Part shown: positions 1-64,000 of the stretch, one piece after another
How the letters are laid out: each line of letters begins with the position of its first letter
Position numbering within the stretch: position 1 is the stretch's first letter
Assembly (NCBI RefSeq): GCF_900176425.1
Contig: NZ_FWXS01000002.1
Coordinates: 124,001 to 188,000, forward strand
Direction: 5' to 3'
From: Moheibacter sediminis
GTDB taxonomy: Bacteria > Bacteroidota > Bacteroidia > Flavobacteriales > Weeksellaceae
Length of the DNA: 64,000 bases
The notes under the pieces: model-generated
The model's input: only the letters and a program-made list of their open reading frames with translations
Told to the model about the DNA's origin: nothing
The model's database searches: none
Made by a program: the position numbers and the translations under genes

Positions 1-592
1 TTTTAACCAATTTAGCTCCGGCAGAGTTACTGAAATCTTGTTCTTCGTCGTGGTCTCCGCCTCCCCAGGATTTGATTCCCGCATAGATTAAGAAAAATCC
101 AAACACAGTAAGAACTACATTGATTTCAACAGGTTTTCCGAATATTTGAAATGCAGGTAAATAAGTAAGATTGATGATTTCCACACCCGCAAAGATAAAT
201 ATAGCTCTGAAGATCAAAGTACCTAAAATCCCCCAAAACAGAACTTTATGGTGCAGTTCGCGCGGAACTTTAAAATAAGAAAATACTAAAATGAAAACAA
301 AAAGATTATCGACTGATAATGCTTTTTCGATCCAATAAGCAGCTTGGAATTGTGTGAATTTTTCAATCGCCAGTTTGTGTCCGCCCGCATCTTGGTTAAA
401 AACCCAATATACAACTCCGGAAAATATCATGGCAAGCGAAATCCATACTGCCGACCAAACGGTCGCTTCTTTGGAAGTCACTACGTGGCTTTTTTTGTTA
501 AATACACCCAAGTCCAACAGCAACATTATCACTACCGTTACAACAAATCCCCAAACCAGACCGGGATGTAAATCTAAAATACTCGTTTCCAT
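1..592 (-). CDS. TerC/Alx family integral membrane protein (C-terminus cut by window)
   Basis: The gene reads leftward from an ATG at 590-592 and runs off the window, leaving about 197 residues. The protein begins METSILDLHPGLVWG and has successive hydrophobic helices. These include the family-typical stretch with KALSVDNLFVFI, where acidic residues lie inside a membrane helix, and FFLIYAGIKSWGGG near the cut end. TerC/Alx proteins are inner-membrane proteins linked to metal (manganese, tellurite) handling; the substrate here cannot be read from sequence. A histidine/acid-rich cytoplasmic loop (GGDHDEEQD) follows the last visible helix, as usual in the family. No operon partner is visible. 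Confidence 0.85.
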   Translation of the reverse strand, partial: METSILDLHPGLVWGFVVTVVIMLLLDLGVFNKKSHVVTSKEATVWSAVWISLAMIFSGVVYWVFNQDAGGHKLAIEKFTQFQAAYWIEKALSVDNLFVFILVFSYFKVPRELHHKVLFWGILGTLIFRAIFIFAGVEIINLTYLPAFQIFGKPVEINVVLTVFGFFLIYAGIKSWGGGDHDEEQDFSNSAGAKLVK

Positions 593-1046
593 TTTATAAA
601 TTTATTTTGCTTTTTTGGCTGAATGCACTTGAACTTTTATAAATTTTAAAAAGCAAAAAATCAAGATTGCAAATTGAGAATTTAAAAAGTATAAATGAAT
701 CGCGTGCAAAATTAACAAAAACTGAAATAGAAAGAGGCATACTTCATTTAATACTGAGAAGAAGAGAAGGAATAAATAATTCAGGGTTTAAAATACTATT
801 TTTCAATCTTTTAAAATATTTAATTTTTCTTGAAATAAAAAAACCACCTGAAAATCAAGTGGTTTTTAGAGGTATATATTGGTTAGGATAAACAATATAT
901 ATACTAGCAGAGAATTTGTGTTGACAAACTTAAAAAATGTATAAATCAATTCCTTACGGTTTTCCGTAATCGAAGGAATTTTAAATTTTATTTAATATCC
1001 GTTATTTTTAAAGAGTTTTGAAATCAAATAAATTGATTATAAAAAA
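593..1046. other. 454-bp noncoding gap with three hairpins
   Basis: No convincing gene is seen. Three inverted repeats occur. 840-866 is terminator-like for the - strand. 873-901 has TATATATTG pairing with CAATATATA. 948-980 has AATTCCTT pairing with AAGGAATT around an inner ACGG/CCGT hairpin. The last two lie in what would be the 3' untranslated region of the response regulator operon. A 74-codon + ORF at 667-891 has no signal of being real. Confidence 0.5.
840..866 (-). terminator. Rho-independent terminator of the two-component operon
   Basis: AAAACCAC (840-847) pairs with GTGGTTTT (859-866). Read on the - strand the stem is followed by a run of seven T. It lies about 180 nt beyond the stop of the response regulator gene, the nearest - strand gene upstream of it. 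Confidence 0.6.
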
Positions 1047-1730
1047 TTAAACAAGTCCCAATTCTTTAAAAATCAAAACGAGCTCTATATTGGTTTTTGC
1101 ACTGAAATCTTCTTTCAAATTTTTCAGACGTTTTTCTATTGTGCTTATGCTGTTGGGTTTTATGTCACGTTGCTGAAACAACTGGCTTATTTCGTCCTGC
1201 GTCATTCCTTCACATAATTGGCGTATGATCAGCAAGTCGATTTCTTCAACTTTTGAGATGTTTTTTTTGGAATGGATTTTTTCCCTGATTTCATCAGACA
1301 TATAAGTTTCTCCTAAAATCAAACTTCGGAATGCCTTTGCCAGCTCCACATTGTCGCGGCGACTTTTCAAAACATAACCATCGATGAAATAATCATTAAA
1401 AAAAGATTGGATTTTTACAGGTTTATCTTCAATAGAGAATACAATAATTTTGCACGAAATATTGTCTTTTCGAACGGCGGTGATCAATTCTTCACCACCT
1501 TTAAGTTTTACTTCCCGATGATCTTGCTTAAACGAAAGATCGGTAATCAGCAAGTCAAATTGGTCATTATCTAATTCCGCTTTTTTGAGTTTCAGCCAGG
1601 CATCGTCACAATATCTTGTATGGACAATCTGTTGAGGATTAAATTCTTTTAAAGCCTTTTCAATTCCAGCACTTATACTTTCCACATCTTCGGCGATGAT
1701 AACTTTTCTTATTTTAGGTAATTTGTTCAT
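1047..1730 (-). CDS. Response regulator, receiver plus LuxR-like HTH
   Basis: The 227-residue protein has an N-terminal receiver domain. The acidic pair is E14-D15 (VIIAEDVES), the likely phospho-acceptor is D64 (LLITDLSF), a Ser follows in IVFSIED and the conserved Lys is in YVLKSRR. A C-terminal helical region (about 150-220) with GMTQDEISQLF and SISTIEKRLKNLK resembles a divergent LuxR/NarL-type DNA-binding domain. The start overlaps the stop of the upstream sensor kinase by 4 bp (ATGA), so the two are translationally coupled and very probably cognate partners. Target genes are unknown. Confidence 0.85.
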   Translation of the reverse strand: MNKLPKIRKVIIAEDVESISAGIEKALKEFNPQQIVHTRYCDDAWLKLKKAELDNDQFDLLITDLSFKQDHREVKLKGGEELITAVRKDNISCKIIVFSIEDKPVKIQSFFNDYFIDGYVLKSRRDNVELAKAFRSLILGETYMSDEIREKIHSKKNISKVEEIDLLIIRQLCEGMTQDEISQLFQQRDIKPNSISTIEKRLKNLKEDFSAKTNIELVLIFKELGLV

Positions 1731-3580
1731 ATTGGTATCGATATATTCACTTTCAAGCCCTTATTGGGTTCGCTTACAAAGCTAATCGTACCTTTTATCT
1801 TTTCAATACGGTTTTCCGTAATGCGGATGCCATTTTTTGTATTTGGTTGATTTTCAATAAATCCTATCCCATTGTCTGTATAGAAAAAGTTTAATTTATT
1901 TTCATTGAATTCAAATTTGAGCACAACCAAACTGGCTTTGCTGTGTTTTTTCATATTGGTCAACAATTCCTGAATTATTTTGTAAAATTGAATTTTGGGT
2001 TCAGATTTTACATTAACCCAAGGATTTTCTTCAAAACCAATCAAAACCACATTTCTCTTATCACTTTTATAATTTGAAAATAAACCCAGCAATTCATCCG
2101 GATATTTTTCCCCAGTTTCAATCGGGCTGTTTTCACGGGAAATGTTTCTGGACAAATTATAGATTTCATCTAGTTTTTCCATTACTAAATTGTGTTTTTC
2201 AGTGTTAAATGAATCATTATTTATTTCAATGAAAGACATCAAACCATACACATTGTTGGCAATATCATCATGAACTTTTCCTGCAATTTTATTTTCAGTC
2301 GCATGGATTTCATCATTGATTCTCTTTTGATTTTTAATTCTTTGAATACGTTGAAACGCTATAAATCCGCCACAAATCAAAACAATTCCCGAAGCAAAAA
2401 GCACACCGTATAATTTTCTGCGTTCGATTTCCAATTGCTGTTCTGCAGTTTCGGCTCTCAGGATTTCATTTTCCTCACGATTTTTTTCGGAATCATATCT
2501 GATTTTGGCAAATTTATCTTTTGACTGGTTTCGGGTTTTTACAAGACTGTCGTTCAAAGACGCGTATTGGATTGCATATTTTTTTGAATTTTGTGGAGAT
2601 TCAAACGAAATCAATTTTTGCAAAGCTTCCAAACGGTCATCGGGACTTTTGAGCTCGGTCGCCAATCTGTACATTTCCCGCGAATAGAAAAGAGCAGAGG
2701 TTGGGTTTTTATCTGAAAAATATTCTGAAAGGTGTGCATTGCTTGCAATTTGACCCCATTTGTCATCATTTTCAATCCTGATTTCCAAGGCATTATTTAA
2801 TTCATTTTCTAAATTTAATTTTGGGTTTTGTTTCCATTTTGAATAAGCCAAATTGTCAATGACTTTTGATTTTAAATCTGGATTATTTAAAACAATCGAG
2901 TCGTTTAAGAGATTGGAAAGAATCCTAATTGAGTTTGTGTAATCCTTTAAATAAAGATGTGAAACGGATAAATTATTTAGATAAAGTGATTTACTGTATT
3001 TGTCATCGGTGGATTCTATTGATTTTTTTAGCCAATAAATGGATTCATCATGGTTATCTAAATTAGAAGAAGAAATGGCTAAGCAATTAAAAATGGAAGA
3101 TTTAAAAGGTTGATTTTCATAGTCTTTAATGAATTTCAACGCATTAATGGCTGTGATTTCGCTTCCGGAATAATCACCTTGATTGGATTGTATGATAGCC
3201 ATATTTCCTAAAACTTTTGAAGTGTTAATGCTATCATTTATTTCTAAGAAATGATTTTTTGAAATGCTGTAATAAAGGTATGCGGAATCTTCATTCTTTT
3301 TTATCAAGTTCAAATAACCTAATATCGAATTTACTTTTCCTGAATAATAATGATTATAGGTATTCTTGGATAATATTTGAAGTTGTGTAGCTGAAATTTC
3401 TGCGGAATCCATATCATTATTATCTATCAATAATATAGTTTTTTGCAAATAATTTTTCATTTGCAGAGAGTCTTTATTATTATTTTTATTCAAGATCGAA
3501 GCAGAGGATTCTTTGTCTGAACAAGAATAAATAAAATACAAAAAAATAAATAAAAAGAGGCAGGAAATGTTGAGTTTCAT
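1727..3580 (-). CDS. TPR-containing sensor histidine kinase (HisKA_3/NarL-LiaS type)
   Basis: The start at 3580 is preferred because it begins a proper signal peptide (MKLNISCLFLFIFL, then Cys in IYSCSD); six more codons are open upstream. The product is about 617 residues. In order it has the signal or lipoprotein-like segment, a large repeat region of TPR type that should be periplasmic (about 40-370), a coiled coil, a membrane helix (LYGVLFASGIVLICGGFIAF), and a dimerization helix with the phospho-acceptor His in KVHDDIANNVYGLM. It ends in an HATPase domain with an N-box (IIQELLTNMKKHSKA) and G-box (YTDNGIGF). Such kinases pair with LuxR-type regulators, as here. The signal is unknown. Confidence 0.88.
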   Translation of the reverse strand: MKLNISCLFLFIFLYFIYSCSDKESSASILNKNNNKDSLQMKNYLQKTILLIDNNDMDSAEISATQLQILSKNTYNHYYSGKVNSILGYLNLIKKNEDSAYLYYSISKNHFLEINDSINTSKVLGNMAIIQSNQGDYSGSEITAINALKFIKDYENQPFKSSIFNCLAISSSNLDNHDESIYWLKKSIESTDDKYSKSLYLNNLSVSHLYLKDYTNSIRILSNLLNDSIVLNNPDLKSKVIDNLAYSKWKQNPKLNLENELNNALEIRIENDDKWGQIASNAHLSEYFSDKNPTSALFYSREMYRLATELKSPDDRLEALQKLISFESPQNSKKYAIQYASLNDSLVKTRNQSKDKFAKIRYDSEKNREENEILRAETAEQQLEIERRKLYGVLFASGIVLICGGFIAFQRIQRIKNQKRINDEIHATENKIAGKVHDDIANNVYGLMSFIEINNDSFNTEKHNLVMEKLDEIYNLSRNISRENSPIETGEKYPDELLGLFSNYKSDKRNVVLIGFEENPWVNVKSEPKIQFYKIIQELLTNMKKHSKASLVVLKFEFNENKLNFFYTDNGIGFIENQPNTKNGIRITENRIEKIKGTISFVSEPNKGLKVNISIPI

Positions 3581-3625
3581 ACCTCTAAAATAAGACATTT
3601 GTCAATTAGTCCCAATAAAATTTAA

Positions 3626-3847
3626 TTAGGGCTTTATTGGATTTTGTCCTTGCTCCCCTCCTGTAGGCGGTCTTACTGTGCCTGTAGAATCAGAGGGAAT
3701 GCTGTCATTTTTATCGCCGCCTCTTTCGTAGTAGATATTATCTGTTTCGGCAGCCTTTGGTACGAAGTCAAATTCCTCATTGTCCAGACATGATGTTAAT
3801 ACAAAAAAAGATGCAATTATTCCCATCAATAAAATAGTTCTTTTCAT
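3626..3847 (-). CDS. Small lipoprotein upstream of the sensor kinase
   Basis: The 73-residue product has an N-terminal signal with a clear lipobox (FFVLTSCLDNEE), so the mature chain is about 53 residues, acidic and then rich in Gly, Pro and Ser (RPPTGGEQGQNP). No domain is recognised. It precedes the kinase by about 45 bp on the same strand and is probably cotranscribed with it. A role as an accessory sensor component is only an inference from that position. Small Gly/Pro-rich lipoproteins of this type recur next to TPR kinases in Bacteroidota as far as I recall. Confidence 0.7.
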   Translation of the reverse strand: MKRTILLMGIIASFFVLTSCLDNEEFDFVPKAAETDNIYYERGGDKNDSIPSDSTGTVRPPTGGEQGQNPIKP

Positions 3848-4214
3848 TTTTGATAAATTTTAATTTGTTTAAAAAGCGCATGGAATAACCAAGCACGGGC
3901 TTAGACAGAGCCTTGCGTTAATGAAAAATGAAGCGCTTCATTTTTGTTTGGGAAGTGAGCAAGCAGATAATTTTCAATTACTTCCCGGTGATTGTAGTTA
4001 TCTGACTTGTTTGGGTTTCAATCCATTTTGTACATTTGCTTTTAGCTAATTGCAAAGGCAAAAGTGAATCGTGAAGCAAAGAAACATCGGTAGCTGCCCA
4101 AGTTGTCGGACAAGTAGAAGACAAGTTGTAGACATTTCATGGACACGCTATAGTAAAGCGATTGCAGGCACTCATGTCTGAAATAAATTCTCTAAAAAAC
4201 TAAAATGAAAAATC
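3848..4214. other. 367-bp divergent intergenic region with palindrome and phased repeats
   Basis: This region separates the - strand lipoprotein/kinase operon from a + strand gene. It holds a perfect 22-bp palindrome at 3924-3945 (half-site AAAAATGAAGC). A + strand promoter lies at 4010-4038. GACAAGT heptamers occur at 4109-4115 and 4120-4126, with GACATTT at 4131-4137, all at exactly 11-bp spacing. No ORF in it looks coding. The leader of the + gene would be about 170 nt, long enough for a structured or regulated 5' UTR. Confidence 0.55.
4010..4038 (+). promoter_or_regulatory. Bacteroidota-type promoter for the 4215 gene
   Basis: TTTG at 4010-4013, a 17-bp spacer and TACATTTG at 4031-4038 match the -33/-7 consensus TTTG / TAnnTTTG. 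Transcription should start about 5 nt downstream, near 4043. Confidence 0.65.
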
Positions 4215-4949
4215 ATGTCAACCGAAGAAGACGAAGAAAAAGCAGAATTTGAAAAGGAAATAAAAGAATTGGTTCGCCTGGTTGTGGAAAAAGCGAAAAA
4301 AGAATCAATGGGAAGCACGAAAAATGCATGGGGAAATTTTATCGAAGAAAATTCTGAACTGGGCTATAAGACATTTACCAGGATGTATGATCGATATATT
4401 TTGGGTGATGAAACAAAATCGATCCCACTTTTATACAGTCTTGATTCTGCATCAGTATTTATTGGATACAATAGTTTTGCTGAATTTTATAATAAAATTT
4501 TTCCTAAAGAAAAACCAACTGAAATAAAAATAGGAGAGGAGTTTACAGGTAAAAAAGTTTCTATTAAATCTAAAAACAAATTTAAAACTGCAATTTTCGG
4601 GTTGGGAGTTGCCACTCTCGGCTTAGGCTATTTTGGAATCAGTGCTTACAATCAGCCGCAATGTATGTATTGGAAAGGAAATAGTTATGAAAAGGTTGAT
4701 TGTGCAGAAATTATTCATCCAAATGCGCAAATAATTCCTATAGATGAGCGATTGTTGGAATACTTGCATAAAATAGAAGTTTCGGATACTACTACCTTTT
4801 TTGAGGCAGGTAAGCCTATTGTATGGTATTTGAAGGTAGATGGGATTATTGAGTTTTATTCAGCAGATGGAAAACATCCAATTAATGGTAAGGACTTAAA
4901 ACCTGTTACGCCTTATATCATTGATAAATATATTATTGCAAATAAATAG
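4215..4949 (+). CDS. Probable membrane-anchored protein with HTH-like N-terminal domain
   Basis: No named family is recognised. The 244-residue protein has three parts. The helical N-terminus (about 10-95) has a pattern (KNAWGNFIEENSELGYKTF...SVFIGYNSFAEFYNKI) like the small HTH-like domain that begins many Bacteroidota proteins. One transmembrane helix follows (about 125-145, AIFGLGVATLGLGYFGISAY). The C-terminal domain of about 100 residues has CMYWKGNSYEKVDC and later WYLKVDGIIEFY...DLKPVTPYIIDKYI. From memory that C-terminal pattern (short W-x-G-x-x-Y motif, then LKP-T-Y-I-KYI) recurs in Flavobacteriia proteins of unknown role. The expected topology is N-inside, C-outside, which would suit a one-component membrane regulator; that function is inference. 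Confidence 0.7.
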   Translation: MSTEEDEEKAEFEKEIKELVRLVVEKAKKESMGSTKNAWGNFIEENSELGYKTFTRMYDRYILGDETKSIPLLYSLDSASVFIGYNSFAEFYNKIFPKEKPTEIKIGEEFTGKKVSIKSKNKFKTAIFGLGVATLGLGYFGISAYNQPQCMYWKGNSYEKVDCAEIIHPNAQIIPIDERLLEYLHKIEVSDTTTFFEAGKPIVWYLKVDGIIEFYSADGKHPINGKDLKPVTPYIIDKYIIANK

Positions 4950-4957
4950 AAATAAAA

Positions 4958-4980
4958 AAAGGGAAACATTGTTTCCCTTT
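4958..4980. terminator. Bidirectional terminator between convergent genes
   Basis: AAAGGGAAAC (4958-4967) pairs perfectly with GTTTCCCTTT (4971-4980) around a 3-nt loop. A/T tracts lie on both sides. It serves the + gene ending at 4949 and the - gene ending at 5002. Confidence 0.85.
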
Positions 4981-5001
4981 TCAATTTATATAAAGATTTA
5001 T

Positions 5002-5784
5002 TTATTCTTTTGGTAAACTCATGTTGGTATATTCCAATACCAAATAGCTTAAAAAGTCCCATTTTACAGAGTTTTTCGGATATTTTTTTATAAATTCAGT
5101 ATTGTCTCCAAACAGGAAATCATAATTTTCCTCGAAATCATCTTTGTGCAGCCACATAATTTTGTCTCCTTTTTTTACATAGTAAGATTTTATCACGCCG
5201 CCACCAAACTGAACTCCTCCCATAGGACCTGTAGGAACACCGAACCCACCAGTTTCTTTTGCTCTCGGATCGTGATAAACAGAAATTAACTGACTGAATT
5301 CAGGATTTATAAGCTGCATCAAAAATTCTTTGTCATCTTTTTTATTTTTCAACGAAACTTTTTGATTCACAAAATAAATGCGGTCGTTGGTCACATTATT
5401 ATTCAAACTTTTGGTGCCCCAGTTTCTCATATTTGACATATATTTTGAAACTTTTATTGCTTTTTCCCATCCGCTTGCATATACATACATTTCTTTTACG
5501 TTTTCGGCATTGTAAGTATTTTCTTTTCCGCTGATGCTGTCTTTGATTGTAATTTCGTAAATCTGTCCTTTTTTTGTATCTATACCGTCACAGTAACCCA
5601 CATAAGTCTTTCCGTCTTTGGTAATGATTGTTGAAGTCTTTTTCTTGTCAGGTTTGGAAAAACCTTCATTGAAAAAATAGGTTTCCATTTTGTCTATTTC
5701 TTCCTTTGAATATTTGATTTTTTTTTGTGCAAAGCTCAATGTACAAAACATTAAAAGCGCAAAAGAGAGTAATTTAATTTTCAT
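5002..5784 (-). CDS. Secreted protein of unknown function
   Basis: The start at 5784 gives a classical signal peptide (MKIKLLSFALLMFCTLSFAQ); eight more codons are open upstream but would spoil it. The mature protein (about 240 residues) is rich in Lys and charged residues. It contains a short stretch resembling surface-adhesin style beta repeats (KTYVGYCDGIDTKKGQIYEITIKD) and a Gly-rich segment (GGFGVPTGPMGGVQFGGGV). I do not recognise a family and see no catalytic motif. It lies alone between a shared terminator and the S46 peptidase gene, which is 119 bp upstream on the same strand. Confidence 0.75.
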   Translation of the reverse strand: MKIKLLSFALLMFCTLSFAQKKIKYSKEEIDKMETYFFNEGFSKPDKKKTSTIITKDGKTYVGYCDGIDTKKGQIYEITIKDSISGKENTYNAENVKEMYVYASGWEKAIKVSKYMSNMRNWGTKSLNNNVTNDRIYFVNQKVSLKNKKDDKEFLMQLINPEFSQLISVYHDPRAKETGGFGVPTGPMGGVQFGGGVIKSYYVKKGDKIMWLHKDDFEENYDFLFGDNTEFIKKYPKNSVKWDFLSYLVLEYTNMSLPKE

Positions 5785-5903
5785 GTTTTTGTTTTTAAAT
5801 TTGCGCAAATATTCGATTTTTATTTAAGAATTCAAAAGAAAAAACTTCGGTAAACCCATTTTTAAGTTCACCGAAGTTTCTAATTATCAATTTATAATAA
5901 GAA

Positions 5904-8051
5904 TTATTTCACGATTTTCATTTCATTTAGTAAATAGCCGGCACCAGCATATTTATCGATAATGAATAAAATGTAACGCGTATCGACCATTATGTTTCGG
6001 CATATTTCTGCATCGTAATGCAAATCACTCATCGTTCCTTCCCAAACACGGTCAAAATTTAATCCGATTAAATTCCCGTCTTTATCCAATGCCGGACTTC
6101 CGGAATTTCCGCCGGTTGTATGATTGGAAGCGATGAAATTCACAGGCATTTTAGCTTTATTATTTTTGCCCACACCATATATACCAAAATCTTTTTTCTT
6201 CTGTAATTCAATCAATTTCGGAGAAACATCAAACTCGTAATCCCCTGGCTTGTATTTTTCCATCACGCCATCCAAATAAGTAACCGCTTCGTATCTTGGC
6301 TTGTCTTCTGGTTTGTAACCATTTACTTTTCCGTAAGTTACACGCAAAGTTGAATTGGCATCCGGAAAGAATTTTTTATCAGAAAAAACTTCCAGTTGAG
6401 CTTTCATGTATTTTCTTTGCAGCTGATTGATTTGATTTGAAAGTGCGGTGTATTTTGGAGAAACTTTATCTTCATAAGCCTTTCCGATTGCAATAACCTG
6501 TTTCATCAAAGGATCATTTTCCAAAGCAGCTAAAAATATCTCATCATTTGACAAGGCTTGTTCAGCATTTTCGGTCAATTTTACTCCATTTACTTCTTTC
6601 TGTCCTGAAAGTATTGAATTGGCAAAGGTTGTAGCATCAATCTGAATAGTGCTTTCAGGTAAAAATTCTTTTGGAACATTTTTCTTGTACAAATCAATCA
6701 AAGCCAATGAAACTTCCTGGTCTAAATTAGCATCATAATCTTTGTAAAGTCCTTTCAAATAATTAATTAATCTTGTTTTCAATCCTGAATAATCAGCAGT
6801 TCCTTTTGCGTTCAATAATTGTTGTAATTGTAATGCAACGCGGAAAGTTTCAGAATTTCTGTAAATCGCTTCGTCGAAATAAATTTCTGCAAATTCATAT
6901 TTTTCTTTTCCTTGGTATAATTCTCCCAATTCTTTCAAAATATTTCCGTATTCAGCTTTTAGCTTCGGATCTTTTTCAATTCTTTGGGTAAATTCTTTTT
7001 CATAATCTTTTCTCAGATTTACTGCTCCCGATTTATTTAAGCCTAAACTTTCTCCCGTCCATTTTTTGTGGTAATTTGAAATTCTGGCATATTTTGAAGC
7101 ATATTTGATTCTCGTTGCGTCATCTTTTTTCATCTTATTCATCAAAATTTTTAAAGCTACATCGCGAATTCCGATTTGTGCAGGATTGATTGTCTGCAAC
7201 GTTTGTTCTAAAGCAACGGCAGGTAAATATTCATCTGTCGTTCCGGGAAAACCAAATACAAAAGTGAAATCGCCTTCTTTGACACCTTTGATGGAAACGG
7301 GAAGGAAGTGTTTGGGAGTGTAGGGAACATTATCTGTAGAATATTCAGCAGGTTTGTTGTTTTTATCGGAATAAATTCTGAAAAGCGCAAAATCTCCTGT
7401 ATGGCGTGGCCACGACCAGTTGTCAGTGTCAACTCCAAAATTCCCAATGCTGCTTGGGGGAGCACCTACCAATCGCACGTCACGGTAAGTTTCTGTGATG
7501 AATTGGTAATATTTATTTCCTTTGTAAAATGCACGGATAAGAACGTCTTGATAAGCCTCTTTCACTACATTTTTAGAAACAATTTCTATGTTTGATTTTA
7601 CGAATTCCTGTCTTTTTTCTTCAGTCATGTCGTCAGAAACTCCTTGCAAAATTTTATCGGTTACGTCTTTTATATCAACGATGAAAGTTGCGGTCAAGCC
7701 TTTGTTGGGTAATTCTTCGGAAGCATTCATCGCCCAGAAACCATTTTTCAAATAATCATTTTGAAGTGTAGAGTGTGACTGAATTTGTCCATAACCGCAA
7801 TGATGATTGGTAAGTAATAATCCTCTGGAAGAAATGACCTCAGACGTACAACCTCCGCCAAAATGCGCAATAGCGTCTTTGATGCTTGGAGAGTTTGGAT
7901 TGAAAATGTCTTGTGCATCGATTTTCATTCCCATTTTTTTCATTTCGGATTCGTTTAACTCCGTAGGAATCCACATTCCGCCGCCTTGCTGGGCATAAGT
8001 AAATCCTGAAATTAAAAGAATCAGTAATGTTTTTAATTTAAAAATTTTCAT
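5904..8051 (-). CDS. dpp11: S46 family dipeptidyl-peptidase, probably DPP11 (Asp/Glu-specific)
   Basis: The 715-residue protein has a signal peptide ending FTYAQQ, then the S46 peptidase fold. The catalytic His is H84 (LLLTNHHCGYGQ), the Asp is in HTGDFALFRIY and the nucleophile is S650 (GGNSGSPALD). The residue 18 past the Ser is R668 in FDRVWEG. In Porphyromonas gingivalis DPP11 the Ser and the P1-reading Arg are S655 and R673, so both are offset by five, while DPP7 has Gly there. This supports cleavage after Asp or Glu in oligopeptides rather than DPP7 specificity. It should act in the periplasm, feeding dipeptides to the cell. Its own gene is flanked by a terminator on the upstream side. 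Confidence 0.9.
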   Translation of the reverse strand: MKIFKLKTLLILLISGFTYAQQGGGMWIPTELNESEMKKMGMKIDAQDIFNPNSPSIKDAIAHFGGGCTSEVISSRGLLLTNHHCGYGQIQSHSTLQNDYLKNGFWAMNASEELPNKGLTATFIVDIKDVTDKILQGVSDDMTEEKRQEFVKSNIEIVSKNVVKEAYQDVLIRAFYKGNKYYQFITETYRDVRLVGAPPSSIGNFGVDTDNWSWPRHTGDFALFRIYSDKNNKPAEYSTDNVPYTPKHFLPVSIKGVKEGDFTFVFGFPGTTDEYLPAVALEQTLQTINPAQIGIRDVALKILMNKMKKDDATRIKYASKYARISNYHKKWTGESLGLNKSGAVNLRKDYEKEFTQRIEKDPKLKAEYGNILKELGELYQGKEKYEFAEIYFDEAIYRNSETFRVALQLQQLLNAKGTADYSGLKTRLINYLKGLYKDYDANLDQEVSLALIDLYKKNVPKEFLPESTIQIDATTFANSILSGQKEVNGVKLTENAEQALSNDEIFLAALENDPLMKQVIAIGKAYEDKVSPKYTALSNQINQLQRKYMKAQLEVFSDKKFFPDANSTLRVTYGKVNGYKPEDKPRYEAVTYLDGVMEKYKPGDYEFDVSPKLIELQKKKDFGIYGVGKNNKAKMPVNFIASNHTTGGNSGSPALDKDGNLIGLNFDRVWEGTMSDLHYDAEICRNIMVDTRYILFIIDKYAGAGYLLNEMKIVK

Positions 8052-8113
8052 TCTTTTATTCGTTTTTTCAAAACTACATAAATTAATTAGGAATCATGGA
8101 ACAGTAAATGAAA

Positions 8114-8141
8114 AAACCGCTCAATCTAGATTGAGCGGTTT
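8114..8141 (-). terminator. Terminator of the metalloprotease gene
   Basis: A perfect 28-bp palindrome with half-site AAACCGCTCAATCT lies 30 bp past the metalloprotease stop. It is followed by a run of T on the - strand. Confidence 0.85.
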
Positions 8142-8170
8142 AATATTTAGAATTAATTCTAAAAAAAAAG

Positions 8171-10444
8171 TTATTTTTTGATAATCAATTTTTTAGATAT
8201 TTTCTCAGCACCATTATTTACTTGTATTAAATAAGTTCCTGATGGTAAATGAGATAGATTTAATTTTTGAGAGAATTTACCTCCGTTATGATTTACATTA
8301 TTTTGTGAAATTAATTTTCCTTCTAAACTATAAACAGAGTAAGAAATGTTATTTGATTTACTGTCTAATTCAATTGTGAAAACACCTGTTGAAGGATTTG
8401 GATAGATTGTCAATGCGTCTGCTTTGTTTACGTCATCAACACTCATGTTAGAGTTAATTGCAAAGTGGGTTGAGTTTACGTTTAAGAAAACGTTGTCAAT
8501 CGCTTTAATCATCAATCTGGCAGTTGTACTTGTTCCAAGCCCATTTGGTACATTGAACGTATATGAACCGTTATTTGGAGTGCTTTCCACCAATGTATGT
8601 GGGAAAGTCAGACCTCCATCAGTAGATACAAGGATAGTCACGTTTGCAGTATTTACAGGGGCTACGTTTGTATTAGCTACATCCCAAGTAATTGTTTGAG
8701 ATTCTCCTAAATTCCAAACTTGTCCAGAAGAATTTTGTGAAGTTACAATAAAAGGCCCTGCATCAGCAGTTACAGTTAATCTGATATCATCTCTTCCGGT
8801 TTGCCCACCTGCAGGATTATTATCTCTCACCAATAATGAGAAGTTCATATTTCTGGCAACTGCAGGTAATTTTTCCCAAGCTCTGAAGTTTCCTGGAGTT
8901 ATAACATCTGGGTTGTAGCCTGCAATAAGAGTAGATAATCTTGGGAAATATCTTTCAGCAGATTCTGTTGCCCATAATGAACGGAACATTGGACCACCTG
9001 TATTGGTTGGTCTTGGAGGCATAGTAGCGGTTTGAGGGTCAATTTGTTCCCAGTTGTAAGTTAATAAATCTCCATCAGGATCAGTTGCTATCCCCGTCAA
9101 AACAAAAGGAGTTTCTTTTGGAATAGTTCGGTCTGCACCTGCATTTACGGTAGGCTCATTGTTTCCAGTTGCTGTATTTGCACCACAGTTTCCTCCTGCT
9201 GTTATATAATTGTACATTTCTCTTACACTAACTGCATGAAAATAGGCATCACTATTACCTTGAACATTCGGATGACAGATTCCGGCATAACCCATAATAG
9301 TGCTTGCACTACCTGGTTCAATTGCAGTTCCTCCATTTCTGTTGCAAGCATTATTTTGTGTGTGGTTTGCTCCAAATTGATGTCCCATTTCATGTGCAAC
9401 AAAATCAATTACAAAAGTATCTCCTACAGGATTTCCTGCTCCGGTTACACCTTGTGCTTTGAAATTATTATTACATACAGAAGGTCTCATGGCTATACCA
9501 TTATCATTTCCTGCAGTTGCTCGGAAAAACACGTGCCCAATATCGTAATTTGCTGAACCAATTGCCCCATCAACAACCGTTTGATTTACCGGTAACATAG
9601 ATTCTGCATCTAAAGGATTGTATGAGTCTGTAGTTATGAAAATCAATAAATCATTATTTGGAACTATTTCTAATTGAACAGAAACTTCATTCTCATAAAC
9701 TTCATTTAATCGTGTAACAGCCAAGTTTAATGCTTCCATTACTGCTGCTTTTTTTTCAGCATCTGTTCCGCTTCCCACACCTGCTTGTTGTGCTATATAA
9801 GCTGTATATTCAATAGTTGTGGCTAGTGCAAGACGATATTTACGCATCTGACCATCAATTACTGTATTTTCACCTAAGTCTATGTCAATAGGAACATCAG
9901 TATTATAAATGTCTGAACCATCATGTTTACATTCAAATGTATGCTGATGGTCTGCATTTGCTCTGTTATATACCATGTACACTTGATTATCTTTGGAATA
10001 AGAGTCGATATATTTAAGGCCAGAGGTACTTCTGATAACAGCATTCAAACCAAAATAAGGAGATACACTAAATTTAATTTTGGTAGAAGGGTCGTCAATT
10101 TTATAGCCTGTATAGGATTTGATTTCAGGATATTTTGCCTGCAAATCAGGGTGCATCGTAGATGACTCAACCACTTTATATGTATCAAAAGTTCCTTCTG
10201 CATTTGGAAATTTGACATTGATTCCGGCAGCTGTATTTTGACTTTTTGCAGGAGCACTTGATAATTGTTGGCTGATTTGCTCCGTATTCAACTTTACAAG
10301 TTGATATTCAGTGGGAGTGTTAGTTCTTTCTCTTGGATTTTCAATGTTTTTTCCGTGAAACTTTGTCCAACTATTTTGCTGGGCAAATGTAATTCCGGTA
10401 AACATCAGAAAACAAGATGATAACAGTAAAAATTTTTGTTTCAT
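8171..10444 (-). CDS. Secreted reprolysin-like zinc metalloprotease with T9SS sorting domain
   Basis: The 757-residue protein has, in order, a signal peptide (ending ITFAQQ), a propeptide region, and a metzincin catalytic domain with the zinc site HEMGHQFGANH near residue 350 and a Met-turn (STIMGYAGIC). A PKD/Ig-like region follows (about 440-500, VNAGADRTIPKETPF), then a further beta domain with QTITWDVANTN. It ends in a C-terminal T9SS type A sorting domain (LTIYPNPSTGVF to KKLIIKK). The protein should cross the outer membrane by the type IX system and be cleaved at the sorting domain. It lies 19 bp after a small lipoprotein gene and may be cotranscribed with it. Confidence 0.92.
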   Translation of the reverse strand: MKQKFLLLSSCFLMFTGITFAQQNSWTKFHGKNIENPRERTNTPTEYQLVKLNTEQISQQLSSAPAKSQNTAAGINVKFPNAEGTFDTYKVVESSTMHPDLQAKYPEIKSYTGYKIDDPSTKIKFSVSPYFGLNAVIRSTSGLKYIDSYSKDNQVYMVYNRANADHQHTFECKHDGSDIYNTDVPIDIDLGENTVIDGQMRKYRLALATTIEYTAYIAQQAGVGSGTDAEKKAAVMEALNLAVTRLNEVYENEVSVQLEIVPNNDLLIFITTDSYNPLDAESMLPVNQTVVDGAIGSANYDIGHVFFRATAGNDNGIAMRPSVCNNNFKAQGVTGAGNPVGDTFVIDFVAHEMGHQFGANHTQNNACNRNGGTAIEPGSASTIMGYAGICHPNVQGNSDAYFHAVSVREMYNYITAGGNCGANTATGNNEPTVNAGADRTIPKETPFVLTGIATDPDGDLLTYNWEQIDPQTATMPPRPTNTGGPMFRSLWATESAERYFPRLSTLIAGYNPDVITPGNFRAWEKLPAVARNMNFSLLVRDNNPAGGQTGRDDIRLTVTADAGPFIVTSQNSSGQVWNLGESQTITWDVANTNVAPVNTANVTILVSTDGGLTFPHTLVESTPNNGSYTFNVPNGLGTSTTARLMIKAIDNVFLNVNSTHFAINSNMSVDDVNKADALTIYPNPSTGVFTIELDSKSNNISYSVYSLEGKLISQNNVNHNGGKFSQKLNLSHLPSGTYLIQVNNGAEKISKKLIIKK

Positions 10445-10463
10445 GTTTTTTGAGTGTTAAAAA

Positions 10464-10937
10464 TTAATTGATTCTATTTAGTTGTATTTCGCTCGGTTTT
10501 TCTGAGATCCTGAGAATTACGATAGGATTGTTCCACTTATTTTCTGTAAACTCCCAGTTTTCAATCTCTCTGTAATTAATCCTAAGTTTGGATTTTACTT
10601 TTTCTATACTTTCGATTTCGATATCTGCATAAGTCAGGTTTTTTAAAGTTGGTTTTAAAATTATAATTGATTCTGTATTTTCATCAAATGCTGGAATAGG
10701 AGCAGACCTGGGGATAGATTTATCACGCAACTTACTGTACAATTCAGTAAGTTCCTGAGCAGAATTGATGATGGTTGTTTCTTTTAAGTTGAGACTATGA
10801 TTTAATTTTCTTTCTTCCGTGAATTCGATAAAGTTTTGTGACTGTGCTGCATTCATATTTTTAGAATTAGAACAAGACAAATTCAAAGACAAAAACGTAA
10901 TCCCCGCAAATAAAAATATGTTTTTATTAAATTTCAT
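10464..10937 (-). CDS. Lipoprotein of unknown function
   Basis: The 157-residue product has a signal peptide with a lipobox-like end (FLSLNLSCSNS), so it should be lipid-anchored. The mature part has alternating beta-strand character (KSKLRINYREIENWEF, NPIVILRISEKPSEIQL) and no motif I recognise. It lies 19 bp upstream of the T9SS metalloprotease gene on the same strand, with the TlpA-like gene 54 bp before it. The short gaps suggest a shared transcript, but no functional link can be drawn. Confidence 0.7.
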   Translation of the reverse strand: MKFNKNIFLFAGITFLSLNLSCSNSKNMNAAQSQNFIEFTEERKLNHSLNLKETTIINSAQELTELYSKLRDKSIPRSAPIPAFDENTESIIILKPTLKNLTYADIEIESIEKVKSKLRINYREIENWEFTENKWNNPIVILRISEKPSEIQLNRIN

Positions 10938-10991
10938 AATTGGTAAATCTAATTATTTTATCTGAATGTTAACAAAATGAATTAGTTAAAA

Positions 10992-11567
10992 TTATTGTTG
11001 ATTTATTAATTTCTCAATTAAATTATGAACTTCTTTGCTGTCCCAGTTGGCTGATTTTATTTCTTTTAAAACTACTTCCCCTCTTTTATCGATTATATAA
11101 GTTGTTGGAAATGATTTTGGAATCAAAACTTTCGGAATCAAGCTGCTGGCTTCATAAACCGGCATGCTGTAATTGTGTTTTTCCAGAAATGGAATAAATT
11201 TTTCCGGTTTGTCATTCATCGTAATCAATACAATTTTTATTTTATCCCCGTAAGTTTCATGGAGTTTCTGGATGCTTGGCATCTCTGCAACACAAGGCGG
11301 GCACCAACTTCCCCAGAAGTTCAGGAAAACAACCTGACCACGGAAATCTGCAAGATTTCCGTCGGGTGTTCCGTTGTAGCCTTTGAGGGAAATGGTAAGA
11401 TTTTTATCATTCAAAGAAAACTCACGCAAAGGTTTTTCAGTATTGGGACCCGCTAAAGTTTTTTCATTGATTATACCTTTTACCCAATCGCCAACGGGAG
11501 TGAAAAAGAATAAGCCTAATAAAATAAGTGCAGCTGCGCTGGTAATAATGCCTTTGTCTATTTTCAT
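10992..11567 (-). CDS. TlpA/ResA-like thioredoxin family protein
   Basis: The 191-residue protein is anchored by one N-terminal membrane helix (ITSAAALILLGLFFF). It carries a periplasmic thioredoxin domain with the redox motif WCPPC (C89, C92) in FLNFWGSWCPPCVAEMP and the cis-Pro region FPTTYIIDKRGEV. TlpA/ResA proteins reduce disulfides outside the cytoplasm, often for cytochrome c or other metalloprotein maturation. No cytochrome genes are adjacent, so the partner is unknown. A promoter -7 box lies about 40 bp upstream. Confidence 0.88.
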   Translation of the reverse strand: MKIDKGIITSAAALILLGLFFFTPVGDWVKGIINEKTLAGPNTEKPLREFSLNDKNLTISLKGYNGTPDGNLADFRGQVVFLNFWGSWCPPCVAEMPSIQKLHETYGDKIKIVLITMNDKPEKFIPFLEKHNYSMPVYEASSLIPKVLIPKSFPTTYIIDKRGEVVLKEIKSANWDSKEVHNLIEKLINQQ

Positions 11568-11606
11568 TTCTAGATTTAATTTAAATTATTGAGAATTCTT
11601 GACTGA

Positions 11607-11614
11607 CAAATATA
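11607..11614 (-). promoter_or_regulatory. -7 promoter box for the TlpA-like gene
   Basis: TATATTTG read on the - strand matches TAnnTTTG, with a TTG 16 bp upstream. The leader would be about 35 nt. Confidence 0.5.
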
Positions 11615-11620
11615 ATTCAA

Positions 11621-12145
11621 TTAGACTTTGCAATGAAGCAATTCGATGTAAGGATTACCGTGAAGATTTAAAAGTTTTGCAAAAGCAGGCTCAGTTTTGA
11701 AGCCTTCTTTTTTGAGCTGAATTATTTGGTTTTTGAAATCGTTTCCGAATTTTCTCAAAATTTCATATTCTTTTATCATGTGAAGAAATCCATTTTGGAG
11801 ATATGTGGGTTTGTTTTCTGCATAAATTTCAAATGGAACTTTATCAATTATAAAATTACAGACTAGAATGGTTTTGTCTTCGTCAATTCTTTGTTGGATT
11901 GTGAAATTTTGAAAATGATGAAATTCGATTGTGAGAAATTTTTCCAATTCATTGAAATTATCTGTTTCTAAAATTATATCGACATCGCTTTCCGGCAAAT
12001 CAATTTCAATCGGAATTGTGCCAATAACCAAAGGATTATAATTTTTTAGAATTTCAATTATTTTGAATTCGTTCAATAAAGCAAAAACGAGTTGTTGTTT
12101 TGGATTTCCTTGTTGGAGGTATTCTATGTTTTTAAATTTATCCAA
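11621..12145 (-). CDS. DUF4269 protein (nucleotidyltransferase-like fold)
   Basis: The 174-residue protein matches the DUF4269 pattern. It has an N-terminal helix (NIEYLQQGNPKQQLVFALL), then GTIPIEIDLPESDVDIILE, where a Gly-Thr and an Asp-x-Asp resemble the metal site of nucleotidyltransferase-fold enzymes. A conserved KIIEILKNYNPLVIG strand precedes it. The biochemical function of the family is not known to me. It is the last gene of the tight operon 15197-11621, with only 6 bp separating it from the PhyH gene. Confidence 0.75.
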   Translation of the reverse strand: MDKFKNIEYLQQGNPKQQLVFALLNEFKIIEILKNYNPLVIGTIPIEIDLPESDVDIILETDNFNELEKFLTIEFHHFQNFTIQQRIDEDKTILVCNFIIDKVPFEIYAENKPTYLQNGFLHMIKEYEILRKFGNDFKNQIIQLKKEGFKTEPAFAKLLNLHGNPYIELLHCKV

Positions 12146-12151
12146 GAAATT

Positions 12152-12862
12152 CTAATTAATAATCTGTTTCTCTGACCAATTTATTTCATTTGGTAAATCA
12201 AAATTAGAAAGTTCGATGTGGATGACGCGGCGTTTCTGGTTATTGGTGGTACGGCTGGAAGAGTGTAGCAGAAGTGGTTTCATGAACATAATTCCACCTC
12301 TTAAAACATTGCAACTAACTTCTTTTTCTGCGGACCAGTCAGTAGTTTTGGTGCGGTAAATTTTCTTGGAATGAGATTTTGGGATGACTTTCAGCGCGCC
12401 GTTTTCTTCATTTGTTTCATCTAAATGAATTCTAATCGTAACGATATTTTTCAGAATTTCGATCGGAGGCTGAACCGCAAACTGGTTTTGTTTTTTTGTC
12501 CAGAAATTAAAATTTTCAAGCTCCACTTTTTTATCCACAGAAATCGTCAAATCCTGGTGATAAGCAACGTACCAGTTGGAAGTCTCGGGTTTGTCAAAAT
12601 AAATGCTTTTGACAATGAAAAAATCATTTCCGATAAATTCCCGGATTAAATTTTTCAAGTTTTCATTGAAAATAATAGGACTGATTTCAGGAATTTCTTT
12701 TAGAATCTGCCTGATGGCGAATAAATCAGATGATTTTCTGAATGTATCATTTTGCGAATCTGCATTTTCAATTTCATGCAAAATTGAATTGATTTCTTCT
12801 TCAGAATAAATATTATCGATTAATGCAAATCCATTTTCTGAAAAGAATTCTTTCTGATTCAT
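12152..12862 (-). CDS. PhyH-family Fe(II)/2-oxoglutarate dioxygenase
   Basis: The 236-residue protein has the phytanoyl-CoA dioxygenase pattern. It begins EFFSENGFALIDNIYSEEEI, the iron-binding pair is H102-x-D104 (AYHQDLTI), the distal His is H200 (KPLLLHSSSRT) and a 2-oxoglutarate-binding Arg is at 211/212 (QKRRVIHIE). It should hydroxylate a small-molecule or lipid substrate in the cytoplasm. It lies 12 bp after the thioredoxin-like gene in an operon that also has an acyl-ACP desaturase and an acyltransferase. A lipid substrate is therefore reasonable but unproven. Confidence 0.85.
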   Translation of the reverse strand: MNQKEFFSENGFALIDNIYSEEEINSILHEIENADSQNDTFRKSSDLFAIRQILKEIPEISPIIFNENLKNLIREFIGNDFFIVKSIYFDKPETSNWYVAYHQDLTISVDKKVELENFNFWTKKQNQFAVQPPIEILKNIVTIRIHLDETNEENGALKVIPKSHSKKIYRTKTTDWSAEKEVSCNVLRGGIMFMKPLLLHSSSRTTNNQKRRVIHIELSNFDLPNEINWSEKQIIN

Positions 12863-12874
12863 CGAAAAAGAAAT

Positions 12875-13453
12875 TTAATTCATCTTAGAAAGAAATTCTT
12901 CAAAAATACCAACGCCTTTGTCCCGGTTGTACCAAACTTGCAGGTCTTGGTGAAATTGTTCGTCTGTATATTCCTGCGGATTTTCTTTATGTTTTTTGAG
13001 CAATTCCATTCCATGCTGTGGTCGAGGTCCGAAACGAAAAATTTCATTCCCTTCGTTGTTCACTCCAATTAAAATCGGAATGGATTTCGCGCCATCGGTC
13101 AGGAATTCATTCATCAATTCAGGATTTTCGTCGCGTAAAACGATCTTTTGTTCGACACCGATTTCATTCATCATCACATTAACAACGGGCATTACCTGTG
13201 CAGCATCGCCGCACCAGCCTTCGCTTATGACCAATAATTTGAAATCAGAATTGAACTTGTTCAACCTTTCTTTTTGCTCATCAGTCAAATCAAAAGTTTT
13301 GTCGAGCCTTTCAATTCTTTTTAAATTGATGGAATAGTATTTTGCGTAACCTTTTTCATCGCCTGAATTTTCAATATCGTGTAATTGTTCTTCGATTTTT
13401 TTTAAATAATCGGGATATGAAAACCCATTTTCCAGATAGGGTAGAAGATTCAT
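12875..13453 (-). CDS. Thioredoxin-family protein with single active-site Cys
   Basis: The 192-residue cytoplasmic protein has a thioredoxin fold from about residue 65. The normal CxxC site is replaced by WCGDA (C81 in LLVISEGWCGDAAQVMP). A cis-Pro is seen in GAKSIPILIGV. The loss of the second Cys argues against normal disulfide reduction; it may form mixed disulfides or act on thiols in another way. This variant is common in Bacteroidota. It is the third gene of the plsC-desaturase operon, 9 bp after the desaturase. Confidence 0.8.
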   Translation of the reverse strand: MNLLPYLENGFSYPDYLKKIEEQLHDIENSGDEKGYAKYYSINLKRIERLDKTFDLTDEQKERLNKFNSDFKLLVISEGWCGDAAQVMPVVNVMMNEIGVEQKIVLRDENPELMNEFLTDGAKSIPILIGVNNEGNEIFRFGPRPQHGMELLKKHKENPQEYTDEQFHQDLQVWYNRDKGVGIFEEFLSKMN

Positions 13454-13462
13454 AAAATTAAA

Positions 13463-14446
13463 TTATAAAGGGTAAATCCATTTGATTTGTGGTGTTTCTT
13501 TGGGAACGACGATGCGTTCAGCCAATCTTTCAAGTCTGTCAGGAAGTCCCATGATGTAATCTCGCGCTTTATCAGCTTCGGCTGTAAGGCTTTCGAATTT
13601 GTCGATGTTCCAGATTTTATTGAGCTTGCGGATGATGTCCACATAATCGAGTGCTGTATATATTCCGAGACGCTGTGCGGAATCAGAAAGCAATTCAAAT
13701 GCTTTGCCAACAGGTTCGCCAGATTCACGCATGAAATGCGCCGGCATCACGATTTTTAGTTTGAGCATATAATGATAGGCAAGCATCATTTCGCTCGGAT
13801 CGACTTCAAAGATTCTTTTTACGAATTCGCAATAAGCCAAATGGTGGCGCATTTCGTCTCCCGCAATGATTTTACACATACGCGCCAACTTTGGAACTCC
13901 GTAGTCTTTTGCCAAAATCGAAACGCGGTTGTGCGAAATATAAGTTGCCAATTCCTGAAAACTAGTATAAACGAAATTCTTGTAAGGGTCACTGCTGGTA
14001 CCGATGTCAAACCCATCCGAAATCAAGTATTGCGTTGTGATTTCAACTTCTCGCATGTTGATTCTTCCAGATAAATAAAGGTATTTGTTCAAGACATCAC
14101 CGTGACGATTTTCCTCTGCAGACCAAGCGCGGAACCATTTCGACCAACCGTTTCTTTCTTCATTTTTCACACCTTCGATCTCCATTACCCAAGATTCATA
14201 AGTCGGAAGTGCTTCTTCGGTGATGGTATCGCCAATTAAAGTAATCCAGAAATCGTAAGGTAATTCTTTCGCTAATTCACGCAATTCGGTCACTTCTTCT
14301 AAAAATTTATCGGAATGTGAATCGGGAAGGAAATCTGTAGGCTGCCAAATTTTCTCTGGACTGATAAGGAATTTCTCCAAAAAGGAATCTACTTCCGGGT
14401 CGAGGAAATTCATTACTTCTAAACGTACATTATGTTTGGCGCTCAT
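13463..14446 (-). CDS. Acyl-ACP desaturase (di-iron)
   Basis: The 327-residue protein matches soluble plant/actinobacterial-type acyl-ACP desaturases. Two iron-binding EExxH-like motifs are visible: EENRH at 111-115 (AWSAEENRHGDVL) and DEMRH at 197-201 (AGDEMRHHLAY). It would insert a double bond into acyl-ACP using O2 and reduced ferredoxin. It lies 7 bp downstream of plsC, which uses acyl chains for phosphatidic acid, so the operon couples chain desaturation to phospholipid assembly. The length is normal for the bacterial family. Confidence 0.92.
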   Translation of the reverse strand: MSAKHNVRLEVMNFLDPEVDSFLEKFLISPEKIWQPTDFLPDSHSDKFLEEVTELRELAKELPYDFWITLIGDTITEEALPTYESWVMEIEGVKNEERNGWSKWFRAWSAEENRHGDVLNKYLYLSGRINMREVEITTQYLISDGFDIGTSSDPYKNFVYTSFQELATYISHNRVSILAKDYGVPKLARMCKIIAGDEMRHHLAYCEFVKRIFEVDPSEMMLAYHYMLKLKIVMPAHFMRESGEPVGKAFELLSDSAQRLGIYTALDYVDIIRKLNKIWNIDKFESLTAEADKARDYIMGLPDRLERLAERIVVPKETPQIKWIYPL

Positions 14447-14453
14447 TTTTTAG

Positions 14454-15197
14454 TTAATTTGATTTGCTTGTTTCAAGCGTTGATTGAATTGCTTCTCTTG
14501 TTTTCTCCATTAATTCTTCAAAACTCATTTCTTTCGGAGTGAAAGGTTCATGTACTTGTAAAGAAAAGCGAACACCCAAAGATAGGGGAAAATTGCCGTT
14601 TTTAACAATTTTCCACGAATTATTGATGGTTATAGGAACAATCAGAGCAGATGGCGCAAATTTTAATAACATTTTTAAGCCATTTTCGTGAAAATGTTTC
14701 AATTGCCCGTCACGGCTTCTGGTTCCTTCGGGAAAGATAACTACTGAATAATTATTTTTCTGAACCAATTCTGCCAATTTTTTGATTTCAGGAAGAGATT
14801 GACGCGAATCTTTTCGATCAATCAACGCAGAACCACCTCTTTGCAAATTATATGAAACACTTGGAATTCCTTTTCCCAATTCGATTTTACTGATGAATTT
14901 CGGATGGAATTCGCTTAAGTACCATTCAATCGGAGAAATGTCTAACATACTTTGGTGGTTGCTCACAAAAATGATTGGAACACCTTTGGGTAACTTTTCT
15001 TTTCCAGAGAATCGATGTGTAGTTCCTAAAATTTTAGTGCAGTAAATGAGTAGTAAATTCATCACTTTCACTGAAAAATGATGGGATTTATACCCGCCCA
15101 AATTATAGGCTAACCATTGCCAAACATGCATGAGTAGTAAAGTCAATCCAAAAAAGAAATAATAAATAATCGTGACTGGAATGGAAAATATTTTCAT
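14454..15197 (-). CDS. plsC: 1-acyl-sn-glycerol-3-phosphate acyltransferase
   Basis: The 247-residue inner-membrane protein has N-terminal membrane helices. It carries the acyltransferase motif HxxxxD at H81-D86 (VSNHQSMLDISP) and the glycerol-phosphate motif FPEGTRSRDG. It should acylate lysophosphatidic acid to phosphatidic acid. It is the first gene of a five-gene - strand operon. An imperfect palindromic repeat (15209-15263) lies just upstream, between it and the phosphosugar mutase gene. Confidence 0.92.
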   Translation of the reverse strand: MKIFSIPVTIIYYFFFGLTLLLMHVWQWLAYNLGGYKSHHFSVKVMNLLLIYCTKILGTTHRFSGKEKLPKGVPIIFVSNHQSMLDISPIEWYLSEFHPKFISKIELGKGIPSVSYNLQRGGSALIDRKDSRQSLPEIKKLAELVQKNNYSVVIFPEGTRSRDGQLKHFHENGLKMLLKFAPSALIVPITINNSWKIVKNGNFPLSLGVRFSLQVHEPFTPKEMSFEELMEKTREAIQSTLETSKSN

Positions 15198-15208
15198 TTT
15201 TTCATTTT

Positions 15209-15263
15209 GTTTTCATTCTGATTAAGGAAGAATCTTAGATTCCTCGTACCTCGGAATAACAAC
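15209..15263. repeat. Palindromic intergenic repeat, degenerate copy
   Basis: Outer arms GTTTTCATTCTGA (15209-15221) and TCGGAATAACAAC (15251-15263) are inverted with about 10 of 13 matches. The centre has GAATC TTA GATTC (15230-15242). The wording 'ATTCCGAGG-ACGAGGAATCT' on the - strand resembles a dispersed intergenic repeat I recall from Bacteroidota genomes. Only one copy is seen here. Confidence 0.5.
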
Positions 15264-15277
15264 GGAATTTTATGTTA

Positions 15278-16981
15278 TTAGAATTCGTTTTTAAGTCTTT
15301 CTATTTTTTCAAGCAATTCATTTTTCACATTTTCGTAATCCTGAATTTCATCCAAATTAGATTTCACTGAAAAATAGAATTTAATTTTAGGTTCTGTACC
15401 TGAGGGTCTTGCAGCGATTTTACTTCCGTCTTTTGTATAGAAAATCAATACGTTGGATTTTGGAATTTCAATCGGCGTTTCACTTCCTGAAATTAAATCT
15501 TTAGAAACCGAAGTTTGGTAGTCATCTAAACGAATCACTTTGGAATTGTCAAATGTTTTTGGGGGATCATTTCTGAAATCTACCATCATCTGTGCAATTT
15601 GCTCTGCACCGTCTTTTCCGGTTTTTACAACCGAAACCAAACCTTCCTGGTAACAATCTGTTTTTGTATAAATGTTAATCAATTCTTCATAAAAACTGCT
15701 GTCATTAGCTTTGGCAAAAGCTGCGATTTCGCAAGCGAGCAGGGTGGAGGAGATTGAGTCTTTATCGCGAACAAAATCACCGACCATGAAACCAAAACTT
15801 TCTTCACCACCACCGATGAATTTTTGTTTTCCCTCAGCTTTGCGGATCATATCTGCAATCCATTTGAAACCTGTCAAACCTACTTTGCATTCGACATTGT
15901 ACAATTTAGCCAAATCGAAAAATATGTCAGAAGTAACGATGGTCGAACCGATGAATTCAGTTCCTTCGAGTCCGTCTTCGCTCCATTTATTCAATAAATA
16001 ATTGGTCAAAACGGTGTTCGTTTGATTACCATTTAATAAAACCATTTTTCCATCAAAATCACGAACCGCAATTCCTAAACGATCGGCATCAGGATCGGTT
16101 CCGATAACGATGTCTGCATTTACTTTTTCTGCTAATTCCAAAGCCATTTTCAAAGCTTCTGGTTCTTCCGGATTTGGAGATTTTACCGTTGGGAAATCAC
16201 CACTTGGTGTGGCTTGTTCTTCCACGATATGCACGTTTGTAAATCCGGCACGTTTCAACGCTTCAGGCATCGTTGCAATCGAAGTTCCATGAATAGAAGT
16301 GAAAACGATGCTCAAAGCAGATTTACCTTTATCGGTAAAACTTGCGTTTTTCACACAGGCATCGATGAATTCATCATCGATTTCTTTTCCTATTATGTTT
16401 AATAATTCATCGTTTCCATTGAATTGAATTTCTGTCGGTTTTACATTCATCACTTCAGAAATAATTCCGGTGTCTTGAGGAGGAACGATTTGTCCACCGT
16501 CGTTCCAGTAAACTTTGTAACCGTTGTATTCAGGCGGATTGTGCGAAGCGGTCAAAACAATTCCCGCATCACAGCCCAAATGACGAACGGCAAATGAAAG
16601 CTCCGGCGTAGGACGAAAACTTTCAAACAAATGAACTTTGATGTCATTTCCGGTCAAAATATCTGAAACAATTCTTGCAAACAATTCAGAATTGTGGCGA
16701 ACATCGTAAGCGATGGCTACAGATTTTTCCTTATTTGGAAATTCATTCTTTAAATAATTGGCCAAACCTTGTGTGGCAGCGCCTAAGGTATATTTGTTGA
16801 TTCGATTGGTTCCGATGCCCATGATGCCGCGCATGCCGCCGGTTCCGAATTCTAAATTGCGGTAAAAAGCATCTTCTAGTCCGGTTGGATTGGTGTCGAT
16901 TAAATTTTGAACTTCTTTTCTTGTATTTTCATCATATTCAGAGCCTAACCAAATTTGAGCTCTTTCAATAGCATTGTTCAT
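15278..16981 (-). CDS. Phosphosugar mutase (phosphoglucomutase/phosphomannomutase)
   Basis: The 567-residue protein is a full alpha-D-phosphohexomutase. The phosphoserine loop is TASHNPPEYNGYK with S146. The metal loop is GTDPDADRLG, the sugar loop is GGGEESFGF and the phosphate-binding loop is RPSGTEPKIKFY. It interconverts hexose-1- and hexose-6-phosphates; the length fits the PgcA-like phosphoglucomutase/phosphomannomutase group rather than GlmM. It lies 6 bp after the GIN lipoprotein and ends the DUF4199-GT2 operon, which suggests a link to glycan synthesis. Confidence 0.92.
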   Translation of the reverse strand: MNNAIERAQIWLGSEYDENTRKEVQNLIDTNPTGLEDAFYRNLEFGTGGMRGIMGIGTNRINKYTLGAATQGLANYLKNEFPNKEKSVAIAYDVRHNSELFARIVSDILTGNDIKVHLFESFRPTPELSFAVRHLGCDAGIVLTASHNPPEYNGYKVYWNDGGQIVPPQDTGIISEVMNVKPTEIQFNGNDELLNIIGKEIDDEFIDACVKNASFTDKGKSALSIVFTSIHGTSIATMPEALKRAGFTNVHIVEEQATPSGDFPTVKSPNPEEPEALKMALELAEKVNADIVIGTDPDADRLGIAVRDFDGKMVLLNGNQTNTVLTNYLLNKWSEDGLEGTEFIGSTIVTSDIFFDLAKLYNVECKVGLTGFKWIADMIRKAEGKQKFIGGGEESFGFMVGDFVRDKDSISSTLLACEIAAFAKANDSSFYEELINIYTKTDCYQEGLVSVVKTGKDGAEQIAQMMVDFRNDPPKTFDNSKVIRLDDYQTSVSKDLISGSETPIEIPKSNVLIFYTKDGSKIAARPSGTEPKIKFYFSVKSNLDEIQDYENVKNELLEKIERLKNEF

Positions 16982-16987
16982 AAGGGT

Positions 16988-17692
16988 TTATTTTTTGTTA
17001 ATAGTGGCTTGTCCGGTTTCTTTTGTGTCTTTGTTTGGGTCGCCTTTATAGGTGACTTGTGCATTATCAGAAGCTTCTCCCGACAAGTCTTTCATTACCC
17101 AAAGCGAAAGACTGGATTGATTTTTTGCCGAAAAATCGATTTCTACAGTTTGTAATTCTGAAAGATTTCCGATGGATTGGTCAGAAGTACTTACTTCTAG
17201 ATTAATAGCTGTACCTGTAATGTTTACATTTGTTTGATTTGAAATATCTAATTCAAATTCTTTGAAATCGACATAAGCTTGTTCAATCATCGATTGATCA
17301 TTGGCTTCAATCTTAAATTTCTCAGCTTTCAGCGTTCCTGAAATTTTCATTCGTGCCTGATTATTCAGTTCGATTTCATTCAGAGCTGCTAGTGAATAAA
17401 TATTTACGTTGTACAATGAATATTCACCTACGTTTGATTTTTCATTGATAACTAAATTTCCGCGTTTGGAACTCAGCTCTAAATTGTCAATTAAATTTTG
17501 GTGAGATTCCACTACAACTTTCGATGTAGCTGAAGGAATGATTGTGATGTCGCAGTTGCAATTGGCTTCAATTGAAGTAAATTGTTCAACTGCAAATTCT
17601 TTTTTTGCGGTGGCTGCACCTTCGCCTTCCAATCCTGAACCGCAGGACACGAGCAAAATGGCTGCTGATAATGTTAAAAATAATTTTTTCAT
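16988..17692 (-). CDS. Head GIN domain (DUF2807) lipoprotein
   Basis: The 234-residue product has a lipoprotein signal (AAILLVSCGSG). The mature protein is mostly a DUF2807 'putative auto-transporter adhesin, head GIN' beta-helix: FTSIEANCNCDITI, then repeated strands such as LNEIELNNQARMKISG and FELDISNQTNVNITG. The regular ISNQ/ELNNQ repeats fit a parallel beta-helix exposed at the cell surface or periplasm. Its ligand is unknown. It is embedded in the operon between a DUF695-like gene (9 bp away) and the phosphosugar mutase (6 bp). Confidence 0.88.
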   Translation of the reverse strand: MKKLFLTLSAAILLVSCGSGLEGEGAATAKKEFAVEQFTSIEANCNCDITIIPSATSKVVVESHQNLIDNLELSSKRGNLVINEKSNVGEYSLYNVNIYSLAALNEIELNNQARMKISGTLKAEKFKIEANDQSMIEQAYVDFKEFELDISNQTNVNITGTAINLEVSTSDQSIGNLSELQTVEIDFSAKNQSSLSLWVMKDLSGEASDNAQVTYKGDPNKDTKETGQATINKK

Positions 17693-17701
17693 ATCTGTAT
17701 T

Positions 17702-18793
17702 TTAGTTGGATTCATTTACATCAAATCGTTGAAAGGATTGCCAATATTTGTCTTTATAAATATGGAAATCGATGTTTAGTTTTCCTTCAAATTTAGAAAT
17801 TAAATTGTAAAGTATTTGAGATGGTTTTCTGAATTCTTTGCAGGCAAAATGAATTTCTCTCAGGTTTTCAGCCGTTTCCCGCCCAATGTTTAAATAACCT
17901 TCAGAATCAGTAAGTTCTTGTAAGATTTCATCTTCAAAGTCATTCATCAAATCGTAAGTAAATTCATCCGGTAAACCGCTTTCGTCGCCTTCATAATCGA
18001 TTTCAACACTCAAAATCCAAGGATGAGAAGCTTTATTTTCCCATTGCAAAACAGTCGAATTTACGATTGCAATGTAAGGCATCCCATTCTCTAATTCAGC
18101 TTGTAAACTATTGTAAGCATCTTCTTGGGTATTGTGACGGGTTCCTTCATATTTTTCCAGAAATTCTTTCTCTCTCCAGATTAGATAATCTTTTAATTTG
18201 TCGATGGAAATGGTTTCTTGTGTGGCATCACTTTCTCCGATAACTGTCATATTATCGATGGTTGTAACGCTGTTTAATTCTCCTAAATAATTATCAATGA
18301 ATATGTAAACACCATTGATGATGACTTCTTTGTTTTCTTCATTGAAGTTTTTGTGAACGATGGTGATGTCGATTTCATCCGGATATTCAGCATGTTCATT
18401 TGGATAAAATGAAACCGTTTCTGAACTGAATGTAAATTCATCCATTTGAATACCCACATTTTCTATGTCGGTTTCAGGTTTCAAAGCAGTAAATTTCCAG
18501 TTTGGAATTTCAGGTGCAGCATTAACCAATTCTTCTACAAACGCAATATTTTTAATCACTCCATCAGGTGTAAAAATCAGTTCTGCAGTGATCTCATTCA
18601 TCATTCCAGTCAGAAAATAAATACCCTCGCACAATTCATTTAATTGTGGCGTTAGTTTATCAAAGAAATTTTCTTCGAGTAATTCTCTCGTTTTTATTGC
18701 TTGATGAAAAGAATTACTATTTTCAGCAAACCAATACCAGAATTCCTGAAATTTTGTATTGTATTGATTGATAATAGAATTAGATGAATTCAT
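17702..18793 (-). CDS. Cytoplasmic protein with DUF695-like region
   Basis: The 363-residue protein is acidic and has no signal peptide. Its C-terminal half (about 215-355) fits my memory of DUF695: RHNTQEDAYNSLQAELENGMPYIAIVN, then WILSVEIDYEGDESGLPDE, then ETAENLREIHFACKEF. The N-terminal half (FWYWFAENSNSFHQAIK...FFDKLTPQLNEL) looks like a related uncharacterised module. No catalytic motif is visible. It lies 12 bp after the GT2 gene and 9 bp before the GIN gene, so it is cotranscribed. The function is unknown. Confidence 0.75.
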   Translation of the reverse strand: MNSSNSIINQYNTKFQEFWYWFAENSNSFHQAIKTRELLEENFFDKLTPQLNELCEGIYFLTGMMNEITAELIFTPDGVIKNIAFVEELVNAAPEIPNWKFTALKPETDIENVGIQMDEFTFSSETVSFYPNEHAEYPDEIDITIVHKNFNEENKEVIINGVYIFIDNYLGELNSVTTIDNMTVIGESDATQETISIDKLKDYLIWREKEFLEKYEGTRHNTQEDAYNSLQAELENGMPYIAIVNSTVLQWENKASHPWILSVEIDYEGDESGLPDEFTYDLMNDFEDEILQELTDSEGYLNIGRETAENLREIHFACKEFRKPSQILYNLISKFEGKLNIDFHIYKDKYWQSFQRFDVNESN

Positions 18794-18805
18794 TTAAAAG
18801 TAAAT

Positions 18806-19792
18806 TTAAGTGTTGGAATATTTTTTTGAATTGAGATTAAGGGTTTCCCTTATTTCAAATTCTTTTGAATTTCTTTTGGAACGAACCAAAATTTCACCTA
18901 AAAATCCAGCAAGGAATAATTGAGTGCCTAAAATCATGGCAGTCAATGAAATATAAAAATAAGGATTGTCAGTAATCAACCTTGCTTTTTGTTCGACAAT
19001 GTAAACTTTGTACAATTTATCAACTCCCAGATATGCCGCTGCCAAAAAACCGATGATGAACATCAAAGTCCCGACCGCACCAAAAAGATGCATCGGTTTA
19101 TTGCCAAATCTTGAGATGAATGAAAGTGTAATTAAATCCAGAAATCCATTTACAAACCGTCTTGAACCAAATTTAGATTTTCCATATTTTCTTGCCTGAT
19201 GACGAACTTGTTTTTCGATGATGTTTCCAAAACCTTTATTCTTTGCCAAAACAGGAATGTATCGATGCATATCACCATGCAATTCTAGTTCGTGAGCAAC
19301 TTCGCGGCGGTAAGCTTTCAATCCACAATTGAAATCATGCAGATTTAATCCGGAAGTTTTTCTTGCAATTGAATTGAATAATTTCGAAGGAAGATTTTTT
19401 GTCAATCTTGGGTCTTGGCGATTTTGTTTCCAACCCGAAACGATGTCCGCATTATTAGATTTTAAACTATGGTAAAGTTCTGGAATTTCTTCCGGGAAAT
19501 CCTGTAAATCAGCATCCATTGTAATTATAACTTCGCCTAAAGTTTGATTAAATGCGGCCATTAATGCTTGTGATTTTCCATAATTTTTACGGAAACGAAT
19601 GGCTTTAACCTCAGGGTGCATTTCGCTTAAATATTGAATCACTTTCCAGGAGTCGTCTGTACTGCCGTCATCTATGAAAATTACTTCAAACTCAAATCCG
19701 TTTTGGTTGCATACGTTTTTTATTCTTTGGAATAATTCTTCCAGAGAATCCTGTTCGTTGAGCAAAGGTATAACGATGGATAGATGCATCAC
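18806..19792 (-). CDS. Family 2 glycosyltransferase (DPM1/GtrB-like)
   Basis: The 328-residue protein starts with the GT2 Rossmann strand (LSIVIPLLNEQDS). It has FIDDGSTDDSW and the DxD-type metal motif in ITMDADLQDFPEEIP. Two C-terminal membrane helices (about 235-255 and 280-305) anchor it. The pattern fits enzymes that transfer sugar to a polyprenyl phosphate at the inner membrane. Its start overlaps the DUF4199 stop by 4 bp (ATGA). DUF4199-GT2 pairing recurs in Flavobacteriia as I recall. Confidence 0.9.
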   Translation of the reverse strand: MMHLSIVIPLLNEQDSLEELFQRIKNVCNQNGFEFEVIFIDDGSTDDSWKVIQYLSEMHPEVKAIRFRKNYGKSQALMAAFNQTLGEVIITMDADLQDFPEEIPELYHSLKSNNADIVSGWKQNRQDPRLTKNLPSKLFNSIARKTSGLNLHDFNCGLKAYRREVAHELELHGDMHRYIPVLAKNKGFGNIIEKQVRHQARKYGKSKFGSRRFVNGFLDLITLSFISRFGNKPMHLFGAVGTLMFIIGFLAAAYLGVDKLYKVYIVEQKARLITDNPYFYISLTAMILGTQLFLAGFLGEILVRSKRNSKEFEIRETLNLNSKKYSNT

Positions 19793-20328
19793 ATTTTCCT
19801 GTTTTTAAGAAATACTGCGAAGATAGTCGATATCATCACGTAAAAAAAGAGAACGGTCATGAATGCAATTGTAAACGTGCGGAAAGTGAACATATTGTAG
19901 TTCAAATCTTTCATGCCGGCTACAAATTCACCATTTTTTTCCATGAATTCCTGATTGGGATTTGTTTCAATCAAACTGTACCAGCCTCGTTGCAAACTAT
20001 CTTCAGCCCAGCTGCCTACTGTATTGAAAAATATGAAAATAAAAGCAAGACTTAATAGTCCTCCAATGAATTGCGGAATGAATGCTTTTCTGAATCCTTG
20101 CCCAAATTTCAAAGCCTGTTGTTTTGCGGCACTAAAAGCTGAATAAAATCCAATTCCGGCATATAACGCAGGCATTACGAAACAATTGATCAAAGAGGAA
20201 TAATTGAAATAATCTGCTTCAGAAATACTTCCTTGAGTAGAAAATACAAAATATAAGATCAGAAAAAGAGCAATCGTTACAAAAAACAAAATGCCTCCCA
20301 GCTTTAAAGTCAAACGGGTATAATTCAT
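19789..20328 (-). CDS. DUF4199 integral membrane protein
   Basis: The 179-residue protein has four predicted membrane helices (GGILFFVTIALFLILYF; SLINCFVMPALYAGIGFYSAF; QFIGGLLSLAFIFIFF; FTIAFMTVLFFYVMIS). The layout (LKLGGILF start, AFIPQFIGGLLS middle) matches DUF4199, which has no known function. It heads the operon with the GT2 gene, with which it overlaps by 4 bp. It may assist the transferase at the membrane. A -7 box ends only 4 nt before its ATG, so the transcript may be leaderless. Confidence 0.85.
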   Translation of the reverse strand: MNYTRLTLKLGGILFFVTIALFLILYFVFSTQGSISEADYFNYSSLINCFVMPALYAGIGFYSAFSAAKQQALKFGQGFRKAFIPQFIGGLLSLAFIFIFFNTVGSWAEDSLQRGWYSLIETNPNQEFMEKNGEFVAGMKDLNYNMFTFRTFTIAFMTVLFFYVMISTIFAVFLKNRKM

Positions 20329-20332
20329 TTGA

Positions 20333-20340
20333 CAAATTTA
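20333..20340 (-). promoter_or_regulatory. -7 promoter box of the DUF4199-GT2 operon, close to the start codon
   Basis: TAAATTTG on the - strand is followed by only TCAA before the ATG. The normal start point 3-6 nt past the box falls at or in the start codon. Confidence 0.6.
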
Positions 20341-20417
20341 CATTAAAACTCAAAAGTAAGAAGTCAAAAGTTGAAAGTATTCAACGCGATAAATATCAGC
20401 ATCTTATGAGAATAACA

Positions 20418-20909
20418 TCATTTTATAGAATCCCCTTCAAAATCAAGCGAAAGCGAATTTACACAATAACGAAGCCCTGTTTCTGTAGGTCCGTCGTCAA
20501 AAACGTGACCTAAGTGACTTCCACAGTTAGCGCATAGAATTTCTCTACGCAACATTCCGTGAGATTTATCTAATTTTTCGACGATTTTTCCTTCTTCGAT
20601 TTCTTTGTCAAAACTCGGCCAGCCACAGTGTCCGTCAAATTTGGATTCGGAAGTGAAAAGCGGTTCGCCGCAGCCACCGCATTTATAAGTTCCTTCTTCG
20701 AAGTGCATATTATATTCGCCGGAAAAAGGTCTTTCAGTTCCTGCTTCACGCAAAACTGCGTATTGGTCGGGCGAAAGATCTTGTTTCCATTGTTCGTCGG
20801 TTTTTTCTATTTTGAATGTATTTTGTTTTGAATTTTCCATTTTAGTTTCTTTAATAGTAGGTTTGGAACAAGAAAATAGGATGAATAATATTAGGACTGA
20901 ATGTTTCAT
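20418..20909 (-). CDS. msrB: Peptide-methionine (R)-S-oxide reductase, probable lipoprotein
   Basis: The 163-residue protein has a short hydrophobic lead ending FSCSK that looks like a lipoprotein signal, then a complete MsrB domain. Zinc ligands are C77/C80 (CGGC) and C126/C129 (CANC), and the catalytic Cys is C149 (GLRYCVNSL). It repairs methionine-R-sulfoxide, here presumably in the periplasm. It overlaps the upstream aroB stop by 4 bp and should be translated from the same message; the metabolic pairing has no obvious logic. Confidence 0.93.
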
Positions 20910-21964
20910 AATGAGGCTAACTTCTTATTGTATAGCAAAATTCCTTCCGAAATTTGATTTTCATTCAATAAAATGTCATGTTTACAATTTCCGATTCCAT
21001 TCAGTAAACTAAAACTTATCTGATTATTTTGATTTTTCTTATCATGTTTCATCAGATCAATTAAATCAGGAATTATTTCTTCCTTAATTGTCTCTTTTGC
21101 AAATAATTGAGTAATATTTGTGAAAATTTCATCCAATTCTGAAAGTGAAATCATTTCATTTTCAAAACTTAAAATCGATTCTACCAACATTCCAATAGCA
21201 ACTGCTTCTCCATGCAAATAAGGAAATTCAGTTTCAAGATAATAACTTTCAACTGCATGTCCGATGGTATGTCCGAAATTCAGGATTTTTCTTAATCCGG
21301 ATTCAAACGGATCTTTTTCAACGATTTCCATTTTTATTTTGACCGATTCCTGAGTCAGTCTATGAAGAATTTCTCCTGTAAAACCTTCAATTTGATGAAT
21401 GCTATCCCAATGTGATTTCTGATAAATCAAACCATGTTTCATCATTTCTGCCAAACCCGAAGTCAATTCTCTTGGTGGTAAAGTCAATAAAAATTCTGAA
21501 AAAACCAGCGTCATTTTCGGTTGAGAAAAAGTTCCGATTTGATTTTTCAATCCGGCAAAATCAATTCCTGTTTTTCCTCCGACAGAAGCATCAACCTGTG
21601 ATAAAAGCGTTGTAGGTACATTTATAAAATCAATTCCACGTTTGAATGTGGAAGCGATGAATCCGCCCATATCCGTAATAACTCCGCCGCCCAAATTGAT
21701 AAGCAGACTGTTGCGGGATGCACCCAATTCTGTAAGCGATTCCCAAACATTCGCAACGATTTCGATGACTTTGTTTTCTTCTCCCGGTGGAATTTCAATC
21801 ACTTCGATTTCTGCAACTGCCTCCAATTCACCCAAAAACAAAGGAAGGCAATGTTCATGTGTGTTGGAGTCCACAAAAATGAAAATTTTGGAGTAATTTT
21901 TTTCAGTCAAAAATGAATTTAGTTCAAGAAAGATATTATCGAATAAAATAGGTGCTTGTTTCAT
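20906..21964 (-). CDS. aroB: 3-dehydroquinate synthase
   Basis: The 352-residue protein has the DHQS pattern. The NAD-binding stretch is [20 protein letters not shown], followed by [19 protein letters not shown]. Zinc-ligand His residues lie in [13 protein letters not shown] and [10 protein letters not shown]. It converts DAHP to 3-dehydroquinate in the shikimate pathway. It is the first gene of an aroB-msrB unit. A -7 box ends 4 nt before the start codon. The gene is divergent from the GlmU-like gene. Confidence 0.93.
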
Positions 21965-21968
21965 GTTA

Positions 21969-21976
21969 CAAAATTA
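21969..21976 (-). promoter_or_regulatory. -7 promoter box of aroB, close to the start codon
   Basis: TAATTTTG on the - strand matches TAnnTTTG and is followed by TAAC and the ATG. No clear -33 box is seen. A leaderless message is predicted. Confidence 0.5.
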
Positions 21977-22037
21977 AATTTTCATTTTGTTTGCGCGTTA
22001 AATATTCATTAGAATAAAGTTTATTAACATATTTTTA

Positions 22038-22045
22038 TAAATTTG
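22038..22045 (+). promoter_or_regulatory. -7 promoter box of the GlmU-like gene
   Basis: TAAATTTG ends 18 nt before the ATG at 22064. This placement supports the 22064 start over an in-frame TTG at 22043 that lies inside the box. Confidence 0.6.
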
Positions 22046-22063
22046 TTGGAAACTACATATTTG

Positions 22064-23227
22064 ATGAACATCGTCTTATTTGATGACAAAGAATGGGAAA
22101 ACCTTCGACCGCTTACACTAAATAAACCTGTTTCTGAATTGAGAATGGGTATTTTGACCTTCAAAGAACGATGGGAGAAGCTAATAGAAGGAAATTATAG
22201 TTATTTCACACAAGATTATCTTTCAGAAAAATTTGAATTAAATGTTTCAGATGAAAATTTATTTATCAATCCATCATTTTTTCCAAATGAAAATCTTTTA
22301 AGTTCAATTCGAGATTTAAAGAAAAGTGAGAGTATTTGGTTTGAAAATCAAATGATTGCGGGAAATTTTTCATTAGAAGAGTTTGAAGCAAGAAATCAAT
22401 CAAATCAGAAAATAGATTTAAAAGAAGAAGTTACATATATCAATCATTTATGGGATTTATTTACATATAATGATAAAGCGATTCAGTTTGATTTTGAATT
22501 AATTACAAAAGGAAGAAAATCTCAGCCGGTTTCATCTACAAATGGTGTTATCAATCCTGAAAATATATTTTTGGAAGAAGGAGCAGTCGTAGAATTTGCA
22601 GTTCTAAATGCAAAGGAGGGGCCAATTTATGTTGGCAAAAATGCTGAAATCATGGAGGGTTCTCTGGTGCGTGGAAGTTTGGCTTTGTGTGAAAATGCAA
22701 AATTAAACCTAGGGGCGAAAATTTACCCGGGAACAACCATCGGACCTTATTGCAAAGTCGGAGGCGAAGTCAATAATTCGATTCTGATGGGCTATTCCAA
22801 CAAAGGACATGACGGTTTTTTAGGAAATTCTATCTTGGGCGAATGGTGCAATTTAGGTGCAGATACAAATAATTCTAATCTGAAAAATAATTATTCCGAA
22901 ATTAAAGTTTGGGATTATGAATCAAAAGATTACATCGATACAAGACTCCAATTTTGCGGATTGATGATGGGTGATTATGCAAAATCTGCCATCAATACAC
23001 AATTTAATACCGGTACGGTCGTTGGTATTTCCGCCAATGTATTCGATGCAGGCTTCCCGCCTAAATTTATACCATCATTTAGTTGGGGCGGAGGAAAAAA
23101 TTCAGCTAAATTTGATTTGGAAAAATCTTACGAAGCAGCAGAAAAAATGATGGAAAGACGAAAAAAAATATTAACAGAAAAAGATAAAAGAATTATTGAA
23201 TATATTTTTCAATTAACTGAATATTAA
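22064..23227 (+). CDS. GlmU-like putative sugar nucleotidyltransferase
   Basis: The product is 387 residues. The ATG at 22064 was chosen because an upstream in-frame TTG falls in the promoter. The N-terminus (MNIVLFDDKEWENLRPLTLNKPVSELRMGI) is a shortened nucleotidyltransferase-like domain. The C-terminal half is a left-handed beta-helix with hexapeptide repeats (AEIMEGSLVRGSLALCENAKL, KIYPGTTIGPYCKVGGEVNNSILMG). Such proteins are annotated in Bacteroidota as GlmU family. Whether it makes UDP-GlcNAc or another nucleotide sugar is not decided. The classical glucosyl motif LAAGxGxRM is absent from the start. Confidence 0.82.
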   Translation: MNIVLFDDKEWENLRPLTLNKPVSELRMGILTFKERWEKLIEGNYSYFTQDYLSEKFELNVSDENLFINPSFFPNENLLSSIRDLKKSESIWFENQMIAGNFSLEEFEARNQSNQKIDLKEEVTYINHLWDLFTYNDKAIQFDFELITKGRKSQPVSSTNGVINPENIFLEEGAVVEFAVLNAKEGPIYVGKNAEIMEGSLVRGSLALCENAKLNLGAKIYPGTTIGPYCKVGGEVNNSILMGYSNKGHDGFLGNSILGEWCNLGADTNNSNLKNNYSEIKVWDYESKDYIDTRLQFCGLMMGDYAKSAINTQFNTGTVVGISANVFDAGFPPKFIPSFSWGGGKNSAKFDLEKSYEAAEKMMERRKKILTEKDKRIIEYIFQLTEY

Positions 23228-23322
23228 TGATTACGAAAGACAAATTAAAAAATAATTAACTTATTTGTGAGAAAAGTGTTGATAATCATAACCTGAAAAA
23301 TGGTTAGTTTCACAAAAAGTAC

Positions 23323-23330
23323 TAAATTTG
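23323..23330 (+). promoter_or_regulatory. -7 promoter box of the cysteine-synthase-like gene
   Basis: TAAATTTG ends 27 nt before the ATG at 23358 and overlaps an in-frame TTG at 23328, ruling that start out. No strong -33 box is present. Confidence 0.55.
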
Positions 23331-23357
23331 CCGATTGTAAGTAAAGAACAAAATGTA

Positions 23358-24389
23358 ATGACTGGAACTTATAATAGCGTTTTGGAATTGATAGGTGATA
23401 CACCTATCGTAAAACTAAACAAAATAGGCCAGGGAATTCCAGGCGAGGTTTACGCTAAGTTAGAAAGTTACAACCCCGGACACTCGACCAAAGATAGAAT
23501 CGCGCTGCACATCATTGAAGAAGCGGAGAAATCAGGATTATTGAAACCAGGAGCTACTATCGTTGAAACGACATCAGGAAATACCGGATTTAGTGTGGCT
23601 ATGGTTAGTATTTTGAAAGGTTATAAGTGTATTTTGGCTGTTTCGGATAAAACCAATGACGAGAAAATAGCTTACCTAAAAGCTTTGGGAGCGAAAGTTT
23701 TTATCTGTCCTGCTAACGTAGCAGCAGATGACCCTCGCTCTTATTATGAAGTTGCAAAAAGAATCGCCGCTGAAACCCCGAATTCAATTTATATCAATCA
23801 ATATTTCAACTTAAAAAATATTGAAGCGCATTACGTGACGACAGGTCCTGAAATCTGGAAACAGACCGAAGGAAAAATAACGCACTTAATTGCTTGTTGT
23901 GGAACTGGTGGAACGCTTTCAGGTTCAGCAAAATATTTGAAAGAACAAAACCCTGAAATCAAAATCATCGGCGTAGATGCTTATGGTTCGATTTTGAAAA
24001 AATACCACGAAACCGGAGAAGTTGACAAAAATGAAATTTATCCATACAAAATTGAAGGTTTAGGAAAAAATTTAGTTCCCGAAGCGACTGATTTTAGTTT
24101 GATTGATAAATTTGAAAAAGTAACCGATGAAGAAAGTGCATACCGTACAAGAGAAATAGCTTTGAAAGAAGGAATCATGGGTGGTTACACTTGTGGTGCA
24201 GTAGTTCAGGCTTACAGACAATTGGCTGCTGATTTCAAAGAAGGAGACATCGTTGTTTTAATTTTTCCTGATCACGGTTCCAGATACATCACAAAAGTTT
24301 TCAGTGACAGCTGGATGGAACAACAAGGATTTACCAACAGCCGCTTGAATGGATTGGAATCAAACGCAACCATTCAACACATTAAATAA
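23358..24389 (+). CDS. PLP-dependent cysteine synthase / cystathionine beta-synthase family enzyme
   Basis: The 343-residue protein is a fold-type II PLP enzyme. The Schiff-base Lys is K45 ([11 protein letters not shown]). The substrate loop is TTSGNTGF, the phosphate cup is GTGGTLSG, and the C-terminus [16 protein letters not shown] resembles cystathionine beta-synthase without CBS domains. It performs beta-replacement on a serine or cysteine derivative; possible products are cysteine, cystathionine or cysteate. It is followed after a terminator by an alpha-oxoamine synthase gene. That pairing suggests it might make the amino acid head (cysteate) for sulfonolipid synthesis; this is inference. 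Confidence 0.88.
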
Positions 24390-24420
24390 GAAATGTATTT
24401 AATAAATATATAAAAACAAA

Positions 24421-24448
24421 ATGCTCCCGTTACAGTGGGAGCATTTTT
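24421..24448 (+). terminator. Terminator after the cysteine-synthase-like gene
   Basis: ATGCTCCC (24421-24428) pairs with GGGAGCAT (24437-24444), followed by TTTT. It lies 32 bp after the stop. The next gene starts 34 bp later, so partial read-through is possible. Confidence 0.8.
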
Positions 24449-24481
24449 ACATTAATAATAAACTAATCAAAATATAATTAA

Positions 24482-25741
24482 ATGGATATTTTTGAAAGAA
24501 TTAAAAAGAATCCTGGTCCATTGGGTCAGTTTGCAGATTATGGAGAAGGATATTTCATCTTCCCTGAATTGGAAGGTGAATTAGGACCAAGAATGAAATT
24601 CAAAGGGAAAGAGGTTGTAGTTTGGAGTTTGAATAACTATTTAGGTTTGGCAAATCATCCTGAAGTGAGAAAAGCAGATGCTGATTCTGCAGCAAAATAC
24701 GGTATGGCTGCGCCAATGGGAGCCAGAGCCATGACTGGTCAGACAAAATACCATCAACAATTAGAAAATGAATTGGCTGAATTTGTAGGTAAAGAATCTG
24801 CTTATTTATTAAATTTCGGATATCCGGGAATGGTTTCTGCAATTGATGCTTTGGTTTCCAAAAATGACGTAATCGTTTATGACATTGAATGTCACGCCTG
24901 TATCGTTGACGGCGTTCGTTTGCACTTTGGAAAAAGATTTACTTACCAGCACAACGATATCGAAAGTTTACGTAAAAATTTAGCTCGTGCTACAAAAATC
25001 ACTGAACAAACAGGAGGTGGGATTTTGGTAGTTACCGAAGGAGTTTTCGGAATGATGGCTGAACAAGGGAAACTGAAAGAAATCTGTGATTTGAAAAAAG
25101 AATTTGATTTCAGATTATTGGTTGATGATGCGCACGGATTTGGAACTCTAGGTAAAACGGGAGCAGGAGCAGGAGAGGAGCAAGGATGTCAGGATCAGAT
25201 AGATGTTTATTTCTCAACTTTTGCCAAATCAATGGCAGGCTTTGGTGGATTTTTTGCGGGAGATAAAACTGTAATTCGTTATTTACAATACAATTTGCGT
25301 TCGCAGATTTTTGCAAAATCTTTGTGTATGCCTATGGTAATCGGAGGGTTGAAACGTCTGGAATTATTAAGAAATAAACCTGAGTTAAAAGATAAGCTTT
25401 GGGAAAATGTAGAGAAAATCCAAGCTGGATTGAGAGCTAAAAATTTCAACTTAGGATTGACTAATACACCAGTTACACCGATTATTTTAGAAGGAAGCCC
25501 AATCGAAGCCACTTTGATGTCAAAAGATTTGCGTGAAAACCATGGTGTTTTTGTATCGGTTGTCGTATATCCGGTAATTCCAAAAGGAACAATTATTTTC
25601 AGGATTATTCCAACTGCTGCGCATACTGATGAAGACATCGATTATACCTTGAATGCTTTTGATGCAATTCGTGAAAAATTAGATTCAGGATATTACAAAA
25701 AAGCAGCTGAAGATATGGATGTAGATTATGTCCAATATTAA
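24482..25741 (+). CDS. Alpha-oxoamine synthase (serine palmitoyltransferase or cysteate acyltransferase type)
   Basis: The 419-residue fold-type I PLP enzyme has the family pattern: SLNNYLGLANHP, GMAAPMGARAMTG, H138 in IECHACIVDG, D215/H218 in LLVDDAHGFGTLG and Schiff-base K249 in FSTFAKSMAGFGG. It condenses an amino acid with an acyl-CoA or acyl-ACP. The extended N-terminus (GPLGQFADYGEGYFIFPELEG) fits the Bacteroidota sphingolipid/capnine group better than biotin or threonine enzymes. Serine would give ketosphinganine; cysteate would give the sulfonolipid base. Flavobacterium johnsoniae Fjoh_2419 is a characterised cysteate acyltransferase of this family. Confidence 0.85.
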   Translation: MDIFERIKKNPGPLGQFADYGEGYFIFPELEGELGPRMKFKGKEVVVWSLNNYLGLANHPEVRKADADSAAKYGMAAPMGARAMTGQTKYHQQLENELAEFVGKESAYLLNFGYPGMVSAIDALVSKNDVIVYDIECHACIVDGVRLHFGKRFTYQHNDIESLRKNLARATKITEQTGGGILVVTEGVFGMMAEQGKLKEICDLKKEFDFRLLVDDAHGFGTLGKTGAGAGEEQGCQDQIDVYFSTFAKSMAGFGGFFAGDKTVIRYLQYNLRSQIFAKSLCMPMVIGGLKRLELLRNKPELKDKLWENVEKIQAGLRAKNFNLGLTNTPVTPIILEGSPIEATLMSKDLRENHGVFVSVVVYPVIPKGTIIFRIIPTAAHTDEDIDYTLNAFDAIREKLDSGYYKKAAEDMDVDYVQY

Positions 25742-25766
25742 TTAAAATTAATTTTTCTAAAATATA

Positions 25767-25802
25767 AAAACCGCTTTGAATCTTATTTCAAAAGCGGTTT
25801 TT
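25767..25802. terminator. Bidirectional terminator between convergent genes
   Basis: AAAACCGCTTT (25767-25777) pairs with AAAGCGGTTTT (25791-25801). It serves the synthase gene on + and the DUF4397 gene on -. Confidence 0.85.
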
Positions 25803-25828
25803 CTTTGTAAGTAAATGTAATGGAATTT

Positions 25829-26524
25829 TTAATTGACAGGAACTATCTGTACGTCTAATTTTTGGTTAGTGTTTGTAGTATTTACAAATCCTTTAGAGAA
25901 AACAGAATAGATTTTTCCATTTTCCAATCTGATTTCTTTTGTAAACAAAGTATCCTGTGTTTCAGTACTAATTAAGTATAAATCTTTATTAATCAATTCA
26001 TTGATCTGAACGAAAGAAGTGGCTTGTTTATAATTTAAGTTACCAACTGGTGCCTCAATGCCTTCAATCGCAATTGTCAATTGTGGCGCATCAGGAGAAA
26101 GTTGAATAAATCTCAAAGAACTTTTTCCAGCTCCTGGAGCTACTAAAGCATCTTCATAAGCAACTAATTCTAAATTTTCAAATTCATTCACAGCAAAAAC
26201 ACTATATCGTTTATCTTTCATGACATTCATCGAAATCGTATCCAGGTCACTGCCACTCCCTGAATTTACTTTGATTTGGTGTGTTCCGGCCTCCATAGTC
26301 ACATAACCGAAAAATTGAGAATAATTAGTCGAATTCTGATTAATTAATCTGTCATTCGAATAAAATCTTACTCCGTTTGAATCAGGAGAAACATTAAAAA
26401 ATGCAACAAAACCTGCATCTTGTACCACCGGAAGCTCATCATCATTGTTCAGGCAAGAGGTCAATCCTATTGTTCCAAATAAAACAGTTCCTAATACTCC
26501 CAGTTTTTTTAAATCTAACTTCAT
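25829..26524 (-). CDS. DUF4397 lipoprotein
   Basis: The 231-residue product has a lipobox (TIGLTSCLNND). The mature protein shows a DUF4397 beta-sandwich: FVAFFNVSPDSNGVRFYSND, then MEAGTHQIKVNSGSG, then LRFIQLSPDAPQLTIAIEG. Such proteins are cell-surface or periplasmic and often occur in repeats; here there is a duplicated module (starting near residues 35 and 140). Its function is unknown. It is a single gene between a shared terminator and the divergent lpdA. Confidence 0.85.
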   Translation of the reverse strand: MKLDLKKLGVLGTVLFGTIGLTSCLNNDDELPVVQDAGFVAFFNVSPDSNGVRFYSNDRLINQNSTNYSQFFGYVTMEAGTHQIKVNSGSGSDLDTISMNVMKDKRYSVFAVNEFENLELVAYEDALVAPGAGKSSLRFIQLSPDAPQLTIAIEGIEAPVGNLNYKQATSFVQINELINKDLYLISTETQDTLFTKEIRLENGKIYSVFSKGFVNTTNTNQKLDVQIVPVN

Positions 26525-26595
26525 TTTCTTTAAATATTAATTTAAACTATAGATGTAATTTTCTCAAAAGGTTGCGTAATACATGACAAAATCAC

Positions 26596-26627
26596 TTGAA
26601 TTAATTCAATTAGAATTGTTAATTTTA
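26596..26627 (+). promoter_or_regulatory. Promoter of lpdA
   Basis: TTG at 26596-26598, a 21-bp spacer and TAATTTTA at 26620-26627 match the consensus except for the last base. The leader would be about 25 nt. Confidence 0.45.
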
Positions 26628-26658
26628 CCCTTTCAATTTTAAAATAAAAAATTACAAT

Positions 26659-28059
26659 ATGAATTCATACGATGTAACGGTGATTGGTTCGGGACCCGGA
26701 GGTTATGTAGCAGCCATTCGTGCTGCTCAATTAGGTTTTAAAACTGCGATTATTGAAAAAACAAGTTTAGGTGGTACCTGCCTCAATGTCGGCTGTATCC
26801 CGTCAAAAGCTTTGTTGGATTCGTCTGAACATTACCACAATGCCGTTCACAATTTTGCTGCGCATGGTATCGATGTAGAAGCTCCGAAAGTGAATTTCTC
26901 TCAAATGATTCAACGCAAAAGAGAAGTAGTTGATGCCAATGTAAAAGGAATTGAATACTTAATGGGCAAAAACAAAATCGAAGTTCACAACGGAATTGGT
27001 TCTTTCAAAGATGCTACACACGTTATCGTAACCAAAGATGACGGTTCCACAGAAGAAATCGAATCAAAATATATCATTGTAGCCACAGGTTCATATTCAA
27101 CTGAATTACCTTTCGCTAAAACAGATAAAGAAAGAATCATTACTTCAACTGAAGCATTGGAATTAAAAGAAATTCCAAAACATTTGATTGTAATAGGTGG
27201 AGGGGTTATCGGTTTGGAATTAGGTTCTGTTTATTTGAGATTAGGTTCAGAAGTTACTGTTGTAGAATTCATGGATAGAATCATCCCTGGTATGGACGGT
27301 GCTTTGTCAAAAGAATTGACCAAAGTATTGAAAAAACAAGGAATGAAATTCCACACTTCAACCAAAGTTACAGAAGTTACAAATAATGGTGGTGGCGTAA
27401 CTGTAAAAGCCGAAGATAAAAAAGGCGAACAGTTGACTTTCGAAGGAGATTACGTCTTGGTTTCTGTAGGTAGAAGTCCTTACACACAAGGTTTAAGTTT
27501 AGAAAATGCAGGCATCGAAACAGACGAACGCGGAAGAATCAAAACCAATTCCCACTTACAAACCAACGTTGCAAATGTTTACGCAATCGGTGACGTAGTT
27601 GCCGGAGCCATGTTGGCTCACAAAGCAGAGGAAGAAGGTGTTTTGGTAGCGGAGCAATTGGCAGGTCAAAAACCACATATCGATTACAACTTGATTCCGG
27701 GAGTAGTTTACACTTGGCCGGAGGTAGCCGCAGTTGGGAAAACTGAGGAGCAATTGAAAGAATCAGGAGCCAAATACAAAGTAGGAAGTTTCCCTTTCCG
27801 CGCCTTGGGTAGAGCCCGAGCAAGCATGGATTTGGATGGGTTTGTGAAAATCTTGGCTGACGAAGCAACTGACGAAGTGTTAGGAATCCATATCATCGGA
27901 GCGCGTGCAGCCGATTTGGTTGCCGAAGCCGTTGTCGCTATGGAATACCGCGCGTCTGCTGAGGACATCGCACGCATGAGCCACGCACACCCGACCTTTG
28001 CCGAAGCGATGAAAGAAGCTGCTTTAGATGCGACTGCAAAACGTTCGATTCATTCATAA
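26659..28059 (+). CDS. lpdA: Dihydrolipoyl dehydrogenase (E3)
   Basis: The 466-residue flavoprotein has the FAD motif GSGPGGYVAAIRAAQLG and the redox disulfide GGTCLNVGCIPSKALL. The NAD motif is GGGVIGLELGSVYLRLG, and the C-terminal dimer domain has the active His-Glu pair in HAHPTFAEAMKEAA. It regenerates lipoamide for the 2-oxoacid dehydrogenase complexes and glycine cleavage. No E1/E2 genes are adjacent, so it is probably shared between complexes. The length is normal. The last third is less AT-rich than neighbouring genes. Confidence 0.95.
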   Translation: MNSYDVTVIGSGPGGYVAAIRAAQLGFKTAIIEKTSLGGTCLNVGCIPSKALLDSSEHYHNAVHNFAAHGIDVEAPKVNFSQMIQRKREVVDANVKGIEYLMGKNKIEVHNGIGSFKDATHVIVTKDDGSTEEIESKYIIVATGSYSTELPFAKTDKERIITSTEALELKEIPKHLIVIGGGVIGLELGSVYLRLGSEVTVVEFMDRIIPGMDGALSKELTKVLKKQGMKFHTSTKVTEVTNNGGGVTVKAEDKKGEQLTFEGDYVLVSVGRSPYTQGLSLENAGIETDERGRIKTNSHLQTNVANVYAIGDVVAGAMLAHKAEEEGVLVAEQLAGQKPHIDYNLIPGVVYTWPEVAAVGKTEEQLKESGAKYKVGSFPFRALGRARASMDLDGFVKILADEATDEVLGIHIIGARAADLVAEAVVAMEYRASAEDIARMSHAHPTFAEAMKEAALDATAKRSIHS

Positions 28060-28080
28060 AAATTAAATTCTAATTTTTTG

Positions 28081-28157
28081 TAGCTATTCCCGCTTTTCGT
28101 TGCAATCTTTTTTGTTTTCAAAAAAACAAAAAAGGATTTTCACTTCAATCGGGGCTA
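28081..28157. repeat. Nested palindromic intergenic element (REP/MITE-like)
   Basis: The outer ends TAGC...CCCG and CGGGGCTA are inverted. The inner arms CTTTTTTGTTTT (28107-28118) and AAAACAAAAAAG (28123-28134) form a perfect 12-bp stem with a 4-nt loop. The wording (CCCGCTTTTCGTTGCAATC, ATTTTCACTTCAATCGGGG) matches my memory of a short repeat dispersed in Flavobacteriia intergenic regions. Only one copy is in this window. Confidence 0.6.
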
Positions 28158-28196
28158 TGAAGGCATGAAATAAAAACTAAATAAGTAACAATATAA

Positions 28197-28230
28197 AACG
28201 GACACCTCCATTATCGAAGTGTCTGTTTTT
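28197..28230 (+). terminator. Terminator of lpdA
   Basis: AACGGACAC (28197-28205) pairs with GTGTCTGTT (28219-28227), one G-U pair, followed by T. Confidence 0.7.
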
Positions 28231-28426
28231 CATTTAAAATAACTTAGAACCAATTAAACACACATCTGCAAGTTCAGAATAAACCTTAGTAAGTTCGGAA
28301 TGAATGTTAACATGCTTTTAATCACTCTAAACAAGCTCAAACATTCCATTTCCAAAACAATTTCCAGCCTATCAACTCAAAACTCAAAATCACACAAACC
28401 AAAACTAACAACTTTACAATAAAAAA

Positions 28427-28452
28427 GAGGCTCATCCCGAAAGACAAACCTC
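28427..28452 (-). terminator. Terminator of the GlsB-like gene
   Basis: GAGG (28427-28430) and CCTC (28449-28452) form a short stem followed on the - strand by six T. The loop contains ATCCCGAAAGA on the + strand, the same as in the citrate synthase terminator at 56286-56315. Confidence 0.55.
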
Positions 28453-28476
28453 CTAATTAATGATAATATTTTAAAA

Positions 28477-28797
28477 TTATGATTCTTTATTCAACATTTT
28501 TGCAATCATTTTCCAGATAAACAACAAAATAAGTGCACCTAGAATTGTGAAAACCCAGTCCATAAAACTAAAAAAGTTCAATTCTCCATCAGAATCCATC
28601 CCCAGCCAAGAGCGCATACTATGACCTAAATAAGCACCTACGATTCCGATCAATGCTGTTACAAAAAATCCTCCCGGATCCTTTCCCGGCATAATCGCTT
28701 TTGCAATTCCGGCAGCAATTAAGCCAAACACCACATAAACTAAAAAACTCCATACGCCGTCAATAGCGCCGAAAAGTAATACAGACATTGTTTCCAT
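28477..28797 (-). CDS. GlsB/YeaQ/YmgE family membrane protein
   Basis: The 106-residue protein has three predicted membrane helices. It carries the family motif around GLIAAGIAKAIMPGKDPGGFFVTALIGIVGAYLG (Gly-rich with KDPGG between helices). These small membrane proteins are often stress-induced; their role is unknown. The start could also be the second ATG three codons in (MSVLLF). A -7 box lies 25 nt upstream and the gene is divergent from glmM. Confidence 0.88.
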   Translation of the reverse strand: METMSVLLFGAIDGVWSFLVYVVFGLIAAGIAKAIMPGKDPGGFFVTALIGIVGAYLGHSMRSWLGMDSDGELNFFSFMDWVFTILGALILLFIWKMIAKMLNKES

Positions 28798-28822
28798 AAA
28801 TAATTAAGATTTTGATTAAGTT

Positions 28823-28830
28823 CAAATGTA
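28823..28830 (-). promoter_or_regulatory. -7 promoter box of the GlsB-like gene
   Basis: TACATTTG read on the - strand is an exact consensus match. It is back-to-back with the glmM promoter. Confidence 0.55.
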
Positions 28831-28871
28831 ATGATTTTTATCATAATTCTTAAAATTTTTAACAATATTGC

Positions 28872-28906
28872 TTTAACCTTCTATTTTCCAAATAAGCTTA
28901 CTTTTG
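28872..28906 (+). promoter_or_regulatory. Promoter of glmM
   Basis: TTTA at 28872-28875, a 23-bp spacer and TACTTTTG at 28899-28906 fit TTTG / TAnnTTTG. The start codon is 24 nt further on. Confidence 0.5.
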
Positions 28907-28930
28907 CAGATAAATTTTTAAAACTCCATT

Positions 28931-30316
28931 ATGTCACTTATAAAATCAATATCAGGAATCCGGGGAACCATCGGCGGAAAAATCAATGATAATCTTACCC
29001 CAATCGATACCGTAAAATTCGCAGCGGCTTATGGAACTTGGTTAAAAACCAATTCCGGAAAAGAAAAATGCAAAGTAATTATCGGTCGTGACGCCAGAAT
29101 TTCAGGTCAGATGGTAAGCCAGTTGGTAAGCTCAACCTTGCAGGGATTGGGAATTGATGTAGTAGATTTGGGATTGTCAACAACACCGACAGTAGAAGTA
29201 ATGGTTCCTCATTTTCAAGCCGATGGTGGAATTATTTTGACGGCAAGCCACAATCCAAAACAATGGAATGCCTTGAAATTATTAAATGCCAAGGGCGAAT
29301 TCGTTTCCGGAAATGATGGTGCTGAAATTTTGAGAATCGCTGAAGCAGATGAATTCAATTTTGCAGAAGTGGATGATTTAGGAAATTATGAAACTTTTGA
29401 TGATGCCATCAAAATCCATATAGAACAAATTTTAGCTTTGCCTTTGGTCAACGCAAAAGCAATTGCTGAAAAGAAATTCAAGGTTGTAATTGATGCTGTA
29501 AACTCTACCGGAGGAATTTCCATTCCGCCATTATTGGATAAATTGGGAGTTGAATATGTGAAAATGTATTGCGATCCGACCGGACATTTCCCGCACAATC
29601 CGGAACCTTTGAAAGAACATTTGACCGATATTTCTAAAAAAGTTATTGAAGAAAAAGCAGATTTTGGAATCGTTGTTGATCCCGATGTAGATCGTTTGGC
29701 GATTATTTCTGAAGATGGAGAAATGTTCGGTGAAGAATATACCTTGGTTGCAGTGGCAGATTATGTTTTGGGCAAAGTGGGCTCAGGTACGGTTTCTAAT
29801 CTTTCTTCTTCCAGAGCCTTACGTGACATCGCTTCCAAACACAACCAAACTTATGCTGCATCTGCGGTTGGAGAAGTGAATGTAGTGGAGAAAATGAAAG
29901 AAATCGGCGCGAAAATAGGTGGTGAAGGAAACGGTGGTATCATCTATCCTGAATTGCATTATGGTCGTGATTCTTTGGTTGGAATTGCTTTGTTTTTGAG
30001 CCATTTGGCGGAGCAGGAAAAATCTGTGAAAGAAATGCGTGATGCGTATCCAAGTTATTTCATGGGTAAAAAGAAAATCGAATTGACGCCTGAAATCAAC
30101 GTAGATGAACTTCTAAAAAAAGTAGAAGAAAAATATCAATCAGAAGAAATATCTACTGTTGACGGTGTGAAAATCGATTTTGAAGATCAATGGGTTCATT
30201 TACGCAAATCCAATACAGAACCGATTATCAGAATTTATACGGAGGCACCAACGCAGGAAAAAGCAGATGCTTTGGCTGATAGGTTTATTTCTGAATTGTC
30301 ATCTTTTACTAATTAA
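28931..30316 (+). CDS. glmM: Phosphoglucosamine mutase
   Basis: The 461-residue phosphohexomutase begins MSLIKSISGIRGTIGGK. Its phosphoserine loop is TASHNPKQWNALK with S106, the metal loop is VVDPDVDRLA, the sugar-recognition loop is GGEGNGGIIYPELHYGRDS and the phosphate loop is RKSNTEPIIRIY. The GEGNGG loop and length fit the Bacteroidota GlmM group. It converts GlcN-6-P to GlcN-1-P for UDP-GlcNAc, hence peptidoglycan and LPS. It is followed after 105 bp by the TPR gene. Confidence 0.88.
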   Translation: MSLIKSISGIRGTIGGKINDNLTPIDTVKFAAAYGTWLKTNSGKEKCKVIIGRDARISGQMVSQLVSSTLQGLGIDVVDLGLSTTPTVEVMVPHFQADGGIILTASHNPKQWNALKLLNAKGEFVSGNDGAEILRIAEADEFNFAEVDDLGNYETFDDAIKIHIEQILALPLVNAKAIAEKKFKVVIDAVNSTGGISIPPLLDKLGVEYVKMYCDPTGHFPHNPEPLKEHLTDISKKVIEEKADFGIVVDPDVDRLAIISEDGEMFGEEYTLVAVADYVLGKVGSGTVSNLSSSRALRDIASKHNQTYAASAVGEVNVVEKMKEIGAKIGGEGNGGIIYPELHYGRDSLVGIALFLSHLAEQEKSVKEMRDAYPSYFMGKKKIELTPEINVDELLKKVEEKYQSEEISTVDGVKIDFEDQWVHLRKSNTEPIIRIYTEAPTQEKADALADRFISELSSFTN

Positions 30317-30421
30317 AGGAATATTATAGATTACAAATTTGGATTTGTTCATTTATTGTGCAAAACTGAAATAACTCATAGCGGAAAACTTATGCTTTAT
30401 GCGTAAATTCGTAACATAAAT

Positions 30422-31813
30422 ATGGATGACGGATTTTTAAATAATAATGAATTGATTGAACGTTTCGAGCAGATGCTTGACAACAAGCAGAAGTTGTATT
30501 TCGATACGGAAGAATTCTACGAAATCATTGCTTACTATTTGGATGTAGGTGACTTGCCTTATGCCAAAAAAGCCATTGATTATGCCATGGATATGTATCC
30601 ATCTAGCACAGAAATTCAAATCAAAAAATTAGAATATCTTTTATCCATCAACCGCCTGAAAATGGCAGCTTCATTGATTGAAGAATTAAAAGAAGTAGGA
30701 GCCAACGATACAGATTTTATCATTTGTATGGCGCGTTTCTGGTCATTGAAAGAAGTTCCGAAAAAAGCCATTCAATATTATGAACAAGCTCTGGAATTTG
30801 GTGATGATTTAGAATACATTTACAACTGCATGGGTAATGAATACCTGAATCTCAATGAATTGAGTCAGGCATTGTATTGTTTCAAAAAGGCATTGGAATT
30901 GGACTTGGACGATGATTTTGCATTTTTCTCATGTATCCAGTGTTTTGAAGAATTGCATTTGAACAAAGAATGCATTGAATTTCTTTTGCAATACATCGAT
31001 TTGCGTCCGTACTCAGAAATCGCATGGTCCCAGTTGGGAACGCAGTACATGGTTCTGAAAAATTATGAAGAAGCGCACCGCGCTTTTGATTATGCGACTT
31101 TGATTAATCCAAAAGGAATAATGGCTTACACGCAAAAAGCGTTGAGTTTGGAGAAATTAGAAGATTTTGCAGGAGCTATTTCTGTTTACGAAGAAACACT
31201 TGAATTAGACGATTCAGCGGCTTATACTTATCTGAAAATCGGTAGCTGTTATATGAAATTGGGTAAACCTTTCAAAGCTTTGAAAGCATTTCATCAATCC
31301 ATCCACGAAGATCCGCAATTGGATCAAAGTTGGGTAGCTACTTCTGATTTGTATGAAAGTTTAGGGAATTTTGATGAAGCATTATATTATCTGAATCGTG
31401 CGATAGATTTGGATTCGTTGAATGTTGACTATTGGAAACGCAGAGCATTTTTGCACATTCAATTGGTGAGATTTGAAGAATCGACTTTGGATTATTACCG
31501 ATTGGTGGAATTGGAGCCGAATAATTTTTACAATTGGTTGGGATTGAGCGAAACGCTCATAACAATTGGTGATTACCAGAAAGCAATCGAAGCAGTTTAT
31601 CGTGGGCTGAAACATTTCAACCGTGCTGAATTGTACTATCAGTTGAGCAACTGTTACTATTTGTTGGGCGAAGAAGAAATGGGAGATTCTGCATTTAAAA
31701 AAGCTTCTGAAATGAATGCAACGCTTCAGGTAGAAATGTTCAAAAAATATCCGATTCTCGAAAACAAGCACAAAACCACTTCCCGAAAACGCCAGGGAAA
31801 AGGAAGTAAATAA
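30422..31813 (+). CDS. Tetratricopeptide repeat protein
   Basis: The 463-residue protein lacks a signal peptide and is almost entirely TPR/SEL-type helical repeats (for example YIYNCMGNEYLNLNELSQAL, SAAYTYLKIGSCYMKLGKPF, AELYYQLSNCYYLLGEEEM). About nine or ten repeats are seen, with a basic C-terminal tail (KTTSRKRQGKGSK). It is a cytoplasmic scaffold; its partner is unknown. The same protein is found widely in Flavobacteriia as I recall. No clear promoter of its own is seen apart from a weak TAAATTCG at 30404-30411. Confidence 0.88.
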   Translation: MDDGFLNNNELIERFEQMLDNKQKLYFDTEEFYEIIAYYLDVGDLPYAKKAIDYAMDMYPSSTEIQIKKLEYLLSINRLKMAASLIEELKEVGANDTDFIICMARFWSLKEVPKKAIQYYEQALEFGDDLEYIYNCMGNEYLNLNELSQALYCFKKALELDLDDDFAFFSCIQCFEELHLNKECIEFLLQYIDLRPYSEIAWSQLGTQYMVLKNYEEAHRAFDYATLINPKGIMAYTQKALSLEKLEDFAGAISVYEETLELDDSAAYTYLKIGSCYMKLGKPFKALKAFHQSIHEDPQLDQSWVATSDLYESLGNFDEALYYLNRAIDLDSLNVDYWKRRAFLHIQLVRFEESTLDYYRLVELEPNNFYNWLGLSETLITIGDYQKAIEAVYRGLKHFNRAELYYQLSNCYYLLGEEEMGDSAFKKASEMNATLQVEMFKKYPILENKHKTTSRKRQGKGSK

Positions 31814-31893
31814 GAAAAAACCTTCTTATTCAATTTTACTATTATATAATTGGTTCTTTACTTCAATTTAAAGTAGGTATGAAATTTGTTGGT

Positions 31894-31901
31894 TAGATTT
31901 G
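31894..31901 (+). promoter_or_regulatory. -7 promoter box of the phosphoesterase gene
   Basis: TAGATTTG ends 18 nt before the ATG at 31920. An in-frame TTG at 31899 lies inside the box, which decides the start. Confidence 0.55.
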
Positions 31902-31919
31902 TTACAACGCAACTTACAG

Positions 31920-32546
31920 ATGAACTACTTTATCGTCGGAGATATACACGGCTGTTATTATACTTTACGGGAAATGCTGGACAATCACTGGCATTCGGCG
32001 GAAGAAAAACTTGTGATTTTGGGCGATTTTGTAAACAAAGGCAAACATACTTTTGCGGTGTTGGAATTTCTGATTAACCTCAAAGAAAAGTTAGGGGAGA
32101 AGATGGTCATTTTGAAAGGAAATAATGAATATTTGTTTGAGGAATATTACCGCGATTCCATTACTTTAAGCGCAAAACAGAAGTTTGAGAATTATAATCT
32201 GGACTATATACAAACTTTAAATTGGATGAATAAGTTGCCGCACCAATGGCAGAATGGAGTTGTTTATGCAAGTCACGCAGGCGTAGCTGAAGACGCGGAT
32301 TTTCCGGTGGAAGATGACAATGTTCAAATTTTATTTAACCGAAAACCTTTGAAAAATATTGGTAAGCTTCAGTTTGTAGGGCATGTGGTGATGGATGAAC
32401 CAAAATTTGATGAAAATTCTGATGCTTGGTATTTAGATACAGGAGCGGGTTTTGGTAAAAAATTGACCGCGGCTCGGGTTGAAAATACGGGGGTAGTCAA
32501 TGAAATTATAAGTGTAAAAGTGAACGAAAAAGACATTGCGAATTAA
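31920..32546 (+). CDS. Metallophosphoesterase (PPP-like phosphatase)
   Basis: The 208-residue protein starts MNYFIVGDIHGCYYTL. It has the calcineurin-like metal motifs GDIHG, GDFVNKG and GNNEYLF; the third motif has Asn where PPP phosphatases have His (GNHE). Later His residues are in YASHAGVAE and FVGHVVMDE. It may be a protein phosphatase or a dinucleoside tetraphosphatase; the sequence does not decide. It is monocistronic, convergent with the alpha/beta hydrolase gene. Confidence 0.88.
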   Translation: MNYFIVGDIHGCYYTLREMLDNHWHSAEEKLVILGDFVNKGKHTFAVLEFLINLKEKLGEKMVILKGNNEYLFEEYYRDSITLSAKQKFENYNLDYIQTLNWMNKLPHQWQNGVVYASHAGVAEDADFPVEDDNVQILFNRKPLKNIGKLQFVGHVVMDEPKFDENSDAWYLDTGAGFGKKLTAARVENTGVVNEIISVKVNEKDIAN

Positions 32547-32548
32547 AG

Positions 32549-32578
32549 CGGAGAAAGTTGTTGAATTGACTTCCTCCA
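32549..32578. terminator. Hairpin between convergent genes
   Basis: GGAGAAAGT (32550-32558) pairs with ACTTCCTCC (32569-32577), 8 of 9 matches. It lies between the phosphoesterase stop and the hydrolase stop. The T-tract is weak. Confidence 0.5.
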
Positions 32579-32595
32579 CTTTGTAATTAATCTTT

Positions 32596-33363
32596 TCATC
32601 TTTTTTCAATCCAGTTTAAAATGTATTCCGAAATTTCTTCCCAACCCTTTTCACCACAAAGAAAATGACTTTTTCCTTCAAACATTTTATAATCGACGAT
32701 GCTGTTTTTGTCTGAATATTTATTCGCAATTTTCTGGGTTAAATCGGGCGGAAAAATTGCATCTTTTTCTCCTGCGATGAACAATAACGGCTGATGGGGT
32801 TTTTTGAAATCAACATTTGAAAATGATTTCAGCAAAGTGTCTTGTCCGATTTTTCTGCTTTCCGGAACTGCGATTTCATCAAAGGCTTTTTGAATTTCAT
32901 TTTCAGGCAAAGTATTGAAAAAAGCTCTTCTGTACCAATCCAAACTTCCCATGTAAGCAGATTTTTTGAAAATATTGACTGCCGGCCAAACGATTTTTAC
33001 TGTTGAAAGTGGCGCCATTACATTTTTTGGAGGTGCGCCATCGATGCTGATTCCTGCAACGGCTTTATCCATTTCAATTAATTTCTGAACGACTAATCCT
33101 GCCATTGAATGTCCAATGACAATTGGTTTTTCAGGCAAGGTATCAATTAATTTTACGATGTTCATTACCACATCTTCAAATCCGGTTTGGGTAAGTTGCG
33201 GATGAATGTTTTTTCTCAGTTCAGCAGGATTTCCTTTGTGTCCCGGATTGGCAGGCGCATGAACTTTGTAACCTTTTGATTCAAAATAATTTTTCCATTC
33301 TGACCAGCTCTTGTTGTTCACAAACATTCCATGAATGAGAACAATTGTTTTTGATTTTTCCAT
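32596..33363 (-). CDS. Alpha/beta hydrolase
   Basis: The 255-residue cytoplasmic protein has the oxyanion HG (IVLIHGMFVNNKSW) and nucleophile S86 in GHSMAGL. The acid is in IAGEKDAIFPPD and the His in EGKSHFLCGEKGW. The substrate is unknown; the pattern is like esterase or dienelactone-type enzymes. It is downstream of, and on the same strand as, the Crp-type regulator (75 bp gap), which might control it. Confidence 0.88.
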   Translation of the reverse strand: MEKSKTIVLIHGMFVNNKSWSEWKNYFESKGYKVHAPANPGHKGNPAELRKNIHPQLTQTGFEDVVMNIVKLIDTLPEKPIVIGHSMAGLVVQKLIEMDKAVAGISIDGAPPKNVMAPLSTVKIVWPAVNIFKKSAYMGSLDWYRRAFFNTLPENEIQKAFDEIAVPESRKIGQDTLLKSFSNVDFKKPHQPLLFIAGEKDAIFPPDLTQKIANKYSDKNSIVDYKMFEGKSHFLCGEKGWEEISEYILNWIEKR

Positions 33364-33438
33364 TGTTTTATAATTTTAATTATGAAGCAAATTTCAAACA
33401 ATGGAACGAGGATAATTTTAACCCAAGTTAAAATCGTA

Positions 33439-34026
33439 TCATTTACCCGAAATTCTTTTTCTGATTCGACTGAGGGAAGGTCCCTGAATCCCTAAATAAG
33501 AAGAAATATGGTACAGCGGAACAGAATTGAAAATCTCTGGATGTTGTTTAATTAAATCTAAATATCGTTCTTCGGGCGATTTGAACATGAAACCTTCGAT
33601 TCTTCCCATCGTTACATTGAATGCTTCCTGAGCGAGTAGTCTGCCAAAAGTTTCCCATTCATGAGATTCTTTGTAAAGCTTCATCAAATCCTGAATGTGA
33701 ATGTAAATCACTCTCGCATCAGTCACAGCCTGCGTATGGTAATCGCATGGAATTTGATTGATAAAACTTTTAAAAGTCACGACAAATCCATTTGATGAAT
33801 AAAGGAAAACATTTTTTTCTTCGCCTGATTTTTCATCAATTATATACGAACGAAACACGCCCTGCATTACAAAACCTAGGTGTTTACAAACTGTTTGATG
33901 TTGGTTGTAATATTCCCCTTTTTTGTAATCTTTGAATTGCCAGAACGATTGCGAACGTCGGAATTCGGTTTCTGACAAACCTGAAAAATGAGAAAGTGCA
34001 GCGAAAAGATGAGAGGATTCGGACAT
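33439..34026 (-). CDS. Crp/Fnr-family transcriptional regulator
   Basis: The 195-residue protein has a cyclic-nucleotide-binding fold at its N-terminus (KKGEYYNQHQTVCKHLGFVMQGVFRSYI). A C-terminal helix-turn-helix follows (VPLYHISSYLGIQGPSLSRIRKRI). No FNR-type Cys cluster is present at the N-terminus. The protein resembles Bacteroidota Crp/Fnr regulators of unknown ligand. It lies 29 bp after the photolyase gene and so is probably transcribed with it. Confidence 0.88.
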   Translation of the reverse strand: MSESSHLFAALSHFSGLSETEFRRSQSFWQFKDYKKGEYYNQHQTVCKHLGFVMQGVFRSYIIDEKSGEEKNVFLYSSNGFVVTFKSFINQIPCDYHTQAVTDARVIYIHIQDLMKLYKESHEWETFGRLLAQEAFNVTMGRIEGFMFKSPEERYLDLIKQHPEIFNSVPLYHISSYLGIQGPSLSRIRKRISGK

Positions 34027-34055
34027 GTCAGCTTTAGAAATTTTGAATAAATATA

Positions 34056-35357
34056 TTAAATTTCTTCATTCAAAGCTTTTTTGTAAATAGCTAATGCTCT
34101 TTCTCTTGCAAAGGTATGTTCAACAATGGGTGGATTTGAATCTGATTCAAAATCAGGATTCCATTTTTTGATGTATTTCAGCTCTTTATCAAATTTCAAC
34201 GTTTGTGCAGTTGGATTGAAAATCCTGAAATAAGGAGCCGCGTCGCAACCGCTCCCTGCCGCCCATTGCCAATTTCCGTTGTTTGCAGAAAGGTCGTAAT
34301 CATTTAATTTCTGAGCAAAATAAGCTTCGCCCCAACGCCAATCAATCAACAGGTGTTTACAGAGAAAACTCGCAGTGATCATCCTCACACGATTGTGCAT
34401 AAATCCGATTGTATTCAATTCGCGCATTCCCGCATCTACAATCGGATAACCAGTTTTTCCTTCACACCATTTCTGAAATTCTGATTCATTATTCCGCCAT
34501 TCAATTAAATCATATTTGGCTTTGAAACTTTGGGTAACGACTTTTGGGAAATGATATAAAATTTGCATGAAAAACTCTCTCCAAATCAATTCATTTAACC
34601 AGGTTTCATTATGTTTTATTGCAAAATTTATACATTTTCGAACCGAAACCGTTCCAAATCTAAGCGCAATTCCCAAATGTGTTGTATGATTCATTGCAGG
34701 GAAATCTCGGTACTTATCGTAATTATCGATAATTTTAGAATTGAGATTTGGAGTTTCAAATTCAATGTTAGTAGGTTTAAATCCAATTTCTTCTAAAGTA
34801 TGAATTTCAGTATTTTGAATACTTAAGAAATTCTGAAAATCTATTTCAAAAGAAGCATAATTTTCTGGTTTTAAAAGGGTTTTCCATTTCTTGGAATAGG
34901 GCGTATAAACCGTATAAGGTGTTTTATCAGCTTTTACAATTTCAGATTTCTCAAAAATGACTTGGTCTTTGAAATCTAAAAATTCAATTTCTTTTGCTTG
35001 TAGAAATTCTTGGATGGAACTGTCTCTTTTGATGGCTTGTGGTTCATAGTCCCGATTACAATAAACGGATTCAATTTGATATTTTTCATTTAATTCTTTA
35101 AAAATATCAATCGGTTTCCCATTAAAGGTTTTCAATCCGGAATTGTATTTTTTTAACTCCTTATTAATCTCGTTTAATGCTTGATGAATGTAATCTACAC
35201 GACGGTCAGAGTTATCTTCCAATTGATTAAGAATATCACTATCGAAAATGAAAATAGGCAAAACCGGATTTTCTGATAAAAGTGCATGAGAAAGCCCTGT
35301 ATTGTCATCCAAACGCAAATCCCGTCTGAACCAAAACACGGAGATTTTCTTGTTCAT
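34056..35357 (-). CDS. phrB: Deoxyribodipyrimidine photolyase
   Basis: The 433-residue protein starts ISVFWFRRDLRLDDNTGL and has the photolyase/cryptochrome FAD domain: HNRVRMITASFLCKHLLIDWRWGEAYFAQ and DYDLSANNGNWQWAAGSGCDAAPYFRIF. It repairs cyclobutane pyrimidine dimers with blue light. The conserved tryptophans suggest an active enzyme rather than a cryptochrome. A -7 box is 8 nt upstream of the ATG. The Crp-family gene follows. Confidence 0.92.
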   Translation of the reverse strand: MNKKISVFWFRRDLRLDDNTGLSHALLSENPVLPIFIFDSDILNQLEDNSDRRVDYIHQALNEINKELKKYNSGLKTFNGKPIDIFKELNEKYQIESVYCNRDYEPQAIKRDSSIQEFLQAKEIEFLDFKDQVIFEKSEIVKADKTPYTVYTPYSKKWKTLLKPENYASFEIDFQNFLSIQNTEIHTLEEIGFKPTNIEFETPNLNSKIIDNYDKYRDFPAMNHTTHLGIALRFGTVSVRKCINFAIKHNETWLNELIWREFFMQILYHFPKVVTQSFKAKYDLIEWRNNESEFQKWCEGKTGYPIVDAGMRELNTIGFMHNRVRMITASFLCKHLLIDWRWGEAYFAQKLNDYDLSANNGNWQWAAGSGCDAAPYFRIFNPTAQTLKFDKELKYIKKWNPDFESDSNPPIVEHTFARERALAIYKKALNEEI

Positions 35358-35365
35358 AATAGAAA

Positions 35366-35373
35366 CAAATTTA
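35366..35373 (-). promoter_or_regulatory. -7 promoter box of phrB
   Basis: TAAATTTG read on the - strand ends 8 nt before the ATG at 35357. The leader would be only a few nt. Confidence 0.55.
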
Positions 35374-35557
35374 ATTAACGAAGTCTATTTATACGAATAA
35401 TTTTGAGTAGTTGACTTTTAATATTCAATATGTGACTTTATTTTAGATGATTAAATTTTGGTTTAAAAAATATCAAGAAAATGATTCATCTTAAAATTTT
35501 TAAAATAAATTTAATTAATTTTAGATTAAAATAATTTGAAACAACTATAACAACTCT

Positions 35558-35579
35558 TAGTCGGAAGAAGTTCCGACCA
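35558..35579 (-). terminator. Hairpin 30 bp after the acyl-CoA ligase gene
   Basis: TCGGAA (35561-35566) and TTCCGA (35571-35576) pair perfectly with flanking TTAG/CCAA adding three pairs. No T-tract follows on the - strand, so its role as terminator is doubtful. Confidence 0.35.
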
Positions 35580-35609
35580 AGAATATTATAAGTCAATGAT
35601 TTTTATAAA

Positions 35610-37397
35610 TTATTCTCCTGGAAATCGGTCGTATATTTTCTTATATAAATCTTTGTATCTCTCCAGAATTACTTTTCGTTTCAATTTCAAAGTAGGAGTG
35701 AGCTGTCCGCCGTCAATCGTCCATTCTTCGGGTGTCAATTCAAACTTCTTGATTTGTTCCCAATGTCCTAAAGATTTGTTGTGTTTTTCAATTTCATCCT
35801 GAAATAATTTTAAAACTTTTTCATTTTGTATGATTTCAGATTTTGAATCAGAAAGATTAATTCCTTCACTTTGCGCCCAAGCTTTTAAATTTTCAAAATT
35901 TGGCTGAATCAAAGCGGCAGGCATTTTTTCACCTTCACCAACGACCATTATTTGTTCGATGAATCGTGATTGTTTCACATCATTTTCAATCATCTGCGGC
36001 GCAATGTATTTTCCACCCGATGTTTTGAACATTTCTTTTTTTCTGTCTGTAATTTTCAAATTGCCATTGATCATTTCTCCAATGTCTCCGGTTTTGAAAT
36101 AACCGTCGGCAGTCATTACTTCAGCCGTCATTTCAGGCTTGTTGTAATAACCCAGCATCACATTTGGACCTTTTACCAAAATTTCTCCGTCTTCGGCCAA
36201 TTTGATTTCGACGCCGTCAATTGGTTTTCCAACTTGACCAATTCCGAAACCTTCTTTGTTCATTCCATTTACAGAAATTACCGGAGAAGTTTCCGTCAAT
36301 CCATAACCTTCCAAAATCGGAATTCCAGCTCCCCAGAACATCCTGTTTAATTTCGGAGAAAGTGCAGCACTTCCCGAAACCATACAAGTCAGATTTCCTC
36401 CAACACCTTCGCGCCATTTTTTGAAGACGATGGCATCTGCGATTTTATGTTTGATTGTCCATACAAATCCATGGTTTCCATAAGGTTCGTAATCTCTTAC
36501 CAAATCCAAAGCCCACATGAAAATTTTGGTTTTAATTCCCCCTGCTGAAGCACCTTTGTCGTAAATTTTAGCATAGACTTTTTCTACCAAACGCGGAACC
36601 ACTGTCATCACATCCGGATGAACTTCTTTGAGGTTATCGCCAATGGTTTCCATGCTTTCTGCATAATAAATTCCGATCCCATTGTACATGTACAAGTAAA
36701 TCAGCATTCGTTCAAATATGTGGCACAATGGTAAAAAACTCAAAGCTTTGGGTTGTTCAGAAGGAAATTTCGGAACTCGCGGATTGCTCGACAAAACGTT
36801 TGAAACGATATTTCTATGGCTCAGCATTACTCCTTTAGGATTTCCGGTTGTGCCTGAAGTATAGATAATTGTAACTAAATCGTCAGCTTTTACCTGTTTC
36901 TTTACAGCATCCACTTCATGTTGATTGGCTTCATCTGTGCCCATGTCCAGAATTTCAAGCCAGTTGGGTGCGCCTTCAACTTTATCAAAAGTATAAACTG
37001 AAACCAGTGAAGGAACATTTTCTTTGATGGATGAAATTTTTTCGAACAAATCAGAATCAGAAACAAAAGCCAGTTTGATTTCAGAATCATTGAAAATATA
37101 TTGAAAATCTTTCGGTGCAATGGTCGGATAAACAGGAACGCTGATGCATCCAATTTGCTGTAAACCAATGTCAATTACATTCCATTCAGTACGATTGGTT
37201 GTAGAAGCTATGGCAATTTTATCTCCATGTTTGATTCCCAATTTGAGCAATCCTCTGCTGATCATATTGGCTTTGCTGGCAAATTCTATGGTAGAAGTTG
37301 GTTGCCATTCGCCATTTTTTTTCATCACGATGCTGTCTTCGCGAGGACTGTTTTTCAGCTGGTATTCTAAAAAATCAAAAAGTCTTGATATGTCCAT
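35610..37397 (-). CDS. Long-chain fatty acid-CoA ligase
   Basis: The 595-residue adenylate-forming enzyme has the AMP motif YTSGTTGNPKGVMLSH, then GYGLTETSPV and FKTGDIGEM, and the hinge/catalytic region ITDRKKEMFKTSGGKYIAP. It activates fatty acids to acyl-CoA via acyl-AMP in the cytoplasm or at the membrane. The length and pattern suit long-chain ligases of the Bacteroidota. It is monocistronic; the gene upstream on the same strand (37468) is 70 bp away. Confidence 0.92.
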   Translation of the reverse strand: MDISRLFDFLEYQLKNSPREDSIVMKKNGEWQPTSTIEFASKANMISRGLLKLGIKHGDKIAIASTTNRTEWNVIDIGLQQIGCISVPVYPTIAPKDFQYIFNDSEIKLAFVSDSDLFEKISSIKENVPSLVSVYTFDKVEGAPNWLEILDMGTDEANQHEVDAVKKQVKADDLVTIIYTSGTTGNPKGVMLSHRNIVSNVLSSNPRVPKFPSEQPKALSFLPLCHIFERMLIYLYMYNGIGIYYAESMETIGDNLKEVHPDVMTVVPRLVEKVYAKIYDKGASAGGIKTKIFMWALDLVRDYEPYGNHGFVWTIKHKIADAIVFKKWREGVGGNLTCMVSGSAALSPKLNRMFWGAGIPILEGYGLTETSPVISVNGMNKEGFGIGQVGKPIDGVEIKLAEDGEILVKGPNVMLGYYNKPEMTAEVMTADGYFKTGDIGEMINGNLKITDRKKEMFKTSGGKYIAPQMIENDVKQSRFIEQIMVVGEGEKMPAALIQPNFENLKAWAQSEGINLSDSKSEIIQNEKVLKLFQDEIEKHNKSLGHWEQIKKFELTPEEWTIDGGQLTPTLKLKRKVILERYKDLYKKIYDRFPGE

Positions 37398-37467
37398 AAA
37401 TAGATTTATAAAGCCACAAATTACTAATATTTTATGAAAAATTCAATTTTAATTCAACCTGAATGCT

Positions 37468-37698
37468 TTATTCTTCTTCGTAAGTATCCATTTCTTTGTC
37501 AAAAAATGTATAAGCTTCTTCTAACAAAGTTGCCAATTCAGCTTCAACATCTGTTTCAGAATCTTCTTCAATTTCGTCATAGATTTCAATTTCTTCGGTT
37601 TCTATATCCAATAAAAATCTTGGGAAATCTGTGTGTAAAATGTATATTTTTTCGGGGAATTCAGAATTGTCTGCGATTAAAAATTTAGGAGTTTCCAT
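37468..37698 (-). CDS. Small acidic protein, hypothetical
   Basis: The 76-residue protein starts with a hydrophobic strand region (METPKFLIADNSEFPEKIYILHTDFPRFLLD). It then becomes strongly acidic (EEIEIYDEIEEDSETDVEAE) and ends in a helix rich in Glu. No domain is recognised; I recall similar proteins in Flavobacteriia. Its first 14 bp overlap the end of the MATE gene, so it is coupled to it. Confidence 0.7.
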   Translation of the reverse strand: METPKFLIADNSEFPEKIYILHTDFPRFLLDIETEEIEIYDEIEEDSETDVEAELATLLEEAYTFFDKEMDTYEEE

Positions 37699-39091
37699 GT
37701 AATAATTTTTTTGTTTGTTTATGATAACGTAAAAGTAACAATATTGCTGAGATAGTCAAACCAAATCCCAAACCAATCCACATACCGAATGCGCGCATTT
37801 CAAAATAAATCGCAAGTGTTACTCCTAAAGGAATTGCGATGAGCCAATAAGAGATAAATGTGATGATAGAGGGGATTTTCACATCCTGCATTCCTCTCAA
37901 AGCACCCAAAACCACTAACTGAATTCCATCAGAAAGCTGGAAAAATGCTGCGACAATCAGTAATTTAGCTGCCAAAATAATTACAGCTTGGTTATTTAAA
38001 TAAAATGTTGGCAAATCAAATCTGAAAATAATCATCAAAATTCCACAAAACATCATGAAAACAGTTACCATGAAAATTGCGGACCAGCCAGCTTCACGCA
38101 ATGTCTTGAAATCTTTTAGTCCTAATTGATTTCCGACACGAACTGTTGCGGCAACACCCAACCCCATGCACATCATGAATGTTGTGGACGCCAGACTAAT
38201 GGCAATCTGGTGTGCGGCAAGATTGGTTTTGGCAATTTGCTGTTCAGCCAATTCTTGTGAAAACGCATATCCGCAAACAAATGCTGCTCCGGCAAATGCA
38301 CTGATTTCAAAAAAGGAAGTCAATGCAGTCGGAACGCCCATACTAATGATTTTTTTGAAAATATTTTTGTTGAAATTTTTAAATGAAACTTCTTTTAAAT
38401 AGTTTTTAGTTTTCTTAAATAACATCAATGAAATGACCAAACTGATAAGCATTGCAATTCTGGCACAGAAAGTTCCCCAGCCTGCACCTTCCACTTCCAA
38501 TCTTGGGAATCCCCAATGACCGTAAATCCAACCATAATTCAAAACGATGTTGACAATGTTTCCAATGATTGTCGCAAATGTTACCGGAATTGTGAGGGAA
38601 AGTCCTTCGGAAAATTGTCTGAAAGATTGGAAGATCATAATCGGAATCATTGACCAAGCCATGATTGATAAAAAAGGAATTGCCTTGTCAATCACATCCG
38701 GCGGTTGTCCCATGTAGTGAAGCAGGGGAGTGGAGCACTCCAAAAGAATCAATAAAATCACTGCTAAGAGCATGTTGAGCACCATTCCGTGAGAGAAAAT
38801 CCGGGTAACGCGTCCTCTGTTCAATTTTGCATCAGCCGCCGCAATCAACGGAGACATTGCAAAGCTGAATCCAAATGCTACAACCAGTGCAGTTACAAAA
38901 ACTGCGTTTCCCAACGAAACTGCGCCGAGTGCAACTTTTCCAATATTCTCGTCTTTTATGTGGTCAAAATGACCGCCCAAACCACCGACCATGAAATTAT
39001 CGACCAAGTTGACCATTATTTGTCCGGCTTGGGTGATCATAACGGGAACGGCAAGGGTTAGGTTTTTTCTGAGGTGTTCTTTATAAGTCAC
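37685..39091 (-). CDS. MATE-family efflux transporter
   Basis: The 468-residue membrane protein has twelve predicted helices and MATE features. Examples are the start LTLAVPVMITQAGQIMVNLVDNFMVGGLG, GALRGMQDVKIPSIITFISYWLIAIPLG near the C-terminus and the internal two-fold repeat. It exports cationic drugs or metabolites using Na+ or H+. The Mrp Na+/H+ antiporter lies a few kb away, but a link is only suggestive. It overlaps the small acidic gene. Confidence 0.92.
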   Translation of the reverse strand: MTYKEHLRKNLTLAVPVMITQAGQIMVNLVDNFMVGGLGGHFDHIKDENIGKVALGAVSLGNAVFVTALVVAFGFSFAMSPLIAAADAKLNRGRVTRIFSHGMVLNMLLAVILLILLECSTPLLHYMGQPPDVIDKAIPFLSIMAWSMIPIMIFQSFRQFSEGLSLTIPVTFATIIGNIVNIVLNYGWIYGHWGFPRLEVEGAGWGTFCARIAMLISLVISLMLFKKTKNYLKEVSFKNFNKNIFKKIISMGVPTALTSFFEISAFAGAAFVCGYAFSQELAEQQIAKTNLAAHQIAISLASTTFMMCMGLGVAATVRVGNQLGLKDFKTLREAGWSAIFMVTVFMMFCGILMIIFRFDLPTFYLNNQAVIILAAKLLIVAAFFQLSDGIQLVVLGALRGMQDVKIPSIITFISYWLIAIPLGVTLAIYFEMRAFGMWIGLGFGLTISAILLLLRYHKQTKKLLHGNS

Positions 39092-39120
39092 GGTATTGCA
39101 TTGATTTTATAAAAACAAAA

Positions 39121-39146
39121 AAATCCTCCAAAAACTTGAAGGATTT
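39121..39146 (-). terminator. Terminator of the DUF1573 gene
   Basis: AAATCCTCC (39121-39129) pairs with GAAGGATTT (39138-39146) with one mismatch, followed on the - strand by a T-run. Confidence 0.75.
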
Positions 39147-39168
39147 CGTTTTTGATATGTTTGATTCT

Positions 39169-39537
39169 TTATTCTACGACTCCTTTGATACGGAAAATTT
39201 TACGACCTTCTGTTACAGCATTTGAACTCAAAGTCACGGTTTTGTTGAATGCACCTGCTTTTGATGTAGTTGTGTATTCTACAGTCATATCAGCTGATTT
39301 TCCCGGAGCAATCGGCTCTTTCGGGTATTTTGGAACTGTACACCCGCAAGATGCTTTGGCTTCAGAAATGATCAATGGTTTGTCACCTGTATTTTTAACT
39401 TTAACAGTTGCAATGGCTTTTCCACCCAATTTTACATTTCCTAAATCAACAGTTGATTCGCTTAGTTCAATTTCCTGAGCTGATAAGAATCCAAGTCCTA
39501 CAAAAGCAAAGGCACCTATAAAAAGTAATTTTTTCAT
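39169..39537 (-). CDS. DUF1573 secreted protein
   Basis: The 122-residue protein has a signal peptide (FVGLGFLSAQEI) and then one DUF1573 Ig-like domain: VDLGNVKLGGKAIATVKVKNTGDKPL, ASCGCTVPKYPKEPI, YTTTSKAGAF. Ig-like DUF1573 domains with the CGCT motif are common in Bacteroidota periplasmic and surface proteins. Its role is unknown. It is divergent from valS. Confidence 0.9.
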   Translation of the reverse strand: MKKLLFIGAFAFVGLGFLSAQEIELSESTVDLGNVKLGGKAIATVKVKNTGDKPLIISEAKASCGCTVPKYPKEPIAPGKSADMTVEYTTTSKAGAFNKTVTLSSNAVTEGRKIFRIKGVVE

Positions 39538-39560
39538 CTTGATTAAAAAATTTTATTAAA

Positions 39561-39568
39561 CAAATTTA
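39561..39568 (-). promoter_or_regulatory. -7 promoter box of the DUF1573 gene
   Basis: TAAATTTG on the - strand is an exact consensus match, 23 nt before the ATG. The divergent valS box lies 33 bp away. Confidence 0.55.
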
Positions 39569-39601
39569 TAAATAAAATCTATATAAAGTAGATTCTAATA
39601 T

Positions 39602-39609
39602 TAAATTTG
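39602..39609 (+). promoter_or_regulatory. -7 promoter box of valS
   Basis: TAAATTTG is an exact consensus match. The ATG lies 32 nt further on. Confidence 0.55.
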
Positions 39610-39641
39610 CAAATCATTACAAAAAATATACCAATTCAAAA

Positions 39642-42260
39642 ATGGAATTACAAACGAAATACAATCCAAAAGACGTAGAAAACAAGTGGTATTCTTATTG
39701 GATGCAGAATGATTATTTCACTTCGAAACCCAACGATAAAAAAGCATACACAATTGTAATTCCACCGCCCAACGTCACTGGTGTTCTGCACATGGGGCAT
39801 ATGTTGAACAATACGATTCAGGACGTTTTGATTCGTCGCGCACGTATGCAGGGATTTAATGCTTGCTGGGTTCCCGGGACTGACCATGCTTCGATTGCGA
39901 CAGAAGCGAAAGTAGTTGCGAAACTGAAAGAAGAAGGAATTTCGAAGTTTGAGATCGGAAGAGAAAAATTCCTCGAACACGCTTGGGAATGGACGCACAA
40001 ACACGGCGGAATCATTTTGGAACAATTGAAAACTTTGGGCTGCTCATGTGATTGGTCGCGTACTAAATTCACGATGGATGCAAACCTATCGGAATCGGTA
40101 ATCAAAGTTTTTGTCGATTTGTACAACAAAGGTTTGGTTTACCGCGGTTACCGAATGGTCAATTGGGATCCGGAAGCGAAAACAAATATTTCCGATGAGG
40201 AAGTTATTTATAAAGAAAAACAAGGGAAATTATTTTTCTTAAAATATAAAATTGAGGGAACTGAAGAATTTATTGTCGTGGCAACGACGCGTCCTGAAAC
40301 GATTTTCGGAGATACGGCAGTTTGCATCAATCCAAATGATGAACGTTATTTTCATTTGAAAGGAAAAAGAGTAATTGTGCCGATTGCAGGTCGTTCAGTT
40401 CCGATTATCGAAGATGAATATGTGGACATTGAATTTGGTACAGGTTGTTTGAAAGTTACACCAGCTCATGACATCAATGATTACGAATTGGGTAAAAAAC
40501 ACGATTTGGAAATCATCGATTCCATTAATGATGATGCGACTTTGAACCAGAATGCTTACCATTATGAAGGAATGGACCGATTCAAAGTTCGTAAAGAAAT
40601 TGAATTGGAACTGTTGGAAAAAGGTTTACTTGAAAAAGTAGAAAATTACAATAATAAAGTCGGAACTTCGGAAAGAACCGGAGCAGTTATCGAACCCAAA
40701 CTTTCTGTTCAGTGGTTTTTGAAAATGAAAGAATTGGCACAGCCCGCTTTGGACAATGTGATGAACGACACAATTCAATTTCATCCTTCAAAATTTAAAA
40801 ACACCTATAAGCATTGGATGGAAAATGTCCATGATTGGAACATTTCGCGTCAATTGTGGTGGGGACACCAGATCCCTGCATTTTACTATGGCGACGGACA
40901 GGAAGATTTTGTAGTAGCTTTGAACAAACAAGAAGCGCTCGAAATCATTGCCAGAGAAAGAAATTTGGTTTTGGGTGAAGAAGATTTGAGACAAGACGAG
41001 GATGCTTTGGATACTTGGTTTTCGTCATGGTTGTGGCCGATTTCTGTTTTTAATGGAATCAATGAGCCCGATAACGAAGAAATCAATTATTATTATCCTA
41101 CACAGGCATTGGTTACCGCACCGGAAATTATGTTTTTCTGGGTGGCAAGAATGGTCATCGCGGGATATGAATACAGAAATGAATATCCGTTCAAAAACGT
41201 TTATTATACCGGAATTGTTCGTGATAAATTGGGACGAAAAATGTCCAAATCTTTGGGAAATTCTCCCGATCCGATTGAGTTGATGCAACAATATGGTGCC
41301 GATGGTGTTCGTGTGGGAATGTTGCTTTCTTCGCCAGCCGGAAACGATTTGCCGTTTGATGAGGATTTGTGTTTGCAAGGAAGAAATTTTGCCAATAAAA
41401 TCTGGAATGCATTCCGATTGATCAAAGGTTGGGAAGTTGATGAATCTTTGGAAACGCCTGAAGCTTCTAAGTTTGCTACGGATTGGTTTGATGCAAAATT
41501 CAATTCATCTTTGGAAGAAATCGAATCGAATTATGAAAAATTCAGAATTTCAGATTCATTGATGGGTGTTTATAAATTGATTTGGGATGATTTTTGTGCG
41601 TGGTATTTGGAAGCAATCAAACCTGAATTTGGAAAGCCAATCGATAGAAAAACCTATGATTTGACAATTGAGAATTTGGAAAAATGTTTGAAAGTTTTGC
41701 ATCCGTTCATGCCATTTTTATCGGAAGAAATCTGGCAACTGATTGAAGAAAGAACGCCGGAAAATGCGATAATCATTTCTGAGTATCCAAAAGCTGAGAA
41801 TTATTCGGAAGAAATTCTGAAAGAATTTGATTTCACAGCTGAAACGGTTTCCGGAATCCGTGCTATCAGAAATGAAAAGGGAATTTCTCCAAAAGAAAAT
41901 TTGGAATTATTTGCAGTTGAAGCTTCTCAAAATGAATTCAATCAAAATTTGGTTGAAAAATTAGGAAATACGACAATTCAATTCTCAAATCAATTTCCGG
42001 ACAAAGGATTTACTTTCAGAGTCGGAACTTTTGAATTTTTAATTCCTGTAGGAGAAAACATCGATTTGGAAGCGGAACGTGAAAAACTAGAAAAAGAAAA
42101 AGAATATTTACAAGGATTTTTGAAATCGGTTCGCGGAAAATTAAGCAATGAAAAATTTGTTTCGGGCGCTCCTCAACAAGTTGTAGATGCCGAAAAAAAG
42201 AAAGAAGCAGATGCTTTGGAGAAAATCGCTCAGATCGAAGAGCAGTTGAAGAGTTTTTAA
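39642..42260 (+). CDS. valS: Valine-tRNA ligase
   Basis: The 872-residue class I synthetase has the HIGH-type motif in [11 protein letters not shown] (residues 50-53) and the KMSKS motif in [12 protein letters not shown] near residue 533. The CP1 editing domain has [16 protein letters not shown], and the C-terminal coiled coil begins [12 protein letters not shown]. It charges tRNA-Val in the cytoplasm and edits threonine. The length is typical for bacteria. Confidence 0.96.
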
Positions 42261-42280
42261 GATATTTCATCCATAAATTT

Positions 42281-42316
42281 AAACCTCCGAATCTTTAAAC
42301 TTTGGAGGTTTTTTAT
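42281..42316 (+). terminator. Terminator of valS
   Basis: AAACCTCC (42281-42288) pairs with GGAGGTTT (42304-42311), followed by TTTT. Confidence 0.8.
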
Positions 42317-42328
42317 TTAATTTTAAAA

Positions 42329-42577
42329 ATGATTTCAGAAGAAGAAAAATTAAATCTTATTAAAAAAATTGAAGAGCAAATCGGACTTCAATTCCTTAAT
42401 GAATCCATTTCCGGAAATCTTTGTTTAATAAATAACAATCAAGAATTAAGAAATGAATTCAAACAATCCTTCACAGAAATGGATTTTAGAAATTTTCTCA
42501 AATCTTTTCAAAATAAAAATGTTGAATTTCCCGGAGATGCTTTAACCTTTTGGAAGTTAGTTGAAAAAGGGAAGTAA
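42329..42577 (+). CDS. Small protein, hypothetical
   Basis: The start is placed at 42329 because an upstream in-frame start at 42302 would lie inside the valS terminator hairpin. The 82-residue product (MISEEEKLNLIKKIEEQIG...) is helical and charged, with a single hydrophobic strand (GNLCLINNNQEL). No domain is recognised. It lies alone between the terminator and the Mrp operon. Its codon use looks normal for the window. Confidence 0.55.
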   Translation: MISEEEKLNLIKKIEEQIGLQFLNESISGNLCLINNNQELRNEFKQSFTEMDFRNFLKSFQNKNVEFPGDALTFWKLVEKGK

Positions 42578-42697
42578 TTTTAGTGAAATATCTTTATTTT
42601 TTGAATAAAATCTGCTTTTAAATCCCATTTAATCGATGAAATACAAAACTCATTTAAATCGTTTTTTGTATTTTTACGCTCCTCTGAAAAAAAATCT

Positions 42698-45004
42698 ATG
42701 TTAGGAATTTTAATTTCAGTCTTTATTTTTGGATTTCTGATTCTCTTTTCGGGGAATTACATCCACACTAAATATTACAAATTCACAGCGCTTTTTCCGT
42801 TGTTATTATTTGTTTATTTTTCATATTTTTTATACCCTATTCATTGGGAGCAGGAAATCATTATTTCATACAAATGGATTCCGTCCTTGGGCGTTAATTT
42901 TGATTTTAAAATCGATGGATTATCGTTGTTATTTGCTTTGCTGATAACGGGAATCGGAAGTTTGATTTATTTTTACGCATCTTATTACCTTAAAAAATAT
43001 CCCTATCTCAGTCGCTTTTATTGCTACTTGACACTCTTTATGGGTGCGATGTTGGGATTGGTTTTGTCCGACAATCTCATTACGATTTTTATGTTTTGGG
43101 AACTAACGAGTATCACTTCATTTTTCCTGATTGGATTTAACAATGAAGATGAAAGCTCACGTAAGAGCGCGTTGACTGCATTGGGTGTTACGGGATTGGG
43201 AGGATTTTTATTGTTGAGCGGATTTCTAATTATTGCAAATATTACCGGAACTTTTTCAATCAATGAATTATTAAATTCATCAGAATTAATCCAAAATCAT
43301 TCTTGGTTTCCGTTGATTCTGGTTTTCATATTTGCGGGAGCATTTACCAAATCCGCACAATTTCCGTTTCATTTCTGGCTGCCGGGAGCGATGCAGGCAC
43401 CTACACCGGTTTCGGCTTATCTGCATTCAGCAACGATGGTAAAAGCAGGAATTTATATTTTGGCGCGATTGACTCCTGTTTTGAGCGATGGATTTATTTG
43501 GAATTATACATTGATGATTGTCGGTGGAATGACCATGTTTTTCGGCGCTTTTCACAGTATTTTCAGATCTGACATGAAATCTGTGTTGGCGTATTCAACT
43601 ATTTCTGCATTGGGGATTATCGTATTTTTATTGGGATTAGGAAACGAATATGCGTTGTATGCCGCTATGACTTTCATTTTGGTGCATGCACTTTACAAAG
43701 CAACTTTATTTTTGGTGACGGGAATCGTTGACCATACTTTGCATACAAGAGATTTGAGTCAAGTTTATGGATTGGGAAAAATAATGCCTGTCGTGGCGAT
43801 TGCTTCTGCGGTAGCGGCTTTGTCAAGTGCCGGAATTCCGTTAACTTTTGGATTTATAAGTAAAGATTTGATTTATGAATCGACTTTACATTTTCCGAAA
43901 TGGGGAATGTATTTAACGATTTTTGCAGTTGCGACCAATGTTTTGCTTGCTTGTTCAGGATTTATAGTTGGAATAAAACCATTTCTAGGCAAAAGAGCCG
44001 AAACCGAAACTGAAATCAAAAAACCTAAAATTTATTTATGGCTTCCTGTAGTAATTCTGAGTACGCTGACTTTATTGTTTGGTATATTTCCATTTATTGC
44101 TGACAAAGGAATTCTCACGTTTGCATTTCAATCTGTAAATGCCAAGCCCTCGGGATTGTATTTGAAAATCTGGCATGGATTCAACTTTGTTTTATTGTTA
44201 AGCGGAATCACAATTGTTTTAGGATTAATTCTTTTCCTGTTTAATAAATATTTCAGAAAAGCAGAAAACTCAATTGAAAAATTTAACAAAGTCTCACCAC
44301 AAAATATCGTAGAATTTTTAGGAGATAAATTCAGAATATTTGCATTTATCTATACAAGATTTCTGCACAACGGTTATTTACGTAACTACATCATTATGAT
44401 GATTTTATTCATTACATTATTGGTGGGGTACCGACTTTTTACGACGACACCCATCCGAATCAATACTGATGATTTGACGGGATTGAGAATGTATGAAATA
44501 ACCATTTTTGTTATCATCGTCGTTTCTATTTATTTCACTTTGAGAACGACTTCAAGACTGACAGCGATTGCTGGAATGGGAGTTATAGGATACGGAATCT
44601 GTTTGATTTTTGTGTTTTACGGCGCACCCGATTTGGCTATGACGCAGTTTACGATTGATACGCTGACCGTAGTTTTATTTGTATTGGTTTTGTTCAAATT
44701 ACCTTCTTTCCTGACATTCAGAAGCAGAAAAATACAATTAAGAGATGCTTCTATTTCGATTGGGTTTGGAGCATTAATTATGATAATTACACTCCAGGCG
44801 TTGATTTCTCCTGCGGATATGGAAGTGAGTAATTTTTACGCTGAAAATGCCTACAAACTGGCAAAAGGTAAAAATGTGGTAAACGTAATTCTGGTAGATT
44901 TTAGAGGATTTGATACGTTGATAGAAACGATAGTTTTGTCGATTGCGGCATTAGGAGTTTATGGATTATTAAAATACAGAGGAATCAATGAAGAAGCAGA
45001 CTAA
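42698..45004 (+). CDS. mrpA: Mrp Na+/H+ antiporter subunit A
   Basis: The 768-residue membrane protein combines the NuoL-like proton-translocating domain (DNLITIFMFWELTSITSFFLIGF, HFWLPGAMQAPTPVSAYLHSATMVKAG) with the MrpA-specific C-terminal region (MYEITIFVIIVVSIYFTL to APDLAMTQFTIDTLTV). It lacks a fused MrpB domain; MrpB is separate. Subunit A with D forms the proton path of the Mrp complex. The next gene overlaps it by 17 bp. The operon is seven genes, all on + with small gaps or overlaps. Confidence 0.93.
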   Translation: MLGILISVFIFGFLILFSGNYIHTKYYKFTALFPLLLFVYFSYFLYPIHWEQEIIISYKWIPSLGVNFDFKIDGLSLLFALLITGIGSLIYFYASYYLKKYPYLSRFYCYLTLFMGAMLGLVLSDNLITIFMFWELTSITSFFLIGFNNEDESSRKSALTALGVTGLGGFLLLSGFLIIANITGTFSINELLNSSELIQNHSWFPLILVFIFAGAFTKSAQFPFHFWLPGAMQAPTPVSAYLHSATMVKAGIYILARLTPVLSDGFIWNYTLMIVGGMTMFFGAFHSIFRSDMKSVLAYSTISALGIIVFLLGLGNEYALYAAMTFILVHALYKATLFLVTGIVDHTLHTRDLSQVYGLGKIMPVVAIASAVAALSSAGIPLTFGFISKDLIYESTLHFPKWGMYLTIFAVATNVLLACSGFIVGIKPFLGKRAETETEIKKPKIYLWLPVVILSTLTLLFGIFPFIADKGILTFAFQSVNAKPSGLYLKIWHGFNFVLLLSGITIVLGLILFLFNKYFRKAENSIEKFNKVSPQNIVEFLGDKFRIFAFIYTRFLHNGYLRNYIIMMILFITLLVGYRLFTTTPIRINTDDLTGLRMYEITIFVIIVVSIYFTLRTTSRLTAIAGMGVIGYGICLIFVFYGAPDLAMTQFTIDTLTVVLFVLVLFKLPSFLTFRSRKIQLRDASISIGFGALIMIITLQALISPADMEVSNFYAENAYKLAKGKNVVNVILVDFRGFDTLIETIVLSIAALGVYGLLKYRGINEEAD

Positions 45005-45437
45005 ACCCAATAAATTAAATTCCAAAGCGGATTTAATAGTCATCAAAACGGCAACAAACTATCTGATACCGTTGTTGTTGATGTTTTCCATATTTGTTTT
45101 GTTGAGAGGACATTACCTTTCCGGTGGAGGATTTGTAGGCGGATTGATTGCTTCGATTGCATTTGTATTACATTCATTCGCGCATACAACAAAAGAAACT
45201 TTGGCAATGTTTAGATTTTCTCCTAAAACATTGATTCCGATTGGTTTGTCATTGTCATTGTTAAGTGGATTGTTATCCATTTTTTTCGGAAAATCATTTA
45301 TGACAGGACTTTGGTTGGATGAACCCATTGCGGTAATTGGTTCTGTAGGAACGGCTTTGTTTTTTGATGTAGGAGTCTACCTCGTGGTAATTGGCGTTGC
45401 GTTGACTATTTTATTTACAATTAAAGAAAACGTCTGA
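44988..45437 (+). CDS. mrpB: Mrp antiporter subunit B
   Basis: The 149-residue protein has four membrane helices and the MrpB pattern RGHYLSGGGFVGGLIASIAFVLHS. It starts inside mrpA (17 bp overlap) and is followed 6 bp later by mrpC. It is an essential structural part of the complex. Confidence 0.92.
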   Translation: MKKQTKPNKLNSKADLIVIKTATNYLIPLLLMFSIFVLLRGHYLSGGGFVGGLIASIAFVLHSFAHTTKETLAMFRFSPKTLIPIGLSLSLLSGLLSIFFGKSFMTGLWLDEPIAVIGSVGTALFFDVGVYLVVIGVALTILFTIKENV

Positions 45438-45443
45438 TTTGGT

Positions 45444-45797
45444 ATGGAGTTAATTTTAGTTTTATTGGTCGGAATTCTATATTCAGCAGGAATTTACCTG
45501 ATGTTGAGAAGAAGCATGGTCAAATTACTCATCGGATTGCTACTGCTGGGTAACGGAGCAAATATTCTTATATTCTTGACCGGGGGACTTACAAAAGGAA
45601 AACCACCGATTATAGAGGCAAACCAAAAAACTTTTATAGATGCGTATGCTGATCCTGTTCCACAAGCTTTGATTTTGACGGCGATTGTAATCAGTTTTGC
45701 ATTGACTGCATTCGCGATTATTCTGCTTAAAAAAGTATATGAAACAACCGGTTCCGATGATTTGGACTCGCTAAACATACAGGATTTAGATATATGA
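45444..45797 (+). CDS. mrpC: Mrp antiporter subunit C
   Basis: The 117-residue protein has three membrane helices and resembles NuoK (LLVGILYSAGIYLMLRRSMVKLLIGLLLLGNGANI, then DPVPQALILTAIVISFALTAF). It overlaps mrpD by 4 bp (ATGA). Confidence 0.93.
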   Translation: MELILVLLVGILYSAGIYLMLRRSMVKLLIGLLLLGNGANILIFLTGGLTKGKPPIIEANQKTFIDAYADPVPQALILTAIVISFALTAFAIILLKKVYETTGSDDLDSLNIQDLDI

Positions 45798-47308
45798 TGA
45801 CTAATTTTATACTTGCACCCATTTTTATCCACATGATTACGGCAATCCTGTTGCTGTTCTTTTGGCAGAAAGTGAAAGCGCAAAAAATAATCAGTATCAT
45901 TGGAAATATAGTTGCATTTGCAGCAAGCATTATGCTGTTCTCGGCAGCTCAGGATAATTTTTTAATCGTCAATGCCGGCGGATGGGAAGCTCCATTTGGG
46001 ATTACATTTGTGGCTGATTCATTGAGTGTGATCATGGTTTTGCTCACCTCCCTTGTGAGTTTGACCGTTGGGATTTATTCTACTGTAGCATTAAATATCA
46101 GCCGGATTAAATTTGGGTATTTCTTTATATTTCATTTCCTGATAATGGGATTGATGGGTGTATTTCTGACCGGAGATATATTCAATTTATACGTTTGGTT
46201 TGAAGTCGTAATTATTTCATCTTTTGTATTGTTAACCCTTGGGGGAAAGAAAATGCAGATGGAAGGTGCGGTTAAGTACGTGACGATGAACATGCTCGCT
46301 TCTGTGATATTTCTAACTGCAATCGGGATTTTATATGGGATAACCGGAACACTTAATATGGCCGATCTAGCTGTAAAAATTACAAAAGTTGAAAACAAAG
46401 GTTTGGTATCAGTAACTGCATTGTTATTCTTTGCCGGATTTGGAATTAAATCTGCTGTATTTCCACTTTACTTTTGGTTGCCATCCTCTTACCATACGCC
46501 ACCTTCAGCGATTGCTGCAATTTTCGGAGGATTGCTAACCAAGATGGGAATTTATGCGATGATTCGCGTATTTACTTTGATATTCAGACCAGATGAATTT
46601 ATATTGAATGTTTTCATTGTCATCGCAATTATGACCATGATTACCGGTGCATTGGGAACTATAAATAAACGAAGTATCAGAAGGATGATGTCGTATCTGA
46701 TTGTTTGTCACATCGGATATTTGATTGCGGGAATGGGAATTTATACGGAACTGGCATTTGTTGGATTAATTTTTTATTTAATTCATGACATGATTGTGAA
46801 AAGTAATTTACTCATGATTACAGGTGTGATTCAAAAAATCAGAGAAACGATAGATATGCAGCGTTTGGGAGGATTGTACAAAGATTATCCTAAATTATCA
46901 TTACTCATTGCGATTGTTTTGTTTTCATTGGTAGGAATCCCGCCGTTGTCAGGATTTTGGCCAAAGATTTATTTGTTTAGCGAAGCTTTTAAAGCAGGAG
47001 AGTACGTATTGTTGGGAACTATTATTTTTGCAAGTTTCATCACACTTTTTGTAGTGGCTAGAATGTGGTCTGAAGTTTTCTGGAAAGAATCTCCAAAACC
47101 TTTGACCGATGAAATTGATCAATTTTCAAAACTTAATTTTATGAGCAAGTTTGCGCTGATATTTCCGATTACTATTTTGACTTTTGTATCTTTATACATT
47201 GGGTTTGGAGCAGAAACCATTATCAATCTGGCAAGTAAAACAGCAACTGAACTCATGAATCCGTCGATGTACATAGACGCAGTTTTAAACGGAAATATTT
47301 CAAAATGA
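45794..47308 (+). CDS. mrpD: Mrp antiporter subunit D
   Basis: The 504-residue protein is NuoM/N-like, with about fourteen helices. Characteristic parts are GDIFNLYVWFEVVIISSFVLL, then FPLYFWLPSSYHTPPSAIAAIFGGLLTKMGIYA with the conserved Lys, and LIHDMIVKSNLLMI. Two tandem ATG codons start it; either is possible. It overlaps mrpC and mrpE by 4 bp each. Confidence 0.94.
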   Translation: MMTNFILAPIFIHMITAILLLFFWQKVKAQKIISIIGNIVAFAASIMLFSAAQDNFLIVNAGGWEAPFGITFVADSLSVIMVLLTSLVSLTVGIYSTVALNISRIKFGYFFIFHFLIMGLMGVFLTGDIFNLYVWFEVVIISSFVLLTLGGKKMQMEGAVKYVTMNMLASVIFLTAIGILYGITGTLNMADLAVKITKVENKGLVSVTALLFFAGFGIKSAVFPLYFWLPSSYHTPPSAIAAIFGGLLTKMGIYAMIRVFTLIFRPDEFILNVFIVIAIMTMITGALGTINKRSIRRMMSYLIVCHIGYLIAGMGIYTELAFVGLIFYLIHDMIVKSNLLMITGVIQKIRETIDMQRLGGLYKDYPKLSLLIAIVLFSLVGIPPLSGFWPKIYLFSEAFKAGEYVLLGTIIFASFITLFVVARMWSEVFWKESPKPLTDEIDQFSKLNFMSKFALIFPITILTFVSLYIGFGAETIINLASKTATELMNPSMYIDAVLNGNISK

Positions 47309-47787
47309 TAAAGCATCTTTTACTAAATATATTGTTGTCATTGGTTTGGGTAGCCCTCACGGGACACTTGAATTATACCAATTTTCTATTTGGCTTTGCT
47401 TTAGGATTTTTCATTCTTTGGATTTTGACCCGATTTGGAAGCAGTGAAGACAAACAATATTTCTACCGTGTACCCAAAATACTTTTGTTCATCTTGTTCT
47501 TTTTTTATGATATGATAAAAGCAAACATCGATGTGACAAGAGAAATTCTGCGTCCCAAGTTTAAAATGTCTCCCGGAATCGTGGCGTTTGAACACAGGCT
47601 TAAAACCGATTTTGAAATTACCATGCTTGTAAATGTAATTGCACTTACACCAGGAACGATGGTTTTGAAAATCAGTGATGACAGAAAATATATATTTATC
47701 CATAGTTTATACCTGAAAGACAAAGAAAAATTTATAGAACGATTGAGAAACGGATTGGAATCCAAACTCATAGAAATTATAAGATAA
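47305..47787 (+). CDS. mrpE: Mrp antiporter subunit E
   Basis: The 160-residue protein starts MIKHLLLNILLSLVWVALTG and has MrpE features: FFYDMIKANIDVTREILRP and ITMLVNVIALTPGTMVL. It has two N-terminal helices and a cytoplasmic domain. It overlaps mrpD by 4 bp and ends 1 bp before mrpF. Confidence 0.92.
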   Translation: MIKHLLLNILLSLVWVALTGHLNYTNFLFGFALGFFILWILTRFGSSEDKQYFYRVPKILLFILFFFYDMIKANIDVTREILRPKFKMSPGIVAFEHRLKTDFEITMLVNVIALTPGTMVLKISDDRKYIFIHSLYLKDKEKFIERLRNGLESKLIEIIR

Positions 47788-47788
47788 T

Positions 47789-48073
47789 ATGACAGTTCAA
47801 GAGTACCTTCTTTATGTGGTGATACCCATTTTGTGTCTGGCTTTGATAATCATTTTTGTAAGGTTCATCAAAGGTCCGCACGTTGTGGATAGGGTTGTTG
47901 CGCTTGATTTGATCATCACTTCCGGAGTAGGATTGATTGGAGTTTTCTGTATTCTTTATGAGAATTCCTCATTCCTGGATACCGCGACTATCTTGGCGCT
48001 GATTGCGTTTTTGAGTACAATTGCATTTGCTTATTATTTAGACAAAGGAAACAGAACCGACAAAAATGAATGA
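47789..48073 (+). CDS. mrpF: Mrp antiporter subunit F
   Basis: The 94-residue protein has three helices and the MrpF pattern IKGPHVVDRVVALDLIITSGVGLIG, then FLDTATILALIAFLSTIAFA. It overlaps mrpG by 8 bp. Confidence 0.93.
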   Translation: MTVQEYLLYVVIPILCLALIIIFVRFIKGPHVVDRVVALDLIITSGVGLIGVFCILYENSSFLDTATILALIAFLSTIAFAYYLDKGNRTDKNE

Positions 48074-48425
48074 TTTACTGATTAAAATATTATGCACTTT
48101 AGGCGCCTTCTTTATACTGATTGCGGCGTTGGGGATTTACAGAATGCCAGATTTTTACACGAGATTATCGGTAACTGTAAAAGCCGGAACCATCGGAGTT
48201 GGGTGTATTTTGGCAGCAACAGCCATTTATTTTTTTGATTTTTCGGTAACAACCAAAGTGTTTGCGATTGTGTTCTTTATATTCATTACATCTCCTGTTG
48301 CAGCTTATATGATTTCACGTACAGCTTATGTAAGCGGTGTAAAGCTTTGGGATAAATCTGTCATCAACGAACTTAAAGATTCCAAACAGTTGGAACAGCC
48401 GGAGAACCCTGAGTTGATGGATTAG
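48066..48425 (+). CDS. mrpG: Mrp antiporter subunit G
   Basis: The 119-residue protein has three helices and the MrpG pattern LGIYRMPDFYTRLSVTVKAGTIGVG, then TSPVAAYMISRTAYVSG. It ends the operon. No terminator is seen before the convergent VOC gene 17 bp away. Confidence 0.93.
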   Translation: MNDLLIKILCTLGAFFILIAALGIYRMPDFYTRLSVTVKAGTIGVGCILAATAIYFFDFSVTTKVFAIVFFIFITSPVAAYMISRTAYVSGVKLWDKSVINELKDSKQLEQPENPELMD

Positions 48426-48442
48426 GTTTTTATTTTAGATAA

Positions 48443-48817
48443 TTAATCCTTTGTATAAACAATTTCCCAATGGTGACCATCCAAATCCATGATAGTAATT
48501 GAATCACCCCATTCTTCATTCAATTCCTTCACCCGTTTTGCTCCAAATTTTTCAGCCTTTGAAACCACTTGTTCCATTTCCTTTTTTGAAGCCACACTAT
48601 TGCTTAGAATAAATCCTGAAGAACCTTTGAAATCATTTACTTGTTTGGCAAAATCTTCCTTCTGAGAAAGCACTAGATAGAAATCATCCTCCATTTCAAA
48701 CAAACAAAGATTCTCATTTTTGTCAGAAATAGAAAGTTGGAAAGCATTTTTATAAAAAGCAATTGATTTCTCCAGATTCTCTGCTGCCAAAGTGATAAAA
48801 TTAATTTTTGGTCTCAT
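48443..48817 (-). CDS. VOC-family (glyoxalase-like) protein
   Basis: The 124-residue protein has the beta-alpha-beta-beta-beta VOC repeat: FITLAAENLEKSIAFYKNAFQLSI and SITIMDLDGHHWEIVYTKD. His in DGHHWEI and Glu residues in the usual metal positions are visible, but whether all four ligands are kept is unclear. The substrate is unknown. It is a single gene, preceded on its strand by the terminator of the subtilase gene. Confidence 0.85.
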   Translation of the reverse strand: MRPKINFITLAAENLEKSIAFYKNAFQLSISDKNENLCLFEMEDDFYLVLSQKEDFAKQVNDFKGSSGFILSNSVASKKEMEQVVSKAEKFGAKRVKELNEEWGDSITIMDLDGHHWEIVYTKD

Positions 48818-48856
48818 ATTTTTTGTGATTAATTTTCTAAATTTTAGGTTTAAAAA

Positions 48857-48882
48857 AAGCGTCTGAATTAATTCAGACGCTT
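48857..48882 (-). terminator. Terminator of the subtilase gene
   Basis: A perfect 26-bp palindrome with half-site AAGCGTCTGAATT lies 20 bp after the stop, followed by T-run on the - strand. Confidence 0.85.
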
Positions 48883-48902
48883 CAATAAATTTATATTTTT
48901 AA

Positions 48903-50894
48903 TTATTTCTTGATTACCTTTTTAGTAATAGTTCCCTCATCAGATTTGATGTAAACCATATAAATCCCGGAAGGAATTGATTTGAAATCAATGCTTTGAG
49001 TATTGTTCAATGATTTATATTCATTTTGGTAAACAACCTGTCCCATCGGATTAAAAACTCTCACAGTCGCATTTGTCAATTTATCAGTAATTTGGAAATT
49101 CAAATTATCAATGACAGGATTTGGATATACATTAACTGATTGATTTAGATTAACTTCATTAGTAGCCATTTCAGAATTTACACCTGTAACAACCAATGCA
49201 TAATTTTGTTGACCATCAGTTAAACTGCCTTTGTGAGAAATTGTTATTGTATATTGTTGTCCTGCTACAGGATTTTCAATGTAAACCTGTTCTATATTGT
49301 CTACAACATTATCACCTTGAGTTGCTGCGGCGGCAGGATTTTCAACATCTAATTTCCAAGGGAAATAAGTAGTTCCTCCATTGCTCACTCTCAAATCCAG
49401 ATCATTTACCAACTTAGGTGTTCTGTCATTCAAAACAACCTGTCCGCTAGGTGTTCCCGCAGGGTCGTTCCAAGTAATGCTTACTTTCAATGGTTCCTCT
49501 CCTGAAGCCGTAACAGTTAGTGTTTCTGTTGCATTATTGGACAGTAAATTGTTTGCTGTGTAAGAATTTTGGTTGGTGTTTAAAAAGGTTTCTGCAGCTG
49601 ATAGTGCATTAATCAATCCCCATCCATAGACATAATCGGGTCCTAAATTTGAACCGGACTCATTTGCTGTGTGGGTTAATAGTCCTTTCATCATATCTGA
49701 TCTCAAATATTCAGCTCCATCTGATTTTTCCTTTGCAATTTGCTGAAGTAGAACCCCAACTCCGGCTGCAGCAGGAGAAGAAAAAGAAGTTCCCGCCCAT
49801 GAAGTATAAGAGATGTCAGATGTGTTATTTGGTGCAGCTACTCCGCTTCCAATTGCTGTAACATCGGGTTTGATTCTACCATCATCTGTAGGTCCACTGC
49901 TTGAAAACCATGTTGTTACAACATCAGATGGGTCTTCGTAACGATTATTTCCACCGATTGGATTGATAGCTCCAACAATAATTATATTTTTAGAATTAGA
50001 TCCTGCATAAGATAAACAATCAAATCCATTTGTAGCAACACAGTCGTTAGGACGTACGGTCCCATCTTCAATCATAACCCAACCACCAGTTTCATTGAAA
50101 GCATAATGATTAACTGGACCTGACGGCCCTTCACTTCTATTATTTCCTGAAGATTTGAATATTGTATGTTGCGGAGCATTGTAAGCAATATTATCATATG
50201 TAGCATCGGTAGGATGATAAAAACCAAACAAGGCAGATTCTGTTTCAGAAAGATGAGGGTAACCATACCAATACCAAACTCCACTCGGGTTCTGGTACCA
50301 ACCTGTTAGAGATCCGTAAGAGTGATTTGAAACCATATAATCAGCATTGGCTTCTAAATTAGATTGTGCAACCATTTCACTTGTTGTACTACCGTTGGTG
50401 AAATTTAGAGATTTTAAATTTGCTTCATATGCAATTCCTTTTGCTGCAGCAGTAATTCCCTCTGAAATAATTACACCGGCAACGCCAGTCGCATGGTCAG
50501 AAACTGAGCCTGCTTCAACTATAGTTACACGATCTCCAAATTCTCTGTGTGTAGTTCTCACAGCACCACCATCCCAGATATAAACCATCATCCCATTTCC
50601 GGTAACTGCAACACCCGGAATCGTATTATTATATAGATAATCAACATCCATAGAGTTTATTTGCGATTGGCTATCGGAAGCCAAATAAACAGGAATTCCA
50701 TTATAAAATCCACTAAAATTTACACCTGGACCAAAATCATGTTCTGAAAGATTATTTCTCTCGAAAGTTTTCGCTTCATCATAAATAGCTTGTTCTTCGG
50801 TTGCTATTTTATCAAGTTCTTGCTTATTGATTTTTTGTTGTGCGTTAACTAAAATCCCCAGCATAAATATAGGAATGAGTAATTGTTTTTTCAT
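48903..50894 (-). CDS. Subtilisin-like S8 protease with T9SS sorting domain
   Basis: The 663-residue protein has a signal peptide (MKKQLLIPIFMLGILVNAQQ). Its catalytic domain has Asp in MVYIWDGGAVRTTHREFG, His in SVSDHATGVAGVI and Ser in SWAGTSFSSPAAAGVG. A P/beta domain follows (LKVSITWNDPAGTPSG), then a T9SS type A sorting domain (NVYPNPVIDNLNF to TKKVIKK). It should be exported by type IX secretion and released or anchored at the surface. It ends 12 bp after the MutS2-like gene and may follow it in the same transcript. Confidence 0.92.
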   Translation of the reverse strand: MKKQLLIPIFMLGILVNAQQKINKQELDKIATEEQAIYDEAKTFERNNLSEHDFGPGVNFSGFYNGIPVYLASDSQSQINSMDVDYLYNNTIPGVAVTGNGMMVYIWDGGAVRTTHREFGDRVTIVEAGSVSDHATGVAGVIISEGITAAAKGIAYEANLKSLNFTNGSTTSEMVAQSNLEANADYMVSNHSYGSLTGWYQNPSGVWYWYGYPHLSETESALFGFYHPTDATYDNIAYNAPQHTIFKSSGNNRSEGPSGPVNHYAFNETGGWVMIEDGTVRPNDCVATNGFDCLSYAGSNSKNIIIVGAINPIGGNNRYEDPSDVVTTWFSSSGPTDDGRIKPDVTAIGSGVAAPNNTSDISYTSWAGTSFSSPAAAGVGVLLQQIAKEKSDGAEYLRSDMMKGLLTHTANESGSNLGPDYVYGWGLINALSAAETFLNTNQNSYTANNLLSNNATETLTVTASGEEPLKVSITWNDPAGTPSGQVVLNDRTPKLVNDLDLRVSNGGTTYFPWKLDVENPAAAATQGDNVVDNIEQVYIENPVAGQQYTITISHKGSLTDGQQNYALVVTGVNSEMATNEVNLNQSVNVYPNPVIDNLNFQITDKLTNATVRVFNPMGQVVYQNEYKSLNNTQSIDFKSIPSGIYMVYIKSDEGTITKKVIKK

Positions 50895-50906
50895 TTTCGC
50901 TTTGAA

Positions 50907-53054
50907 TTAAACTTTATTGATTTCAAATATAGAAACTTTCGCTGTAAAATGTCCGTAGTTAATAGTTAATCTTTTTCCTTTTATTTCCTCGATGGTTCCC
51001 ACACTTTGGCTGTCTTTTAGCTTAACACGGTCACCGATTTTTAGATTTTCGATGGATTGTTTGATTTCTTTTTCTTTGTTTTCTTCAATTTGAAGCTGCT
51101 TTTCTTTTATGGATTCTGTATTATGTTTGAGTTCTTTCTGAATTTCTTTTTGAATTATTTTTTCTTTCTTTTTTTCTATTGAATTAATCGGAGTTTTTTT
51201 AGAATTCTCCATTTCAACCCATTTCAAAAACTGGCTTACAAGTACTTTTTTATTTTTTGATTTCAAATAAGAATCAGCCAGTTCATTCATCTTTCTGCCA
51301 ACCTGAAGTGTCTTCAGTTCATTGTCATAAACTTGTTGGAAATCAACCAGTTTCTGTTGGATTTTTTCTTGTGTAAATTCTAATTCTTTGGTTTGTTCTT
51401 CGGATGAAATTTTCAATTCGTCCACTTCATTTTTGGTCTTCTGAATGTGGAATTTTTCCTGTTGTAATTTCAAAATCGTTTTGTCTAAACGGACTTTGTC
51501 TTGTTCCACTTTCTTTTTAGCACGGTTAATTAATCGGAAAGGAATTTTATTTTTCTCCGCAACTTCAAACGTAAATGAACTTCCGGATTGCCCAACTTCC
51601 AATTGATACAAAGGGGTCAACGTCTTTTCGTCAAACAACATACAAGCATTTATGGCTTCGGGTAATTCTTCGGCAACCAATTTGATGTTGGTGTAGTGCG
51701 TCGTAAAAATTCCGTAGGCATTTCTTTCATAAAACTCTTCAAAGAAGACTTCTGCCAAAGCTCCACCCAATTCCGGATCTGAACCCGTTCCAAATTCATC
51801 CACCAAAAGCAAACTATTTTCATCTACATTTCTGATGAAATAAGACATTTGTTTCAATCGGTAACTGTATGTACTTAATTGATTTTCAATAGATTGATTA
51901 TCTCCAATATCAGTAAATATTTTATCAAAAAATCCGATTTTAGATTTTTCATGTACCGGAATCAAAATTCCGCTTTGAATCATTAATTGATTTAAACCGA
52001 TGGTTTTCAGTGTAATACTTTTTCCACCTGCATTAGGACCTGAAATGATGATAATTCTTTGGTTTTTATCTAATTTGAGCGTTTGCGGAAACGTTTTGAT
52101 TTTCTTTTGTTGGTGCGATAAATAGAGGAGAGGATGGTAAGCATTAATCAATTCCAAACCTTTTTCAGAAGTGATTTCAGGAAGGCAAGCCTTAGTAAGC
52201 AATGAAAATTCTGCTTTGGCTTGGGTGAAATCCATGTATTCCAAAAGCTCTTCATATTCTTCCAGCAAAGGTTTGTAAACCGCAATTTTTATGGTTAAAT
52301 CTTTCAGGATTTTGATAATTTCCTTTTTTTCTTCTTCTTTTAATTCATCTAATTCTCGCTGTGGTTTTTGAACACTTTCCGGTTCTATAAAGGAAATAGA
52401 GCCAGTTTTTGACGTTCCTAAAAATCGTCCTTTTACACGTTTTCGCATTGCAGAGTTTACAGCCAAAACTCTTCTATCATCAAATACAGATTCTCTGATA
52501 TCGTCCAAAAATGCCAGATTTGCAGTCATCGATTTGTTGAACAATTCGGTGATTTTCCCGCCTAATAATTTTGATTTTTTACGGATGGAATGCAATTCTG
52601 GACTTGCATCGTCTTTTATTTCACCATGTTTATTGAAAACCGAATCAATTTCAGTTACAATTGTTTTTTCAAAAATTACTTCTGAAACGATTTTTTGCAA
52701 TTTAGGAAAATACTCTTCAAATTGAAGGATGAATTTTGTAATTTCCTTTATCTGTAAAGCATTTGATTTAATTTTAAAAAATTCTTCAACGCTCAGATAG
52801 TAATTTTCAATTTCCAGTCGCGGCAAGAAATCTTTCATGTAATAAAATTCAGAAAACGGAATTTTATTTTCACTTTCTATACTTGTCAAATATTCATTTG
52901 TCGTTTTTAAATCGATAATCAATTGCTCCTTATTTTCATAAGGTTTCAAATTTAAAATCAATTCAGAAGTGCGTTCATTGAAAGCAAATTGAGCTATATT
53001 TTCAAGAATTTTAGGAAATTCAAGGTCATGTAAAGTTTGTTCTGATACCTGCAT
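50907..53054 (-). CDS. MutS2-like ATPase without Smr domain
   Basis: The 715-residue protein has the MutS-core/lever arrangement (LHDLEFPKILENIAQFAFNERT start). The Walker A is ISGPNAGGKSITLKTIGL near residue 335, the Walker B is LLLVDEFGTGSDPELGG and the signature region follows. A long coiled coil and a basic region come next, then a short KOW-like end (KIGDRVKLKDSQSVGTIEEIKGKRL). The usual C-terminal Smr nuclease domain of MutS2 (about 80 residues) is absent, so nuclease activity would differ. MutS2 proteins act on recombination intermediates or stalled ribosomes. The gene is divergent from ung with overlapping promoters. Confidence 0.88.
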   Translation of the reverse strand: MQVSEQTLHDLEFPKILENIAQFAFNERTSELILNLKPYENKEQLIIDLKTTNEYLTSIESENKIPFSEFYYMKDFLPRLEIENYYLSVEEFFKIKSNALQIKEITKFILQFEEYFPKLQKIVSEVIFEKTIVTEIDSVFNKHGEIKDDASPELHSIRKKSKLLGGKITELFNKSMTANLAFLDDIRESVFDDRRVLAVNSAMRKRVKGRFLGTSKTGSISFIEPESVQKPQRELDELKEEEKKEIIKILKDLTIKIAVYKPLLEEYEELLEYMDFTQAKAEFSLLTKACLPEITSEKGLELINAYHPLLYLSHQQKKIKTFPQTLKLDKNQRIIIISGPNAGGKSITLKTIGLNQLMIQSGILIPVHEKSKIGFFDKIFTDIGDNQSIENQLSTYSYRLKQMSYFIRNVDENSLLLVDEFGTGSDPELGGALAEVFFEEFYERNAYGIFTTHYTNIKLVAEELPEAINACMLFDEKTLTPLYQLEVGQSGSSFTFEVAEKNKIPFRLINRAKKKVEQDKVRLDKTILKLQQEKFHIQKTKNEVDELKISSEEQTKELEFTQEKIQQKLVDFQQVYDNELKTLQVGRKMNELADSYLKSKNKKVLVSQFLKWVEMENSKKTPINSIEKKKEKIIQKEIQKELKHNTESIKEKQLQIEENKEKEIKQSIENLKIGDRVKLKDSQSVGTIEEIKGKRLTINYGHFTAKVSIFEINKV

Positions 53055-53059
53055 TGGTA

Positions 53060-53089
53060 CAAAATTAAGCTATATTTGACAAATTCAAA
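53060..53089 (-). promoter_or_regulatory. Promoter of the MutS2-like gene, close to its start codon
   Basis: On the - strand TTTG (53086-53089), an 18-bp spacer and TAATTTTG (53060-53067) match the consensus. The box ends 5 nt before the ATG. The region overlaps the ung promoter. Confidence 0.65.
53071..53078 (+). promoter_or_regulatory. -7 promoter box of ung, overlapping the opposite promoter
   Basis: TATATTTG is an exact match, 19 nt before the ung ATG. It lies within the spacer of the - strand promoter, 3 bp from the opposite -7 box, so the two promoters cannot easily be occupied together. Confidence 0.6.
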
Positions 53090-53097
53090 TTGAATTT

Positions 53098-53760
53098 ATG
53101 GATGTTAAGATTGAATCTTCTTGGAAAGAAGCTTTGAAAGATGAATTTGAAAAGCCTTATTTCAAACGATTGGTTGAATTTGTGAAGTCAGAATACCAAA
53201 CGCAAACGGTTTATCCGCCTGGAAAAAGGATTTTTTCTGCTTTTGATTTTACACCTTTTGATGAAGTGAAAGTGGCCATTATTGGACAAGATCCTTATCA
53301 CGGAGCGAATCAAGCAAACGGTTTGAGTTTTTCTGTTACAGATGGAGTGCGTCATCCACCAAGTTTGCAAAATATTTTTAAAGAGTTAAATTCAGATTTA
53401 GGAATTCCAATTCCACAAAGCGGAAATTTAGAAAGATGGGCAAAACAAGGTGTTTTGATGCTCAATGCAACTCTGACAGTTAGAGCTTCACAAGCGGGCT
53501 CGCACCAAAATAAAGGTTGGGAATTTTTCACAGATGCCGTTATTCAAAAACTTTCAGACGAAAAAGAAAAATTGGTTTTTATTCTTTGGGGTGCTTATGC
53601 TCAAAAAAAAGGAAATATCATTGATGAGTCGAAACATTTTATCATCAAATCAGCTCACCCTTCTCCGTTCTCAGCTTATAATGGTTTTTTAGGAAGCAAA
53701 CCTTTTTCTAAAACCAATGAATATTTACTTCAAAATAATTCAGGAAAAATTAATTGGTAA
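53098..53760 (+). CDS. ung: Uracil-DNA glycosylase
   Basis: The 220-residue family 1 enzyme has the water-activating motif GQDPYHGANQANGLSFSV with D65 and H68. The leucine/insertion loop is HPSPFSAYNGFLGSKPFS. It removes uracil from DNA and starts base excision repair. Length is normal. It is followed by the toxin-antitoxin pair. Confidence 0.95.
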   Translation: MDVKIESSWKEALKDEFEKPYFKRLVEFVKSEYQTQTVYPPGKRIFSAFDFTPFDEVKVAIIGQDPYHGANQANGLSFSVTDGVRHPPSLQNIFKELNSDLGIPIPQSGNLERWAKQGVLMLNATLTVRASQAGSHQNKGWEFFTDAVIQKLSDEKEKLVFILWGAYAQKKGNIIDESKHFIIKSAHPSPFSAYNGFLGSKPFSKTNEYLLQNNSGKINW

Positions 53761-53766
53761 AAACCT

Positions 53767-53818
53767 GACAATTGTCTTTTTTATACAGAAAAATGTCGTA
53801 AATTCGTTTCAAAGACAA
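53767..53818. promoter_or_regulatory. Candidate operator of the Xre-RES operon
   Basis: TTGTCTTT (53772-53779) and AAAGACAA (53811-53818) form a perfect 8-bp inverted repeat. They flank a weak -7 box TAAATTCG (53798-53805). GACAATTGTC (53767-53776) is a perfect 10-bp palindrome overlapping the left arm. This suits autoregulation by the Xre antitoxin; it is inference. Confidence 0.5.
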
Positions 53819-53823
53819 ATGAT

Positions 53824-54255
53824 ATGGATATCGTAAAAGAAGCAGTAGTGGAGTACCGACGCACCGGAACAATCGCCAACCGTAACCGTTCCGTACTGAT
53901 GCAGTGGGTGAGAGGAGGCATTGATTTTGACATGTTTCAAGACATGGTTTCAAAATTTCCTTTTACTTCGGAAGAGTGGTCACAGTTTTTACATCTCTCA
54001 GAACGTACAATCCAGCGTTATAAAAAAGAAGAAAAAAACTTTGATTCGCTGCAGTCTGAGAAAATTCTTCAGATTAGTTTACTTTATCAACGTGGTGTTG
54101 AAATTTTCGGCGACAAAAACAATTTTAATTCTTGGTTGTCTGCCAACAATATAGCACTCGGCAACGTCAAGCCTAAAGAATTACTCGACAATGCATTTGG
54201 GATTGCTTTATTAGAAGAGGAATTGATGCGCATCGAACACGGTGTCTTGGCATGA
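53824..54255 (+). CDS. Xre/MbcA/ParS-type antitoxin of RES-Xre system
   Basis: The 143-residue protein has an N-terminal region that resembles the Xre HTH of these antitoxins (FTSEEWSQFLHLSERTIQRYKKE). The C-terminal toxin-binding domain (DUF2384) has RGVEIFGDKNNFNSWLSANNIALGNVKPKELLDNAFGI, the region that blocks the toxin NAD-binding site. Its stop overlaps the toxin start by 4 bp (ATGA), giving coupled translation. An inverted repeat upstream may be the operator. Confidence 0.9.
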   Translation: MDIVKEAVVEYRRTGTIANRNRSVLMQWVRGGIDFDMFQDMVSKFPFTSEEWSQFLHLSERTIQRYKKEEKNFDSLQSEKILQISLLYQRGVEIFGDKNNFNSWLSANNIALGNVKPKELLDNAFGIALLEEELMRIEHGVLA

Positions 54256-54710
54256 TAGTTTACCGATTGAGCAGGGCGAAATATTCTCATGATTTATCTG
54301 GAAAAGGAGCAGAATTAGCGGGAGGTCGTTGGAACAGTAAAGGGACGGCTCTGGTTTATGCCGGACAAACGATTGCGCTTTGTATGACGGAAGTTGCGGT
54401 GCACATCCCGTTTGGAATCATTCCTGTGGATTATGAATTAATTACCATAGAAATTCCTGAAAATGAAATCACCGATCTCAAAAAATCTCAGTTACCTGAA
54501 GATTGGAAATCGCTTCCCAATTCTTATTCCACCCAAACTTTTGGAGATGAATTTGTGAAGAACGCTAAACATTTAATCCTGAAAGTTCCTTCTGCGGTGG
54601 TTCAGGGTGAATTTAATTATTTGATTAATCCACTTCATCCTAAAATTAAAAAAGTTAAGATTAAGAAAACGGAATCCTTTTCTTTTGACCAAAGACTATT
54701 CGTGCGATAG
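54252..54710 (+). CDS. RES-domain toxin (NAD+ phosphorylase type)
   Basis: The 152-residue protein has the RES residues at the family spacing: R26 (GGRWNSKG), Y36 (LVYAGQT), E47 (MTEVAVH) and S114 (VPSAVVQGEFNYLINPLHP). Characterised RES toxins degrade NAD+ and stop growth unless bound by the Xre antitoxin. All key residues are present, so it is likely active. The pair is not in an obvious genomic island. Confidence 0.92.
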   Translation: MIVYRLSRAKYSHDLSGKGAELAGGRWNSKGTALVYAGQTIALCMTEVAVHIPFGIIPVDYELITIEIPENEITDLKKSQLPEDWKSLPNSYSTQTFGDEFVKNAKHLILKVPSAVVQGEFNYLINPLHPKIKKVKIKKTESFSFDQRLFVR

Positions 54711-54722
54711 TTTTAAAATTAG

Positions 54723-54730
54723 TATTTTTG
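54723..54730 (+). promoter_or_regulatory. -7 promoter box of the fumarylacetoacetase gene
   Basis: TATTTTTG matches TAnnTTTG, 22 nt before the ATG. It is placed just after the toxin stop and separates the two transcripts. Confidence 0.5.
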
Positions 54731-54752
54731 AGCTCACAATAAAAACAAACAA

Positions 54753-56000
54753 ATGAAATCATTTATCACATACGATTCCCAGTCAGATTTTTCCATTCAT
54801 AACATTCCATTCGGCGTAGCTATTTTACAGGACGATTCTGTCGTTTGTGTAACACGGGTAGGAGATACGGTAATTGATTTGGCATACTTGTATGAAAAAG
54901 GATATTTTGACCAATTTGAATTAGAAGAAAATCTTTTCGAAGCTTTTGGATTAAATGAATTCATCTCTTTAGGCAAAGAAATTACCGTTCCTTTTCGTGA
55001 ATACCTTCAGCAATTGTTCTTAGAAGATTCTGAATTATCCAAAGACGAAGAAACCCAAACAGAAGCATTTCATTTTATAGATACTGTATTTATGCAGTTG
55101 CCTGTGCACATTCCTAATTATACAGATTTTTATAGCAGTATCGAACACGCAACCAATGTAGGGAAGATGTTCCGTGATCCTGAAAATGCTTTGCTTCCCA
55201 ACTGGCGACACATTCCGGTGGGTTACCACGGACGCGCTTCGTCAATTGTCGTTTCCGGTACGCCGATTCACCGACCATCGGGACAATCCAAACCCAAAGA
55301 TTCCGACGTTCCCGTTTTCGGACCGTCACAACGATTAGATTTTGAGCTAGAAGTAGCTTTTATTACTAATGCTTATACCGAATTGGGCGAAACCATTTCC
55401 ACTGCAGACGCGGAAGACAACATCTTCGGACTTGTACTTTTCAATGATTGGAGTGCACGCGACATCCAACAATGGGAATACGTACCTCTCGGACCCTTCT
55501 TGGCAAAGAATTTCGGTTCGTCCATTTCCCCTTGGATTGTGACTTTAGAAGCACTGGCACCTTTCCGCACAGCAGGTCCAAAACAAGAACCTGAAGTTTT
55601 CCCATATCTGCAATTCGAAGGGAATAAAAACATCGATCTCAAACTTCAAACCACCCTCAAACCTGAGTCAGGAGTAGAAAACGTAATTTGCAATAGCAAT
55701 TTCAAATACATGTATTGGAACATGAGCCAGCAACTCGCGCATCACACCATCAACGGTTGCAACATCGAAGTCGGCGACATGTACGCAAGTGGAACTATTA
55801 GCGGGCACACCGAAGATTCATTCGGTTCTATGCTCGAACTTACCTGGGGCGGGACCAAACCACTGACACTTTCAGATGGGACAGAACGTAAATTCATCAA
55901 CGACAACGACACTGTCATCATGCGCGGCTGGTGCGAAAACGGTGAAATTCGTGTTGGATTTGGCGAAGTAGAAGGCAAAATTCTCCCCGCAAAAGCATAA
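54753..56000 (+). CDS. fahA: Fumarylacetoacetase
   Basis: The 415-residue protein begins MKSFITYDSQSDFSIHNIPFG. It shows FAH features: FYSSIEHATNVGKMFR, GYHGRASSIVVSGTPIHRP (active-site His region), a metal-binding stretch with DFELEVAFIT and FNDWSARDIQQWEYVPLGPF. It hydrolyses fumarylacetoacetate in the last step of tyrosine/phenylalanine degradation. Other pathway genes are not nearby. The C-terminal half is less AT-rich than its neighbours. Confidence 0.93.
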   Translation: MKSFITYDSQSDFSIHNIPFGVAILQDDSVVCVTRVGDTVIDLAYLYEKGYFDQFELEENLFEAFGLNEFISLGKEITVPFREYLQQLFLEDSELSKDEETQTEAFHFIDTVFMQLPVHIPNYTDFYSSIEHATNVGKMFRDPENALLPNWRHIPVGYHGRASSIVVSGTPIHRPSGQSKPKDSDVPVFGPSQRLDFELEVAFITNAYTELGETISTADAEDNIFGLVLFNDWSARDIQQWEYVPLGPFLAKNFGSSISPWIVTLEALAPFRTAGPKQEPEVFPYLQFEGNKNIDLKLQTTLKPESGVENVICNSNFKYMYWNMSQQLAHHTINGCNIEVGDMYASGTISGHTEDSFGSMLELTWGGTKPLTLSDGTERKFINDNDTVIMRGWCENGEIRVGFGEVEGKILPAKA

Positions 56001-56026
56001 ATTCATACACAAAATTAAAAATTATT

Positions 56027-56144
56027 TGGGCACCCCGCCTGCGGAAAAAGCAGGGCGGGCTGTTCAGGTCTATACTTCGCTTCGGTCTTCCGTTTCACTC
56101 TACACCGTCTCGTTCCTCGGCTCCACTTCATATCCCTGGTGCAG
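56027..56144. repeat. GC-rich structured intergenic repeat
   Basis: The outer ends GCACC (56030-56034) and GGTGC (56138-56142) are inverted. Near the left end CCCGCCTGC (56034-56042) pairs with GCAGGGCGGG (56050-56059), with one bulge. The base composition is far from the AT-rich surroundings. The wording (TTGGGCACC, GGGCGGGCTGTTC, CTATACTTCGC, TATCCCT) resembles a family of intergenic elements I recall in Flavobacteriia; no function is known to me. Confidence 0.6.
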
Positions 56145-56285
56145 ATTTTATTTTATTATAAATTCTATAGACCAAAATATTGAATATCTCTGTTTTTTTA
56201 AATAATGCTCAATAGATTTCAATCTTTTTCTTCAATGACTTAATTTATGTGAATACATGTAATAACGTCAATTTGAAAAATAAAA

Positions 56286-56315
56286 AAGAGGTAAATCCCG
56301 AAAGAAAAACCTCTT
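56286..56315 (-). terminator. Terminator of the citrate synthase gene
   Basis: AAGAGGT (56286-56292) pairs with ACCTCTT (56309-56315). On the - strand a T-run follows. The loop sequence ATCCCGAAAGA is shared with the terminator at 28427-28452. Confidence 0.75.
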
Positions 56316-56338
56316 GTAAATTATGAAGATAAATTTAA

Positions 56339-57625
56339 TTATCTGTTTTCGATATCAATGTAGTCACGTTTTGGTGCACCTGTATAGATTTGTCTTGGAC
56401 GACCGATTGGTTCGTTGTTTTGACGCATTTCAATCCACTGCGCAATCCATCCCGGAAGTCTTCCTACTGCGAACATTACGGTGAACATTTCAGTTGGGAT
56501 TCCCAATGCTTTGTAAATGATCCCTGAATAGAAATCTACGTTTGGATACAATTTTCTTGATACGAAATATTCGTCTTCCAAAGCGGCCAATTCTAATTTT
56601 TTAGCAATTTCCAAAGCTTCGTCCTGGATTCCTAATTTCTCTAAAATCTGGTCTGCTGCTTTTTTAATGATGCGTGCACGCGGGTCGAAGTTTTTGTAAA
56701 CTCTGTGTCCGAAGCCCATCAAACGGAAATCATCATTTTTATCTTTTGCTTTGTCCACCCATTTCTGAACATCTCCGCCATCTTCTTTAATTTTTTCCAA
56801 CATTTCTACTACTTCCTGGTTGGCACCACCGTGAAGCGGCCCCCAAAGTGCAGAAACTCCGGCAGAAATCGAAGCGAACAATCCTGTGTGTGCTGAACCT
56901 ACCAAACGAACTGTAGAAGTCGAACAATTTTGTTCGTGGTCTGCGTGTAAGATCAATAATTTGTCCAAAGCATCAATCACAATCGGATCCATTTGTAAAT
57001 CTTTGTTTGGATTTTTGAACATCAATTGGTAGAAATTTTCTACGTAATCTAATTTCGAATCTGAATAGTTCAAAGGCAAACCTTTCACTTTGCGAAGTGT
57101 CCATGAGGCCAGTACTGCAAATTTACCAATCAAAGTCACTGCTGCGCGGTACATTTCTTCTTCTGATTTAGCATTCACTGCTTTTGGATTGAAAGCTGTC
57201 AAAGCACTTGTCAATGAAGACAAAACTCCCATTGGGTGGGCTGAGCTTGGGAAAGCCGCCAATATCTTTGCGATGTCTTCTGATACAAAATTATATTCGT
57301 TGATATCGTCTTTGAATTTCTGTAATTCTGTTGCAGTCGGTAATTCACCTTTCAATAAAAGGTACATCACTTCTACGAAGCTTGACTTTTCCGCCAATTG
57401 TTCGATTGAATAACCGCGGTACATCAACACACCTTTTTCACCATCTAAATAAGTGATTTCACTTTTGCATGATCCGGTATTTTTGTATCCTGGGTCTAAG
57501 GTGATAATTTCATCTGTTTGAGAACGGAAGTTTGAAAAATCTACATATTTCTCGTCCATCGTTCCGATTCCCATATTGAGGTCTAATTCTGCCCCGTTAT
57601 AAATAAATTTTGCTTTATCTGACAT
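56339..57625 (-). CDS. gltA: Citrate synthase
   Basis: The 428-residue enzyme is a type II bacterial citrate synthase. The active-site His are in LILHADHEQNCSTSTVR and MGFGHRVYKNFDPRA, and the catalytic Asp is in LYPNVDFYSGIIY. The N-terminal region (FIYNGAELDLNMGIGTMDEKYVDF) is typical of the hexameric type. It makes citrate from oxaloacetate and acetyl-CoA. Enolase lies 78 bp upstream on the same strand. Confidence 0.95.
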   Translation of the reverse strand: MSDKAKFIYNGAELDLNMGIGTMDEKYVDFSNFRSQTDEIITLDPGYKNTGSCKSEITYLDGEKGVLMYRGYSIEQLAEKSSFVEVMYLLLKGELPTATELQKFKDDINEYNFVSEDIAKILAAFPSSAHPMGVLSSLTSALTAFNPKAVNAKSEEEMYRAAVTLIGKFAVLASWTLRKVKGLPLNYSDSKLDYVENFYQLMFKNPNKDLQMDPIVIDALDKLLILHADHEQNCSTSTVRLVGSAHTGLFASISAGVSALWGPLHGGANQEVVEMLEKIKEDGGDVQKWVDKAKDKNDDFRLMGFGHRVYKNFDPRARIIKKAADQILEKLGIQDEALEIAKKLELAALEDEYFVSRKLYPNVDFYSGIIYKALGIPTEMFTVMFAVGRLPGWIAQWIEMRQNNEPIGRPRQIYTGAPKRDYIDIENR

Positions 57626-57703
57626 TGTATCTAAAAGTTTGTTAGCAATATACGATAAACTCTTTCAATTTTTGATATGAGATTTATCAATATTCCTAAT
57701 GGT

Positions 57704-59059
<1,356 letters not shown>

Positions 59060-59134
59060 CTAGATAATTTTAACATAATGTAACATTTGGCACGATATTT
59101 ATGGTAATTGGTAAAACAAAGTACCTTCTATAAA

Positions 59135-60181
59135 ATGAATTGGATGCAAAAATTTTTGGTGGTGTGTTCGGGAAGCAGCATCACTTTATTGGAAAAATCT
59201 CCTACTGAAATCAATAAACATGCAGGAATCGGCGGTGTGATTTTGTTTACTGCTATATTGGCAGCCCTGTCTTCGGGCTATGCTTTGTATTCTGTTTTTG
59301 ATAGCATTTGGTCAGCCGTCGGATTTGGAATTTTGTGGGGATTGATGATTTTTAATTTGGATAGATTTATCGTGGCTTCGATGCGTAAATCAGGAAATTT
59401 CTTTAGACAATTTTTTGCGGCGACTCCGAGGATTATTTTGGCAGCCTTGTTGGGAATTGTAATTTCTAAACCTTTGGAATTAAGGATTTTTGAAAAGGAA
59501 ATTGACAAACAACTGAACGTCATTATTAACCGAAATAAAACGATGCTTCAGGATTCTGTCAATTTCCGTTACACACAACTTTCAGGTAGTTTCACGAATG
59601 AACGAAATGAAATTTACAACAGAATTAATTCTTTAAGAAATGAATACAATTCTGCTTCTTCAGAATTGGAAAAAGAAGTTGTAGGAACGGCTACGGAAAC
59701 TACAACCGGAAAAGTGGGTTATGGTCCGAATGCGAAACGAAAAGAAGAATTAAAACAAGCAAAAAAAGAAGAACTCGAAGGTTACATCGCACAGATGCAA
59801 CCGCGTTTGGGAGAATTGGACAAGGAAGTGGATAATCTTTCAACCCAAAAACAAAAAGAGTTGGATGCGGCGAAACCGACGGAGGATAATTATACTGGAT
59901 TTGCTGCACGGATGCAGGCTTTGAGTGAATTGAGCAAAAACAATGAAATTTTGGGATTGGCTTCACTTTTCATCATGGGTGTTTTTATTTCTTTGGAAAT
60001 GGCTCCGGTTTTGGTGAAATTAATTTCTCCGAAAGGTCCTTATGATTATCTTTTGGACAAACATGAATACAGCTTCAAAATATTTGGTTGGGAATCGAAA
60101 GAAAAAATGGATGTTTCATCTGATGAAAGAGTGACCATTCACCGAAAAAGGAGTGATAGAAGAATCAGAGAAGAGATGTAA
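59135..60181 (+). CDS. DUF4407 membrane protein
   Basis: The 348-residue start at ATG 59135 is preferred to a TTG at 59108. The protein begins MNWMQKFLVVCSGSSITLLEKSP. It has three helices near the N-terminus, the conserved loop NLDRFIVASMRK, a central long coiled coil (about 145-265) likely outside the membrane, and a last helix (LGLASLFIMGVFISLEMAPV). The pattern fits DUF4407, whose function is unknown. It is a single gene, divergent from eno. Confidence 0.88.
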   Translation: MNWMQKFLVVCSGSSITLLEKSPTEINKHAGIGGVILFTAILAALSSGYALYSVFDSIWSAVGFGILWGLMIFNLDRFIVASMRKSGNFFRQFFAATPRIILAALLGIVISKPLELRIFEKEIDKQLNVIINRNKTMLQDSVNFRYTQLSGSFTNERNEIYNRINSLRNEYNSASSELEKEVVGTATETTTGKVGYGPNAKRKEELKQAKKEELEGYIAQMQPRLGELDKEVDNLSTQKQKELDAAKPTEDNYTGFAARMQALSELSKNNEILGLASLFIMGVFISLEMAPVLVKLISPKGPYDYLLDKHEYSFKIFGWESKEKMDVSSDERVTIHRKRSDRRIREEM

Positions 60182-60292
60182 TTGGCTGACAATCTGTAAT
60201 TCGTATAAAATTTAGTTGAAACAGATAAAAAATTAACTCAAAAATAATTAGAATTAGGTTTTTTTGATATTTTTACAATTCAGAAAACTCCG

Positions 60293-60619
60293 ATGGAAAC
60301 TCCGATAAATCCTGAAATAAAAAAAGATTTTCCTTTTCTCAAGAAATTAGAAGAAAAGATAGAGCATGGGAAACGTCCTGATGCTCCCGAAGATAAAATC
60401 AAACGCTATTACCAAAAGGGAACTTCGCAAATTGCCAAGAAAATGGGCGAAGAATCAGTTGAAATGGTCATCGCATCCGAGCAAGGAAGTGATGAGAATT
60501 TCCTAGAAGAAGCTGCTGATGTTTTCTTTTATTATCTGATGGCACTTCATGCGCGGGGATTTGGTTTGCGCGATGTTTTGAAAATCCTGAAAAAGAGATT
60601 GAAAAAGAAAAAGAAATAG
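60293..60619 (+). CDS. hisE: Phosphoribosyl-ATP diphosphatase (stand-alone HisE-like)
   Basis: The 108-residue protein is a MazG-superfamily PRA-PH enzyme. It has GKRPDAPEDKIKRYYQKGTSQIAKKMGEESVEMVIASEQG and LEEAADVFFYYLMALHARG, with the EExxE and ExxD metal residues. HisE hydrolyses phosphoribosyl-ATP in histidine synthesis. In most Bacteroidota it is fused to HisI; here it is alone and far from any his gene. A basic tail (KKRLKKKKK) is unusual. It might instead act on another nucleotide. Confidence 0.82.
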   Translation: METPINPEIKKDFPFLKKLEEKIEHGKRPDAPEDKIKRYYQKGTSQIAKKMGEESVEMVIASEQGSDENFLEEAADVFFYYLMALHARGFGLRDVLKILKKRLKKKKK

Positions 60620-60620
60620 G

Positions 60621-61190
60621 CTAGGAGAGGTTGTATTTTTTTGTGATCCAGATGTAAATCTTGTAAAAAATCAATCCGAATATCAGTCCCATCGCTCCAC
60701 CGCAAATTACGTCTAAAGGAAAATGTACACCCAAATATATACGGCTGTAAGAGATTACAATTGCCCATACGAGTAGTGCATAGATTAACCATTTAATTTT
60801 ATCCTTGAAAATTAAGCCTAAGAATATCGCAAGCGCGATGTGATTGGAAGCATGTGCGGAAGTGAAACCGTGAGCTCCACGTCTTTCGCATCCTACGGGA
60901 CGCATGATTCCTTCAAACTCTTTTGTGAAACAAGGGCGTAATCTTAAAAAAGTTCCTTTGAAAAAATTAGTTATCTGATCTGTCAAAGCAATCATCAGAA
61001 TTGTAAGTCCTAAAATGATGAACATGTTTTTCCACCCGAAATTTCTGTAAACCAGATAAACTAAAAAAATATAGAGTGGAACCCAATAGAAACGTTCTGA
61101 GATAAAAGTCCAAAAACCATCCCACATGGGAGTTCCTAATGTGTTCAGGTATAAAAATAAGTCTTTATCTAACTGGATTATTTCCTGCAC
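60621..61190 (-). CDS. PAP2-family phosphatase
   Basis: The 189-residue membrane protein has five or six helices and the three PAP2 motifs in order: KGTFLRLRPCF, TSAHASNHIA (in place of PSGH) and SRIYLGVHFPLDV. It should dephosphorylate a lipid such as undecaprenyl pyrophosphate or phosphatidate. The start is a GTG that shares its first base with the tatA stop (TAGTG), so it is translationally coupled to tatA. Its end is 1 bp from the convergent hisE stop, with no terminator between. Confidence 0.88.
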   Translation of the reverse strand: MQEIIQLDKDLFLYLNTLGTPMWDGFWTFISERFYWVPLYIFLVYLVYRNFGWKNMFIILGLTILMIALTDQITNFFKGTFLRLRPCFTKEFEGIMRPVGCERRGAHGFTSAHASNHIALAIFLGLIFKDKIKWLIYALLVWAIVISYSRIYLGVHFPLDVICGGAMGLIFGLIFYKIYIWITKKYNLS

Positions 61191-61480
61191 TATTTACGTT
61201 TTACCGGACCCAATGCATCTTCAATAGTTTCTTCAACTTCTTTCTTAGAATCTTCGATTGTATCTTGAATGTCTTTCACGGGATTGATGTCATCCACAGG
61301 ATTCATGATTTCACGTTTGATGTCTTCTGTTGCCTCTTTCATGGCACGAATTCCTTGCCCTAATCCTCTTGCTATTTCAGGGATTTTTTTAGGACCGAAT
61401 ATAATTACCGCAAAAAGAAGAATTATCGTTAATTCTTGAAAACTGATAAATGCCGGAAGTATTGTTAATGAATTCATCAT
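61190..61480 (-). CDS. tatA: Twin-arginine translocase subunit TatA/E
   Basis: The protein has an N-terminal helix (ISFQELTIILLFAVIIFGPKKIPEIARGLGQGIRAMKEA) followed by an amphipathic helix and an acidic tail. It forms the Tat pore for folded proteins. The start is placed at 61480 or the next ATG at 61477. An ATG 15 bp further upstream at 61495 would lie inside the promoter. The GP-KKIPE hinge and short length fit TatA rather than TatB. The PAP2 gene follows. Confidence 0.9.
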   Translation of the reverse strand: MMNSLTILPAFISFQELTIILLFAVIIFGPKKIPEIARGLGQGIRAMKEATEDIKREIMNPVDDINPVKDIQDTIEDSKKEVEETIEDALGPVKRK

Positions 61481-61482
61481 TG

Positions 61483-61490
61483 CAAATGTA
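61483..61490 (-). promoter_or_regulatory. -7 promoter box of tatA, abutting the start codon
   Basis: TACATTTG on the - strand ends 2 nt before the ATG at 61480. The predicted start point falls in or next to the ATG at 61477. Confidence 0.55.
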
Positions 61491-61506
61491 AACAATCTGT
61501 AATAAA

Positions 61507-61534
61507 AAAACTCCGAAATTGCTTCCGGAGTTTT
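61507..61534 (-). terminator. Terminator of secDF
   Basis: AAAACTCCG (61507-61515) pairs with CGGAGTTTT (61526-61534), followed by a T-run on the - strand. It lies 16 bp upstream of the tatA promoter and separates the two transcripts. Confidence 0.8.
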
Positions 61535-61557
61535 CTATTTTAACTTTGTATTATCAA

Positions 61558-64000
61558 TTATATTTTTTTAGCATCTTCTTTATTCTTACTCAAATCATAC
61601 ATAATCTGAGATGAAATATAAATAGATGAATAAGTTCCGACAATTACTCCAATCAACATCGCAAACATAAATCCTTTGATGGTTTCACCTCCGAAAATGA
61701 AGATGATTAAAATTACCAAGAACATACTGATCGAGTTGTTGATAGTTCTTGAAAGGGTATTGTTGGTTGCATTGTTAATCAATTCATAAAGCGGCATTTT
61801 CGGGTGTAATCCGATGTATTCACGGATACGGTCAAAAATTACCACCGAGTCATTTAATGAATAACCGATTACTGTCAAAATTGCTGCGATAAATGCCTGG
61901 TCAATTTCCAGGTTAAAAGGAAGAACTCCTTTGAACAAAGAGAACAAACCAAGAATCACGATAACATCATGCGCAACTCCGGCAACGATACCTACACCAT
62001 ACTGCCATTTGAATCGGAACAAAATGTACAGTCCTACACCTAACAATGCCAAAACAACAGCAATGATTGAGTCTCTTGTGATGTCACTTGCGATGGTCGG
62101 TCCAACTTTTACAGAAGATAAGATACCGATGGTCGTTCCGTCTGCTGAGAACTGTTCATAAGTCATATTCGCAGGAAGGAAAGTCTTCACGCCGTTGTAG
62201 ATTTTTTGTTTGATTTCATCATCTACAGCTGTCGCTTCTTCTTCAGCTTTGTATTTAGTTGTAATTTTTACTTGGTTTGATGGTCCGAAGATCTTCACTT
62301 CCGGTGTGTATTTAGTACCACTTTCATCTATCAAAGTTTCTTCGATACTTTGTGCAACATCATTTGCATTTACTGGCTTTTCAAATCTTACCGTATAAGT
62401 TCTGCCCCCTTGGAAATCAATTCCTAAATCTAATCCTCTGATTGCCAATGAAGCAATACAAAGAATAGAAACCACAATTGAAATTATATAGAACATTTTA
62501 CGTTTTGACATGAAGTCAATTTTCATTCCCTGGAACCAATTTTTTGTAATTGATGTATAGAAAGAAACATTTTTATTTTTCTCGAAACGTTTTTCTACGA
62601 AATATCTCGTTAAGAAAATTGCAGTAAACATCGATAACAATAAACCGATAATCAATGTAGTTGCAAAACCTTGAACCGGACCTTTACCAAAAATCAATAA
62701 GATAATTGCGGTAAGGATTGAAGTTACGTTCGTATCTACGATTGCAGAAATTGCACCTTTCCATGAATAAGCGATAGAAACTGCTTCTTTTATATTTTTA
62801 CCTAAAAATAATTCGTCTTTTACCCTTTCGTTGATAATAATGTTGGCGTCAATTGCCATCGCAATCGTCAAGATAACACCCGCAATACCAGGAAGTGACA
62901 AGGTCGCACCCATCGAAACCATAATTCCTAAAAGGAATAAAATATTCAAAACCAAAGCAATGTTTGCAAATACACCTGCTTGGCTGTAGTAGAAAATCAT
63001 CCAAACCAAAATCAAGACAAATACCGCAACGAATGCAATCAATGAACTGTTGATGGCTTCTTGTCCGAGTGATGGTCCTACAACTTCCGCCTGAACGATT
63101 TTTGCTGAAGCCGGTAAGCTACCTGCTTGTAATATGTTTGCTAAATCTTGTGCTTCTGTCAAGGTGAAGTTTCCGGAAATCTGTGAGTTTCCTCCTAAAA
63201 TCGGTTCGTTGATGCTTGGAGCTGAATAAACCAAATGATCCAAAACAATTGCAACGCTTTCTCTTGACTGTCCGCCTTTCTGGCTCAATTCCGTGGTAAG
63301 TCTTCCCCAGTCACGTGCTCCCGCAGTTGTCATTTGCATAGAGACGATTGGTTCATTTGAAATAGAACCTGCATTTCTTTCACCTCTTGCTTCTTTTACA
63401 GCGTCCCCACCCAAAAGTGGGTTTCCTTCAGCATTTCCGCTCAAAACATATAATTCTAATGAATTACTTGCCGGAGCGTTTTTGCCTAACTGCATTGTTT
63501 TGTTAGCCCAGAAATATTTGAAATTTCTGATTGATGAAGGCATTTCTGCTTTTAACAATGAAGATTTCAAAACTTTATTTACAACAGCTGTATCTTTGGT
63601 TTGCACAACAAAAGTAGAATTACTTGGAGAAGGCTGCATGATTGTCTGCAGGCTTTGAACGTCTGTAATTCCAAATTTAGATGGAGTCAAACCATAAAAG
63701 AAAGAAACTACGTCTTGTCTTCCTGCTTCAACTTTCCAAAATTCCAGTTTCGCTGTACTTTGTAATAATCTTTTTACACGTTCAGTATCTTTAACTCCCG
63801 GTAATTCCACCAAGATACGTCCGTCACCACGGCTACCCAAACGCTGAACGACAGGCTGAACTACACCAAACTGGTCGATACGTGAGGAAATTACCTGATA
63901 AGCAGTCCCGATTTTCGCATCGATGTCTGCTTTTACAGTTTCTTTTACAACTTCATCGGTATCGTTAAATTTGATTTTCTCAGCATTCTGGCGCGTTCCG
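61558..64000 (-). CDS. secDF: Protein translocase SecDF fusion (N-terminus cut by window)
   Basis: The reading frame stays open from the stop at 61558 to the window edge, at least 814 codons. It includes SecD elements (ISSRIDQFGVVQPVVQRLGSRGDGRILVELPGVKD; later the periplasmic base and the GxxSLPGIAGVILTIAMAIDANIIINER motif). It continues through a SecF part (GIDFQGGRTYTVRFEKP; IGYSLNDSVVIFDRIREYIG; RTINNSISMFLVILIIF). The fused form, with about twelve helices, uses the proton gradient to help Sec export. The N-terminal first helix is outside the window. Confidence 0.95.
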   Translation of the reverse strand, partial: GTRQNAEKIKFNDTDEVVKETVKADIDAKIGTAYQVISSRIDQFGVVQPVVQRLGSRGDGRILVELPGVKDTERVKRLLQSTAKLEFWKVEAGRQDVVSFFYGLTPSKFGITDVQSLQTIMQPSPSNSTFVVQTKDTAVVNKVLKSSLLKAEMPSSIRNFKYFWANKTMQLGKNAPASNSLELYVLSGNAEGNPLLGGDAVKEARGERNAGSISNEPIVSMQMTTAGARDWGRLTTELSQKGGQSRESVAIVLDHLVYSAPSINEPILGGNSQISGNFTLTEAQDLANILQAGSLPASAKIVQAEVVGPSLGQEAINSSLIAFVAVFVLILVWMIFYYSQAGVFANIALVLNILFLLGIMVSMGATLSLPGIAGVILTIAMAIDANIIINERVKDELFLGKNIKEAVSIAYSWKGAISAIVDTNVTSILTAIILLIFGKGPVQGFATTLIIGLLLSMFTAIFLTRYFVEKRFEKNKNVSFYTSITKNWFQGMKIDFMSKRKMFYIISIVVSILCIASLAIRGLDLGIDFQGGRTYTVRFEKPVNANDVAQSIEETLIDESGTKYTPEVKIFGPSNQVKITTKYKAEEEATAVDDEIKQKIYNGVKTFLPANMTYEQFSADGTTIGILSSVKVGPTIASDITRDSIIAVVLALLGVGLYILFRFKWQYGVGIVAGVAHDVIVILGLFSLFKGVLPFNLEIDQAFIAAILTVIGYSLNDSVVIFDRIREYIGLHPKMPLYELINNATNNTLSRTINNSISMFLVILIIFIFGGETIKGFMFAMLIGVIVGTYSSIYISSQIMYDLSKNKEDAKKI

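Follow-up and report, generated by a model that had tools for sequence, protein, structure and literature searches.

The GC-rich stretch between fahA and gltA in Moheibacter sediminis is best explained as one copy of a non-autonomous, dispersed, structured DNA repeat superfamily of Flavobacteriales, in which the Rfam family Flavo-1 would be one internal module and the copy described here another, a reading held with slightly better than even confidence. That the element is real follows from its repetition together with covariation, its action at the DNA level is deduced from pair statistics, and its mobilisation is deduced from the scatter of the copies and nothing else. In the following, "the window" refers to the whole stretch of 64,000 nucleotides that was analysed, and the element is read in the orientation opposite to the strand of Rfam Flavo-1 (RF01705).

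In a window-wide composition count, positions 56027-56144 had a GC content of 0.585, against 0.115 at 56001-56026, 0.206 at 56145-56338 and 0.355 for the whole window, which bears out the excess over the intergenic surroundings claimed in an earlier note on this DNA; only 0.05% of all 118-base segments attain such a value. The stretch starts about 25 bases after the fahA stop codon and is intergenic, between convergent fahA and gltA, and covariance model R1 (see below) places the ends of the element slightly outside it, at 56024-56147. Just upstream of fahA, at 53824-54710 on the plus strand, a gene for an Xre/MbcA/ParS-type antitoxin is followed by one for a RES-domain protein, likely a toxin-antitoxin pair. 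The features referred to in the text are as follows.

28082-28160, minus strand: true match to Rfam Flavo-1 (82 bits, gathering cut-off 42)
54753-56000, plus strand: left neighbour fahA, fumarylacetoacetase
56024-56147, plus strand: whole element, an end-to-end match of covariance model R1 (102 bits)
56025-56029, plus strand: 5' edge TTTGG, from alignments
56030-56034, plus strand: terminal helix P1, 5' strand GCACC, from covariation
56035-56058, plus strand: P2, an optional hairpin, from the predicted fold and alignments
56057-56059, plus strand: P3, 5' strand GGG, from covariation
56084-56088, plus strand: helix 3, 5' strand GGTCT, pairing with 56102-56106
56102-56106, plus strand: helix 3, 3' strand ACACC, from alignment and covariation
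56107-56121, plus strand: helix 4, GTC at 56107-56109 with GGC at 56119-56121
56134-56136, plus strand: P3, 3' strand CCC, from alignment and covariation
56138-56142, plus strand: terminal helix P1, 3' strand GGTGC, from covariation
56339-57625, minus strand: right neighbour gltA, citrate synthase, convergent with fahA

The inverted ends GCACC/GGTGC and the internal hairpin that had been noticed earlier were both found again, the former as the two strands of P1 and the latter as CACCCCGCC/GGCGGGCTG, which is also present in the predicted fold. The core stem of P2 joins 56038-56042 to 56050-56054 and differs in sequence among copies; the hairpin lies just inside the left end and, judged by eye, only a minority of the 30 copies in its own genome carry it, the window copy among them. 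The 5' strand of P3 overlaps the longest form of P2, and the two may compete in the window copy. Helix 3 is paired at four of five positions with one mismatch, and helix 4, which has one T-G pair in the window copy, is the weakest of the four helices (84.6% of cells paired). Judged from the letters, the TTT of the 5' edge can pair with the A-rich 3' edge of many copies of the Flavo-1 module, leaving the GG unpaired. The folding energy is ordinary for the composition (z -0.72 on the plus strand and -0.34 on the minus strand), so the claim of structure must rest on comparison.

Searching the M. sediminis genome with blastn returned nine places including the window copy, and R1 was built from these nine copies, whose interior is called type A. 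R1 produced 30 full-length matches in the same 3.23-Mb genome (G000) at E<=0.1 and 25 at E<=0.01, with units of 82-151 nt that are spread over many contigs and form no single array. The earlier note had asked for such a genome-wide count and had named beforehand a single copy with none in relatives as the outcome that would tell against it; what was found is repetition at home and matches in congeners. Most of the 30 copies have common ends, approximately TTTGGGCGYC...CGGGCT on the left and ATCCCTGRCGCA on the right, enclosing several different interiors. Sorted by eye, some 14 have an interior like that of the window copy (type A), and the others carry short hairpins, a GCCGCC/GGCGGC stem or a CTATCCGCTRTATCTTTT...AAAAGGATGCCGCTTC sequence.

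The copies are scattered, nearly all intergenic and without preferred orientation to genes. Based on crude ORF calls rather than annotation, nine of the 30 own-genome copies lie between convergent genes, seven between divergent genes, seven in tandem sense, five in tandem antisense and two could not be determined, with an ORF call overlapping the element in six. The same kind of calls placed 87 copies of the Flavo-1 module as 28 sense, 21 antisense, 17 divergent, 12 convergent, three inside an ORF and six undetermined. For the replication strand, dnaA was placed in nine genomes and GC skew was sampled in four, where the skew was too weak for a strand bias to be read from the matches listed.

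Covariation was scored for the four helices, and the covarying pairs that had been proposed as a check were strong in three sets of copies. In the first nine copies the score was 0.288 against 0.128 for shuffled alignments, with none of 500 shuffles as high and all slid versions lower; the number of further pair types, one measure out of five, was unexceptional, being reached by 69 of the 500 shuffles and tied by one slid version. In 36 copies of mixed interiors, aligned with the structure as a guide and hence biased in its favour, the score was 0.270 against 0.094 (slid versions <=0.075), and in 16 copies of the Flavo-1 module it was 0.338 against 0.107, where the count of pair types is higher by one in a single slid version; no slid version exceeded 0.158 in any set. 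All five pairs of P1 changed on both sides across the 36 copies, the GGG/CCC of P3 is GTG/CAC, GCG/CGC or AGG/CCT elsewhere, and one pair in the internal loop of the Flavo-1 module uses all four Watson-Crick types. These comparisons show that the two ends form P1 by pairing with each other and enclose a folded unit, in which P3, internal hairpins and the optional P2 are found, and that the pairing is kept through two-sided Watson-Crick changes. In alignment A4 of the Flavo-1 module, G in column 16 always stands with G in column 107 (20/20) and A in column 16 is found equally with A and with G (29 each), a non-Watson-Crick relation outside the 25 strongest correlations.

A count restricted to P1 of the Flavo-1 module, with the left strand placed solely by the letters before P1, gave Watson-Crick agreement at all three variable pairs in 59 of 63 copies, compared with a shuffled mean of 13.2 and a maximum of 25 (2000 shuffles); the 63 come from 88 copies, of which 23 had a 5' end that the rule could not place and two were dropped as duplicates. 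Mutation rather than selection might also produce such agreement, through template switching by which hairpins are perfected. The very variable hairpin stems and the lack of a G-T excess would suit that explanation, yet P1 agrees this often across a loop of about 70 nt or more, and unpaired segments are conserved too, which makes it very improbable.

An Rfam search of window positions 55900-56350 gave no match, even at E<=10, so that by the gathering cut-off of the Flavo-1 model the element is not a member. At gathering cut-offs, 20 loci were searched: Flavo-1 (RF01705) matched in all 12 with the CTATCCGCT...AAAAGGAT interior, at the element and always on the strand opposite to its orientation, and in none of the eight with other interiors, three of which are type A. 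The ends are nevertheless held in common. Over the 36 copies, which comprise several interiors and one Flavo-1 match (L035, the same place as L175), Watson-Crick pairs filled 172 of 180 cells of P1 and 103 of 108 of P3, in an alignment made to follow the structure and so favouring it; with the same proviso, P1 and P3, by which the superfamily is proposed to be defined, are common to the interiors. Since the ends are common and the interior is unmatched by Rfam, the window element is a sister module of Flavo-1 in a larger superfamily, outside the coverage of Rfam, rather than a member as Rfam defines it. The link to a family in Flavobacteriia, with Flavo-1 as a candidate, thus proved useful: the element shares end helices and architecture with Flavo-1-bearing repeats, but the Flavo-1 model itself does not match it. 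The true Flavo-1 match at 28082-28160 has ends of the GGGGCTA kind, and the window element has GCGYC/GRCGC ends.

Flavo-1 itself is filed by Rfam (RF01705) as a gene of the sRNA class. Weinberg et al. 2010 grade it as a probable RNA that is probably not cis-regulatory (PMC2864571), another report counts it among the most abundant Rfam sRNA families and gives no function (PMC9029176), and the authors of a transcriptome study found no real clue to what it does (PMC9723704). Literature searches on Flavo-1 returned no paper that describes it as mobile DNA.

RNA helices tolerate G-U pairs and not A-C, and DNA helices tolerate neither and treat both alike. Among 1203 cells from 86 distinct copies of the Flavo-1 module, 1172 were Watson-Crick, seven G-T, eight A-C and 16 other; the varying pairs alone gave 828, 7, 8 and 16, and the terminal helix 185, 1, 2 and 1, respectively. 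A control with SRP RNA, for which 24 of 30 loci of the order were used (six had no anchor word), contained 374 Watson-Crick, 34 G-T, no A-C and no other cells (408 in total). This control is weaker than the raw 34:0 since a single invariant T-G pair accounts for 24 of the 34 G-T cells; its varying pairs alone gave 206, 10, 0 and 0. The G-T to A-C ratio of 10:0 for SRP RNA against 7:8 for the Flavo-1 module corresponds to a Fisher p of 0.008, with cells counted as if independent. The first nine copies gave 131 Watson-Crick, one G-T, three A-C and nine other cells. The 36-copy set (462 cells) had 423 Watson-Crick, five G-T, 17 A-C and 17 other cells, and this excess of A-C, five of which are the same GCG/CAC state, is in the direction expected of an RNA on Rfam's strand, where A-C becomes G-U, and counts against the DNA reading.

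That excess belongs to the case for a small non-coding RNA or RNA-processing element that would be read off the strand opposite to the element orientation, an explanation that would also be consistent with the conserved unpaired stretches, with the sRNA class of RF01705, with the grading by Weinberg et al. (PMC2864571) and with several 5' transcribed regions of F. psychrophilum that coincide with Flavo-1 matches (PMC9723704). It is opposed by the pair statistics of the Flavo-1 module and its control, by the absence of an orientation preference relative to genes, by copy numbers of up to 45 per genome among the matches listed, and by the F. psychrophilum transcriptome, in which Flavo-1 matches are indifferent to transcript strand (PMC9723704). 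We consider an RNA unlikely; of the "structured RNA" first suggested for this stretch, the structure stands and the RNA is disfavoured. If Flavo-1 and its sisters are structured DNA, the strand indifference is explained and the question becomes testable, and annotation should be warned against counting such matches as small RNAs.

Model R2 represents the Flavo-1 module, and its per-genome counts are lower bounds, as 33 candidates were scored per genome. It found at least nine copies in G000 and matches in 41 of 148 sampled Flavobacteriales genomes, from 16 of 63 genera. R1 at E<=0.01 matched six of 21 genomes, namely G000, two congeners, one other genus of the family and, weakly, two genomes of other families, where the matches are Flavo-1-module places. 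The congener matches comprise three places in G002 and two in G001, not all with the type-A interior. R1 matched none of 80 named loci, and in 0.8 Mb taken from four other genomes it matched once, marginally. To judge from these sequence matches, the module of the window copy appears so far mainly in its own genus.

The plasmid collection had no match for either the window's module or the Flavo-1 module, and the phages none for the window's module; exact scans of viral contigs located six stretches for the Flavo-1 core and none for the window's module. The contigs filed as viral L381, L382, L383, L384 and L385 carry matches of the Flavo-1 module, some as close pairs in the same orientation, and R2 scored one of these stretches strongly (L384, 74 bits) and several weakly. 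Two same-orientation Flavo-1-module elements also occur in L111 of Hyunsoonleella pacifica (5263-5372 and 5920-6110), where the first lies directly downstream of fahA, in that distant genome too. As halves 772 nt apart they had been considered as an autonomous version; they are two neighbouring elements.

The "non-autonomous mobile element" of the earlier note agrees with how many copies there are, with their scatter and with their indifference to orientation, but the searches brought up neither a transposase nor a precise empty site. The matching transposase that it suggested looking for did not appear: Y1_Tnp (PF01797) had no match at E<=0.001 in G000, which is 99.5% complete, and no element-flanked Y1 was found among 39 genes. 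The latter result is from 40 stretches (172 kb) around 39 Y1 genes of other genomes, chosen among the matches listed, in which R1 found nothing and R2 four matches at E<=1 and no flanking pair. Two of the four were strong and both more than 1 kb from the gene; the weaker two scored 22 bits about 1 kb away and 13 bits (E 0.92) about 80 bases away (L236).

These data bear on the possibility of a REP-type element whose RAYT (Y1 tyrosine) transposase has since been lost from G000. Folded ends, intergenic scatter and the very weak L236 match would fit such an origin, as would the fact that Y1_Tnp is present in 32 of the 41 genomes that carry the Flavo-1 module and in 11 of the 107 that lack it (148 genomes), an overlap that shared ancestry alone could explain. 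It has to contend with G000 and with nine Flavo-1-module genomes that lack Y1, three of them copy-rich (G118 with at least 31, G165 with at least 21 and G087 with at least 18), with the absence of flanking pairs, and with units of 82-151 nt instead of 20-40. GCGTC does occur in some copies as a paired strand of P1, which differs from the 20-40 bp and unpaired GTAG/CGTC tag that characterise REP. RAYT is not supported as the mobiliser here, and we regard this explanation as highly improbable. One Y1/RAYT-like gene locus, L215 (G136) 1816-3865, has four TCGCAATGA words nearby, which are possibly the repeat served by its transposase. In some Flavo-1-module elements the distal loop contains nested repeats of other kinds, the TCATTGCGA...TCGCAATGA and CTGAG...GTCGAA types (L155 at about 1402, L195 at about 1534-1577 and L192 at about 1540).

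The genes fahA and gltA adjoin here. Four congeners have them on separate contigs and next to other genes, and no fahA was matched in a fifth, so the element may lie at a rearrangement junction. No element was found by R1 or R2 at E<=1 at the ten congeneric loci around fahA or gltA. Comparison of flanks among loci revealed orthologous occupied sites and no clean empty site, with L299/L347 as one possible case, and neither comparison yielded an empty site with exact borders, a duplicated target or a product of excision. The flanks of several copies match between species, and copies can be old. In the type-A orthologous pair L013 (G000) and L120 (G002), helix 4 has gone from G-C to A-T, and helix 3 shows a single two-sided change as well as a new apical stem. 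Eleven orthologous pairs of the Flavo-1 module showed five two-sided Watson-Crick changes and five other changes at modelled pairs, although in some of them the elements are so different that separate insertion is possible.

Pairing kept through change at orthologous sites is as compatible with a host function, or with a mutational process that restores pairing, as it is with transposition. It speaks for a chromosomal structure site used by the host, bound by a nucleoid, repair or topology protein, which spread long ago and whose fold is under selection. Both L013/L120 and the 11 pairs agree with such a site; the scattered positions, the ten congeneric fahA or gltA loci without an element match and the several interiors within one genome do not, and we judge it improbable.

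For the structured DNA repeat preferred here, the pairing would act in DNA, in an exposed single strand or in a cruciform extruded from the duplex. A trans-acting enzyme would recognise the folded end structure and either copy the unit or move it, much as in the economy of REP or ERIC elements, and copies would then persist for long periods. More specifically, and only tentatively, with rather less than even confidence, Flavo-1 and its sister modules may form one modular single-stranded-DNA or cruciform superfamily in Flavobacteriia, whose closing helix is recognised by a putative non-Y1 mobilising enzyme and whose interiors are exchanged within common ends.

Several known systems resemble the element in part. 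The ERIC/IRU elements of enterobacteria are intergenic units of about 127 bp with paired stems and no known transposase; by their description they are alike in size, intergenic place and paired stems, and their hosts belong to a different phylum. MITEs derived from DDE insertion sequences are non-autonomous and have inverted ends, as does the window element, whose ends are however only 5 bp, vary among copies with pairing kept and enclose an elaborate conserved interior. An integron attC site, which would call for a GTTRRRY core and an integron integrase, was also considered; the 30 copies are dispersed over many contigs instead of standing in a single array. REP/BIME sequences with RAYT (GTAG and CGTC super-families) are likewise short, intergenic, folding, multicopy and non-coding, and the window element differs in being a larger multi-helix unit, with no flanked Y1 and no Y1 in G000 (PMC3733652). 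The Flavo-1 (RF01705) copies share with it the P1 closing helix, the P3 GGG/CCC, the optional side hairpin and dispersal in Flavobacteriales, and differ in the interior.
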